Assembly: GCA_949358305.1 (NCBI GenBank)
Contig: OX442320.1
Coordinates: 6,154,259-6,218,258 of the forward strand
Direction of reading: 5' to 3'
DNA from: Strigamia acuminata
Taxonomy: Eukaryota; Arthropoda; Chilopoda; Geophilomorpha; Linotaeniidae
DNA: 64,000 nt
A program made the position numbers and the translations under genes. Within the stretch, counting starts at the first letter, position 1. Each line of letters begins with the position of its first letter. Shown piece by piece: positions 1 through 64,000 of this stretch. The notes beneath the pieces are model-generated. The model was not told the DNA's origin. It saw nothing but the letters and a program-made list of their open reading frames with translations, and made no database searches.

Positions 1-1498
1 ACGGAACGATAATCGTGTGGGACATCGGTATTCCAACGGGGAAAACCTACGAGACCGAATGGCGACATATTCATATCATCAAAGTGCAATACGATGTGTT
101 GAATGTGCTTTTTGTGCCTCAAGTCGATTTTCTGTTGGCTGGGACGGAGAATTCTTGTTGGGGTTGGGGTTTTGATCCGCGGCAACCCAATTTAATGACA
201 AAGTACGGACTGGGAATTAGATTTTATTTATTTATTTTGTTTATTGTTTGTTTTTAGGATGCCCAGCGTGGAGTTTGTTCATCCAACGAAGGTTAGCGGG
301 ACTGTTCAGATGGAAAGCGTGGTCGATGCAATGGTTTTGGTGTCGAAGAACGTCGTGGGTAGGATTTGTTTGATTCTAGTTGTGCGCATCATTTGGGTGA
401 TATTTATATATATATGTATATTTTTTTTTGTTTAATAGCATCTAAATGTGCCGGTTATAAATGCATATATCTGTGGGACATCAGTGCTACTATTTTATCA
501 ACTATTAAGAAATTAACTAGAGGTGTACGATTGAACATTCAAGTATTAGCAATTTTACAATGGAGTGATAACGACAACTTTTATTTAAATATGGGATGCA
601 GTAAAGGTATGTTCCATGGAAAATTTATATAAATTATAGTAAAGTACGTAGTAAAATATAGTAAAAATATATAGTAAAATAGTAAAATATATAGTAAAAT
701 AATAAAATATATAATAAAATAGTAAAATATACAGTAAAATAGTAAAATGTATAATAAAACAGTAAAATATATAGTAAAACCGTAAAATATATAGTAAAAC
801 CGTAAAATATACAGTAAAATAGTAAAATATATAGTAAAACAGTAAAATATTCAGTAAAACCGTAAAATATACAGTAAAATAGTAAAATATATAGTAAAAT
901 AGTAAAATATTCATAGTAAAATAGTAAATATGTAGTAAAATATAATAGAATGAACTAAACATCACTAATATTCCCTCAGAAATGCATTTGTGCATAATGA
1001 TGCAGTTTTTTCGGTTTCTCGTGTGTTTTTCCGTAATATTTACCGTAAATCCTACGTAAAATCGATATTTGCGTCTTTAAAATTATGTTTACGGTAAATT
1101 CAATGTAAATAGAATGTAAAATTAATTGAAAACATTATTGTTGGTTCGCAGAGAGTAAAATATTAGCCTGTGGAGACGCATCCGGGAAACTATGGATTTA
1201 TCAGTTGCAAGAATTGTTAGCGAACAGGCGAGAAAACCTGAAATCCCAACAACAAGTGGTTTCGCCGGTAATTTTAATCGACTGGCCCGAGTGTCGACTT
1301 AGAAGCAGCAATAAAAATCCCGAACGAGAAATTAATTTAAATAACGTAACTATATATTACAACTTGCAAAAAATTTCCTTAAAAATAATTTTCTTGTTTT
1401 CGCACTTGCAGGTGGTAATAAACAGCGTAAGTGTGAGTTCGGATGCTTGTTACATCACAGCCGTCACTGACAAAAACATTGTTTGTATATGGAATTAA
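1..1498 (+). CDS. LRWD1: LRWD1/ORCA-like WD40 protein, C-terminal part (5' end outside window)
   Basis: Five exons are visible: 1-~213, 258-~354, 431-606, 1152-1345 and 1412-1498 (stop TAA at 1496-1498). The spliced reading carries WD40 blade endings (IIVWDI near residue 2, IYLWDIS, KLWIYQL, NIVCIWN). Its last blade, with AVTDKNIVCIW, and the SKCAGYKCIYLWD block resemble the C-terminus of LRWD1, which in other animals binds the origin recognition complex and heterochromatin marks. The LRR half would lie upstream of the window. Introns are short except 607-1151, which is filled with an AT-rich repeat. A polyadenylation-like AATAAA follows near 1594. The family call rests on remembered similarity and is moderate; a generic WD40 protein is the fallback. 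Confidence 0.6.
640..945. repeat. AT-rich tandem repeat in LRWD1-like intron
   Basis: Imperfect repeats of AGTAAAATAT with CCGTAAAATAT and ACAGTAAAAT variants fill most of the 545-bp intron 607-1151. The repeat gives a spurious low-complexity open frame on the minus strand (585-995). Confidence 0.85.
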
Positions 1499-1600
1499 AA
1501 AAATGTAAAATACCGTAACTCTTTTTAAAATCTAAATAATTTTGTTAATTTATTAACGTTCAAATTGATATAACGTTTTAATCTGTTTTTTCAATAAAGT

Positions 1601-3245
1601 TCAATATTCTTCATGTATCAGTTGTTCGATGTCAATCGCCGTCGCCGACTCGCAACAGCTCGCTTCAAACTGCGCAAGTTGGTTCATGTGCTGAAACAGC
1701 GGTTTTATGCTCCTGCGACACTGCTTGACCGCTTTAAATGCGATCTGCGAGAGAAAATATCGATATATTTAAATATTTATCGTTATTAAGTGCGAAAAAC
1801 TCGCCTCTAAGCGAAGATTTTCTTTGGAGATCAGATAGGCCATGATGATTACGGGTGGAATTGAATTTCCGGATTGAGAATACACCAATACGGCTTGATT
1901 GTACACAGAATTCGATTCTGTAGAAAGAATCGTGTTTTTTTTCGTTGTTTTACTGTAAATTCGTCAGTGATTTACCGATAAAATCGCACGCTGGCACGAA
2001 ATATGGCGTCAGTGATTCGTTTTCGGATTTGTTGACGGGAATGTTGAATTTAAATGGATAATTATCTGCAAAACTGTACAGGGAAGTGAGTTGTAGGTTG
2101 CGAGTGGTTTTAATTGGATTTTTACTATGTTTTCGGCGACTCGACGCCGCAATTCACGTGTGCTTTGATTTTTAGCTCCTTGTGGACGAATGGAGCTTGG
2201 GCGTGGTATAATCGGCCCATGTAGAGTTTTCCGGGGATAATTTCGTTCGGATATGTCGGATATTCGTCTAATTCCTAAATTTGGTGTTTTTGTTATCAAT
2301 GCGAGTAGGAAATTTGTAATTCCTTACTTTTGGTGTGTATAGTATTTGGATTGTGTTATAATCCGGATAATATCTGCAGAAATCTGCATAACCGCCTGGA
2401 AAAATTAAATTAAATTAATTTTTTTTTTTTTTTATATTAAATTATATTTTTAACCGTTTAATATCTTGACTGGATGTCTGCTTCCGGTGTTGTATAACAA
2501 CAATGCACATTGGAAGGCTCTGCCTTTAACAATGAATCATTTATTGATTGATTTCAAGTTTTAAAAGCGATTTTTCCAACTTGAAGGATCCGCTGCGAGT
2601 GAGAAAGTGTCGTAGACCACTAAATTTTGCTTGCATTCTAAATCCCACCCGTAGAGTGGTTGGAAGTAACCGTCAATCTGGAAAGAGTTGAATTTATTTC
2701 TAGATTTTGTTGTTTGACAAAATATTTCGATTTAATTTACTCGTTGGATGTGTCTCGCCGTCACAATGTGGCCTTGGTTGAACTCCTCTGCCGAGCGGGT
2801 ATCTAAATATAATAGGGTAGGTTAATTTTATTTTATTTGGGATTATTTATACCGAGGATGAGTAAAAAGTTTGGGTCACTTAATTTCGGGTAGTTTTGCA
2901 GGGTTTCTTGATTTAGCAGATTGAAGAGCTGATTTGCAGAGATTTTTACAATATTTCTCGTTATGTTGGCCTGAAAAATTGGATGAGATAGAATGAAATA
3001 AGTGAATTTTTTTTATTATTATTGTTTTTGTTTACATAAGTTCTGTCCTCGTTGAGTTTGGATAGAGCTCGTCGTTTGTATTGCATGGAATTCGTTTTGA
3101 ACGCATGGTCGGAAACGGCAGATATCAGCTCGGTGAAGGAAGATTTTGAGGAAGTTATGGGAAAACCTAATGATCCGATGGAAAATGTTGAGATTTTTGA
3201 TGCGGTGCTTACGAGCCGTTTTAATCGCTTTTCGGCGAAACTCAT
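1601..3245 (-). CDS. STYXL1: STYXL1-like protein: rhodanese domain plus catalytically dead dual-specificity phosphatase domain
   Basis: Ten exons (minus): 3036-3245, 2853-2970, 2741-2802, 2581-2677, 2455-2523, 2328-2395, 2126-2274, 1976-2073, 1805-1917, 1601-1744; about 375 aa. The rhodanese part has DTRSAEEFNQGHI and YNTGSRHPVKILNGGYADF. The phosphatase part starts at YPNEIIPGKLYMG and contains LKIKAHVN, a block shared with vertebrate STYXL1. The P-loop, normally HCxxGxxR, reads YSQSGNSI, so both Cys and Arg are gone. STYXL1 proteins are pseudophosphatases, reported in stress-granule and mitochondrial biology. The first exon adds about 70 residues of unknown similarity before the usual start; it joins in frame, but could belong to another transcript. 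The intron between the last two exons reads as GC-AG. The gene is divergent from MDH2 across about 410 bp. Confidence 0.75.
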
Positions 3246-3653
3246 TTTGAATTTTCGAGCAGCAGACGATGCTAGTTGGATGGAGGGCGCATGCGTGGGT
3301 GTATTTCTCCAACCGACAAAAAGACGAAACAACTTCGGTTGGTTACGGAAATATATAGGAAACGTTGGTTTCTCAACTACACGAAATGAAATTTGATACC
3401 TTCGGAATAAGAAAAATTCAAATCTCTCACAGTAAAATTTTTAATTTTCAACAATATTTGTAATATTGGGTTAAATTTCTGAAATTCCTCGCTAAATATT
3501 ATAAAAATAAATAGCTCTAACGAACCTCCGTACTTTCTTTAGTGGTTCGGCTTTTTGCCGGCAGTGTCTCGCCTTTTTGGCAAAATTCATCTTGCGGTAT
3601 TTTTCCCTCTTCCTTTTGGTATCTGAAGCGGTTACAAATTTACACGTTTCAAA
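3246..3653. promoter_or_regulatory. Bidirectional promoter region between STYXL1 and MDH2
   Basis: The two genes start back to back and 408 bp separate their first ATG codons. I see no coding exon that splices convincingly here. The plus-strand frame at 3052-3396 is the shadow of the STYXL1 first exon. Individual promoter elements were not identified. Confidence 0.5.
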
Positions 3654-6089
3654 ATGGTTTCACGAATCATTCGGCCTCAATCGTTGGTGGGAGCAACTGG
3701 AAATGTATTCCGTCAATTTTCAACAAGCCATAAGGTAATAACGCGAGTGCAATTTCGTCTTTAAGCACTCCCTGTTTGACCTTGGCAAAATAAGCCTATT
3801 TCGATGACCCCCATCAATTGATAACGGTTAAATCCAGCCTGATTACTTCGATTAGATTAAAAAAAATAAAAAAAAAAACTCTAATTTAAATTTTTTAATT
3901 TAAACTTTATAAATTTTTAACTTATTAAATTTTTTTTCCCAGAACAATACCAAAGTGGCCGTTATGGGAGCTGCGGGAGGAATCGGCCAGCCTCTGTCCC
4001 TCCTGCTGAAAACCTCACCTCTTATTAAGGAATTATCCCTATACGACATTGTCCACACTCTGGGAGTCGCCGCCGACTTAAGTCACATAGAAACAGCGTG
4101 CAAAGTCAAAGGGTTCGTCGGTCCCGACCAGTTAAAAGTAGGTGACAAATTTTTCTCAAATTTTGACAAATTTTTCTCAAATTTTGACAAATTTTTCTCA
4201 AATTTTGACAAATTTTTCTCAAATTTTGACAAATTTTTCTCAAATTTTGACAAATTTTTCTCAAATTTTGACAAATTTTTCTCAAATTTTGACAAATTTT
4301 TCTCAAATTTTGACAAATTTTTCTCAAATTTTGACAAATTTTTCTCAAATTTTGACAAATTTTTCTCAAATTTTGACAAATTTTTCTCAAATTTTGACAA
4401 ATTTTTCTCAAATTTTGACAAATTTTTCTCAAATTTTGACAAATTTTTCTCAAATTTTGACAAATTTTTCTCAAATTTTGACAAATTTTTCTCAAATTTT
4501 GACAAATTTTTCTCAAATTTTGACAAATTTTTCTCAAATTTTGACAAATTTTGACAAATTTTTCTCAAATTTAGACAAATTTTTCCCAAATTTGACAAAT
4601 TTTGACAAATACGAAATCTATGGTAATTTGTGCTAAAAATTGTTTTTTTAAGGATTCGTTAAGGGGCTGCCACGTCGTGGTTATACCGGCCGGAGTGCCC
4701 CGCAAGCCGGGAATGACCAGACAAGATTTATTCAACACCAACGCGACGATTGTGAGAGATTTGGTCGAGGCGTGCGCGCAAGTTTGTCCGAAAGCGATGC
4801 TCTGCATCATCTCGAATCCAGTGAGCGAAGGAAAAATTAAATTTTCAGGTTTATTGAAGCGTTGTTGTGTGAATTTAGGTGAATTCGACAGTCCCGATCG
4901 CGGCGGAAGTCTGTAAAAAGGGGAATTGTTTCGATCCGAAACGATTGTTTGGCGTGAGCACTTTGGATGTGGTGCGAGCCAACACTTTTATCGCCGAGCT
5001 CAAGGTTGAGAGGGAGCGATTTGATTGGTATTTGGATCGGTGATAGCGAGTTTGTTTGTTGATTTAGGGTTTGGATCCGACTCAAGTGAATATACCCGTG
5101 ATCGGAGGGCATTCGGGGGTGACTATCATCCCGTTGACGTCTCAGTGCACACCGGCTGTTAATTTTCCTGAGGATCAGCTGAAGACGCTGACAGTGCGGA
5201 TACAAGAAGCGGGAACTGAAGTGGTCAAAGCGAAGGCTGGATCTGTAGGATTTTGGTTGATTAAAATTGAGAAATTATTGAAAGTTTATTTTTTTTTGTC
5301 GTTTAAGGGCTCGGCGACGTTGTCGATGGCGTTTGCTGGAGCTAGATTTACTATTTCGGTGTGGTTTTATTGATTTAGTGTTTTTTTTTTTTTTTTTTAA
5401 ATTAAATTTATTGTTTTGTTTTAGTTGGTGAAAGCAATCGCTGGTCAGGAGGGAGTGATCGAGTGTGCGTATGTTAAGTCTGACGTGACCGAAGCGACGT
5501 ATTTTGCAAATCCGATTCTTTTAGGCGTAAGTTTTGATTTTTTTTATGTTTTGCGAATTTTTTAAAATGTTTTGAGGATGTTTTTGATATTTTGTGATTT
5601 TTTTTGATGTTTTTGAGGATTTTTTTGATGTTTTTGAGGATTTTTTTGAAGTTTTTGAGGATTTTTTTGATGTTTTTGAGGATTTTTTTGAAGTTTTTGA
5701 GGATTTTTTTGATGTTTTTGAGGATTTTTTAGATGATTTTTAGATTTTTTTGATGTTTTTGAGGATTTTTTAGATGATTTTCAGATTTTTTTGATGTTTT
5801 TGAGGATTTTTTAGAGGATTTTTAGATTTTTTTGATGTTTTTGAGGATTTTTTTGTTGAATTTTCAGATTTTTTTGATGTTTTTTCAGATTTTTTTGATG
5901 TTTTTCCGAAGCTTTTTTTGTGTTTGCTGATTTTTATCATGTTTTGTGTTTAATTTGCAGAGAAATGGCCTTGAAAAGAACTTGGGTATTGGAAAATTAT
6001 CTCCATTTGAGACTGAGCTGCTTAAGAAAGCTCTTCCTGAATTGAAAGAGAACATTAAAGCTGGTGAAGCCTTTATGGGAAAGAAGTAA
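3654..6089 (+). CDS. MDH2: Mitochondrial malate dehydrogenase
   Basis: Eight exons: 3654-3734, 3943-4137, 4653-4820, 4879-5004, 5068-5244, 5308-5358, 5425-5526, 5961-6089; exactly 342 aa. It oxidises malate to oxaloacetate with NAD+ in the matrix (TCA cycle, malate-aspartate shuttle). The N-terminus [21 protein letters not shown] is a basic presequence. The nucleotide-binding loop is [10 protein letters not shown], the substrate-binding segment [16 protein letters not shown] carries the arginines, the sequence [13 protein letters not shown] includes the catalytic Asp-Arg region and VIGGHSG carries the proton-accepting His. The C-terminus ends [13 protein letters not shown]. Length and motifs match the animal mitochondrial enzyme. 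Two introns are expanded by tandem repeats (4138-4652 and 5527-5960). Confidence 0.97.
4141..4612. repeat. 21-bp minisatellite in MDH2 intron 2
   Basis: About 19 near-perfect copies of a 21-bp unit (GACAAATTTTTCTCAAATTTT), decaying at the 3' end. Because 21 is a multiple of three and the unit lacks stops in several frames, the array reads open in at least two plus and two minus frames, as a heptad-periodic peptide. It lies between a clean GTAGGT donor and a TTTAAG acceptor, so it is intronic in MDH2. Confidence 0.95.
5565..5935. repeat. T-rich tandem repeat in MDH2 last intron
   Basis: Interleaved units close to TTTTTTGATGTTTTTGAGGA, with AAGTTTTTGAGGA and AGATGATTTTTAGA variants, fill the 434-bp intron before the last coding exon. 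Confidence 0.85.
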
Positions 6090-6524
6090 AAGAAATTTAG
6101 TTGGAGAAAGAAGCAACCAAAGACCCGAGAAATACAATAGTCTTGTGTGACGAATATAATTAACAAGAAAAGCGCCTAATTTGAATTTGAAAGAAAAAAA
6201 AATGTGATTTTTAGCATTTTACATTGTCATTTAAAATATAGAGAGAAGAAATTGACCGATGTACATACCTAAACAACAAATTTGTAGTTTGTCAAATTAA
6301 AATTTTAAATTATAAATCGAATTATTCAAAGTTTCCTCCTTTATCGGTGATATCGTCGCCATTTTAGTTTAACTGGGTCACATGATCAAAACGAACCAAT
6401 CAAATGGGAGTATTCCCGTCCATTTTTAAAAAAATGGCCTGACAGAGGCCGAGTGATTCAGCACATTTATACCCCGAACGGAACCAAATACAACACATTT
6501 AGCGGTACAAAACCATCCAAAAAC
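6090..6524 (+). promoter_or_regulatory. MDH2 3' flank and small-Maf promoter/5' UTR
   Basis: No coding exon is seen. A sequence GAGTGATTCAGCA at about 6451-6463, some 60 bp before the Maf ATG, resembles half of a Maf recognition element (TGCTGAnTCAGCA): the right half TCAGCA is perfect and the left half is degenerate. The rest is AT-rich flank. Confidence 0.4.
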
Positions 6525-7002
6525 ATGAAGAAATCCACGCGGAAGCAATCGTCGCTGAAATCCGATCGTGACAAGGTATAATTGCCTCAAAAATTGATAA
6601 ATTGTGGTCGTTCAGTCACGAATTGCATGTATTTCCTATGTATTTCCAAAGGAATTGCCACCAGGCCCTGTCGACATCAGCGACGACGAATTGGTGTCGA
6701 TTTCAGTCCGAGATTTAAATCGCCAATTGAAAATGCGTGGCCTCTCGCGGGACGACATCATCCGCATGAAGCAACGCAGACGCACCCTGAAAAATCGCGG
6801 ATACGCAGCCAGCTGTCGTACCAAGAGAATCGAACAGAAAGACGAGTTGGAAACCGTGCGAATCGACATGGAGGACGACATCGACAAGATGAAGCTGGCC
6901 AACGACAAGCTGCAGGAAGAAATAGACGCGTTGCATTGCAAGTACGAAGCTCTGAAGCGATTTGCCGAACAGAGAAACATTCCACTGCCAATGGCCACGT
7001 AA
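6525..7002 (+). CDS. MafK: Small Maf bZIP transcription factor (MafK/F/G type)
   Basis: Two exons, 6525-6575 and 6652-7002; 133 aa. The first exon gives [17 protein letters not shown]. The second holds the extended homology region ([16 protein letters not shown]), the Maf basic region with the diagnostic tyrosine ([15 protein letters not shown]) and a leucine zipper to about residue 120. There is no acidic transactivation domain, the hallmark of small Mafs. They homodimerise or pair with CNC factors (Nrf/Cnc, Bach) at MARE/antioxidant elements. The single short intron sits just after the basic N-terminus. The start is the only Met that keeps the exon-1 frame open. Confidence 0.93.
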
Positions 7003-7129
7003 TTTCATCCAAGAAATCATCATTTAATTGTCTCATTTACACACAATAGTATTTTTTATTTCTACATTTTGTTTTCTTTTCGTTTAAACACCGGTATATT
7101 AAAATATTATTATTATTATCGTGAGTTTT

Positions 7130-8474
7130 CTAGAATATTTTGCCGCACAAACGCGATTTTTCGTTCTTGTCGTGATCTTTTTCGAGTGTTTCGAGGTTTT
7201 TGAGTTCTTTGGCGACGGCTGTGGTCAAAGTCGGGTCTAATTGGAGGATTTTTTCGAAGTCGAACCGAGCTTCGGAGGGATTCCACGCGCCGACGTGAGC
7301 TTTGGCTCGTCGGAACAACGCTTTCACGTTATCTGCAAGACGGAAATCGGTTTAAAACGATTTAATTTCTTTAAAAAGTAGAAAAAAAATCACTTTTGTC
7401 TTTTTCTAACACCGTGGTCGTGTGTTCTATCACGGAATAATATTCGTTCTGCAGCAGTTGGCATTGCGAATAATTTAAAAGCAACGGAATTTTCATTTTG
7501 TCCAGCTCGTTCCATTCTTCGTCGCCAGGTTTCTCTCTATTTTGAATTGCCACGAAAGAAAATTAATCGATCGAACAATTTTAAATCAATTTAAATCAAT
7601 TTCAAACTTTAAAACAAGTTGCTCCAGTCGACCCAAAGCCTCGGAGTACTTTTTAGCCGCTTCTGCGTACTCTTGTTGTCGGTATAAACGATTCCCTTCT
7701 TCTCTCAACTGAGGTACAGACAGTAGTTTGTCTTTATCGTTCATTATCCACGATTCCTGCGCGTATTCACCGGGTAATTCCGCTTTTAAAAGCTCTGAAA
7801 CGCGATAAAAAGGGTCAATCGTTACTGAAATTGCGCGTAATTCATTCCAACCTATCGTGAAGGTGAGTGGTTCGGGTTTATTCATCAAACTGTCGATGTC
7901 GGACGAGTTTTCGTCGTTTTTCTTCTGGAATGCCATCATTCCACCGCAGCAGTGCGACGTGGGTTGTGTGGTGTCTTTTTGGTTGCCCAGCGCTTTGCGG
8001 ACTACATTTGAAACCCAGGGATAGGTCGCAACTAACTGTGGAATAAAAATATTTGTTATTAATTGTGTGGTTGGTTGGATGGGAAGGCGAGTGTCGACTT
8101 TATTCGATGGTTTTTCAATTGGGTTTGCAACTTTAATTCACACTCACTGACTTTGCAACAGAAAAGCGAGAAACTTCGCCGATGCGCATTGATTTGACGC
8201 ATTGTTCCCACGCTTCCATTTTGAATTTTTTGCCGATGATGATCTCCATTGGTTTGCCCAGTTGGCGACTGTCGTCCAAAACCGTTTCGCCGTCATCTTG
8301 TTTTTGAGTTCGGAAATGAAATGTCACCTGGAATTGACACGAATTAATAAAATTTGTTTTTTTGTGCTTTAATCGAATTACTTTGGTGTTGTCTGCAAAA
8401 TCGGGAAGATCTCCGTGCCCGGTGTGGATTATTTGTTTTTCAATTAATCGTTTACTATCAACATAAAATGCCAT
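7130..8474 (-). CDS. AIP: AIP (XAP2/ARA9)-like FKBP-TPR co-chaperone
   Basis: Six exons (minus): 8382-8474, 8148-8327, 7852-8035, 7608-7794, 7394-7536, 7130-7332; exactly 329 aa, the usual AIP size. An N-terminal FKBP-like domain ([39 protein letters not shown]) is followed by TPR repeats ([40 protein letters not shown] and [20 protein letters not shown]). AIP holds the aryl hydrocarbon receptor in a cytosolic HSP90 complex; the TPR carboxylate clamp binds HSP90. The FKBP domain of this family lacks prolyl isomerase activity. It is divergent from the small membrane-protein gene that starts 318 bp away. Confidence 0.92.
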
Positions 8475-8791
8475 GATCGAAAACTAGAATTCAACTTCCG
8501 GTCAAACGAGCAGACGACGATTGAAAAACCGTTCAAACTATAACATTTAGATTTTTATTTTCGATGTTTTTTAATAAATGAATAATTTCTTGTTTTATTT
8601 TCTAATAAATATAAAGTTTATTTTTATTGGGTTTCTAAAATGTCTCAACAGATGTCGTTAAGTGTCGGGATGACACTTATGTTTCCGGTTCCGATGATAT
8701 TTTGCGTTTTTATCAGGAAACTGGCAAATATTTCGACGTTATCTCTCTTTTCAATGGTTTAATCGCGGGATTTATTATAAAATAGTATTTG
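8475..8791. promoter_or_regulatory. Divergent promoter region between AIP and the small membrane-protein gene
   Basis: This 317-bp interval separates two opposed ATG codons. It is AT-rich and I see no coding exon or RNA gene in it. No specific motif stands out. Confidence 0.4.
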
Positions 8792-9166
8792 ATGACCGAT
8801 TTTGACCATCAAAGAGGCGAGCGAAGCGTTTTAAGCCACCTTTGTTTCGTTATCTTGGAAGCTTTAGGTGTAAGTGAATATTTCAATTGGGAAACTGCTG
8901 ACGGAACCGATGAATTCCATTTAAAAATCTTGCAAACATTGCTCATAGTATTGTGTTTTAACATTTGTTTCGCCTGCATCGCGTGGAAAGTGTACGGACC
9001 GAGAATAATAGATCGATTTATGAAACCAAGTAATTATTTTTTATAAAAAAAAAAAAAAAGAAATTAAATTTTATTTTAAATTTCAGTGCCAAGTACTCTT
9101 CTTGAAGACCTCAAACAAGGCGTCAAGGAATTAAAACTACCCCAGGAGCATTCACCCCGAATTTAA
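8792..9166 (+). CDS. Small single-pass membrane protein, unknown family
   Basis: Two exons, 8792-9029 and 9087-9166, about 105 aa. A hydrophobic helix (LQTLLIVLCFNICFACIAW, about residues 52-70) is preceded by a soluble N-terminal half and followed by KVYGPRIIDRFMKP and a short polar tail ending EHSPRI. The splice site splits the codon of the second Met (A|TG). I do not recognise the family. The cysteines inside the helix and the short charged tail suggest a small organelle or ER membrane protein. The next gene, UBXN6, begins only 25 bp after its stop codon, so the two may overlap in their transcribed regions. Confidence 0.7.
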
Positions 9167-9191
9167 AGTCGAAAAAGCGAAATCCGACGCC

Positions 9192-12100
9192 ATGGCTGCA
9201 ATTAGAAACTTTTTTGAGAAGCGCAAATTGCAGGCAAAATTCAAACTCGCGGGACAAGGTCAGAAACTCGGCCAGACGTCCGAAAGTTCGGGTCACTCAC
9301 GCACTCCAGCGCGTCAACACCATTCCGGAAGCGCCAAACCTCCCAAAATGACGGATGAAGCGAAACGAGCGGGCGCCGCTGCGTTGGCCCGCTTTGACCA
9401 TCACCAACAGAGTGTCCCGAGCATGGCCAGCAGGTCGCAGAATGTGATTAGAGCCGAGGCGATGAAGGAATTAGCTCTGGAAAAATCCGAAGTTGTCGCT
9501 AAACCGAGCACAACTAAAGAGGTCTTAATTTAATTGATGTTTTTGAAGTTTTTTTGGATTTTTTTAGAATTTTTTTTGGATTTTTTAGAATTTTTTAGAA
9601 TTTTTTAGAATTTTTTTGAATTATTTTGAATTTTTTTGAATTTTTTTGAATTATTTTGAATTTTTTTGAATTATTTTGAATTATTTTGAATTTTTTTGAA
9701 TTTTTTTGAATTATTTTGAATTTTTTTGAATTTTTTTGAATTATTTTGAATTATTTTGAATTATTTTGAATTATTTTGAATTATTTTGAATTATTTTGAA
9801 TTATTTTGAATTATTTTGAATTATTTTGAATTTTTTTGAATTATTTTGAATTTTTTTGAATTTTTTTGAATTATTTTGAATTTTTTTGAATTATTTTGAA
9901 TTTTTTTGAATTATTTTGAATTTTTTTGAATTATTTTGAATTATTTGCAGAGCAAACAAGACAGCGCTCCCGTGTTGGCCGTGAATGGAGTTTATTTCAA
10001 GTGCCCTCTCGCGACGTCGGAGGTTTTACCGAAAGCAGAAATGCACGAACGAATTCGAAGTTTTTTATTGGAGCAGTTAAGCGACGAAACGGAAGTTACG
10101 TCGTGTTACATGATTCACACGTTAAATAAGCGAGATAAAGTAAAGATTTGGATTTTGGATGATTTTTCTGGTTTTTTTAATGGTTTTGTTTAATTTTTTG
10201 GGCGGTTTTAGGTCGAAGTGTGTGTTAAAACACTCGCAAAGTACTTGGAAAATATTCTGGAGTTTCCAGACGAGGAGAAATATCAAAAAATTCGGATTAA
10301 TAATCGTGTTTTCCAAGAGAAAGTGGCGAGTCTTTCGGGCGTCAAAGAGTTTTTGTTGGCTTCTGGGTTCGAATCGAAGCAAATATCGCCGAGTGAGGAC
10401 TCGCCGCCAGAGGATTATTACGTTTTCAACGCAACGAAACTGAACGATGCTCGTCGTTTGTTGAATATGCTGTTGGAGACGGAACCGATTCTTCCAGAAC
10501 TCGACCGCGACGTTAAAGTTTTCGCACCGACGGAAAGCAGTTTAAGTAATATATCGCTCTCGTCTGATTTTTATAATATCACGGCGGATGATGTCAAGAA
10601 CGAACAAAAAACGAAGTGAGTTTAGCATTTTTTTTTAAATTTCTTTCAAAATGATTACAGAAATCGGTGGAAATAGCCTCGGCCTTATTTTAATTATTTT
10701 ATTTTGTAACAGGTCCGAAGATGTCGAAAGAAATTTAATGCTGCGTACGAAAGCGATGCGCGAAAGGGACGAAGTCCGCGAATTAAGACGTTACAAATAC
10801 ACGTTAATACGAATACGTTTTCCAGATGGAGTCATTTTACAAGTATGTTTGCATTTTTTACGTTTTATTTATTTATTTTGATTTATTTTGATTTATCTTG
10901 ATTTATTTTGATTTATTTTGAATTATTTTGAATTATTTTGATTTATTTTGATTTATTTTGATTTATTTTGATGTATTTTGATTTATTTTGATTTATTTTG
11001 ATTTATTTTGATGAATTTTGATTTATTTTCATTTATTTTGATGTATTTTGATGTATTTTGATGTATTTTGAGGTATTTTGATTTATTTTGATTTATTTTG
11101 ATTTCGTTTGATTTATTTTGATTTCTTTTGATTTATTATGGTTTATTTTCATTTATTATGGTTTATTTTGATTTCTTTTGATTTCTTTTGATTTATTATG
11201 GTTTATTTTCATTTATTATGGTTTATTTTGATTTATTTTGATGTATTTTGATTTGTTTTGATTTCTTTTGATTTATTTTGATTTCGTTTTGATTTCTTTT
11301 GATTTATTATGGTTTATTTTCATTTATTATGGTTTATTTTCATTTATTATGGTTTATTTTGATTTATTTTGATGTATTTTGATTTGTTTTGATTTATGTT
11401 GATGTATTTTGATGTATTTTGATGTATTTTGATTTCTTTTGATTTATTTTGATTTCGTTTTGATTTCTTTTGATTTATTATGGTTTATTTTCATTTATTA
11501 TGGTTTATTTTGATTTACAGTGTAAGCTGTGTAGTCTGGACACCTCCCGACCGGACAAGCTCTGTGGTCCGGACAGGTTTTGAGGTCCTAAATTGGTCCC
11601 GCCTATACCCAGCCATGCTAAATTCCCTTTTCCCATCTGGACAGCCCCTTAGTCCGGACAACTTTCTGGGTCCCGTCCTATGTCCGGGCTACACAGCCTA
11701 CACTGTATTTTGATTTATTTTGATTTATTTTGATTTAGTTTGATTTATTTTGATTTATTTTGATTTATTTTGATTTATTTTGATTTATTTTGATTTATTT
11801 TGATTTATTTTGATTTATTTTGATTTATTTTGATTTATTTTGATTTATTTTGATTTATTTTGATTTATTTTGATTTATTTTGATTTATTTTGATTTATTT
11901 TGTATTTGAAGGGAACTTTTTCCGTCCACGAAAAACTGGATGCTGTGCAGAACTTTGTTCTCTCGAGTTTAGTCAACGATTGGCAACCGTTTAATTTGAC
12001 GACGTCGACCGGTCAGAAGTTAACCGAGTCTGAGAAAAGCCTGTTGGAATTGCATTTAGTTCCTGCGGTTATCATTCATTTCGCGTGGGATCCCGAGATC

Positions 12101-12199
12101 GCCATTGAGTTGCTGCGCGAAACCGGCGTGGAGTCCAACACGTATTTAAACGAGGATATGCTGTTGTTGCTGGAAGAATTGAAAGTAACGTCTAATTAA
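9192..12199 (+). CDS. UBXN6: UBX domain-containing protein 6 (p97/VCP cofactor)
   Basis: Five exons: 9192-9521, 9951-10139, 10212-10615, 10713-10842, 11912-12199; exactly 446 aa. The start MAAIRNFFEKRKLQAKFK matches the conserved N-terminal VIM-like region of UBXN6. Around residues 175-260 a PUB domain is visible (VKTLAKYLENILEFPDEEKY, KIRINNRVFQEKVASLSGVK, FLLASGF). The C-terminal UBX domain starts at RYKYTLIRIRFPDGVILQGT, continues with DWQPFNLTTSTGQKL and ends in a short leucine-rich tail. UBXN6 bridges p97/VCP to endolysosomal and ERAD substrates. Introns 1 and 4 are expanded by 10-bp-type repeats, and intron 4 carries a MITE. Confidence 0.93.
9530..9945. repeat. 10-bp tandem repeat in UBXN6 intron 1
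   Basis: Roughly 40 copies alternating between TTTTTTTGAA and TTATTTTGAA fill almost the whole intron up to the TTTGCAG acceptor. Confidence 0.92.
10860..11900. repeat. TGATTTATTT tandem repeat in UBXN6 intron 4, interrupted by a MITE
   Basis: A 10-bp unit TGATTTATTT and variants (GTATTTTGAT, TCTTTTGATT, ATTATGGTTT) run for about 1 kb. The left part is diverged, while the right part (11706-11900) is almost perfect. The array is split by a 188-bp non-repetitive insertion at 11518-11705. Confidence 0.93.
11518..11705. mobile_element. 188-bp TA-flanked MITE, Tc1/mariner-like
   Basis: The segment begins CAGTGTAAGCTGTGTAG and ends CTACACAGCCTACACTG; these are inverted repeats of 17 bp with one mismatch. 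It is flanked by TA on both sides (11516-11517, 11706-11707), the target duplication expected of Tc1/mariner elements, whose ends often begin CAGT. Inside are further CCGGAC/GTCCGG palindromes. No protein is encoded. It inserted into a pre-existing TGATTTATTT array, so the empty site can be inferred exactly. Confidence 0.85.
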
Positions 12200-12617
12200 G
12201 TGGTTGTTGTTTTTTTTTTTAAATTCCTTATGGTGGACGTTATAAATCGTAATTTTTATTTATTTGAGAGTTGCACAAACAATTAGGTTAATCGGATACA
12301 AATAACTGAAAGAAAAAGGATATTTCTGTGTGTAATTTTCGTTACGGGAGGTGAAAATAATTAAAAATTAAAAATAATTATCAATTTTTATTTATTTTAT
12401 TTTTTTGTGACGCTGGAATGGGTGTGCCATCTACAATGCGTAAAAACGAAATTTGAGATTACTACTTTGGTTTCAGCGGGGATTTGCTGTATTAGCTTAT
12501 TTCATATTTGCATCCAGGAAGTTCGTTTAATTTTCGGATTTCCCGTTCCTAAAGATAGCAAAAATACAGCGCAAATTGTTTACTCTTCCACCTTTGAAGC
12601 ACGATGATAACTTCGTT
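12200..12617 (+). promoter_or_regulatory. Upstream region of Death-PGRP copy A; start of the tandem duplication
   Basis: From about 12222 (AAATTCCTTATGGTGGACG) this sequence is nearly identical to the region from about 14768. A kappa-B-like element GGGGATTTGC sits near 12478-12487, one base from consensus GGGRNNYYCC; copy B has a perfect match at the corresponding place. A second GGATTTCCC lies near 12536. No coding exon is evident before the ATG at 12618. Confidence 0.45.
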
Positions 12618-14130
12618 ATGGCTGCTGAAACATTGCAAGAAAAAAACAAGGCAAATGACTTTCGTCTTGAACTTGCAATTGCCTTCCGACCGGTACCTTT
12701 GACGGCCCTAACTGACGAAATGAAATCGATTTTGTCCGAAGCTCTTAACAAACCAACCGTTACACATTCCTCTAAGAAATTTATACGGTAATCAAAATAA
12801 GTGCATATTTGTCTTGAATTAAGGTGATTTTTCTTGAATTTAGTGATTTTTCTTAAATTAACGAGTTTTTCCTTGAATTAACTAGGTTTTTTCTTAAAAT
12901 TAACGAGTTTTTCTTTGAATTAACTAGGTTTTTTCTTGAGTTCACGTGTTTTTTTCTTGAGTTCACGTGTTTTTTCTTGAATTAACGTGTTTTTTCTTGA
13001 ATTAACGTGTTTTTTCTTGAATTAACGTGTTTTTTCTTGAATTAACGTGTTTTTTCTTGAATTAACGTGTTTTTTCTTGAATTAACGTGTTTTTTCTTGA
13101 ATTAACGTGATTTTTCTTTATTTTTGACAGGAATTTCAGAGGTTTGGCGGAACTGATTGGTTTCCAAAATTCAGAGATCAAAACTGCATCCGATTGTGAA
13201 GATCCAACCGGTTATTTACTGACACAATGGGATGGGCAAAATGAAAGTTCAATCGGACGGCTCCTGGAACACCTGAATCGAATGGAACGATATGATGTCG
13301 AAGAAGATCTACGACCCCTTCTTACTGGTAATAAAAAATATGAAAAACCCCTTTAAATTCAAACCCAAAACTCCTAAACTTTGCAGAAAACAGCTCTATT
13401 CGATTCTTGCCGTACATATCAACTCTGGAAACCGAAAGCGACGAAACTTTGGAAGCCAGAAACCGCGCACGAAGCTTCGGTTTAAATTACGTAACCCGAG
13501 CCGAATGGGGCGCCTACTGTTCCCGCCTAAAAACACCACTGGCGGTGAGTCCCGTCAAGGTAGTCTTCATCCATCACACCGTGTGGTACGACTCGGATAC
13601 CATCCACGGCATCCAAATATTGCAATCGCGCAAAATGATCCATTACGGTAAGAAAATCAAGTTAAATCGACATTGATCAATTTTATTTTCATTGTTTTTG
13701 TTTATTTTTCAGGACATAACGACGTGCCGTACAGCTTTTTCGTATCCAAAGATGCGCGCGTGTTCGAAGGACGTGGTTGGGATTTCAGTGGTTCGCACAC
13801 TAAACAATACAACTACGTGTCGCTCAGTTTCGCATTGTACGGGAATTACGAGGAACACGAAACTACCGAGGAGATGATCGATGCCGTCCGAACTTTAATT
13901 GACTACGGTGTTTCAATCGTAATTACGTGGTATTTTACGTGTAATTAGTGATTATTTAGATGTATTTTTGTTTTCTTCAGGGCAAGATCGATCCTAACTA
14001 CGGCGTGTATTGCCACAGCGATGCGTCGGAGACTTTGAGCCCAGGCAAATTCGCGGCGGAAGCCGTTTCTAAGTTTCCTAAGTTTCACGCTCTGGGGGAT
14101 CTGCCGGCAAGTGAAGCTTTATTGCCCTAA
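12618..14130 (+). CDS. Death domain-PGRP fusion protein, copy A (putative cytosolic peptidoglycan sensor-adaptor)
   Basis: Five exons: 12618-12787, 13131-13327, 13387-13647, 13713-13918, 13981-14130; exactly 327 aa. Residues about 28-122 form a Death domain most like MyD88: VPLTALTDEMKSILSEALN, then NFRGLAELIGF, DPTGYLLTQW and SSIGRLLEHLNRMERYDVEEDL. After a short linker (ENSSIRFLPYISTLETESDE) comes a PGRP/amidase-2-type domain from about residue 160: TRAEWGAYCSRLKTPL, VVFIHHTVW, GIQILQSRKMIHYG, VPYSFFVSKDARVFEGRGW, YNYVSLSFALYGNY, VYCHSDASETLSPGKF. The N-terminus MAAETLQEKNKANDFRLE is not a signal peptide. The usual Cys pair after HHT is absent, and the zinc-ligand Cys of amidases is Ser (LSPG), so it should bind rather than cut peptidoglycan. 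No TIR or kinase domain follows. The start ATG is conserved in copy B. Confidence 0.9.
12800..13115. repeat. 20-bp tandem repeat in intron 1 of Death-PGRP copy A
   Basis: About 14 copies of TTTTTTCTTGAATTAACGTG and variants. The equivalent intron in copy B (15362-15515) has only about 7 copies, so the array has changed length since the gene duplication. Confidence 0.92.
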
Positions 14131-14770
14131 ATGTTGTTGGTTTCGTAATATCGGGCCTTTTGGGCCGAATGTTAGCGTCAGTTTAGGGTGTTCTTGTAGC
14201 AACACGTCCAATGTGTCGTGCAACTCCGGCGACAAAATTAGGGACTGGATAAACGGAGAGAAACTTTGATCAAATAACAAGTTGAAGATATATTTTTTTT
14301 TTCTTTTACATTACAATCCAATAATTTCAATTGCGTGACTTGATTTTGCGTGAGTGCTTCCAGTATTGACTTTAATCCTTCGGTTCCCAGCGGATTTTTA
14401 CCGATCTGGAATAGAAATTCGTCAGAAATTTGTGGGAAAACAATTTTGGTATAATTTTACTTTCCCGGCCACCTCACAGATCATCTCCAAAAGTTGGATT
14501 CAGGGGTAGTCAAGGGTGGGGAATCGAATGGCGTTGACGGTTTTGGGGGCAAACGAAAACGGAAGCGGAAATCAGGATCACAGTGTCATCACAGTGTCAT
14601 TGAGTTGATTATCTAAAAAAAAATTAAACTAAATTAATCAAGTTTAAATTTATGTATTTTAAACCTCACTTGATAAAATGAGTGTTTGCAGCCATTGATT
14701 TTCGGCTAAACCTTGTGCACGGCATTTCCTAAACAATTATGGGATAAATTCTAAGAAAGTATACGTTAAA
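14119..14770 (-). pseudogene. Broken duplicate of the 3' end of the LRR gene
   Basis: On the minus strand, 14119-14244 and 14310-14405 match the last two exons of the LRR gene at 16526-18044. Then 14598-14625 and 14668-14770 match scraps of two more upstream exons, one with an internal deletion in the GLIIAQGL region, while about 400 bp in between are missing or replaced by unrelated sequence (about 14465-14590). There is no promoter, 5' half or continuous frame. The simplest reading is that one segmental duplication copied the Death-PGRP gene together with the tail of its convergent neighbour, and this tail then decayed. Confidence 0.85.
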
Positions 14771-15174
14771 TTCCTTGTGGTGGACGTTATAAATCGTAAT
14801 TTTCATTTATTTGAGAGTTGCACAAACAATTAGGTTAATCGGATACAAATAACTGAAAGAAAAAGGATATTTCTGTGTGTAATTTTCGTTACGAGAGGTG
14901 AAAATAATTAAAAATTAAAAATAATTATCAATTTTTATTTATTTTATTTTTTTGTGATGCTTGAATGGGTGTGCCATCTACGATGCGTATAAACAAAATT
15001 TGAAAACGTATTAATTAATTAATTTATCAGCGGGGATTTCCTGTATTAGCTCATCTCATATTTACATCCAGGAAGTCCGTTTAATTTTCGGATTTCCCCT
15101 TCGTAAAGATATAGTAGAAAATACAGCGCAAATGTTAACGATTCGACCTTTGAAGCACGTGTGATAACTTCGTT
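14771..15174 (+). promoter_or_regulatory. Upstream region of Death-PGRP copy B with perfect kappa-B consensus
   Basis: This is the duplicate of 12222-12617. At about 15032-15041 it reads GGGGATTTCC, a perfect GGGRNNYYCC NF-kappa-B/Rel consensus roughly 135 bp before the ATG at 15175. Copy A has one mismatch at this position. No coding exon is seen. Confidence 0.45.
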
Positions 15175-16537
15175 ATGGCTGTTGAAACATTGCAAGAAAA
15201 AAGCAAGGCAAATGATTATCGTCTTAATCTTGCATTTGCCTTCCAACCGGTACCTTTGACGGCCCTAACTGACGAAATGAAATCGATTTTGTCCGAAGCT
15301 CTTAACAAACCAACCGTTACACATTCCTCTAAGAAATTTATACGGTAATCAAAATAAGTGCATATTTGTCTTGAATTAAGGTGATTTTTCTTGAATTTAG
15401 TGATTTTTCTTAAATTAACGAGTTTTTCTTTGAATTAACGTGTTTTTCCTTGAATTAACGTGTTTTTTCTTGAGTTCGCGTGTTTTTTCCTTGAATTAAC
15501 TTGCTTTTTCTTTATTTTTGACAGGAATTTCAAAGGTTTGGCGGAACTGATTGGTTTCCAAAATTCAGAGATCAAAACTGCATCGGAGTATGAAGATCCA
15601 ACCGGTTATTTACTGACACAATGGGCAAAACAGAATGAAAGTTCAATCGGACGGCTCCTGGAACACCTGGACCGAATGGAACGATATGACGTCGAAGAAG
15701 ATCTACGACCCCTTCTTACTGGTAATAAAAAATATAAAAAAAAAAAACCTTTCAAATTCAAACCAAAAACTCCAAAACTTTGCAGAAAACAGCTCGATTC
15801 GATTCTTGCCGTACATATCAACTCTGGAAACCGAAAGCGACGAAACTTTGGAAGCCAGAAACCGCGCACGAAGCTTCGGTTTAAATTACGTAACCCGAGC
15901 CGAATGGGGCGCCTACTGTTCCCGCCTAAAAACACCACTGGCGGTGAGTCCCGTCAAGGTAGTCTTCATCCATCACACCGTGTGGTATGACTCGGATCCC
16001 ATCCACGGCATCCAAATATTGCAATCGCGCAAAATGATCCACTACGGTAAGAAAATTAAGTTAAATCGACATTGATCAATTTTATTTTCATTGTTTTTGT
16101 TTATTTGTCAGGACATAACGACGTGCCGTACAGCTTTTTCGTATCCAAAGATGCGCGCGTGTTCGAAGGACGTGGTTGGGATTCCAGCGGCTCGCACACG
16201 CTTCGATACAACTACGTGTCGCTCAGTTTCGCATTGTTCGGTAATTACGAGGAACACGAAACCACCGAGGAGATGATCGAGGCTGTGCGAACTTTAATCG
16301 ACTACGGTGTTTCAATCGTAATTACGTGATATTTTACGTGTAATTTACTAATTAGTGATTATTTAGATGGATTTTTGTTTTCTTCAGGGCAAGATCGATG
16401 CTAACTACGGCGTGTATTGCCACAGCGATGCGTCGGAGACCGCGAGCCCCGGCAAATTCGCGGTGGAAGCCGTTTCTAAGTTTCCTAAGTTCCACGCTCT
16501 GGGGGATCTGCCGGCAAGTGAAGCTTTATTGCCCTAA
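15175..16537 (+). CDS. Death domain-PGRP fusion protein, copy B
   Basis: Five exons with identical phases and lengths to copy A: 15175-15344, 15525-15721, 15786-16046, 16112-16317, 16388-16537; 327 aa. The Death domain (NFKGLAELIGF, DPTGYLLTQW, RMERYDVEEDLRPLL) and PGRP domain (RAEWGAYC, FIHHTVWYDSDPIHG, FEGRGWDSSGSHTLRYNYV, YCHSDASETASPGKF) are both intact. Differences from copy A cluster in the first 28 residues, in two Death-domain patches (EYEDPT for DCEDPT, WAKQ for WDGQ) and in the loop after RGW, where the PGRP ligand groove lies. The zinc-ligand Cys is again replaced (ASPG) and there is no signal peptide. The last 12 bp overlap the 3' coding end of the convergent LRR gene. Confidence 0.9.
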
Positions 16538-18044
16538 ATGGTGTTGGTTTCGTAAAATCGGGCCTTTTGGGCCGAATGTTAGCGTCAGTTTCGGGTGTTC
16601 TTGTAGCAACACGTCCAATGTGTCGTGCAACTCCGGCGACAAAATTAGGGACTGGAAAAACGGAAAGAAACTTTGATCAAATAACAAGTTGGAGATATAT
16701 ATTTTTTTTCTTTTACATTACAATCCAATAATTTCAGTTGCGTGACTTGATTTTGCGTGAGTGCTTCCAGTATTAATTTTAATCCTTCGGTTCCCAGCGG
16801 ATTTTTACCGATCTGGAATAGAAATTCGTTAGAAATTTGTAGGAAAAACATTATTTTATAAACTCACTTTGAAAATACTTAATTGTGTGTTTTGACTTAA
16901 TCCGAGAGCTAGAGGTTTGGCAGCTTTGTTTGGAATTCTGTTACTCCTATTAAAACAATGTTTTATTCACGTGGATTAATATCTGTGGTGAAAAATTACG
17001 TTATGTCGAGGTATTGGAGCGTGCAGTTGACGGCCAAAGCTTCTCCCAACGCTTTGCCGCTCTCGATGGCTAATCCGTTGTGAGCCAAGTGTAATCGCGT
17101 CAGAGTTTTGTTCGTTTGCAGCGACGTTAATAAGCGGTCGGCGCCTCTTCCGCGGACGCAATTCCAAGCCAAATTGAGTTCCGTCAACGACGAGTTGTTT
17201 TTTAATCCGATTCCGAACGCAATTGCAGATTTCGTACCCAAATAATTATCTTCTACGTCGAGATATTGCAGCGTCGTGTGTTTTTGTAGCGCTTTTCCTA
17301 TAGCGGTACCCACAGTATCATCGAGTTGGTTATCTATAAAATATTAAATTAAATTAATCAAGTTTAAAATTATGTATTTTAAACCTCACTCGATAAAATG
17401 AGTGTTTGCAGCCATTGATTTTCGGCTAAACCTTGCGCTATAATCAATCCGCCGCTTTTTCCTAACCAATTATGGGATAAATTCTAAGAAAGTATACGTT
17501 AAAACTTAGAAAATATCGTTTAAAATGTTGATTTACCAAATAAGTGATGCATTTATTGGAGGAAACTAGACTTTGAAGACAATTTGCGCCTTCTGGACCT
17601 ATGAAATTTCCTCCCAAGTCGATCGACCGAAATCGCTGACTTCCCTGCAAATTTAATAAAATTTATTAAATTTAATGGAATACGGGACTTTTTAACTAAC
17701 ATTAATGGCCTTTAATAGCGCTTCGATGCCTGTTTTGCCTAATCCACGTTGGTGGAGACACAGGGTTCTGAATTGAAAGCAGTTTAAAGCTCTGGATGCG
17801 GGAACAGTTTGCAGTTGTTCGCACGCTTTTAAGTAAGCGGTGCGCAAAGCTACAACTTCCGCTTCTACCGGTCCTTTTTTAAACAGATTTTGTGGTAATA
17901 ACTTCAATGCTATTTATTTTAACACGTTTTACTTAACAAGTGCGCATTCGGATCGACTTTTTCAGCACCCAAATCGTTAAATTCCTCCTCGGTTAACGCA
18001 AAATCCAATAAAAATTTGTTGGATTGCACATCTCCATCCGCCAT
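16526..18044 (-). CDS. Leucine-rich repeat protein (RNase-inhibitor-type LRR, LRRC74-like)
   Basis: Eight exons (minus): 17933-18044, 17701-17909, 17537-17644, 17390-17483, 17000-17333, 16868-16946, 16717-16812, 16526-16651; exactly 385 aa. The N-terminus MADGDVQSNKFLLDFALTEE is acidic. The body is a run of about 28-residue LRRs of the ribonuclease-inhibitor class (SIDLGGNFIGPEGANCLQSL, NLSHNWLGKSGGLIIAQGL, YLDVEDNYLGTKSAIAFGIG, ELNLAWNCVRGRGADRLL, YLDITSNRIPNKAAKPLALG). The C-terminus GPKGPILRNQHHLGQ leaves the repeat. The order and tail resemble LRRC74A/B proteins, whose function is poorly known. Its 3' end is convergent with, and overlaps, Death-PGRP copy B. Confidence 0.88.
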
Positions 18045-18210
18045 CTTGTTTACACCCGTTGCTAGGCAAACGAATCAATAATTCAGCTTTTTCTTTTCAA
18101 GTGTTTTATCAAATTAATTTTGTACATAGATATAACTACACATTTTCTTTCCACAAATTTTGAAATAATAAAATAGAAAAAAAAACGAGTTAAATGAACC
18201 GTGCGAACAA

Positions 18211-20126
18211 TTATTTCTGTTGCGCTTTAGTCTGTTCGTCTTGTTTCTTCGCCTCCATTTTCGCTCTCTTCTTGGCCCCCATCATCAGACTCTCTCGTTC
18301 TTGCGGCGACATGTTGGGGAGAATTTTAGTCACAACTCCCGTTCCCACAGTCGTGGACCCCGAGCGCAGAGTGAACCTCTGTCCTTGTTCCATAAACATG
18401 GTTTTGATGAGTTTCAGCATAAATCTACGAACAAAACAAACGTTTAAAACCGATTCATCGTCGCCAAATCGACGCAAAACGCACTTGGAATCCTCGCCGG
18501 GCATCACCATGTCTTTATCAACGATCAAAACCGACGCACTCACGTCCCACGTCTTCGAGAACATCATGAGCGCGTGGTTAGTGGTAAAAGGCTTCCCATT
18601 CCCTCCTTCGTCTTTGGTTAAAACGTAAACCTGAACCTCCACCTGATCGTGCGCATCGATCGAACCGGGCTTGCACACGGCCATTCCTCTTCGCAGTTCA
18701 TCTCTCTTGATGCCCCGAATTAAAGCCCCCATTTGGTCGCCCGCTTGGCCTTCTTCGAGGGTCTTGTGGAACATTTCGATGCCTGAAAAACGCAATTATC
18801 TCCGATTAACGTCCGAAAAATCACGAGTTTTTGGTTGAATTCTTTACCGGTGATGGTGCTTTTTAGTTTTTTACTGTATCCGATTAATTCGCATTCCATT
18901 CCTTTCTTAATGACGCCTCTGTCCAGCCTTCCCGTCACCACAGTGCCTCGACCGGGGATCGAATAGACGCTGTCGATGGGCAGTAAATAAGGTTTGTCCA
19001 ATGCTCGCACTGGATCCGGGATGTAGGAGTCGACGGCTTCCATTAGTTTCATGATGGAATCGCGACCGATTTCCGGGTTTTTGCCCTGTTTGTTTGCAAA
19101 GAATGTTTGTTTATTTGTGGAAATGTGTGATTTTGGTTTGAAATTTTACTTCTAGGGCACACAGAGCCGATCCGGACACAAAAGGTATTTTGTCACCTTC
19201 CATTCCCATCGAATTCATCAACTCCCGCAGCTCTATTTCGGCCAGTTCCACCATTTCCTGGTCCGCGGCGTCCACTTTGTTGATGTAGACCACTATGTTG
19301 CTGATTCCGATCTGGAATTGAAATTATTTCACCCAATTTCCGATTAGTTTTCGAGCGGATTCTACTTGTTTGGCTAGAATTAAATGCTCCCTCGTTTGCG
19401 GCATTGTGCCGTCAGTCGCCGCCACCACCAAGATGGCGCCGTCCATTTGCGTCGTGCCCGTAATCATGTTCTGAAATATAAATAAATAAATAAATTTCAT
19501 TGATTTAATTTGATCGGAATACTTTGATGTAATCGGCGTGTCCCGGGCAATCGGTGTGTCCGTAATGGCGTTTATCGGTCGCATATTCAACGTGGGCTAT
19601 GTTAATGGTAATTCCCCGTTTCTTTTCTTCGGGTGCATTGTCAATATCCTCGTACTTTTTCTCCAAAGCCAACTTCTTTTCGGCTAACACTGTATTGAGA
19701 AAAACGGAAAATTAATTAATTAATTTTGTATTTATTTGTTGCGAATGCCTTTCGTGATGGCCGCGGTGAGAGTTGTTTTCCCGTGGTCGACGTGCCCGAT
19801 GGTTCCGACGTTACAATGAGGTTTTTCTCTCGAAAACACTTTTTTTCCACCCGGGGGTGTCGGAGGTGTAGCCAAGCATCGCAAAGATGTGGAAAATAAA
19901 CGACAGAACGTCAACTGATGAAATAAAAACGAAATAATTAAGAAAACACAAGAAAAAACATCAAAATATCGATTTTTTAAATACTTTTCGCAGCGCATCT
20001 TCGTTGTTCAATGCAACCAATGATTTTTTCAGACCTAAAAAAAAGTAATTTTTTTAAAATACATTTAAATATTTCACTAATTTAATCCGCATTACCGATT
20101 CTACTAACGAGTCTGAAGATCATCAT
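18211..20126 (-). CDS. TUFM: Mitochondrial elongation factor Tu
   Basis: Nine exons (minus): 20096-20126, 19985-20034, 19749-19914, 19523-19689, 19366-19470, 19150-19311, 18848-19085, 18485-18782, 18211-18424; exactly 476 aa. It delivers aminoacyl-tRNA to the mitochondrial ribosome. A presequence of about 45 residues is followed by G1 GHVDHGKT, the RGITIN switch, G3 DCPGH, G4 NKVD and G5 SGSAL, then domains 2 and 3 ending [15 protein letters not shown]. About 32 extra residues ([20 protein letters not shown] and beyond) form a basic C-terminal extension. The first GTPase-domain intron (19690-19748) appears to be GC-AG. The last intron (18425-18484) is 60 bp, in frame and stop-free, so retention would add 20 residues. 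The ATG lies 183 bp from that of carboxypeptidase D, in opposite orientation. Confidence 0.95.
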
Positions 20127-20309
20127 GATGGTTCTTTTAAAGTATTCCTACGTGAAACAAAGACTGCCCGCAAGATGGAGCCACCAACCATCAACCTAGT
20201 GTCAAATTCCGTAAACTCTAATTGAAAAAACGCTTCAAATCAAGATAAATCCGTGCTGGTGTATAACGTCAACGCGACACAAGTGCCCTTAAATGATTAA
20301 TCGTGAGTT
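20127..20309. promoter_or_regulatory. Compact bidirectional promoter between TUFM and carboxypeptidase D
   Basis: Only 183 bp separate the two opposed start codons, so the basal promoters must be shared or abutting. AAGATGGAGCC near 20173 is a candidate initiator-type element, but I cannot assign it. Confidence 0.4.
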
Positions 20310-23300
20310 ATGATGCCTAGAAATCGGTGTTTGTTACTCGCTGGAGTGTTACTGTATTACCTAAACTGTCTAAGCGCGGCGATCATCGCCGAAAACATCA
20401 ACTCAACTTTACTCACCAAATCAAAATACTTCAACCACGACCAACTCACGCAACTATTGAAAAACTTCGAGACAGACTTCCCGAACTTGGCACACGTGTA
20501 CAGCATCGGCCGGAGCGTGGAATCTCGAGAAATATGGGTGCTACGTATCAGCACGGACGGCAACGAGAAGAAAATAGGAAAACCGAGCGTGAAATACGTG
20601 GCGAACATCCACGGCAACGAGCCCGTCGGAAAACAGCTCTTGATTTACTTCGCCCACAACCTACTGAATAATTACGGCCGCGATCGAAGGGTAACTCAAC
20701 TAGTCAACTCGACGGAAATTCATTTATTGCCGTCGCTTAACCCCGACGGATTCGAAAAGGCGATCGAAGGCGACTGCGACGGGCTCGTCGGACGTGTTAA
20801 TGCGAATAAAAAGGATTTAAATCGCGATTTTCCGGACCAGTTTCGAAATATTGCGTACGAAGCGATCGCTAAGGACAGGCAACCTGAAACGTTGGCCTTG
20901 ATGACTTGGGCGATGAATAATTCGTTCGTTTTGTCGGGATCGTTCCACGGGGGGGCTTTGGTGGCGAGTTATCCGTACGACGATTCGTCGCAGCATTCGA
21001 GCGATCATGAGGACAGTTTGGCGCCAGACGACGCGTTTTTTAAACATTTGGCCGCGGTTTATTCGAGGAGTCATCAAACGATGCACGAAGGAGATCGGTG
21101 CGGTTTGGGCAATTTTACTGGGGGGGTCACGAACGGCGCTGCGTGGTATGACGTTGCAGGTGAATTTGTTGATTGATTTCCTGTTTTTTGTTGTTTGGAA
21201 TCTGATAATAATATTTTTATTTTTTTGTAGGTGGAATGCAGGATTTCAATTATGTTTACACCAATTGTTTTGAAATCACGTTGGAAGTTTCGTGTTGCAA
21301 ATATCCGATGGCGGCGCTTTTGGGGGGATTGTGGGAAAATAATAAAGAAGCGATGATGGGGTATTTGGAGGAGGTGATTGAGTCGGTTTTGTTTGGTTTA
21401 ATTGTGAGTAATTGTGTGGTTTTTTTTTGGTTTTTAGGTGAATTCGGGTGTTAAAGGATTGGTTTTGGACGATGAGAATGGAGAAGCGATTCCGTTGGCT
21501 GTCGTTAGCGTGGAAGGAATTAATTATAACGTTTCTACGTCGAATCGTGGCGAATTTTGGCGTTTATTGATGCCTGGTTTTTATAGCGTTTATATTTATG
21601 CTGATGAGTAAGTTTTGCGGGGTTATTTGAGGTGGATTTTTAGGTTTTTAATGTTTTTTATTTGTTGCAGTTTTAAAGTAGGTGTTAAGGAAGGTGTGGA
21701 GGTGAAAAACGGAAGTGTTGCGCAGTTGACGTTTCGATTGAAGAGAGAGATGACGGCGACGCCTTTGTTGACATCTCCGCTGAATATTAAGGGTGGGAAA
21801 TGTTTAATTTGGATTTTGTGCGTTTATTTAATTGTTTGTTTGCGTTTTTTTTTAGCTGGGAATGATTCCGACGGTCTTCCGGATTTTTTAACGACGCCTA
21901 ATTATAGTATTTCGCACACGGCCGAGTTGGAAAAGTTCTTACAAACTTATTCGCTTCGGTATCCGAACATTACGAGGCTTTATTCGATCGGAAAATCCGT
22001 TCAAGGGCGCGATTTGTGGGTGATGGAGATCACGGACAACCCCGGAGTTCACGAACCTGGTGCGATTCGGGTCGTTCGATGTGGAATTTTTGATTTTTGG
22101 TTTTTGTTTTGTGGTTTTAGGTGAGCCGGAATTTAAATACGTCGGGAATATGCACGGAAACGAAGTTGTGGGTCGCAAGGTTTTAGTTCTTTTGATTCAG
22201 TTGCTGTGCGAAGGATACGGACGTTCGTCGCGAATAACCGAATTAATCGACACGACGAGGATTCATATTTTGCCGTCCATGAATCCTGACGGCTTCGAAA
22301 TGGGGCGACAAGGTTGGGACGAATTAAACTCCGTAATTCGATTAATTGGTTGTTTTTTTTTGGTTTTAGGGGATCGTGATAGCGTTATGGGTCGTCCTAA
22401 CGCGCACATGATCGATTTAAATCGTAATTTTCCCGATCAATACAAGAAAACCGTCGATAATAGCATTCAGGAGCCGGAAACCACCGCTATCATGACGTGG
22501 ATCAAAACGTTTCCGTTCGTTTTGTCGGCTAATTTACACGGCGGCTCTTTAGTTGCCAATTACCCTTACGATAACAATCCTCAAAACAAGGACGGTCAAT
22601 ACTCGCCGGCCCCGGACGAAAAAATATTCATTCAATTGGCTAAAGTGTACTCATACGTACGTATTTGTTTTGGTTTTTATCGCGAAATAAATTAATAATC
22701 GGTTTTTGATGAATTTTCAGGCGCATAAAACCATGTGGAAAGGTCATCCGTGCCCGAAAGTTAACCGCGATGAATTTAAAAATGGGATTACTAACGGAGC
22801 GATGTGGTACAATGTACCCGGTACGGAGATAAACATCGATTGGCAGTTTTTGTGAGGATTAAAATGTGATTGATTTCAGGCGGAATGCAGGATTGGAATT
22901 ATTTGAATTCAAATTGCTTCGAGTTAACTATGGAGTTGGGTTGTTATAAATATCCGATGGATCGAGATTTCACTTCGTATTGGGAGGATAATAAAAACGC
23001 ATTAATTCGCTATATGGAACAGGTGCGTACACACGATATTCAATTGCAGTATAAAACTCATTATTTGCACATCGCAGGTGCACACTGGCCTTAATGGTTT
23101 TATTTTTAATTCACGTGGCGAGGCGATTGCTGACGCAAGTATCTCGGTTTCCGGAATAGACCACGAGGTGGTTAGCAATCTTGACGGCGATTACTGGCGT
23201 TTATTGACGCCCGGTAAATACGTCGTCGGGGTATCGAAGGCCGGGTAAGGAATTAAGATAAGGAAGAGTAGAATTGGTTTTTTTTTAATGTGGATTTTTT

Positions 23301-26300
23301 GTTTGTTTTAGGTATTCGCGCGTAAATAGGTCGGTGGAAATTCCTGAAATTGGAGCGATTACGGCGAACTTTACGCTGCCCGACGATGAGATTTATCAGT
23401 GGTCTAAAAAGGAGGATTATGGGATTGAAGAGAATTTGAGGAAAGAGTATTTGATGAACGACGAGTTGATTAAAGTGTTGCAAGACATCGAGATCAAACA
23501 TCCGGAAATTGCTAAAATCGAGGATTATCACACGCCGGTGCTTGCGTTGACCAAAGATGTAATGAATTTTGATGAGTTTGATATCTAGTGTTTATTATAT
23601 TTGAGTTTTGTTTTATTCGTGTCAGATTGGAGGGCCTTTGGAGGACCGTCTTCACGTGGCGATCGTCGGAGGCGCCGTGAGACAGCAGTCCGCCGTCGGT
23701 CGGGAACTGCTCATCCGTCTGGCGAGGCACATCGTCACCGGTTACGCCAATCGGGACCCACAAATGCTGCAACTCGTCGAAACCGTGGCTTTATACATCG
23801 TTCCGGACGTCGAGTTTTCCAAGTTTAACGTTTCGGCGATTGCGCAGTGTGAATTTAAAAGCGCGAAAGACGAAACGGAGGCCAAGATCGGATATTTCAA
23901 AGAAAAACCAGTAAAAATGTGACAAAAATAGATGTCAAACAAAAAATATAAATTGCTCGTATTTATTTTCTAGACCGACAATCCCGACGTGGAAGCGGTA
24001 AAGTCGCTGTTTCTCAGGCATCGTTTCCACGTGGCACTGAGCATTGAAGCCGGAGGAGTGTTTGTTCGTTACCCGCCCGACAACGGCTCCGCCACGACCG
24101 AAGACGAAGCGAATCTCAAATATCTGGCCGGTTTGTACGCTTTGAATCACGTTGCGATGGCGCAGAAGAAACCCATTTGTCAATCGAATTCGCCCGTGTA
24201 TTATTCGACGGGTACCGCCGCTCGGTATAACACTTCGCGCACGTTGCAGCAGTACGCTTACTCGCAGTTCGGTACGCTCATGGTGAGTAATTGTGCAGAT
24301 TTTGATCGCAATTCGGAAATAAAACGCGTTTCGCTTTCAGATTACGTCGCACGTTGCTTGTTGTAACTTCCCGGCAGCCAGGGAGTTGGTGACACTGTGG
24401 CGACATAATTTCCCATCGCTCGTGGCCTTTTTGAACGCTCTGCAGCAAGGCGTTCGCGGTCGTTTGACCGATATTGCCCAGAAACCACTCGCGGCCGCGA
24501 AACTGCGACTGAGCGATCATCAAAATGAGATCAACATCACGCCGAATCAGGCGTGGTTTCACATTCCGTTGCCCGCTGGAGAATATCAACTTAATGGTTG
24601 GTGGAATGACGGTTTAAGGTCGTTTAGAGTTTAATTGGAATTGTTGTCGCAGCGCATATGAACGGGTACGAAGCGAAACATTGGCCGGTGATTGTCAACA
24701 CGGGGCACATGACGGAAATGAACTTCGTTTTGGATGCGGTGGACGAATCTCCGCTCGTGTATCACAATTACGTGACGACGACCGAATTTCTGCGCAATGT
24801 GTCTTTGAAATATCCAAACATTACTAAATTATACAGGTATGTTTCGTAAATTATGTGGTTTTGTTTGTTTGTATGTGAGTTTAATTGTTTTTGTTGGTTT
24901 TAGCATCGGAAAGAGTGTCGAGCAGAGAGATATTTGGGTTCTCCGGTTGGGCAGGAACGACGACAACGATCCAACTATTCCGAATATGAATTTAGTTGCC
25001 AATTTGCACGGCAATGAATTGATAGGACGGGAATTGTTGATACAATTGGTGCATTATTTGGTCACGCATTTTAACGTTGACGATAGCGTCACGGCCGTAA
25101 GATCAATCAAAATTTAATTTTGTTTTTTTTTAAATTGATTTTTGGAGTTTTTGTTGAATTTAGTTGTTCAACGTGTCTCGAATTCACGTGGCCGTTAGTT
25201 TGAACCCCGACGGTGCAGTGAGAGCCGAAGCGTCGTGCGAGGAAGGACGTTCTAACACTAACGGAGTGGATTTGGACGCCAATTTCCCACTCAATCCGTC
25301 CGCAAACGTTTCGAGCGAAAACCTTGAGCCGGAAACGAGCGCGATCGTGGAGTGGCTTCGGTCGATTCCGTTCGTATTTTCCGTCGCGTTGCATTCTGGA
25401 AACCTCGTAGCAACTTACCCGTACTCCGTCGCGCCAACTTCCGCCTCCAATATGGCTCAGTTTAATACTCCGGACGAAAAACTTTTCAAGTATTTAGCCG
25501 AAAATTACGCGAAAGAACATCCCAGAATGCATTTAGGAACGACCAAGTGCACAAATCAAAGTAAATGTCAAAAATTTTTTTAAAAATGATTTTATTATGT
25601 TTATTTTTTTAAATGCAGAAACGTTCGAAGGTGGAGTTGTGGTTGCGGGTGAATGGAAGGGACACGGCGGTAGCATGATGGTGCGCAATATTCGACATTT
25701 TTATTTTTTAAAAGTGAATTTTTGAGTTTTAATAATCGATTTATTTCAGGATTACAATTACGTTGTTGCGGGGACGAACGAAATCGCCGTGTACGTCGAC
25801 TGCGATAACTGTCCGCCAACGAACGAGCTGAGGACTGTTTGGAACGACCATAAACCGGCGTTGTTGTCCATGCTGCGACAGGTTTATCAAGGAATCAACG
25901 GGCGAGTCACCAACGTGTACGGCAAAGCCATTGCGGACGCAAAAATTGGCGTCACGGGGATTAATTACACCGTTCACGCACAGTCGTCGGGAGAATACTG
26001 GAGAATGCTCGTTCCCGGGGAATACACCGTCACTGTTTCGGCGTCTGGATATTTTGATAACGTTAAGGTTAGAAATCAAAATAAGCGTTTTTTTTATTTT
26101 GCTAAAATTTATTTATTTGGTTGTAGGTTGTTTTGGTGTTTAGTGGACAACCGACTGTTGTTAATTTTGTGTTAAAACGAGACGAACGAATCATAGGATT
26201 TAGTCAGAATACGTTTGTAATCGTTGCAGGTTAGAATAGCGTTAAATTAACGTGAAGTTTAACGTGAAGACTAATTGTTGCATTTTTAGGGATTATTACG

Positions 26301-26507
26301 TTGTTGGTTATGGTGAGTGCGCTGTGTGTGTATAGTATTTATATTCGGAGGGCGAAACAGCGCGATTATGGATTCCATCTTTTGAATGGAAATGCGGAGA
26401 GATTTGAGGACGAGATTGATAAGTTTTACAAGCCGTCTAACGAGTACCACGACGAGACCTCATCCGATGAAGAGGTGTATTCAAAAAAGAAGTTGTTGCG
26501 GGGATGA
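20310..26507 (+). CDS. CPD: Carboxypeptidase D-like membrane metallocarboxypeptidase with four CP domains
   Basis: Twenty-one exons from 20310 to 26507, summing to 1,649 aa. A signal peptide ([18 protein letters not shown]) precedes four M14B units, each followed by a transthyretin-like fold (such as [18 protein letters not shown]). Unit 1 (to about 21600) and unit 2 (about 21880-23245) keep the zinc motif HGNE, the second His (FHGG, LHGG) and the catalytic Glu in [16 protein letters not shown]. Unit 3 (about 23330-24640) has lost HxxE ([13 protein letters not shown]), so it should be inactive. Unit 4 (about 24680-26210) keeps HGNE and its His, but the catalytic Glu position reads Tyr (TNEIAVYV). 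A transmembrane helix ([20 protein letters not shown]) and an acidic cytosolic tail follow. CPD trims C-terminal Arg/Lys in the trans-Golgi network. Typical CPD has three units. Confidence 0.93.
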
Positions 26508-27200
26508 AGCATTTATTTGAAGCACAGATTTGAAAACTTAACTGTGATAAAGATGACAGGAAGTATTCACTTTCCACAATTTTAATAGTAAAAAAAAAAG
26601 ATTAATTATTTTGACAAGACTTTTACGATATTTTTTGAAGCGACCATTACCGAATTTGTATAATAACTTACCGAAATAAACTTATTAACTTCGATTACTT
26701 TTTACTCGAATCGAATTTTATAGTTGTTGTTGTAGAAATTGAAATAACCCGCTCGCGGTTGTCGTGCCTTCTATTGTGAATTGGCAGGAAATTACAAAGT
26801 TCGTTGGAATAGCGCGAGATGGCGTTAGCGCTTTTTGTAGTGAATCAAAACAAATTTATTTCTTATTTTTTCGATACATTTTAATGTTAGCGCTTGGAAA
26901 ATAAAGATGTTTGGAGCTGTGGATGTAATTATTATTTGAGTTATTATTTGATGATGTAATTATAATTTGGATAGACTGGGCAATCCACCTATTGCGAAAA
27001 TGGCGAAGGTTTTCCGGAAGTATGGCGGACTCATTAAATATTCAAACCGTTCGAAACAGCTCATTAAATATTCGTCAAGTCTGAGCGAGAAATCGGCGTT
27101 TTTCGCCCGGAACAGCTCATTAAATATTCGTGAAGTTTGAGATAGAATGAAGCGTTTTTCTTCGATGGAATCTTGTCATTAATTATTCCTCAATTCTTTT
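26508..27200. other. Intergenic, with three direct repeats near 27.05 kb
   Basis: No coding exon is seen. At about 27032-27050, 27058-27080 and 27115-27135 the sequence CTCATTAAATATTCG recurs, spaced about 57 bp apart, with GAACAG or GAAACAG before the second and third copies. Such a small array upstream of possible exons at 27.2 kb could be regulatory. Confidence 0.5.
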
Positions 27201-28867
27201 CATTGTTCGGCCATTTTGTTTTCAATCAATGCCAACGAAACTCGACGCAGCGGACACCGCCTCACGTATTTGATTAATAGCGGTAAGTTTTTATTTAATT
27301 AAATCCATTTAATAGTTTAATTTAATCATGTACTATTAGTCTTGAGTTTTCGTTTGTTTTTCCTGGTTTACCACGGCCTTTTGCGTGCATATCGTATCTG
27401 TACATTTTATTTTATTTTCTAGAATTTTCCTAACTTATCTCGCCGTTAATTTTTCTCATTTTCGTTAGTTTATGCAACCCGGAGTTAACGTTTGAGAAGA
27501 CCGCCATTTTCTTTTCGCTATGCACGAAGACGAAGACTATTGTTTTTTATACGTGGTGCACCAGTTTAGGCGAAGAAGGTTTTCTTTTATATTTTATGTC
27601 GAATTATTTGAATTTTTTTCTATTTAAATTCTTTGTAATGTTTTTTACGATAATTTGTTGTATTTGAATGATTTTTTCGTTATGTATTTGTGCTTTTTTT
27701 AAATTTTATTTCAAATTTAGGGACAACACCAGACAGGAAGGACAAGGACAAAGCTGAAGACATCAAGAAGACTAAAGGTAATATTTTTTTCCAGGGCCTA
27801 GGATTGGGCCCCTAGGTCCTGGCCCTTCAAACATGCAGGCACTGTGGCTTAACTGGGTTTTCCGGGTCATGAGTGGTAGCTGTCCTTTTTCAGCTTAAAC
27901 CTGGGGAAAAGCTTTTTTGGGTGTCTTTTTTTGTTTTGATTTTTGATGAAAATATTTGCGGCGCATTTTACTTTATGGAAGTTTATGTAAGTTTGTGTTT
28001 AGTGTTTCAAATTTTTAATTTTATTTCCGAATTTCGAGTTACATATTTTCATTTTAATTTTTAAAGTGTAATATTACTTGTCCCGTGGTTTTATTCGCTT
28101 CTTTACGTCGCTATTCGTCCGCGTATTCTAAAAAGAAAAAAATTTGTTTTAATATAAAGTAGAGCCTGCATAAAAAATCAAATATACTTACCTTTGCTAG
28201 TTTTTGTCCTGGCCAGTTGTGTTGAAGTGCGTGCCTAAATAAAATTAAAATAAAATAAAAAGTGCCTGCATTAAGTGTGTACTATTTCATAGAAATTTAC
28301 ATTTTATACTTTTTCTTTCAGGTAAGAAGTTATCAGCTGTCCACTCACTCCGGCTCCTAGAGGCTTCTAATAAGTTACGAGAAGTGACCGCTAGAACGTT
28401 GTAACGCCCACTAGTCATTACATGCAAATGAACCTGATGCTCGACGAATCACTCGCTTCCATTGCTGGGACACGTGATGAGATACGGAGAATCGCCAATA
28501 GGATGGTGAATGGTGGCGTCACATGTCACGTTACATCATCTTCTATGCAAATTAGGTGACACGTGACATCGGATGTCAAGAGAAGGAATTCATTTGTCAT
28601 CCAACAACGGTGGAGTTTGCTTCTCGGGTAAGTGTTTCTCAAAGTTTTTCACATTTCTTTTTAGTTAATTTCATTTTTTTTGTATCTGAAGTTTATTTTT
28701 CATTCACTATTTACTACGATTAATTGTGTGTTTTATTTAGTTATATAATGTGATAAATTTAATTGAATGTTTAGGTTTAGCGTGTAGTTGTTTTTAACTT
28801 GCCATTTTAGGTTTTAGTGAGCATAGATTTTGTTCTGCTTTTAAGAATTGAGCCAGTCTTTTCTTCA

Positions 28868-29335
28868 CCAGAGTCCGCCATTAATGCTTTTCCCCTCGAG
28901 TCCGCCATTAATGCTCTCTTCTTTTCCTCTCGAGTCCGCCATTAATGCTCTCTTCTTTTCCTCTCGAGTCCGCCATTAATGCTCTCTTCTTTTCCTCTCG
29001 AGTCCGCCATTAATGCTCTCTTCTTTTCCTCTCGAGTCCGCCATTAATGCTCTCTTCTTTTCCTCTCGAGTCCGCCATTAATGCTCTCTTCTTTTCCTCT
29101 CGAGTCCGCCATTAATGCTCTCTTCTTTTCTTCTCGAGTCCGCCATTAATGCTCTTTTCTTTTCCTCTCGAGTCCGCCATTAATGCTCTCTTCTTTTCCT
29201 CTCGAGTCCGCCATTAATGCTCTCTTCTTTTCCTCTCGAGTCCGCCATTAATGCTCTCTTCTTTTCCTCTCGAGTCCGCCATTAATGCTCTCTTCTTTTC
29301 CTCTCGAGTCCGCCATTAATGCTCTTTTCTTTTCC
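28868..29335. repeat. 34-bp minisatellite containing CCGCCATTAATGC
   Basis: About 13 copies of a 34-bp unit (GAGTCCGCCATTAATGCTCT followed by CTTCTTTTCCTCTC), nearly identical, with one or two single-base variants. Each unit contains CCGCCAT, the core of YY1-type sites. It sits in an intron-like position of the possible transcript 27.2-29.9 kb. Confidence 0.93.
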
Positions 29336-29575
29336 GAATATTGTTATTGCTTTTCTTTTCCGAATATTGTTATTGCTTTTCTTTTCCGAATATTGTTATT
29401 GCTTTTCTTTTCCGAATATTGTTATTGCTTTTCTTTTCCGAATATTGTTATTGCTTTTCTTTTCCGAATATTGTTATTGCTTTTCTTTTCCGAATATTGT
29501 TATTGCTTTTCTTTTCCGAATATTGTTATTGCTTTTCTTTTCCGAATATTGTTATTGCTTTTCTTTTCGTATTAT
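29325..29575. repeat. 26-bp minisatellite directly after the 34-bp array
   Basis: About nine copies of TTTTCTTTTCCGAATATTGT followed by TATTGC. The units share the CTTTTCTTTTCC segment with the preceding array, suggesting that this array arose from its edge. It produces spurious plus-strand frames rich in Phe and Leu. Confidence 0.93.
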
Positions 29576-30004
29576 TTCTTTTAATTCGTTTGTTTGACTT
29601 ATTTTCAGCTTTTTCACGTAAGAACTATACGATGACCAGCAACTTGGAATTGAAGCAGGACCACTTTCAAGTGAAGCAGGACAAAACTAGTTAAAAATCA
29701 CGTTTAATATTTATTGTATATTTTGTATGTAATTGTTCCTATTTTATCTATCTTTTGCTTCCTAGTGTGTATTTTCTAAATCCCAATTTTCATTTATAAG
29801 TCCAAATTTTCCTTTATAAGTTAAGTCCAATAATTCATTTTGTAAACTAATTGTATAAATTCAATGAATAAAATATATTTTCAATTGCATTTTTTTATTT
29901 CTTATAAACCAATTATTTACAATGTACCACCTCCATCGCCAATTTCATAAAAATAACTTAGCGAAAAAATAAGGGTAGTGGGAACTACTTTCTGTGGCTT
30001 TTAC

Positions 30005-30440
30005 ATTAATGGAGGAGAGAAGGAAAGGAAAGGAAAAATGGAGGAGAGAAGGAAAGGAAAGGAAAAATGGAGGAGAGAAGGAAAGGAAAGGAAAAATGGA
30101 GGAGAGAAGGAAAGGAAAAATGGAGGAGAGGAGGAAAGGAAAAATGGAGGAGAGAAGGAAAGGAAAAATGGAGGAGAGAAGGAAAGGAAAAATGGAGGAG
30201 AGAAGGAAAGGAAAAATGGAGGAGAGAAGGAAAGGAAAAATGGAGGAGAGAAGGAAAGGAAAAATGGAGGAGAGAAGGAAAGGAAAAATGGAGGAGAGAA
30301 GGAAAGGAAAAATGGAGGAGAGAAGGAAAGGAAAAATGGAGGAGAGAAGGAAAGGAAAAATGGAGAGAAGGAAAGGAAAAATGGAGGAGAGAAGGAAAGG
30401 AAAAATGGAGGAGAGAAGGAAAGGAGAGAAAAGAAGGAAA
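30005..30440. repeat. Purine-rich 24-bp minisatellite
   Basis: About 17 copies of ATGGAGGAGAGAAGGAAAGG plus AAAA; early copies carry an extra AAAGG. The array is strictly purine on the plus strand, so it could form triplex or other unusual structures. All three plus frames read open only because the unit is 24 bp and stop-free. Confidence 0.93.
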
Positions 30441-31991
30441 GGTTAAGGAAAAGTCAAAATGAAATACATTTTATTAAAATACAATAAATGAATATATATT
30501 TGAAGTTGCTTTCAATATCTCGATGCCTTTCTTCTCAATTTACCCAGTCTTCTAAGTTGCGTATTCCGGAAATCCAAAAGTATAGAATACTCCTAGAAAA
30601 ATAGAGAAAACTAATCAAATACGACGAAGAAAATAAGATAATGTCGGCAAAATTTAAAAATATGCACTAACCGACGTAAATAAATAAACTAACGTTAGAA
30701 AAAAACCATGTCAAGTTACGGTACTATAAAAAATATACGAAACTATAAACTAACGTTAAACCCCACTCGTACAATACGTCTGACTGAAAAGAACTCGATA
30801 GAACAAAAGGAAAAAAAGATAAAATAATGTCGGCATATTTAAATTTTGAATAATTAATGACACAGCAAAATATTCTACTTACAGTTCCATACGAACACAC
30901 CATACATTTTCCGCTCGCTTAATCTCTCGACTGCGGCCGTAAAACTTGGAATTTTAACAAGAAATACCGTTTTACCAAGGAGTTTCGCTACAACAAAGAC
31001 GACTCAAATAAAAAAAATGGCAGCCATCGAGACTTCCGCGCTTCTTTGTTGTCGTCCTCGAAAAGAAACTCTCGCATCAACCTCGTTGCGTTTGATGACG
31101 TCATCAGATATCACAGAACTAAGGTGGCGCGTAGCGGCTATCGTCAAGACTATTTCAAACAACCAAATTTCTTTCTCGATTTCTCCAATTCTATAAACAA
31201 AATATTGTAACTCACACTGTGATTAGATTTGTTACCATCATTCGTTTTAAATTGACACTAAATCTAGCGAAATACGCTACCGCCATCTCGGATTTTTCCC
31301 GCGAACTTGTGAAGTTCACACGAAATCCAATAGATGGCAGATCAGTTTCTGGCATGTTTTGTTGTTTGGGGTTCGAGATTACATGTGTGAGGTTTATTAA
31401 GTTCTTACGAAATCCAATAGATGGCAGATTAGTTTCAGGCCTGGTTTGGAGCATGAAGGTTAAAAACTTCTCGCAAAATCCAATAGATGGCAGAGCGGTT
31501 TTCCTCGCAGTAAAGTAATCGCACCAAACTTAAAAGCATCCGAAAATTGTTTAATTCAACAAAATTGATTCAATGTTAAACTTACTTTGCGCCTACATTT
31601 CTCAACGCGTAACCAAAACAAAACAAAAAACAAAAAAATTCAAATTTGACCCGTAAACTCATTTTTCACTCCACTCTGAAATGTTCATTCAATCAACACT
31701 TAAGACAACATTTTGTTCAACTATTAGTAAACTTTTAACTACTAAATCCACACAATTGCTCGCCTATACAAATGCAATAAAGTGCGTGTAATAAACGTAC
31801 AAAAAAACTCAAGAAAAAACAAAAATAGAATAATTAATGTACATTAATATGTATAAAAACTACATCAGACAAAAAACATCAACTTTTTTGACTTGATATG
31901 ACCAGTTAGGAGAAAAATACTGCTAATCGGACTGCAACACCAAGATTTCGTAATTAAAGGCAGACAAATGACCACTCAGACGTCCTCGTCC
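30441..31991. other. Intergenic region downstream of myosin XVIII with a thrice-repeated 19-bp motif
   Basis: No protein-coding exon is convincing. ATCCAATAGATGGCAGA recurs at about 31325, 31411 and 31480, each preceded by a GAA or CAA. The remainder is AT-rich; the myosin XVIII 3' UTR probably occupies the right end, just before the stop codon at 31992-31994. Confidence 0.5.
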
Positions 31992-34900
31992 TCAAGCAGC
32001 AGACTCCTTGGAAGCGTCTTGTTTCTGACCGAGCGTGACTTGAATATCCTCGGTGGTATCGCTGAGTTCAGAACTAAAAACCAAACAAATCAAACAATTA
32101 ATTCAAAATACAACAACCGTCAATATAAATCAGTTAATGTTTAGTAGCGTTAATTAAACTTAAATTTAACGAAATTAATTCAATTAATGCAGTGTCCGTT
32201 ATCATTCAGACATGCTTAGAATGTAAGCCTACCCACTCGATCCCGCACGACCACCGACTGCGCCGAACATCAAACTGCCGCCACTCGTGCCAACTTGCGA
32301 TCGCATGAGCCTCTGGTGGCTGCTCAACGAAAACGCTTCTAAACTGGAATCGCTGTCGCTTTCGGAGCCGCTCTCCGAGTTATCGCTGCCAAGGTTCTCC
32401 GTCATGGCCGTCTGTAGGTCGTGGATTCTTTTATGCGCCAACTTCAAGTCGGATTTGATGGCCTGGTTTTCCGTCTCCATGTTTTCCACCGCAATTTCCT
32501 GCGCAAAATTTTGATTTCAATTTTGATTTCAATCGAGTGATGGTAATAATAAACTGACCATTTCTTTTTTCTTCTGGATTATCTCGTTCTCTTTCTGCTG
32601 CATCTCCGAGTAATCCTCTTTGAGGTCTCTGAGCTGTCTTTGCAGCTTTCTGTTTTGCTCGAGCGCCGCTTGTTCCTTCGAGCGCATCTCGTCGCATTCC
32701 AAACTCAACTTCTCGTAGTTTTCCTTGGTGCGGCTTAATTGCACTTCGAGACGGCTCCTCGTCGTCTCCTCCAATTCCAACCGCGACTCGACTTCCTTCA
32801 CTCGGTGTTCGAGTCTTTTCTGAGTTTGTGCGTCCATCGTTTCGCCTTCCAGCGCCTCGAGTTTGCTCTTCAAATCGCTCAACTACAAAAATAACAAATT
32901 TCATTTTAAGCGACGAATTCAACGAATAAATTTCTATTTTCCTCATTACTTGATCTCGCAGTTGATTCCGTTCCAATTCAAGTTCGCTCGTTTGTGCCAC
33001 TTGGTCGCTCAACTGCGACTGAACCGCCGATTGTTGTTGAACCGCCGATTTGTATTTTTTCATCACTTCGGCCATTTCCTCCTCGTTTTCCTCCTGCTGC
33101 GTTTGAAGATCGGCCTTTTCCCGCACCAGTGCGCCGCATCTCTTTTGAAGCTGCAAGAAATAATCCAAAATTTTTATTTTCATTTTTTTTTTATCCTCGA
33201 GAGAGTCGCCTTACTTCGTTTTTCACTCTCGTTAAATCGTCCACTTGCAATTGCAACTCCTGCATTTCCAATTCGACGCTTTGCCGGCTCTTAATGGCCG
33301 CCATTTTAGCAAATTCGGCGTCTTCCAGCTGATTTTTCAACTGACGAATCAATAATTTGCTCGGCCCGTCGTCTTTGTTCCTCTCCATGACGGTTTGCGC
33401 ATCTCTGAGCAGCGCCTTGGTCCGCTTCAAGTCCCGACGCATCCGATTGAACGTCTCGACGTCGCAGCTCTGATGCATCGGTCTTTCCTGCATTTCCACC
33501 AACTTGCGTTCGAGCTCGTGTTTCTCCCGCACGAGAACTTGCCGCTCGTCGTACTCCGTTTCCAGTTGCTGCTCCAACGCTTTCACCTAACGAAACAAAA
33601 CAAAACAAAACAAACGCATTACTACCGATCCCCGCGATCAAAAATCACACCTCGAACAACCTTTTTCTGCACATTCATTCGAACTTCCTCGATCTCGTCG
33701 TCCTTCTGCTGCACTTCTTTACGGTGGTCTTTGCGCGTGTTTTCAATAGTCATTTCCAAACGCAGGCGAGCCTAAAGAAATAAAATTGTTAATAAAATAA
33801 ATAACTACATAAATAAATAACAAATAACCTGTTCCAGCATTTGGATTTGACCCGCTTGATCGTCAAGCTCCTCTACGTGGTCCCGCAGCTTCAATTCTAG
33901 TTCATGTTTGAGTCTTTTTAATTGCGCCATCTGGAGAAAAGAAAAAAAATGATATTTTAATTAAATGATTTTAAATGATGTCGTACTATCTTTACCTCTT
34001 CTTCACCCTTGTTATCAAACGTCAAATCATCCAGCTCCTTGCTGAGTGCAGCAACCTTTTCATCCTTCATTTCGATCTCGGCTTGCAGATTCTATTAAGA
34101 AACGTGTCATCTGCATTAAGCCCATCCTTGAAATGTTTCGCAAATAAAAAGCGGAAAAGGGTTGCGAATAGGAAACAAATGCATTTCCTGGCAACAAAAA
34201 AATGTTAATTGGTACAACCAGAAACGCATGGATGAGCACAATGTAATAATAATAACATACAAACTAGTTCATTTAAAAATGCAAAACAATAGATGTTGTT
34301 TTTCTTTTTTCCTTCGTTAATTAACCTCGAGATAATGTTTCGAAAAAATTAATTTTTATGTTTAATGTTTTTTTTTTTTATATTTTGCAATAAAAAAAAT
34401 TTAATTAAAGTTAAAAAAGCGTTTCCTGCCGAGCACAAAATCCTCTTTGACTGCAAAGTTGCTCTTGACATACTTTGAAAATAAATGAAAGGCGAGATAA
34501 AAAGAAACCGCCGGCCACATGTGTTTACCACTACCTTTCGTACTCCAATCAGGTCAAACAACTTTTTGCACCAGATGGTTGTGTGAACTGAATGAAAATA
34601 CAATCAAAACCACTCGTCCTTCGACGTCAAAAAATAAAAAAATAAAAAAATCTCAACATTTTCATTTAAAAAACGTCCAAAAATCGAAAAATAACGAAAA
34701 AATTGATCAATATTCCCCAAAAAAACCTCAAAAAACCAAAAAAAAAACCACAAAAAACGTTATTTACCTGTCCGGTTGACCATAATAAAGTACGCCGGGA
34801 CAAATAACAACAAGTATCCACCATTACTAGTTCACCTTCAACCACTGAACACCTGGAGTTGGACGTCCGTCTAGGTCTGTCCAAACCAGAACGGGGATAA

Positions 34901-37900
34901 GAGTGAATGAGCTCATGTAGACACACTACACCGAGTTCGTTAATTGCCCGAACCTCACTTCCCATTGGATCCCGCTCATTTTTTTTTTAAATCCAATTTT
35001 TTTTTTTCTTCTAAACATTACTTTTCAACAACCTTCCAATTAATACTCCAGTGAAGTGAACTACTTCTCACATTTCAAAACAAAAAAATTACAGGGTGAA
35101 AAACTTTCCTAGAAACAAAAATAAAACACAAAATTCAACGAAAAATAAAACTAAACAAAAAAACTCAGTTTCCATAACGATTTCCCCCGCAAATTGTGAG
35201 AAACGACGCTTAAATCCTTTCCTAAGTGAGAATTTGTATTTTTTCCAAACGAAAATAAAAAAAAACAGCGTAAATAAATTTAATTTTAACCTGCAGCTCT
35301 TGTTCTAAGGTGTATTTCTGGTTCTGGATGAGCTCTTTTTCTCGGGTCAGCTTCTCTTTAAAAATGCGCTCCTGTCTAACCTCGTCGTGGGCAGCTGACA
35401 AATCGCTGTCAAACCTGAGCGACGCCAGACAATTAATGCAAAATAAGCGCATCAATCATCCTCAACAAACTCACTTCCTCTGTTTCTTTTCGAGCATCGC
35501 GTTTCTCGTCATCTGCTCGTCCAAAAGCAATTTCATGTCGTTCATTTCCGCATTTATTCGCTGCACTTTCCGCTTTAATTGGCTACTGCTTTGTTTATGT
35601 TCCTCAACTTCTTCCAACGTTTCTGTTAACTTTAAAAACAAAAATTAATCAATTTTATTTAAATTAATTAAAAATTTTACCCTTTTCTCGAGCATTTTCT
35701 TGCTGTTAAATTCCTTTTCCAACTCGTCTTCGTGTTGTTGCTTCAGTCGTTTCTTCGTGAACTCGAATTCCCTACACGCCCGGTCGTATTTCTGCTTATA
35801 CACAGATGACGAATCTGATACGGAGAAGAAAAAATTGCTTTTATTAACATAACATTTGCATGCAATATTGCAATTCTTCCCACACACCTGTTTCATCATC
35901 AGATAAGTCTCCGTTCATTTCCGAGGCTCTGTACATGCGAGCCTCCATCATTTCCATCTCGATTTTATTGTGATTGTGCTTCAAACTCTCGTATTTGGTC
36001 TGAAAAAATTGATTAAATCCATTAAATCGATAATTTGCCATTAAAATAACTCTACCTCGACTCCCCGCAGTTCTTTTTCGAGTCTCATCCGCTCCGAGGA
36101 TTCCACTTCGAGCATCTCAGCCGCGTGTGCAGATGTGGAATGTTCTTCTGCCAAGTCGCCCGTCAATTCGCTAACCTAAACAAGAATTTAGAAAAGAAAA
36201 AAAATTTTTTTTGTTACAAATTGGTGGTAATTCGACGGTGTTTAGTCTGTTTACCTTCGCTTCGAGTTTGTCGTTTGCATGTTTGAGTTCGGCCCGTTCC
36301 TGGTCTAGCTTTTCGACGCGGGTTTTGATTGTAAGCAGTTCTTGCTGTTTTAAAAAAAGAAACGCAGACTTAAAAAAGAAAAACAAGAGCTCGTTTCAAG
36401 CGTGCTCGGTGGACAGGGAACAACCGCAACTGCTAGTCTCAGCGCCTCAATTTATAACTCAACCAACCTGCATTAAACACAGCGCACATTGCGCTCTTTC
36501 ACCGAACATCATCTTCGCTGCTCGTTTTTTTTTTAACAAAATAAAAATTTCGATCCGATAAAATCTTATCTCGTACATCCCAGAACAACAATTACATCAT
36601 GCAAACGTGTTAACGATTTGCTCGTAATTTTTATTTTTATTTTTTATTTTTTAAAAAATAAAAAATTTAATTTCTCACGTTACTTCCTGAAATGCGATTA
36701 AAATCGATTTATTTTTGTGATTTTTAATGATTGATTGGCATGATTGGCATCGGAAGCGATAAATTTGCGTTGGAAAACACATGGGGGGGAAAATGTAAAC
36801 AAATTACGTGTTAAAGTTTGAAAAATGAAGTAATTTCTCTCAACGCTGCAATCCGCAGACACCAAATTAGTGTTTTTTTTTTTCTCTCTCGAAATCGTCT
36901 GGGTCGGCCCAAAACAGGAAGATAATTTGGACCGAAGCCGAGTCGAGTTATTTTAAACTCGCTGCTGACTCGTCGATTCGTTTATTTAAAGCTTCGTTCG
37001 CGGGCAAAGCTATTTATTTAAATGTAAATGGATTTCTCCTTATCGAATTAAATTTAGAAAGTGTAAATGCCACCTAAATTAACATTAAAGAAAATAAAAG
37101 TCTCACTTCTCGCAGCCGAAGTTGCTCCTCCGTTCGATGGACGTTGAGTAACGGCATCACTTTGACCATCAGTCGCCACCACGGCCAAGTTCGCACCGAT
37201 AAAAATTTACGAACGTTTCTCTGAATGCAACGAAGCGCCATATCCTGCACCTGAAAACCCAAACAAAAAAAATAAACAAACATATTTCATTTTTTTTAAT
37301 TTTTAAAATCCAACCTTTAATTTCTGCAAATTCCTACGACCAAGATAAGCCTTGCAAATGGCTTGAAGTTTCACGACGGTCTCTTTAATCTTCTCGTCCC
37401 TTTGCTCCTCTAATTGCGCCAAAATTCCGGGTCTTATAAAAATCTAACGAAACAAATCCGATAAATCCCATATTTTAAATCATTCGTCCGCTTAAACTTA
37501 CTTTGCTTAAACCTAAACGATAATTTACTCGATCCACGTCGAGATAATGCAGCAACAACTCGACCGCCTGCAATAAAAACAAATTTTAAATAATAAAAAC
37601 AAATAAAATAAATATTTTACCCTTCTTTCGTCCAAAATCGGACTCGACGGCTTCGCGCTCGGCGGCAGCAATAACTCGAATCGATAGCGGAACTCGGAAA
37701 AGAGCAAGTGTTCCGGAAAACCCTGTTTGTACACCCGAATGCTATCGAGGACTTGCGCGCCCCGCAACTGCGAGCGCATCAAAGGCACGTTGATGAGCGC
37801 GTCTTCCGACGACTCGAGCAAGAGTGAAGACTTGAGATCGCACAAGCCGGCGCTGTGCTGTGGTAAAAGGCAGTGAACAAAGTGCAACCGAGCTCGGCGC

Positions 37901-40900
37901 AGCGTCTCGATGATCCCGTCCTGCTGGAATTTCACTTGCAGGCACACCGAGCGGCGTTTAATGCCGGCAGTGGTCGTGGTGTAGCCGCAACGAAGACTCG
38001 AAGCGCGGCGAAGCGAAGATGTTCCTTCGATTCCCACCACGGATCCGCTGATCGTCGTCGTGATCGGACCCCGGCAGGTCAGGAACAACTTGCTCACAGC
38101 ATCCCTACAAAATATTCCAATAAATATAATTTTAAAAAATTTAAATAATTTAATTCACTTTGACGAGTCTTGTAAGAGTGCCGCGGCGGATCTCATCACT
38201 TGATTTTCCCGACACGCTTTCAACCATCCGCTGGCGTTGTAAGTCACCGGATTTAATCCCCGGAAGTGTTGCAGCGTGAACTGATACGATTGTGATCCTT
38301 TTCTCAATAAATCTGGCAATAAATATACAATAACATCAGTTAGAATATAAATTTCACTTCTTTTAACAACCTTTATCCGTGTAGTGCACAAATAAACGCT
38401 CTAAAAACGATTCGTCCGTGGAGCCTGGGAAAATCGCTTCTTCGTCCAAGAGCCAGAGAAGGCCGTGCTGATCCGCGTTGCGTAAATCCAGATTGGACGA
38501 GCGAAGCTAATTTAAAAAATTAAAAATAATTAAAAAATCAAATAAAATGTAAACAAACTTCGCACCAGAGTTTGCTGAGACGGTTTGTCTATCAAGTTGA
38601 CCATGGGCGCCAAAGACGACTCGATGTGCAGTTCCTCCAAATCGCAATCGATGTGCTCCTGCACGTACCTATCCTGTTGATCCACGAACGTGTTCTCGTA
38701 AAACAGTAACTGCAGTCTCTCCTGCCCGTAATTGTAGCACAAATCCTCAAAAGTAGCGCCCGTCTGACGTCCGCAAGTGGCGGGATTCTGAAAACCGGGC
38801 GAGTCGAGAACGAGAATCGAAGTGACCGAACGAGATCCAGAATTAATCGATCTGCAGTTACGAAAATTGTTAATTTATACAAATAAAATCTCTTTAAAGG
38901 TGTTTAAACCACCTGTTGATTAAAGCAACGAGGAGATTGACGGCCTCGGCATACAGTCCCATCGCCATTCCTTCCATAGCTTCTACAGCGTCAGTTGGCC
39001 GGTCCCCTAACGAGCTTTTCTCCGAAGGAGACGTTCTAAATGACGCTCTGGCAGATAAGGAAGAACTGTTGGGACTGAAGATGCTCCTCGATAACTGTTC
39101 TTCGGAAATGCCGAGTAAATTCGCCGCTCTCTGCGCACTTTGTGGATTATTAAACTGCGCTTTGCTACTGTTGTTGCCTGCAAATTCAAATATTGAGTTA
39201 AATTTTATTAATTGTGTTTGATTTAAAGATCTAGTGATCTACCCTTGCTGGCACCGGCTGCGCCCAGATGGTAAATCGCTGCCAAAACGCACCAAATGAC
39301 TTTTAATTCTTCCGCGTCGATTTTCAGTTGCTGCATCGCAACTTGCACGCGAACCCAAGCGAGACTCGCTTTTTGTTTGTCTTCCAACTGAAAAAATTTA
39401 TAAAATTATTTAAATAAATTATTTATTGGGTTTTTTATACCCGTTGCAAAGGCGTCATGAACAAATTCGAGTCGTTTAAATTCTCCAACATCAATTCCTT
39501 TCGAAGTCGGTCGTCCACGCCGGAGAGCATTTGATAAAAAATATGGAATGTTGGTTCTCCTTCCGGTCTTCTCACCACCCTATTTTTCTCCAGTAGCAAA
39601 ACCTAAATTTTAATTTTTTATTTATTAATTTTAAATTTTTTAAAAAAAATTTTATTATTTTTTTTTACTTGAACAGAAGCGTTGTTAATTTGACCGGCGT
39701 GGTCAAAATCCAAGGAAAACAATCCCGTGAACCGTGTGGCGTTTGTATTCATAATAGTGCGGCAATTGCCGAACGCTTCGAGCAACGTGGAAATGGCATT
39801 CAACTTCTCGACTAAGAAAAAAACAATTACAAACGAATATCATGACATCATCAATCCCCATTCATTCGACTCACTCACCCGTAACGACTTTGTTTACACT
39901 ACCGGCCACATACGCGAGGTAATGCAAAACATGTCGGAAGTTAGTTGACTTGCCACTTCCACTCCGACCCGTGAAAACGATCGCCTGGTTCGAACGCGAC
40001 GCCAACATGTTCCTATACGCCGTTTGCGCAACCGCGTAAATGTGCGGCGGCATGTCTTCCTGTTTACATCCCTTAAACATCTGAATAACCTACAAAAGTA
40101 ACATTAAAAAATTATAAATAAATTCAATTACAATTTAATTTCCACCTTTTCCGAGTAAATCGCCAAGGAATGTAAAGGATTGACGACGAGTAAACTTGGT
40201 CCCGAGTACGTGTGCACGAGGTTGCTGCCGTAACGTTGTCGCAACGTGTGCAGAACACTCGATTCGTTGAGGTAATGCAACTGAGCCAGGTCTTCGGCGT
40301 TGTCGAATCGCGGTGGATTCGCCTTTTGAAAATAAAATAAAATAAAAAAGATGAAAAATTCGATAAAAACACATTTTATAAAATACTTTTTCCACATCAT
40401 CCTCATCGACCAGAATAATATCTTCGTCGTGATCGAGTTTAACTTGTACTTGACCTTCGGGTGCTTCGGTGGACGCGAGTTTCTTCGCACCGGCGAACCC
40501 CCCTTTGTGCACCAACCACACTCGCTCGGCGTCCAGCCAGGCTCGCTCCGTGGCTAATTGGTCCTCGGATTTCGCCTTCAAAAAAAAAATAAAATATAAA
40601 TAAATAACGCGAATTAAAATAAATAAGCATTCGGCCTCGAGTAAATCAATTCTAACCACACCTGTAATTAATATTCAGCGTGTGTCTCGCTTTTAAACAA
40701 CCCCGCCAACGAACCATTTAATTACACGTTACGCAACGCCGAATATATATAATAAATATAAAAAATATTTTAGAAAAAAATTGCATTGGCAATCGTCCAG
40801 TGACATTTACGAGCAATTGACAGGTGTGATAACACGATGATCGATATATCCCATAAAGCAACGGGAGAAAAGGAAATAAATAAAATAAATAAAATAAAAT

Positions 40901-42717
40901 GAATCATTTTATTTTGTAATTTGTTAATTTTTTTTCAAGTTAAAACCAAAACGGTGATTTATGATTGGCCATTAAATTCCTTCCCTTCCGCCCACGAAAT
41001 GCAGGAATTCAGCGTAAACAAGCGATTACAAGCTCGATGCAGTAAAGAGGACAAGGATGATCCTTGTGAACTTTTCAAACGAGGTCTTATTGTGTTCACC
41101 CTTTGAGTTGTTTTTTTTTTTTTGCTTATCTCGAGTTATTTTTGGAATTCCGTCATGTGTTTTGGCTTTTTTCATTTATTTTTTAAATGAGAAAAGCAAT
41201 AAATCAATTTAAATGAATCAAGATGTATCAAAACAAGAAAATCAGGAAGTAAATCATTAAAAAGGAAAATGTATCAAGGAAATGAATCACGATGTTGACC
41301 AAACATCGAACCAATTATAGTGATATGCAAATTTTGTTTACATGCACACGAACATTGAGTAACAAACTTTCAGAGACACGAACTCCAAGTTCGTAGTTGC
41401 GTATTTACTTGCCGTATTTATTCGAACAAGAGCCACGAAAATACAATACTTTTTCCCGTATTTTACGTCCATTACGTTAAATACAAAAAAATAGCGTATT
41501 TTTACTGCCGTAGCTCTTAATCGAATAAATACGGTAAGTTAATTACATAGGAAATATAACAGAAATCAGAGAAATAACAAGGAAAATGAGAATTAAACAA
41601 CAACAAATTAGCGCGTGATTAAAAATGTTGTTTAATATAAACCTTTATTAATTTATAATAAAAAAAAATTAAAAATAATAAGATTAAAAATGTTTTCTTC
41701 AATTTTTGCGAAAATGTAATGAAAAATGTAATGAATTACCGCATCTTTTCTAAATCTGCGACTTCCGCTTCGAGTGAGCGTGCCGGTCCTTATGAACGAC
41801 TCGTCCAGATCGACGTCGTGTCCATCCACATTGAGCCGTCGAGTGAGTTCGCTCAACTCAGGCACTGGTTGGACTTTCAAACTGACTCGATCACTCGACG
41901 ACTTAATCAACTCGACAATCTCCACCCGCGACTTATCCTCCACACACACTCCGTTCACCTCCAGCAAGCGGTCGCCGGGCAGCAACCCCGTCTCGTTATT
42001 CCGATCGAAATTGCCCGGCTCCGCAAAAATGATCGTCCGGCGTCTATCGATGTCGTCGTTGCTCACCCCGCGCTCCAAAATCGCCGCTCTGCGCAGCGAG
42101 AAGCCGAAATCGCCAGACGCCTGGCGCCGAATAGTCAAATTGCGAGCTTTGGGCGGCTTGGGCGGCGAAAGCGATGGAAGACGCAGATCTAAATCGAAAG
42201 TTTTGTTCCGATGTCTCGTGGACCCCCGCCCGCACCCCTCGCCGGCAGGGGTCGGCGGCATCGACACGTCACTCGCGGTCAACGAATCGACGGAAACGGC
42301 CGAAACTGTCGGCGATTTCGACGGTTCCACGTTGTTTGCATACGTAATGTATTCATTGGCGAGAGTATTGTGGGCGAGGAGCAGCGCATCGTCCAAGGAA
42401 CTTTGATTGACGTCTTTACTGTCACTTTTCACGCGTCGGATGATGGGTTTGAGGGGTCGCGGAGGGGGCACGGGGGGCTTGGAGCCCGGTGACGTCTGTT
42501 TGCGGAGTGGACTAGCACTGTTCTCGCTCGAGTCGCTCGCGATGGGGGTCGTGGATGTGGTTGTGACGAGCTCGGGGTTCATTTTGTCTTTGCGGCGGAT
42601 GAGTTTGAAGGAAGACTTCTTGTTGACATCGTCGGCGCGCGACGACGAATTCGAGTCGTCCGAGTTGTTTTTCTTTTTCTCGGCTTTCCGCTTCTCCTTG
42701 TTTTTCATGAGAAACAT
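31992..42717 (-). CDS. Myo18: Myosin XVIII heavy chain (PDZ-motor-IQ-coiled coil)
   Basis: Twenty-nine exons (minus) from 42717 to 31992 sum to 1,985 aa. Exon 41740-42717 holds a Lys/Ser-rich N-terminus, a proline-rich stretch and a PDZ domain ([40 protein letters not shown]). The myosin motor spans about 37315-40575: [21 protein letters not shown]-loop GRSGSGKST, switch-1 region [14 protein letters not shown], relay LDSPGFQNP, and [11 protein letters not shown]. An IQ-like segment ([20 protein letters not shown]) precedes a long coiled-coil tail. The C-terminus is acidic and Ser-rich. Class XVIII myosins have little or no ATPase-driven motility; they link actin, Golgi and adhesion proteins and co-assemble with non-muscle myosin II. 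The exon order and many blocks match animal MYO18A. Confidence 0.96.
34092..35290 (-). other. Long intron of myosin XVIII tail
   Basis: The 1.2-kb intron lies between coiled-coil exons 35291-35414 and 33996-34091. It is AT-rich with poly-A/T runs. I see no additional exon or RNA gene. Confidence 0.5.
36345..37106 (-). other. Intron of myosin XVIII at the motor/tail junction
   Basis: About 760 bp lie between the IQ exon (37107-37250) and the first coiled-coil exon (36255-36344). Such junction introns in MYO18 genes can hold alternative starts, but I see no clear alternative first exon. Confidence 0.45.
40576..41739 (-). other. First large intron of myosin XVIII, separating PDZ exon from motor
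   Basis: This 1.16-kb intron separates the N-terminal PDZ exon from the motor. In vertebrates a PDZ-less isoform starts in this interval. I see no confident alternative first exon; a short plus-strand frame at 40921-41106 has no family similarity. Confidence 0.5.
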
Positions 42718-43542
42718 CTTGAAGATCCTGGAAGGGTGAGTGAGAGAAAAATTAGGTATTACTGTTGGGAAGTTTGGTTTTGATTGTTTTGGTATCTTTG
42801 TGATTGGTTTTTATAGATAGCGTGCGGTTTGATGGGGTAATTCTCACGATTGGGCATTGATTAAATCGGGTGATGGCACCTGTTTGGGGTTTTTAAGCGA
42901 GTTTTTACGGTTTTTGGGGGTTTGGTGCATGCGGGGGAAGATTTCCGTTTGCAAGCTGAAACTACCTGTTAACCAAATACCTATTTTAACGTTAAATGAG
43001 GTCACACACTTGAGTTTACGAAGCGGTGCCATCCGAAGCGGTCATCGCGATGTGGCTGCCATTTCTGGAATGGAATGAAAACGCGAAACGGAGCGAGCAG
43101 CGAAGACGGAATTTTCTTTTTTTTTCTTTTGAGGTGATTTGGCGCGACCTTGTGGTGAAATGTAAAAGTTTCTGCGGAAGTGAATGTGGTATTCATAACG
43201 CGGAAAGAGGAAATTGAATTTTTTTTTTCAATTTTTTTTTCATTGCGAATTTATTAAAATAAAAATTGTAAAAAATAAAGATTTGTAAAAAATAAAGGTT
43301 TATTTATTTTTTTTTTTTAAATTTGTTTGTAAATTATATACAAAATAATGAAATGTTAAAACTATTTTGTTAATTTTTTTATTTCTTAGCTTGGGGTATA
43401 TTTTTTAATTTTTCTCTTGGATATGGTAAAATGATGGTAAAAAACAATTAAACTGTATAAAAATGAACATTGCCAGATATTTCAGCTAAATAGGCATAAG
43501 CTGCAGCGCCATTGTTGAAATCGAAACCATGAGATCCACGAG
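42718..43542. promoter_or_regulatory. Myosin XVIII upstream region and gap before the membrane-protein cluster
   Basis: No coding exon is recognised. The right part (43200-43450) is very AT-rich. The upstream region of myosin XVIII and that of the first small membrane-protein gene (ATG 43543) face away from each other. Confidence 0.4.
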
Positions 43543-43904
43543 ATGTCATCTATAACCGATCGCCGGTATGGAGCAAATGATGCTCAACAAGGAGCAACCG
43601 ACAACATACCGTATAATTCCATAGACACGAATAAAACAAAAATTCAACACATTTCTATGTTCTTTTCAGTTGGTTTCGACGTGAGCGCACGCGTGTATTT
43701 CTTCTTTGGTTGACAATTATTCTTCTAGTGGGAGGCGGCGGTCTCACTGCATTCGTTTTACTGCGGCACTACAAGATCCAAGAAAAATCAAGCGAAGATT
43801 ACTCAACCCATATTGTTTTGCTGGACCAAGACCACTTTCCAAGCACGACTGAAATACCGCTTGAACACTTGACCGAAGCCCATTCAACGGACGATGAAAA
43901 TTAA
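43543..43904 (+). CDS. Small type II single-pass membrane protein 1 (lectin-receptor-like N-terminus without lectin domain)
   Basis: Two exons, 43543-43610 and 43670-43904, 100 aa. A short cytosolic N-terminus (MSSITDRRYGANDAQQGATD) runs into WFRRERTR, then a membrane helix (FLLWLTIILLVGGGGLTAFV) and a short acidic extracellular tail ending HSTDDEN. The intron splits the codon of Pro before Trp, exactly as in the next gene (NIP/W in both). The layout equals the N-terminal half of the lectin-like receptors downstream but stops before any C-type lectin domain. A polyadenylation-like AATAAA follows near 43972. No known family is recognised. Confidence 0.7.
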
Positions 43905-44067
43905 TCAACAAATTTACGAAATTACACACTGTGATTCAATTTCCAATACCCTGCACGTAAAAAAACATGGAATAAACTAATAAAAATGCATTTTAATGAT
44001 ACAATGTCTTTATTTCTTGCTTAGAGTGCATCGTGGGACGATTATTGTTTAAAACTTTTCAGTCAAA

Positions 44068-44487
44068 ATGCCGACCTCGCCCAGGATTACTTCCCGTTCA
44101 GCACACGATCTGAATTTCGAACCTGACATAGATGAATCGACATTATCACAATCACACGCAAATATACCGTGAGATATACACAACATTAATAAAACAACAT
44201 AATTTAAAAGGTGTTATTTCAAATATAGATGGCACAAACAAGAAAAGAAGATCATAGCCATATTGATGTTGATATTACTGCCCGTAAGCACGGTCATCCT
44301 AACTGTGCTTGTAGTTCAGCATTCTCATCAAGGTGTGCAAAGTAAACCTGCTCTAACAACAAGGCCTACCGTTAATACGAGTGAAGTTTCAAACACAACT
44401 TTAATGACTACTACTCAAGTTTTCAATCATTCTGATTATAACAGCACTAAATCAACTGATAATACAACTGTGATTCAAGTGTTATAA
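44068..44487 (+). CDS. Small type II single-pass membrane protein 2
   Basis: Two exons, 44068-44168 and 44229-44487, about 119 aa. The cytosolic part MPTSPRITSRSAHDLNFEPD ends NIP/WHKQEKK at the same phase-2 intron position as the preceding gene. A helix follows (IIAILMLILLPVSTVILTVLVV). The outer stalk is Thr/Ser-rich with several N-glycosylation sequons (NTSE, NTTL, NHSD, NSTK, NTTV), a mucin-like tail. There is no lectin domain. A likely tandem paralogue of the neighbouring gene. Confidence 0.7.
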
Positions 44488-44553
44488 TAGTTTGTTATCA
44501 TTGTTTCCGTACATCTCGTGATTTGTGTATATTCGAATGATTTGTGTTCAAAT

Positions 44554-44938
44554 ATGGTGAAAAAAAATAAAGTTACTACTACTGTTGTTCTTGTACCGGA
44601 AGCTGGAGATTCGTGTCATTCGCACGATCAATGCACGCATTTTAAGGTTTTAAAAAAGAATGGAAGTGGGTAATTTGATTTATGAGGATTGTTATTGTTT
44701 GGTAGTTTTATTTTGTAAAGGTTTTGGTTTGATAACGTGAATTTTCAGAGTGCTTTGCTGGTGTTTGCTTGTGAGCAGTTTACTGCTTGTTCTTATGAAG
44801 TTTGCGTTGGCGACGGGTTTGCTGTATTCTCTCTACGCCGATTGGATGGGGAAGGAGAACGTTAATGCTACTTCTGAAGCCCCTGTTAGTGTTGAATCGA
44901 GTGAAATTGTGAAAAATAATTTAAATATGAATTGCTGA
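44554..44938 (+). CDS. Small single-pass membrane protein 3
   Basis: Two exons, 44554-44669 and 44749-44938, about 101 aa. The N-terminal part (MVKKNKVTTTVVLVPEAGDS) contains CHSHDQC. A helix (LCWCLLVSSLLLVLMKFALA) and a short outer tail with NATS follow. The phase-2 intron just before the membrane segment is the same arrangement as in the two preceding genes. AATAAA lies shortly after the stop. The function is unknown. Confidence 0.65.
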
Positions 44939-45026
44939 GTGTGATTTTGAGAATAAAAAATTTATCTTGTATTTGCAAATTTGTTTTTATTCATTTCTAA
45001 TTATTGTCACCAGTTTGTGATTCAAG

Positions 45027-46453
45027 ATGGACGCACGGAGGAACACAATACCGATTTACTGTTCGAAATGTTCCGTTTGCAAACAGATGAATCCATCTAC
45101 AGGACAAATGTAGATTTTTTTGATTTCTACGAATCTAATAAATTGTATTTTAATGGTTTGTTTTCTTTCAGATTCTTCATTAGTTGTTGCCAGTGGTTAT
45201 TTGTAATTTTAGTTATGTTGGGTTTCATCGTGACTGTTTTCGTTGTCGGGCTGCTTTTCTGGGTACAAATAGGAAATAAAAGAACAGATTCAGAAATGGT
45301 TACATTTAGCATCGAACCAATGAACGAAGAAACCGTCACCAGTGGAACGATGGGAACGATGAACGATGAAAAATTAAGTTAGCAACCATAAAATACATTC
45401 TCGCGAAACCCAATGCATCTCAAAATATACATTGTCAAATATAATTGCAATTTGCAATGCATGAGCGGGTTTGATGTCAATTCTAGGTCGAATATAACAT
45501 GTATTTTTGTCAGATGGACTTCTGTTAGCACCTCTGCACCTTAACTTCTCCGATGCTGCCGATTACTGCAAACAACGAGGCTGGAGTTTGATCATTACCA
45601 TCAACAAAGACGAGGAAAAAATGTTGCCAATTGCTATTAATGCGAATAAATCTTTCTCCGAGCACTGCAATAAATTTTTGACGGGTATACGCACCCGGAA
45701 TGCGATGAATTTAAAATAATTTAATTTAAAAAAAAAAATTTTATGGATAGGATTTCGAAGAATTATTTCTGAAGAGTGGAAGACGAGTAAAGACGAGCCG
45801 ATATTATTTGATGATGATTTATTCGTCGTTCCACGAGCACTTGCGATGAAAAAGAATTGTGTGGCGATGATTAAAGAGTATAATTATTCCATTTCTAATG
45901 TGGAATGCAAGTTTAACGACCCCGTGAAGACCGCTTGTTACATTTGCGAGTCCCGTTGAGTATGATCACCATTAAATACGTGCTTTTACTGAATTAATTC
46001 GTTGTAGGAAAATGTAAGGCTAACATCAGCGAGTGTTATAAAGTGTTTATCGATTCAATCAACTCGGTTAAAGAAGCGAATGCACATTGTGCAGTTGAAA
46101 TGCCTGAATCTCACCTCGCGTCAATCGTCAATTTGTCGCTTCATCGGGACATCGTCGAGGCTTATCGAGTGGAAGACCCGAAATCTATGTGTTCTTATAT
46201 TTATTTAGGTATATTATATGAAAAAAAATAAACAAATGTGATTTTCCATCAATATATTTTAGGAATGGAGTCGAATTGGGTTTACGAAAACGTTCTTGAA
46301 GAGAAGATTTCTTATGAAAGTGAAAAATTAAATTCACTCGGTGGATCGAAGGATTATTGCGTGAGTATCAACACGCGGAATAATGAGTGGGAAACTGCAA
46401 ACTGTGAAGAAAAGATGTGTTTTGTTTGCCGCGAAGGAATAAATATTGAATAA
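45027..46453 (+). CDS. Type II membrane protein with two C-type-lectin-like domains (receptor L1)
   Basis: Six exons: 45027-45109, 45172-45377, 45514-45684, 45751-45954, 46008-46208, 46263-46453; 351 aa. A Cys-rich cytosolic start (MDARRNTIPIYCSKCSVCKQ) is followed by a membrane helix (WLFVILVMLGFIVTVFVVGL), a stalk and two lectin-like domains: the first has NFSDAADYCKQRGW, NCVAMIKE and TACYICE, the second ECYKVFIDSINSVKEANAHC, KDYCVSIN and MCFVC. Neither has an EPN/QPD or WND calcium-sugar motif, so sugar binding is not implied. If the intron after 45377 is retained, a stop at 45380-45382 yields a lectin-less isoform ending EKLS, which would look exactly like the three small proteins upstream. 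Confidence 0.75.
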
Positions 46454-46769
46454 AATATGTTGTTTTTGTTGAGGAAATAAAATTCTTATTTAATTTTGTA
46501 TTTAAAATTTATTAAAATGAATTAAAAAGTCAAATGAATGTTCAAAATTGATTGTTTTCACGTGCAAAATGTGCGGAACAAATATTGGTACGCAGAGCAG
46601 CCGCAAACAAAAGATGAAACCGTTCCAATAATGTGTCACACGCTGCGATGACATCATTGTCGATTCCAAAGAAAGCGAGTGCCTATTTCAGAAGACGGTT
46701 GCTGCGACCATTTTGAGGAATGATTTTTAAAACTTAATTCCTGCGCGGAAAGTTTTATAGCAATTCAAT
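46454..46769. other. Intergenic gap between receptors L1 and L2
   Basis: This is 316 bp without a coding exon. AATAAA near 46478 probably ends the L1 transcript; the remainder is presumed L2 promoter and 5' UTR. Confidence 0.5.
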
Positions 46770-49700
46770 ATGGAAACTAAAACTAACAGAGAAGAAGACA
46801 ATTCGCCCGCGCAGGATTCGGAAGATCAGCAAATGTCGCCTGAAGTGAGTGCACTCTCCCGAACTCCAACTCCCGCTTCAGTTTGCCCCGTCCCGAGTCC
46901 GATTCAACGTTCAATCAGGTGAAAAAAACATAAATTAAGCCTTTTTAAACAAATTTACTCACCTATTTGTCACTCAGAATACACCAACAACGCTCGCATC
47001 GCAAATTTCTGTTGGCAATACCGGCCATTACAGTCCTAGCAGTGGCCGCCGTGGTTCTTTTCTACGCCATCACGTGGAACGACTCGCCGCCGCCAAATCG
47101 AAGTGACGACGTCGAAGCACGCAAGGGGGAGGTGTCGAAGGGAGCTTCGGGTCGAATGTCTGACTTTGGTGACGACGAGGTGCAGCAAGGGCCGAGCCAA
47201 CGAGGGAGCAAGAACGACAATGACAGAAAAACAAAGAAATCTGATTTCTCGTCTTCGAACGACATCTCTATCGGAGATTCGAAGGATAAATCGCGTGGGG
47301 ATTCGAGCGAAGGTCTGAGTCCGAAGAATCTGCCACCAGCTGGGATGGCGAGAGAGCTCAATTGGATGAAAGTTAAGGCTACGACGGAGAAGGAACTCGG
47401 CGATATGGATTCTTTTGATTCGGTTCCTTGGCCCACTTACTCCGATACGAATTTTACGGACGAGGATGTGTATTCGGAAGAGATGCTGTTTAAAGTGGAC
47501 AAGTTGCTGAGTCGAACAACGAAACACCGTAAATATTATATAGGGTGTCCCAAAAATAACGCAAGATTTGAATTAGCCGCCATTTGTGCAGTAAATTGTT
47601 GACAACCCTGAAACAACAACGATTTGACAGCTGAAAGTTTAGGGTTTTATCTGCCGAAATTGGATTATATTGGTGTGGCCAATATGTGGTTTCAACGAGA
47701 CGTGCAAGAAAAAGGGGCCAATTCTGATCACCGAAACCGGTGATGTCTCATGCAGTAATTGAATTGTTTCCATGGTTGTATGGCAATATGGCATGTGGCA
47801 CCGTGTTTGTTGAAACCACACATTGGCCACATCAATATACTCTGTAATCCAATTTCGGCAGATAAAACCCTAAACTTTCAGCTGTCAAATCGTTGTTGTT
47901 TCAGGGTTGTCAACAATTTACTGCACAAATGGCGACTAATTCAAATCTTGCGTTATTTTTGGGACACCCTATATTTGCTGCTTGCGATTAGGCCTAATTT
48001 ACGGGAAGTTTTATGTTTGTCTGTTTGTTTGAAGCATTTTTTATCGATTTGGTGGAATCAAAGCGAAACTTCTCCGAAGCCAATAGATATTGTAAACATC
48101 GGAACGGTTATTTGATGCAATTATTCAACATCCAAGAAGAGCTTTACTTCTCCAGAGTTCTGGCTCACAGTGATCTTTTTAATTCCAAATGCAATAATGG
48201 ATTTCTTGGTTTGAATTATTAAAACCCTTTAACGTATTTAATTTTTTTTTACTTTCTCTTACTCTTCTAATTTTAGGCTTCAGAAAGATTCTGGAAGAAG
48301 ACATCAAGGTCAAAGGGTTCAAAGTGGCTACTTTCGCCGACCCTTTATCCGCAATGTCCGAAGTTTGGGTCACGGATGGACAGAACGAAGCGAAAGGAAG
48401 TTGTGTTGTTCTCTATCACAACCAGTCCACGCATACTTTCGGATTGACAAAAAAACCATGCAAGCACAAACTCAGCTGCTATTTGTGCGAAACAGGTTGT
48501 GATTGTAAAACAAATGATTTTCATTTCAACGGAATGAACTTTGATTGAATCCATTTTCAGCTCGGGGTTGTCCAGCGCCTTCTTGCTACTTCTGGCATTA
48601 CAAAATGAACACTACGGTAACCTACAACGAAGCCAAGGAGTTGTGCTTGTCAGAAAAAGGAGGAACTTTGGCTCGAATTCGAAACAAAGTCACTTTGAAT
48701 TTGTTGAAGGAAGCTTTAAATGTGTCAACTGCAAACTCCATCTTCAACCTCTACTCGGAGAATGCTTGCAGTCAAGGTTATTTTGTGGAGAAAGAACAGC
48801 TGGGCTTGAGCCAATTTGGTTTTGAAAACGAGGACGAACAACAAATTACGTATAAGTCCCCCGCCATTTTGCAGGTGAAGCAAGAAATGGTTGAAGGACA
48901 CTATTGTCTTGCGGTGTCCAAGGAACATGGGCTCAGGTGGATGCCTGTTCCTTGCACTGACCTGAGATGCTTCTTTTGTCGATACGGTGAGTTCGCATAC
49001 CAGTATAGCAACAGTCCGGCAAACAGGGAATCTTCAGGACTTCTCGGAGTCCGGGCCGTTTCGCTTTTTCAACCAGAAGTTTGGAAGGCAGACCTCTGTG
49101 CTGATAGTTTCTACTCTCATACATGTGCAAACGTTGACCGATAGTTATAGGAAGGATATAGAAGCAGGGCTGGATGTCCGGTGGCTTGTGACATTGTGAA
49201 TTTTTTTTTCATTTCACTAACCAGGCCCGATGACCGAACCCATCCTGATTTCCCGATACTAAATTTGTTCCTGTGGCCCGATCTATCCAGATTTCCCGAC
49301 ACTAAATTTGTTTCTGTAGCCCGATCTATCCAAATTTCCCGATACTAAATTTGTTTGCGTGCCCGATCTATCCAGATTTCCCGATACTAAATTTGTTTGC
49401 GTGCCCGATCTATCCAGATTTCCCGATACTAAATTTGTTTGCGTGCCCGATCTATCCAGATTTCCCGACACTAAATTTGTTCCTGTAGCCCGATCTATCC
49501 AGATTTCCCGATACTAAATTTGTTTGCGTGCCCGATCTATCCAGATTTCCCGATACTAAATTTGTTCGCGTGCCGATCTATCCAGATTTCCCGACACTAA
49601 ATTTGTTCCTGTAGCCCGATCTATCCAGATTTCCCGACACTAAATTTGTTCCTGTAGCCCGATCTATCCAGATTTCCCAATACTAAATTTGTTTGCGTGC

Positions 49701-50074
49701 CCGATCTATCCAGATTTCCCGATACTATATTTGTTCCTGTGGCCCGATCTATCCAGATTTCCCAGTATTTCATTTGTTCTCAGTCCAGCCCTGTAAAGAA
49801 GGGGACAGTAGAGCAATTCTCCAGCAAATGTGGGATCTGGGTTCGACTCTAGCCTCAGGATTTCTTGGAGTCATGAGCGTTTACTTTGGGAGGCAGGACC
49901 TAGAGACCATGGATTTTCTAGGTATAGGTATAGTCTGCAATGAACCATTTGAAAACTACTCAATATTTGAAGGAAAAAGAGAGATTTCCCAAGTTTAATT
50001 ACTTTTCGCGCCATTCTATGCCTGGGCTCTGTATTTATGTATTTTGTATTTTATCATTTCCAGATCGGGCGTGA
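46770..50074 (+). CDS. Type II membrane protein with two C-type-lectin-like domains (receptor L2)
   Basis: Six exons: 46770-46918, 46978-47528, 48035-48208, 48277-48495, 48561-48986, 50064-50074; exactly 509 aa. A cytosolic start (METKTNREEDNSPAQDSEDQ) precedes a helix (FLLAIPAITVLAVAAVVLFY), then a long charged, Ser-rich stalk (about residues 70-230) and two lectin-like domains: FFIDLVESKRNFSEANRYC to CKHKLSCYLCE, and CPAPSCYFWHYKMNTTVTYN to DLRCFFC. No EPN/QPD or WND motif is seen. Intron 2 contains a long-TIR MITE and the last intron a 42-bp minisatellite. If the last donor (48987) is skipped the frame runs to 49144, adding about 53 residues. The spliced form ends CRYDRA. Confidence 0.8.
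47541..47971. mobile_element. 431-bp fold-back MITE with about 155-bp terminal inverted repeats
   Basis: The left end TAGGGTGTCCCAAAAATAAC and the right end are near-perfect inverted copies over about 155 bp, including CGCAAGATTTGAATTA and TAGGGTTTTATCTGCCGAAA. TA flanks both ends (47539-47540, 47972-47973), as in Tc1/mariner-type insertions. There is no coding capacity. The near identity of the arms suggests recent insertion or gene conversion. It lies within intron 2 of receptor L2. Confidence 0.9.
49215..49790. repeat. 42-bp minisatellite in last intron of receptor L2
   Basis: About 13 copies of CCCGATCTATCCAGATTTCC followed by CGATACTAAATTTGTTTGCGTG, with TTCCTGTAGC and GACACT variants. 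The unit's TCCAGAT segment is close to the true acceptor CCAGATCGGGC at 50061, so the array may carry weak decoy splice sites. Confidence 0.92.
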
Positions 50075-50291
50075 TAATTCTCAACTTGCAACACCTGAAG
50101 ACGATAAAATCGATTGACGAGACATTGTATAGTTTTTGATTATTGTACAATCAAATTGATAAACAAAATAAACAATCGTTCACGTTTTACACTTGGTCTT
50201 TGTTCTATTTGTGAGTCCCACAATTCCACATTGCAGTGACAAAATGAGCAGTGTTTAGAGGCCTAGAAATCTAGACTGTGTTAGAAAAATC
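50075..50291 (+). promoter_or_regulatory. Short gap holding the L2 3' UTR and L3 promoter/5' UTR
   Basis: AATAAACAAT near 50168 is a likely L2 polyadenylation signal. The next ATG (50292) follows only about 120 bp later, showing how tightly the receptor genes are packed. Confidence 0.5.
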
Positions 50292-51867
50292 ATGGAGAGA
50301 TATGAGGAAGAGGAGGAAAGCCCTGAAGAAGACGCCGAAGAAAATCGGTCAGTTGTCTACGTTAACGTGAAATGAGCACGTTTTAATCGTTGTTTCATTC
50401 ATTCATTCAGGGGATTTAGTTGGAAGAAATTTCTCAAGTATAGCATTCCCATCTTTTTGATGTTGATCGTTCTCGTCGCTGCCGCTGCGGTGTCAGTAAT
50501 TTATTTCATGCCTAACTCCGCCTTTAACACCCACACTAAACCTTTCGCTTTCATTGAAGACAATAACGGTACGTTTTTATTCACCCAATTGCCTATAAAA
50601 CAAAACGTTGTTGTTTTTCTTTCTCACACTCAATTTAGGTAACGATACCGACCGGCATCTGAGGCAACGACAAAACGATGTGGATGAATCAGAAATTCTA
50701 ATCCAAAGTAAATGAGAATATACGTTTACAATTGTATTCGTAATGTGTCTTTTATTTCGTTTTTTCCCAGAATTCCATATCGAATTCGTTGAAGTAAGAT
50801 TAAACTTCACCGATGCTGAAGTTTTCTGCAATCGCAAAAATTCAACTCTGGTGGTTTTGTTTAACCAACCGGAGGAAGAATATTTCCTGCAAGCGGTAAA
50901 CGACCACGGAGATTTCCTCGACGATTGCCACAATGGCGGCTTCATAGGTACATTAACTCGGGGGCGGATTGAGGAGTAATTTCGTCAACACGGTCAATCC
51001 GCCCGCGATTACACGTACGTGAATGTCACAATCACCTAAAATATATTACAAACTGTCACACTGTCACATTGGGGCAGGCTACAGAATGATTTTAGAAGAG
51101 GAACTCAAAGTAGACGGAATTCCTATGCTCACTTTCACAGGGGAATTAACTGGTTTAAACAACATGTGGCTGGAGAATCATTTCGACCCGAATAAAGAAT
51201 GCGCAGTTTTAATTTATCATCCTACATCGAGCAAGTATGGTTTAAAAAGCGAGCCTTGTGTGTTCGAAGCAAGTTGCCACCTCTGCGAAACAAGTATGGC
51301 GCTAAAAGCAAGCTAAAACACGTGACGCGCTTAAATGAATTTGTTGGTGTAGCACAAGGCTGTCCTAGGGATTATCCATTATGTTATGTATGGAGGCACA
51401 CAATAAATCACACGGAAACTTACCAAGTAGCGAGTAAATTTTGTATGGAGAAGAAGAACGGGCGTTTGGCCAGGATCCGTAATCAACACATGATGGAAGG
51501 AATGATCAGGCAGCTGCAAATCACCGCGGGAAAGTTATTCATGTTGTACTCGAAGCAGGCTTGCGGTGGAGGATATTATATCAGTTCAGTGATAAAGATT
51601 TAAAGAAAAAAGGTCACTTGCTTACTATTTGTCGGTTTCACAGGTAAACAGCAAATGGATCTGGGTCCATTGGGCTTCGAGAGCATCGACGAGCATCAAA
51701 TCAACTACATTTCGCACACCATCAAGTTAGAGAAACAGCCGTTTGGCGCGCATTGTTTGGGCGTTGTGCGGGACAATAGACATGAAATTTCATTTTCGCC
51801 AGTTAGGTGTGACAAGGAAAGGTGTTTCTTTTGTCGATCAGAACGAACGAATGCCACGAATACCTAA
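50292..51867 (+). CDS. Type II membrane protein with two C-type-lectin-like domains (receptor L3)
   Basis: Seven exons: 50292-50347, 50411-50568, 50639-50707, 50771-50947, 51078-51293, 51359-51583, 51644-51867; exactly 374 aa. A strongly acidic cytosolic start (MERYEEEEESPEEDAEEN) precedes GFSWKKFLK, a membrane helix (IPIFLMLIVLVAAAAVSVIY) and two lectin-like domains with clear similarity to those of L2: FVEVRLNFTDAEVFC matches FIDLVESKRNFSEANRYC, and CPRDYPLCYVWRHTINHTET matches the L2 second-domain start; both end RCFFCR. No calcium-sugar motifs are present. L2 and L3 are tandem paralogues. Stalk length differs greatly: about 45 residues here and about 160 in L2. Confidence 0.82.
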
Positions 51868-52019
51868 TTTATTAATTGATTGATTGATTGTTGATTAATT
51901 TTAATCATGACAGCAAAAAATTAATTTTTAATTTTTAAAAAAATAAATAAATAAATAAATTTTTTTATTCGTTTGATATATAGTATAAATTTAATTCGAA
52001 TTCGATATAAACTAATATT

Positions 52020-54651
52020 CAGTCGTGGCATATAAACGCGGCTTGAGCATCGCAATCAATAGATGACCATCCGATGGATGGAATCACGTAAACTGACACG
52101 CAATGCCCTTCCATGTGATAACTAAAACAGATAGAAATAAAAATAAAATATATAAATTACAATTTTAATATTGTTGCACCCTTCATCGTCGTGATGTTGA
52201 CTTGGCAGACCCCCGGTCGACTCAACGTGCCACCTTAGAGGTTCCGTAATATCGGAATCCGTCGAGTTGTTGACACGATTGACTAAGTGTTCAACTATAA
52301 AATTTCGTTCAAATGGACTAACTAATGACGCCAGACTCCCGTAATTATCTTCGCAAAATTTACGTGCCTTCGCGTTCGTCACCAATGTGGTGTTGAATAA
52401 GTAGCAGTGGAAGCCGTCGGTCACCCAATAATCATCGCACGCGACCGCCGCGTCGTCCAACAGCCGGAAACGGAAGCTTTTCGACAACAGCAGAGTATCC
52501 GTGCCACGTTCGTCGATCCTTCGCCCGTCGGGAAGTAACGGCGCTTTGCGCAAATTCGGCTCGATCGGGATGAAATTCTGGTCACTTGGCACGTAATCAC
52601 CCACAGAAGGACCTTACGAATAAATAATTTTTCTTTTTAAAAATTTGAATTGATGTAATTGAATTGTTTACCTTTCATTTTGCACATGAAACAAGATGGC
52701 AGCGAACAATGCTCGTCCGTCCACATATAGCGCTGCAATTCGTGGATGACGACGCAGTGGCGATTCAGACTGCGTCGACTGTCGTCCACGAATCTCGTAA
52801 AATCAACTTCGACATTTTCGAGCGTCGTGTAAACTCGCTTTTCGTTCCTCAGACCGACATAGAAGCCCGAGTCGCATTCATCCACCAAGTCCATGTTTCT
52901 GACGAGTACGTCGCGAATCCTCGACAACTGGAGCATGTTTGTGACGCGCGCCAAATGGCCGCCGTTGAGTTCGCAATTCTTTTCCGAAGCCCGGTAATCT
53001 TCGGGCCCGCTTTTCGGCTGGTAGCACGTTTTCAGCATCTGTGGACAGCCGGGGTCCGTGCCGTTCTCGTCGTACTCGCACAGCTGACAGAACTGCATGC
53101 CGGAACACAACACGTTGTTCAGTTTGAAGTTTCCGGTTCGTTGGACGACGGCGCACTTCTCGCGACCTTCGTCCAGCACGAAAAACATCTCGGATAAACC
53201 GCTCACGTAAGTACCATCGGCGGTCTGCCATTGCTTGCTGACGTCCTCCCGAATACCTCGTTTTATTAAAACGAAAACGAAATTGTGTGTTATAATTAGG
53301 CGACGTAAATTTTCATTTTCAACACTGAAATTCCAATCACCGAGAAATGATTTGTGTATGCACGTCGATCCGAACGAATTTTCATCCATTAGGAGATTTT
53401 TTACCCCGTCCTGCTCCGATTGGCCGGTGATTGCGAGCATTTCGCCGCCCATTTGATGGCAATATTTGACGGAATCCGAGAAATTTGACGGTTTATCTAC
53501 TAAAAAGACTGCGGGATTTTTTTTTTTTTTAAATATTTCCTTTTTCGATTCAAATGTAACTTACAACAACTTCCGGTTTTAGTTACTAACCAAGTTGAAT
53601 TGGTTAAACACACGATGGTTTGGAAATGCGTGTTGCCCATACCCGTGTGGCAAGAATATCTGACCGTAGTGCCGGGTGTGTACGTTTTGCCGTCCCAGTC
53701 TTCGGTCACGGCCACGATCGGCGGCGCGTATTGCACCGGTTTGCCGCACACTAAAACGTAAACAATAGCCGCCATCTTGTTATTTAAGCGGAACACATAA
53801 TGAAATCAAATTTACTGCACTTGTCCGCCGAATCGGAGAAAATTCGCCATTCGTAGTCCCTCGTGCAGATCAAAATTCGCATGATGGGCGCATACTTAGT
53901 CGGGTTACACCAGTAGATTACTCGCGTACCCACGGCTCGGTTTTGGTAGTTCCAGTTAAACGGAAAGGAGGCGGTCGCGGGAAGTGGATCGCCCAAACAC
54001 TTGCGAGAACGAAGTACTGAAAGCTTGAAAATTAACATTTTAAATGGAGTTTTTACGCCGTACTTTAGGGTACATTGAACACACGAATCCGTCTTTTGGT
54101 AGAGCACTCTCCAATGATTTTCGGCGCAAACAATCATCATGATTTGTTCTTCGTCGGGATCGTGTTCGCACTTGTAACCGATCGAGACTCCGTTCTTGTG
54201 ACTCATTCCGTTCCACGAGCGGATCATTCCGTGGGGATTCGGGGGTTCGTGGGGACAGTCGGTGCCGTCTTCGACTGAAATTTGAAAGAAAAAAGTAGTT
54301 ATTTCACGAATTAATTGCGAAAATTACTTGTTTTCGGCTCGGAGTCTTGGGAGGTGACGTTGTTTTGAAAGCGCTGCTCGTATTCGGCGGCCATTTTTCT
54401 TTTGAGTAACTGTCCTTCCTTGGTGACGTTGTATGGTTTTGATTTTTCTCTGCCGGTCAGCATTACAACCAGGACGATTAAAACAACGAGTAGAAGTAAA
54501 GCTATGGATATTACAATGGTTGCAATGACGAACTTTTTACGGCTCCTGTATTGAACGGTTTGTTTTGGTTTTGATTTAAGTTTCGTTCGTGTGTGTTCAC
54601 TTACAGACTTTCATCACCCACTTCTTCAGACTCTTCACCTTCATCCTCCAT
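52020..54651 (-). CDS. Type II membrane receptor with three Sushi and three C-type-lectin-like domains (L4)
   Basis: Nine exons (minus): 54605-54651, 54328-54545, 54074-54274, 53816-54016, 53565-53750, 53341-53499, 52672-53256, 52180-52612, 52020-52122; about 710 aa. The cytosolic start MEDEGEESEEVGDESLSRKK is acidic; a helix follows (FVIATIVISIALLLLVVLIV). The outer part has three Sushi/CCP-like modules (CPHEPPNPHG to WRVLYQKTDSC; CLGDPLP to WRIFSDSADKC; CGKPVQYAPP to WLVTKTGSC), then lectin-like domains: NFSDSVKYCHQMGGEML to FCQLCE, CPQMLKTCYQPKSGPEDYRA to SCFMCK, and CDDYWVTDGFHCYLFNTT to AAFICHD. The third has the classic WVTDGFHCYLF opening. The gene is convergent with L3. An upstream 5' exon near 54750 may be non-coding. 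Confidence 0.82.
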
Positions 54652-55017
54652 TTTAGAACCACCAGACCATTTAATGGATCGCTGGAATGATAAATTAGGT
54701 TTTTGAAAAAATGTTTAAGTTGGTTGAATGAAGCTTACCTTTCATCTTTATTTGACATAACAGAATAACAAACAGTTCCAATTTTCATCAGTAAGCAACA
54801 ATAATCTTCTTTGCGCCCATTGTCACATTATTGTTAGTGCTGTGTCTAGTATTTATGTATTGTAATAATTCAATCAGAGAATTTGCAACATATTATTACA
54901 TAAAATTTAATAATAATATAAAATCTATCAATAGTTTTCACATTTCTTGTAAAAGAGGAACATTAAAGTGTATATTTATCACGTAACAATATGAAATAAT
55001 AAACTCAAATTGTGTTG
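54652..55017 (-). promoter_or_regulatory. L4 upstream region and SARM1-like gene 3' flank
   Basis: A candidate L4 5' exon ends at a GTAAGC donor near 54738 (minus strand), and its small frame (MSNKDER) does not join in phase with the receptor frame, so it is probably UTR. The rest is AT-rich. Confidence 0.4.
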
Positions 55018-57144
55018 TCACTGTTTGTGATGTTTTAGCAAAGCATCTCGTATGTATTTCGCCAGTTTGTTTACGGATCCTTTTTGATTCGTGTGATCCC
55101 ATCTTGAAAATAAATACCACAATCGCATTAATAAATGAAAATAAAAAAGATCAATAAATGAATTTATTACGTCATTCCCTGATATCGACCCACTTCTTTA
55201 ATTTTTTCGGGCAATGCGTCATAGTCGGATCCAATAGGCCACGTAAAGTCGGCCATAACCGGTATAAAAGTGCACCCATTTTTTAATCCAGCTACTATCT
55301 CCTATGTATATCCACATAAACAATATATATAAACAAATTAAAGACAACTTTATACCTGGTGTATCCAATCTTTGCATTCAAGATCGTTAAAGCATCTGTC
55401 GAGTGAACTGGATGTGAGAAGAAGAATAAAAATGGCGGCATTTTCAATTACTCGTAAAAGCTGTTCGTCGAATAAACCCGATTGCAGATGTTCAACATCA
55501 ATAAAAACTGAATAGTTTCGTTCTTCCAAATACTTCTTAATCAAACTGATGAAGAGAAAAAACCGCAAACATAAATATATTTATCTATATGGAATTAATC
55601 GTACCTAGCCAAATCCTTTCCGGTGGAACGACGGTAACTTATGAATACATCAAATCCGCTACTTTTTTCAGGTTTTGATGGACAACTCGTGTTGTTGGTA
55701 GTATACAAATCTAAGAAAACAATTCAAAACACATATAAAAATAATAATAATACTTATTTATACCATCTTTCATCTTCAATTTCTTCAGTTTACTCATAAA
55801 ACTGCGTGAAATATTGAAAAACTTAATTACCAATAAATAAAAAGGCTTTTTTAAACAAATGTATTACCTCTTGCTTCGAATTGTGTTCATCCCTATATCC
55901 TTGATTAAACCTTCTTCCGTTAAGTCGAGTAAAGTCTCTCCGGTCACAAGGTTCTTTTTAAACTCTCCTACAAATTGAGCGAACCCAATGTGCTCTAACC
56001 AGGCAATTACGTGTTTGATTTCCCACGCACGCACGTTCTCGCTTATCAACTGCAAAGCCTCGCGAGCATACGATGAAGAGCTTTTCAATGTCCTCAATGG
56101 CTCAATTGCTCCAATTTCCCAAAAAATCTATCGAATACAAACCAATTGTGAAATTCAATAGCAAAAATTATAAATACAAACGTTCCAAACCTCGGTGTTT
56201 AGCCTATTCCTTTGAACCTGCGCCTCAAGTACGAAATAAAATGCTGCCATGTTTTGCGCTTCTTCCATCGCACTACGCAGCAACTCAACGAGATTCTTCA
56301 ACCAATTTTTAGATTCAACTCGTCCGTTTCGTATATCGGAGTGCAGACTACTCTTCAGGAAGGATTCCACCAAGCCCAGAGTACCTAACTCTACAATTTC
56401 ACTTTTGGCCTTTCCGTTTTTAACAGCAAGAAATACAGTCGCTAAAAACGCGTAATATTTGACTACGCGATCATCGGTTGACCAAATTAATTCAAAAAGC
56501 AACCGAGGCACATTCCCCGAATACAACCGCTCCAAATGCTCGACCGTGCCGTACATTGACAAGTTTGCCGCGACACTAGCGCAATTCCTGAGTGTTTGCA
56601 CGTCAGTCGATTGAAATGCGCGCAAAATCGCATCCGTGGTTCCAAATTGGACCACTTGGCCGCACATCTCCTCCGAGTGCTTGGTGAGATGAGAAATAAT
56701 TGCCGTCGCGGGGACCAGGAAGGCTGAATCATCTTCTTTGGCCATTGAAACTTCACCCAATACTTGGTCGAGTAAATATTTCTCCGAAATGTATTTACAG
56801 TTGTCCGCCGTCAGACACTGTTCAAGGACCATCGCACTCGCCAGTTTGACGTCTTGGCGCTTGTGACTCATCAGTCGGCGAATGAGTATTTCGAGTCCGC
56901 CGAAATCGCGCACGAAATTGCAAATTGTCGTTCCGATTTCGTGCCCGTACGTCGGCACTTGCCACACCCGACGCAAGCATTCCGACACGGTCGTTAAAAC
57001 GTCGGGGATCTTTTCCAGTTGGTCCAGTTGGTCAAAACTGTCCTTGACGAGCCCCAGATACGTCACTTTGACGACCTCTACGTCGGAGAGTGACGAAGTC
57101 GTCCCGAGAGCGTCCAAATCGTCAAACATGTCGCACCAAGTCAT
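55018..57144 (-). CDS. SARM1-family ARM-SAM-TIR protein lacking the second SAM domain
   Basis: Seven exons (minus): 56191-57144, 55868-56127, 55764-55801, 55605-55710, 55356-55545, 55171-55301, 55018-55102; exactly 587 aa. The ARM region (about residues 30-340; VWQVPTYGHEIGTTICNFVR, MVLEQCLTADNCKYISEKY) is followed by one SAM domain (VIAWLEHIGFAQFVGEFKKN, LLDLTEEGLIKDIGM). A 13-residue exon (FMSKLKKLKMKD) then leads directly to TIR (FDVFISYRRSTGKDLAS, YSVFIDVEHLQSG, LDRCFNDLECKDWIHQE). The Glu of DWIHQE corresponds to the catalytic NADase Glu of SARM1. Canonical SARM1 has two SAM domains that drive octamers; here the second is missing, as the adjacent paralogue shows by comparison. Confidence 0.9.
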
Positions 57145-57909
57145 TTATCAGCTTGGCGAGGAATGAAATTTCCCCTCCGACTTTAACATCGCGTGCTTGC
57201 GTCGTGGGACCTCTGGCGGACGTTTCCTATTGGCTTAAAGTTTCATCTTGATTGAACCCGAGAGCAAACATGATAAAAACGAAAACAGCGGATGCAAAAA
57301 TTATGTTTATTTCTCATCATGAATTAAATTCCATAGCAATACAAATAAATCACATTTTTTTTGTAATATGCGAATTATAATTTCATGACGAGCAAAAAGA
57401 CAGATTTTTTCCTATTTATATTTTGGCAAAAGGCACAATTAGTTAAAAATTCATGAAAATAGTCTGTTTAAAATCGATATTTTAAAAAAAGATCTATTTT
57501 ATCTAACTTATCAGCATTTTTTTTGTTGTCGTTGTTGTTTTTTTCAATATATACACAAAAATAACCAGAAAATAAAATGAAATATGACGAGACTCTAGAC
57601 GAAAGGCACTCATGACGATTAAATGGAGGAAAAAAAGGCAACCACAATGATATTTTTAGTTGAAAAATAGAATATAGATATGTATGGTTGTGCAGATCTA
57701 TAGCAACCAACTAGGAAGAACAAATTAATATCACAATGTAAAAATTAAACTCCTATTTCGAATTATTGGTGCTGGTAGAAAACCAATGGAAGGCGGACTA
57801 AAAAAAAGTATTATTCGTTCGGCTCTCAGCCACGACGTTGTAACTGCTTAACCCTTTGAAGACAGTACTTTAACAACCTGTTGTTTCGTCTCGTCGGACG
57901 CTTTCCTAG
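57145..57909. other. Intergenic region between the two SARM1 genes
   Basis: No coding exon is seen in these 765 bp. The region contains the promoter side of the SARM1-like gene and the 3' UTR of SARM1 (stop at 57910-57912, minus). A T/A-rich stretch near 57500-57560 yields only spurious frames. Confidence 0.5.
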
Positions 57910-60900
57910 TCACTGCTGCGGCGACTGCGGCCTCGGCAGCGGGGGCAGCGAACCGTTCGACGTTGCCGAACCGTTGCCGTTTAATTCACGAGAATCTTTG
58001 TCCGAATTCAAACTGCCCTTGGATTCGTTGCTCTGGCTGCGTTGGTAAACTCCGCACCGGCCGCCGCCCGGGGTTCCGGGAGTTGGTGCGCTTCCGCCGA
58101 TGCTCGCCAGCCGACCGAAAAGACTGTCGCTGCGTGCGTTCCGGTCCCCGCGGATAAATCCTTCCAGTTTGTCCACGCACGCGTCTTGGTAATCGTGGAT
58201 CCACCTGCAAAACGTTTTTGTCTCGTTTTTTGTTTGTTTTAATTTATTTTTTAATTAAATTCACCTGACTCCGTTGAAATAGCAGACCGCTCGCATGTCT
58301 TCGGGGAGATTTTCTGGTTCGGGCCATTGGAAATTGTCAATGATTGGAATGATGTTGCATTGACTGTCCAATGCTGTAACGATTTCCTGTTGGTTATTTA
58401 GGAATTTAATTAGTTTTGGGTGTTTTTTTGGTTTTTTGATTTTTATTTTTTTTACTCTGTGAACCCAGTCCTTGCATTCGGTGTCGTTGACGCATCTGTC
58501 GAGTGCATTGGGGGTGAGTACGAGGAGAAAATGTTTGGCCTGTCGAATGCTTTGCAATAAATTAATGTCGAATTTTCCCGCTTCCAAACGTTCAACATCG
58601 ATGAAGACTGAAAAACTGCGCAGTTGGAGATGTACTTTCAATAAACTAAAAGTAAAATAAATTAAATTAAAATTAAAAATTAAAATTTAGATAAAAATCG
58701 ACTTTTACCTGGCTAACTGCGATCCGTTCGACCGCCGATAACTCACAAACACGTCTAAATTTTTATTCGTGACGATCGGTTCTTCCCCTATGCTCATAAT
58801 TCCAGACAGATCTGCAAAAATAAAAAACAAAAAATTAAAACAACATTTCCTAGTAATAAAACAAACTTTAATAAATAAATAAATAAATAAAAAATGTTAA
58901 AATATTGTCAGTCATATCCATTTTCAACTAACAAATACATCCTTGAGTTTAAAGTTTCTTCAGCTGCTTACGTATTAGTTTTCACAAAAAAAAATTGTAA
59001 TTCAAGAACAAAACAAAAAAAAAAAATTTTTTTTGTGCGTAAAATCCAATTAAATAACGAGACTCGCAAATTGATTGCATTTTTATAGCGCACACATGTG
59101 CGGATGCGACTCACTTCTAACAGCCTCCATAATTCGAAGTCTATGAATGCTGTTATCGATGCTGCACTCTTGGGCGAGCTGTTCCTCCGTGAGATACCTC
59201 AGCGCGTCTTTATCGATCCCCGAATGGAGCATCGGATATGTGTACTGCGAATATTCGCTCCCAATATTCTGAAGCAATTGATCCAAATTGGTCGGGTCGC
59301 ACGACGAATAATCCGCCATTTTCTTTAAAATCGCCAATTCCCTAATAAACCTATTTAAAAAAAAAAAAAAAAATTAAAAAAAACCAACAAACACAACAAA
59401 ATGGATGACCCCGACCTCTTCCTCAGAATCCCATTCGCAATCCCAATGTCCAATCTCAAATTCTCCTCCGTCAACTGCAGCAACAAGTCCCCATCCACCC
59501 GACTCGCCACAAACTGATTCTGCAAATCGCAAAACCCGATTTGCGCAACCCATTCAATCACATCTTCCACCGTCCACAACGGAACTTGCTGACTCAATTT
59601 ATGCGGCACCTCCTCCCCGATCAAACGCAGCGCCTGCGCTGCATATTTCGACGCAATCGCGTTCGGACTGCTCGCCACCTTCTTCAACGGCTCGATCGCT
59701 CCAATATCCCGAAAAATCTACAAAAAAAACAAATCAAATCAAACCCAACTGTCAATCAAAATTCAATTCCCTACCTCAGTATTTCCCTGTTTCTTCTTGA
59801 TGCCCGCCTCCATAGAAAAATGAAACGCGGACAAACTGCGCGCCTCCTCCCTCTTGCTATTCAAAACGGGCACGAGCCTCAGCAGCCAATTCTTCGACTG
59901 TCCGTGCGCGTGCGCCACATTACTAGTCGCAAACTCCACGGGCGTGTGCGACGTAATAAATGGCTCGACGAGATCCAAAGTGCCCGACTTGAGCACGGCC
60001 GCTTCGATCTCCTTGTTGGCCACGAGCGCCGCGATGGCGAGACACGCGTAGTATTTGATGTTGTCGTCGTTGTGGAAGGCGAGCGGGAAAAGCCAGACGG
60101 GCACTTTCCTCTTGATCATCTGCTGCTGGTTCTCCGAGCCGCCGTACAGCGACAGATTGGCCAGCGCGTTGGCGCAGTGGCGCAGCGTCTCCACGTCGCT
60201 GCACCGACACTTGTAGAGGATGGCGTCGAGGCCCCCGAGCCGGATCACGTCGCTGCACGTGCCCTCCGAGTGCTTGAACAGGTGCTCGAGGATCCCCGTG
60301 CCCACGCGCGAGTATCCTTCGTCGTTGCACGTGCTGCAGTCGCGCGCCACCTGCACCGCCTTCTCGAGCCCCTTCTCGGCCACGTAGGCGCGGTTTTCCG
60401 TGGTCAAGCACTGCTCGAGGACGCTGGCGTTGGCGAATTGCACGTCCTCGCGAAGGGAGCTGAAATTCTGGATGATGATGTCGAGTCCGCCGTCGATGCG
60501 CAGGATGTTGCACAGGGTGGTGCCGAGCTCGTGCCCGTGCGACGGCACTGCCCACGCTTTGCACATCATGGCGTTCATGGAGCTGAGGTAGGGCAGCGAG
60601 TCGTCTTCGCCGAGCGATTTCAACTGCTTGATGAAGGATCGCATGATCCCCATGTATTTCATCTTCACTTTGTCCACTTCCGAGCGCGTCGAGTCCGAGC
60701 GCAGTTGGTTCAGATCGTCGAGCATGGCCGCGCTTAATTCGTAGTCCGAAGACGAAGTCGTCGACAGACCGTTGACCATTGACATCATACCGGACCCAAC
60801 CTTAAAAAAAAAAATTTAATTTAAATTTTTTTTTTTTTTTATATATTTTATTAAATTTTAATTACTTCGCTGGTCATTAACGACGAGGATGATTTCGTGC

Positions 60901-62557
60901 ATATTCCTTTAGCAGTTATGGTCAGTTTGGACGAACTAGATTTGGCAAGATGAGTTTCCTGATGAGTGACACCCTTTAAAGTTAAAATTAGGTTCGTTAA
61001 ATTTGAAAATTCCATTTTTAAATATACTTTTACCTGGCTGCTTATGGTTTGCCGCTCTTCCTGTTTGGCGTGTGCCATTTTCTCGGCCGAGAAGCCTTCG
61101 GTGGCCAATTTCATGGACGCTGCCGCCGCTACTCGTTGTTCCTGTTGAACCACATCTCCACTGGTCATCTGCCGCTGCTCCTGACAAAATTGCACACAAA
61201 AAAAAAAAAAAAAATTGAATCGACAATGGAAATCGTGACGAAACGAGTCGAGAATCGCAATAAGTGTCGCACTTGATTCGCAAAGAACCTCTTGGCAAGA
61301 ATGACGTTGCACGGTCGAAAAGTGCTAATAAACTCCTCTTTTATGTTCCCACATTTAACCCGCTTCTTTCATCGCCCAATTAAATCACCATTCCTACGTC
61401 TCGAGTTCTATTTTCGGAATTTGAAACCTTCCGACAACCATTTTGAATAAACAAACTCACCCCGAACTTCGCCAATAAAATCCTCGGCATCCCAACAAAC
61501 AAAACAACAACCAAACACGAACCCAAACGTGCAAATCGAACTAATAATAAACCCACACCGCCCCCCAACCACCCCCAAAACCAAAAACATGCGCAGTAAA
61601 GCACAAAAATGCAAAAATAACACCAAATCCATTCGAAATCGCCACTAAAACGCCCTAAATCCTTACCAAATCCCTCTTGGACCTCACGTTCATGCCACTA
61701 GTCCTACAAGCTTCCTACGCGCGTGAGTTTATAGAACCATCACCGTGGCAACGCCAGTGAGGTAAGCAAAGACTCTGGCACGAGTTTGGTCTCGCAATTG
61801 GCCCGATGCCACCGCACAAACGACAAAAATTATTTTATTTTTATAATTTTATTTTTACCTGTTTCAAGCCGGCCATTTTCTCGGCAGAGAACGATTCCGT
61901 CTCCAATTTCTCCTTGACGGCGGACGTGGCCATTTTCTCTTCGTAGCATTTGTCGCCCGTTTGGAGTCTCTTCATTTCCTGATTGGTCGCGGCCACTTTC
62001 TCGGCAGAAAACGCATCGGTCGTCACCTTCATCTTCGACGCCTGCATGACCCTTTTCTGCTCGAACTTCACTTCCTGCACGTCCGGCGAGCGCTCCATGT
62101 CCATCTCGAGGGGTTCCTCACCGATGGGCGAGCGGTCGACCGAGAAGCCCCTCTGGGCGGCCAGTTTGAGGCCCTGCGACGAGCTCGTGGCAGTTGACGA
62201 GCTCATGGCCGTGGCCGCGGACGACGAGCTGCTCAGGCTCACGCTGCGGCTGAAATTGCGGAGGTTTTCCGTCGTTTTCGACGTTTCGTTTTGCTGTTGT
62301 TGTTTCATTTCGCTCGTGGAGAGCGAGTGGTGCATCATCTGCGAGCGTTTGCTGCTCACGCGACTGCTGGATGATGTGTTGCTCGATGTTAGCACTTGCT
62401 GTTTGTCCGCGGCCACCTCGTACGGCTGGCTGTTGAGTTTGTTCATGAAAATCGTCCGTTTGTTCTGCATGTTCTCCATCATGCTTGACACGTTGTTGCG
62501 ACCGTTTACTCCCAGCTCATCGTCCGTGCGGCTCGCGTCCAACGGTAATTCGGACAT
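57910..62557 (-). CDS. SARM1: SARM1/Ect4: ARM-SAM-SAM-TIR NADase, with long repeat-containing N-terminus
   Basis: Ten exons (minus): 61859-62557, 61034-61180, 60866-60973, 59775-60800, 59416-59717, 59115-59350, 58709-58811, 58456-58645, 58265-58386, 57910-58204; exactly 1,075 aa. SARM1 senses NMN/NAD+ through its ARM domain and destroys NAD+ through TIR, executing axon degeneration; it also acts as a TIR adaptor in immunity. The first about 320 residues are Ser/Gln-rich with three copies of a FSAEK(M/V)A motif ([27 protein letters not shown]). ARM ([20 protein letters not shown]), SAM1 ([15 protein letters not shown]), SAM2 ([20 protein letters not shown]) and TIR ([42 protein letters not shown]) follow, keeping the catalytic Glu. 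A Gly/Ser/Pro tail ends PQSPQQ. Confidence 0.95.
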
Positions 62558-64000
62558 CTAGAAAATAGAAATTTTTAATAAATTTTAAAATTAAATTCCT
62601 GCGCCGGTTTTTTTTTAATTATTTTTCATTCCCGGCGTGTTTTTAGAGTCGTTAAAGCCCAGAATTGGATCATTATTCGCGTCTTATCGTCCTTCATTTC
62701 TGATAAATAAAAGCATTCTTGGCAAATACCTAACGCCATTTTGGTCTAACGATGGTGGAAGATTTAGAGAAAAAAATAATTCAAATTTGATTTACGTGGA
62801 TAAGCAGCTGCTGGGAAGGCATTTTCGTGGTTTCGTGTAGTGATGAAAATGAGTTTAAATTGAAATTAAATGGAAATAATGGAATAAATTCGTCGTGGAA
62901 TAATAAATCGTTCGTGGAAACTCGAAAAAAGTCGTTCGGATTCGATGGTAAGACCTCGGAGAGTGTGTCAAACGGGTTGGAGCGCCGTATCTTTATATAC
63001 TCGCACTGTCCTGGATGCTGACATCGGCGTCACGGAGAAACAACACTATAGTTATGACTCATTTTCGACTTAATTTAGCGGTACACTCACCGTGTATTTA
63101 TAAAACCCAACAACCAGAATTATAAATGGCCAATCGAAGTGATATTAGAGAGAAATTTCGCTCAAATACGGTTGAAATTATCTCTCTGTAGTGAAAAACT
63201 GACCTTCAAGTACGTGAAAAGCAAAGAAAAATCCATTTTAAGCGAGATGCGAGTGAGATGTCTCGAGAAAGGTGTCGCGCCATCAACTGAATCCTTTTTA
63301 GTTTGTTTACCTCGATTTATAACTTTGGGAATGACAGATTCAACATATGATTCCAGGCATGTGGAAAATAGAACGAGGGCATTTCCACTTATTCCAAAAT
63401 TTAAAAAAGAAAAAGTTCTGAGAAAAGTTAAAAAACGTGGAGAGACAAAAAAAAAATGGCGACATGTGATGATGCCGAGTTGCGAGTAAAAATAAAAATG
63501 TGAGGTGGGATAATAAGAAAACGATGTAATATGATGTAAGAAGTGCCAGGGTGAGTACAAGGAATTAAAAAGTGATGCACGACCGGTCTGGGTGCCAAAA
63601 TATCCCACACAAAAAGGAAATGCCAATTTTTTTTTATTTTTCTTATATTTTGAGATGAAAAAAATAATTTTCGTGATTAGTGTTCGATCAAAACGTTGAT
63701 AAATTCGAACAAGATAAAAATTAAGTTGATTTATGGCCGATCTTGAAGATTGGAAGAAATTATATTAAAAAAAAAAAAATTGTAAAAATTGACCTCGTTT
63801 TTACAAATCCCTCGCCTGATGAGACGCTTCCTGTTCGCGGAACCCTCCCGAGAAAGCCAAAAAAAATCCAAATGTAAATTTTTTTACTGCTTAAAAAAAA
63901 GAATAAAAAGGGAGGAGTTGGCAGAAGAAAAGAAAGAAAGAAAGAAAATGGCAAAACATTTACAAACTCCACCCAAAACTCAAAACTCGAAAATTCAAAA
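62558..64000. other. Upstream of SARM1; no gene recognised
   Basis: About 1.4 kb of AT-rich sequence. Open frames at 63139-63489 (+) and 63162-63626 (-) overlap each other, show no family similarity and have composition like the flanks. It probably includes SARM1 promoter and 5' UTR exons that I cannot define. Confidence 0.5.

What the first reader, a model, noticed from the sequence alone, without database searches (positions are those of the whole stretch)
12618..16537. Death domain fused to a peptidoglycan-recognition domain: a possible self-contained sensor-adaptor
Seen: two intact 327-residue genes, each splicing in frame from a Death domain into a PGRP domain. The Death domain carries the MyD88-like blocks LTALTDEMKSILSEALN, FRGLAELIGF, DPTGYLLTQW and IGRLLEHLNRMERYDVEEDL. 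Known: in Toll signalling PGRPs sense peptidoglycan outside the cell, and MyD88's Death domain recruits Tube/Pelle (IRAK) kinases inside; in IMD signalling PGRP-LE is a cytosolic sensor that acts through an amyloid (cRHIM) motif. Inferred: this fusion places the sensor directly on the Death-domain oligomerisation platform, skipping Spatzle, Toll and the TIR step, so peptidoglycan-induced clustering could nucleate a Myddosome-like kinase complex. I know of no described PGRP with a MyD88-type Death domain, although I cannot search.
Basis: partly seen in the sequence, partly recalled or inferred. Interest (0 to 1): 0.95.

Follow-up and report, generated by a model that had tools for sequence, protein, structure and literature searches.

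The report
Centipede cell-wall sensor with signalling domain
A centipede carries four genes that join the signalling half of the immune adaptor MyD88 directly to a bacterial cell-wall recognition domain, which suggests a one-protein shortcut from sensing bacteria to switching on immunity; what it binds and does is not yet tested.

Summary
At 12618-14130 and 15175-16537 the window encodes two intact five-exon genes of 327 residues: a Death domain spliced in frame to a PGRP domain. The genome matches the centipede Strigamia acuminata. The A/B pair is under purifying selection over the whole protein, not provably for the Death domain alone. Open: transcription, ligand, direction of signalling. 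The residue aligned with the arginine linked to DAP-peptidoglycan recognition is tyrosine in A and B, and MyD88's intermediate domain is missing, so an inhibitor is a real rival. The searches made showed no paper on a PGRP with a Death domain. No other centipede could be examined.

The parts
12618..12787 (+). gene A exon 1: N-terminus and Death helix 1 (PLTALTDEMKSILSEALN block)
   Evidence: ORF with in-frame stop just upstream; GT donor, phase 2; helix 1 by alignment to MyD88, not folded
13131..13327 (+). gene A exon 2: Death helices 2-6
   Evidence: Pfam Death; the same domain of gene B matches MyD88 in PDB; AF2 of gene B's exon gives five helices
13387..13647 (+). gene A exon 3: linker and first part of PGRP (FIHHT)
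   Evidence: Amidase_2 at residues 177-301; 59-bp intron before it, phase 1
13713..13918 (+). gene A exon 4: PGRP core (PYSFFV...GRGW)
13981..14130 (+). gene A exon 5: PGRP C-terminus (YCHSDASETLSPG) and stop
15175..15344 (+). gene B exon 1: N-terminus and Death helix 1
15525..15721 (+). gene B exon 2: Death helices 2-6
   Evidence: AF2 mean pLDDT 77.6, pTM 0.54, five helices
15786..16046 (+). gene B exon 3: linker and first part of PGRP
16112..16317 (+). gene B exon 4: PGRP core
16388..16537 (+). gene B exon 5: PGRP C-terminus and stop
12204..14440 (.). tandem duplication unit 1, as far as compared (partner 14765-16845); true ends not determined
   Evidence: 5' flanks 370 of 399 aligned bases alike, 3' flanks 296 of 308; compared introns 90-97%

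Best explanation
Shown from sequence: four genes in the Strigamia acuminata genome (A and B in the window, C and D on another chromosome) are predicted to encode an N-terminal MyD88-type Death domain followed by a non-catalytic PGRP domain, with no TIR domain and no apparent signal peptide or membrane segment. The Death exons share intron positions and phases with MyD88 exons 1-2 of the same genome, so the architecture most likely arose when MyD88 exons 1-2 were shuffled onto a PGRP gene. Inferred: the protein is cytosolic. Its PGRP domain binds a bacterial cell-wall fragment or another ligand that reaches the cytosol. Ligand-driven clustering raises the local concentration of Death domains, which join or seed the MyD88-Pelle/IRAK Death-domain assembly without Spatzle, Toll or a TIR step, and so feed the Toll-type NF-kB output. 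The confidence given is for this functional reading; for the gene architecture alone I would put 0.95, and for the MyD88 origin of the Death exons 0.9.
For: Spliced models with GT-AG introns, phases 2,1,1,0, in 4 of 4 genes. Pfam Death over cut-off in 4 of 4, Amidase_2 in 3 of 4. A profile of the four Death domains finds human MyD88 over its full length at 1.4e-12, next p75NTR at 2.6e-4. The genome's own MyD88 (its TIR matches MyD88 at 4.6e-24 and TLR2 at 3.3e-9; its Death domain matches MyD88 at 2.8e-8) finds with its Death part only itself and these four genes (7 matches at E up to 1). MyD88 intron 1 (phase 2) and intron 2 (phase 1) lie at matching places. Of six human MyD88 residues looked at, E52, L93, R98 and D100 are kept in A and B, K95 is Arg, Y58 is Asn (Asn also in the centipede's own MyD88). 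E52del and L93P are found in patients and L93P is suggested to block IRAK4 interaction (PMC13424689, passages). The first Met in exons 3-5 lies inside the PGRP domain in A, B (206) and C (157), so there the PGRP half could hardly be made alone; D has one at 128, just before it. PGRP-LF, -LCx and -LE are among the nearest solved PGRPs. A/B purifying selection: 0.35 (p 5e-4), PGRP part 0.23 (p 3e-4).
Against: No transcript, binding or signalling data. The residue aligned to the Arg of PGRP-LE (Arg254 is reported as responsible for DAP-peptidoglycan recognition, PMC8347126, passage) is Tyr in A and B; PGRP-LF, the top PDB match of A, lacks an Arg there too. MyD88's intermediate domain is absent, while DD plus ID is reported as the minimum unit for MyD88 filaments (PMC13424689, abstract). 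The Death part alone is not significantly constrained in A/B (0.41, p 0.085) and the first 24 residues run at 1.86 on 8 changes. PGRP of C is below the Pfam cut-off (18.1 of 26), and C and D lost the first zinc His. Whether Pelle or Tube exist in this genome was not tested; S. maritima is reported to have one Pelle and no Tube found (PMC4833078).
Confidence: 0.45

Rival explanations
1. Negative regulator or decoy: the Death domain joins MyD88/Pelle assemblies but cannot pass the signal because the intermediate and TIR domains are missing, so the protein caps or titrates Toll signalling, perhaps tuned by peptidoglycan.
For: No intermediate domain and no TIR (PMC13424689 on DD plus ID). PGRP of A is nearest PGRP-LF, which the title of PMC5279808 names as an inhibitor of an NF-kB pathway (search listings only). 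Putative ligand-contact Arg is Tyr. That a MyD88 short splice form inhibits is recalled.
Against: Four of six MyD88 residues looked at are kept in A/B; a plain decoy would not need a PGRP domain under purifying selection (0.23).
Confidence: 0.3
2. The fusion routes to another Death-domain pathway (IMD/FADD-type NF-kB or cell death) rather than to the MyD88-Pelle branch.
For: [quoted passage not shown] a FADD-like gene is present (L001, my reading).
Against: In the PDB profile search FADD is not among the 14 matches at E up to 1, and RIPK1 stands at 0.51. But neither Pelle, Tube nor IRAK4 is listed; IRAK3 stands at 0.14. The search tells what the domain derives from, not what it binds.
Confidence: 0.13
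3. Two adjacent genes wrongly joined, or a pseudogene or assembly artefact.
For: No transcript seen.
Against: Four copies at two places with the same splice plan; the intron at the domain junction is 59 and 64 bp in A and B, 130 and 98 bp in C and D; purifying selection; HiFi assembly with QV 59.6 (PMC10556566, passages).
Confidence: 0.04
4. On origin, beside the functional rivals: two independent fusions, the A/B and C/D pairs having arisen separately from MyD88 and different PGRPs.
For: C's Death domain is as close to MyD88 (34 of 95) as to A (32 of 95); the PGRP core tree does not group the four (one group in 22% of 200 bootstrap trees).
Against: Same five-exon plan and junction phase in all four; the tree is weak and does not rule out one origin.
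Confidence: 0.3

Closest known systems
MyD88 (Death-intermediate-TIR adaptor)
   Same: Death domain sequence, N-terminal P(L/I)xAL block, two intron positions and phases
   Different: no intermediate domain, no TIR; a PGRP domain instead
PGRP-LE / PGRP-LC (Drosophila IMD receptors)
   Same: PGRP without the zinc Cys; PGRP-LE is intracellular and, in the aligned stretch, also lacks the Cys pair
   Different: linked to IMD through an RHIM motif (PMC4833078, passages), not a Death domain; their Arg is Tyr here in A/B
PGRP-LF
   Same: best PDB match for the PGRP of A, also without Arg at that place
   Different: no Death domain (recalled)
Intracellular PGRPs of chelicerates and the centipede Strigamia maritima (Palmer and Jiggins 2015)
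   Same: same genus; many PGRPs without signal peptide
   Different: described as predicted to be catalytic; the passages seen mention no Death domain on a PGRP
NOD1/NOD2 (CARD plus peptidoglycan-sensing LRR receptors; recalled)
   Same: one cytosolic protein holding a cell-wall sensor and a death-fold signalling domain
   Different: unrelated sensor domain, CARD rather than Death, has a NACHT ATPase

Membership tests
Death domain superfamily | Pfam Death over curated cut-off | tested here: met
   A 33.0, B 34.6, C 25.8, D 27.0 bits against 22.6
Death domain superfamily | six-helix death fold | tested here: inconclusive
   AF2 of exon 2 of B (five rows) gives five helices, mean pLDDT 77.6, pTM 0.54; helix 1 lies in exon 1 and was not folded; no structure library comparison was read
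MyD88 family (Death domain part) | closest Death family is MyD88 | tested here: met
   PDB profile search 1.4e-12 for MyD88, next 2.6e-4; MyD88 Death part against own genome finds only itself and the four fusions
MyD88 family | C-terminal TIR domain | tested here: not met
   C-terminal part is PGRP; no TIR among Pfam matches of A-D at E up to 1
PGRP family | Amidase_2/PGRP domain | tested here: met
   A 55.6, B 52.8, D 45.6 bits over cut-off 26; C at 18.1 is below it
Catalytic PGRP (amidase) | zinc ligands His, His, Cys | tested here: not met
   Cys is Ser in A/B, Gly in C, Glu in D; C and D also lack the first His (residue list from PMC8347126, passage)
IMD-type receptor PGRP (PGRP-LC/LE) | RHIM-like motif | not tested
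   no RHIM profile was run
IMD-type receptor PGRP (PGRP-LC/LE) | Arg for DAP recognition (PGRP-LE Arg254) | tested here: not met
   aligned residue is Tyr in A and B; that the aligned Arg is Arg254 rests on my own count along the chain
Myddosome component | binds Pelle/IRAK4 Death domains in a helical assembly | not testable with these tools
   indirect only: E52, L93, R98, D100 kept, K95 to Arg, Y58 to Asn in A/B

The most novel reading that the evidence does not exclude
Centipedes made a NOD-like shortcut of their own: a cytosolic peptidoglycan receptor that is its own MyD88, seeding a Myddosome-type complex without Spatzle, Toll or TIR, and kept as two diverged pairs of genes with possibly different ligands.
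Probability: 0.35. Interest if true: 0.9.

Novelty: new variant of a known kind. Interest (0 to 1): 0.78.

Why it matters
PGRPs and MyD88 normally sit at opposite ends of the Toll pathway. A gene family that welds them together would suggest that the steps in between can be bypassed, gives centipedes a candidate cytosolic bacterial sensor, and offers a simple test of whether clustering a MyD88 Death domain is enough to signal in arthropods.

Tried and rejected
Cross-species search: protein searches with B, with D and with an alignment of the four Death domains gave one PGRP-only protein (P0001, 265 aa), none and none. If the collection holds few animals, as this suggests, absence there says nothing about other centipedes. 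C was not used alone as a query.

PGRP core tree to decide one or two fusion events: unresolved (19 rows, two of them PDB chains). Death domains beside other PGRP genes: a profile search of six fetched stretches (L046, L055-L059) found none; 13 stand-alone core exons there were compared further, while partial matches (such as L056 5401-5655, L057 8483-8749 and the L059 pieces) were left out. The C12 copy of gene D was checked as a possible processed copy that would prove splicing; its intron 3 is retained, so it proves nothing.

Papers: nine searches. Six bear on PGRPs with Death domains or on myriapod immunity: 25 of 30 papers listed; 25 of 167; 25 of 240; 14 of 14; 14 of 14; 15 of 34. No title or abstract start listed, and no passage seen in the papers opened, describes a PGRP with a Death domain; the lists were capped and hold open-licence papers only. 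Passages (never whole texts) were seen of PMC5437397, PMC4833078, PMC9835746, PMC10556566, PMC4244043, PMC13424689, PMC7308585, PMC5752451, PMC7056985, PMC8347126; PMC8195603 was searched for three terms without a match.
Full report
What is there. The window encodes two tandem genes on the + strand, A (12618-14130) and B (15175-16537). Each has five exons, GT-AG introns with phases 2,1,1,0 and 327 codons. Pfam finds Death at residues 57-118 and Amidase_2 at 177-301 in both, all over cut-off. Each start Met is the first in its frame after an in-frame stop. The highest 19-residue hydropathy is 0.95 in A and B, 1.32 in C and 1.21 in D, so neither a signal peptide nor a membrane segment is apparent by these simple measures; no dedicated predictor was run.

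Which organism. The genome held for the window has 237,517,015 bases in 157 contigs. Contig C11 is 9,836,499 bases long, exactly the N90 scaffold length given for Strigamia acuminata assembly qcStrAcum1.1, and the other contig lengths seen agree with its chromosome table (PMC10556566, passages). Two figures differ a little: the paper gives 237,534,282 bases in 158 scaffolds and an N50 scaffold of 19,347,077, where C4 here has 19,343,292. The window's contig C9 (12.25 Mb) fits chromosome 7, C4 chromosome 3, C3 chromosome 2.

A second pair. Searching the genome with B gave 29 matches. Besides the window they include a Death-PGRP-Death-PGRP run on C4. Read exon by exon it is two genes, C (313 residues) and D (308), with the same five exons and phases. 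C and D are identical in 132 of 321 alignment columns and their synonymous changes are saturated (dS about 2.2, dN/dS 0.22). Death is over cut-off in both; Amidase_2 is over it in D and under it in C. A profile of the Death domains found none in the six fetched stretches with other PGRP genes.

Where the Death domain comes from. This genome has its own MyD88 on C3. Its TIR part matches MyD88 in PDB at 4.6e-24 and TLR2 at 3.3e-9; the first TIR exon alone is under the Pfam cut-off (14.8 of 21.3). Its Death part matches MyD88 at 2.8e-8; repeat proteins listed above that have no matched stretch that passes on its own. Its first intron has phase 2 and cuts before helix 2; its second has phase 1 and follows the Death domain. 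The fusions have introns at the matching places and phases, the second one codon off in A and B and exact in C and D (with the alignment). This split is not general to Death domains here: of the 10 Pfam Death matches, those of MyD88, A and B begin at profile position 15-16, where the exon begins, and D's at 31; L001-L004 begin at 2-5 and L007 at 13; the tenth (C4:1985607, begins at 32) is an UNC5-like gene by my reading, whose Death domain is split elsewhere. The MyD88 Death part finds in this genome only itself and the four fusions. A profile of the four fusions finds human MyD88 at 1.4e-12 over its whole length; next come p75NTR at 2.6e-4, IRAK3 at 0.14 and RIPK1 at 0.51. AF2 of B's exon 2 gives five helices, mean pLDDT 77.6; no comparison with a structure library was read.

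The PGRP part. For A the nearest solved structures are PGRP-LF, -LCx, PGRP3 (4z8i) and -LE; for B they are PGRP3, -LE, -LF and -LCx. PGRP3 has a Cys at the zinc site, so the ranking alone does not say non-enzymatic; the missing Cys does. A and B keep the first His, the Tyr and the second His but have Ser for the zinc Cys; C and D also lose the first His. The Cys pair after the HHT motif is absent in A, B and D, and C has one of the two. Of five stand-alone exons found by profile, four keep the pair and the fifth is the broken copy of D; the further ones were found by a pattern that required the pair, so they do not count. PGRP-LE lacks it in the aligned stretch. Introns 3 and 4 match candidate introns of stand-alone PGRPs: 13 of 13 core exons have a candidate phase-1 acceptor and 12 of 13 a candidate phase-0 donor, though such candidates also arise by chance.

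Selection. A and B differ by 26 nonsynonymous and 21 synonymous changes, dN/dS 0.35, p 5e-4 (one-sided Fisher); PGRP part 0.23, p 3e-4; Death part 0.41, p 0.085; the 32-residue linker has one synonymous change; the first 24 residues 1.86 on 8 changes. So the whole protein is constrained, the Death domain by itself not provably so from this pair.

How it may work. The parts suggest a cytosolic non-enzymatic PGRP whose ligand drives Death-domain assembly with MyD88 and Pelle. Of six MyD88 residues looked at, A and B keep E52, L93, R98 and D100; K95 is Arg and Y58 is Asn. Against it stand the missing intermediate domain (PMC13424689), the Tyr in place of the Arg linked to DAP recognition (PMC8347126), and the decay of the PGRP in C. 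An inhibitor is therefore a serious rival.

Literature. Palmer and Jiggins 2015 (PMC4833078, passages) count 20 PGRPs, 27 TLRs, one MyD88, one Pelle and no Tube in S. maritima and describe many intracellular PGRPs of chelicerates and myriapods as predicted to be catalytic and without RHIM. The S. [quoted passage not shown] Neither set of passages mentions a Death domain on a PGRP; nor did the searches named in Tried and rejected, whose lists were capped.

Changes after checking. The statement on Met positions, the order of the PGRP matches, the Y58 residue, the size of the repeat units and the capped paper lists were mended, and searches were added.

Noticed in passing
own genome: 59 TIR_2 and 55 TIR matches (exon-level, overlapping sets), many in clusters of long open frames on C4, C1 and C9, against 27 TLRs reported for S. 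maritima: it looks like a very large Toll repertoire; genes were not counted.
   Followed up: no
L059 (C12:5372000-5380500), reverse strand 4032-4827: A broken 92% copy of gene D from the first base of exon 3 through intron 3 into exon 4, joined to another C4 segment (94%, L044 9533-9901). The DNA just upstream is an 85-bp repeat with 39 further matches listed, several as inverted pairs about 0.8-0.9 kb apart (some 1.4-2.3 kb), like a DNA transposon end.
   Followed up: partly
L055-L057 (C6:3319000-3348700): Cluster of stand-alone PGRP genes, none with a Death domain found in the fetched stretch.
   Followed up: partly
window 12808-13118 and 15364-15512: Most of intron 1 of A and of B is a tandem repeat of a 20-base unit, 15.4 copies in A and 7.4 in B.
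   Followed up: partly
window 9135-12199 and 16976-20007: Neighbours look like ordinary genes: a PUB domain (83.7 bits) and a weak UBX match (20.3, cut-off 21) upstream, an LRR gene and elongation factor Tu exons on the minus strand downstream.
   Followed up: partly
window 11000-11907: Two arrays of a 10-base unit (GATTTATTTT type), 51.6 and 20.1 copies, with a different block of about 190 bases between them.
   Followed up: no
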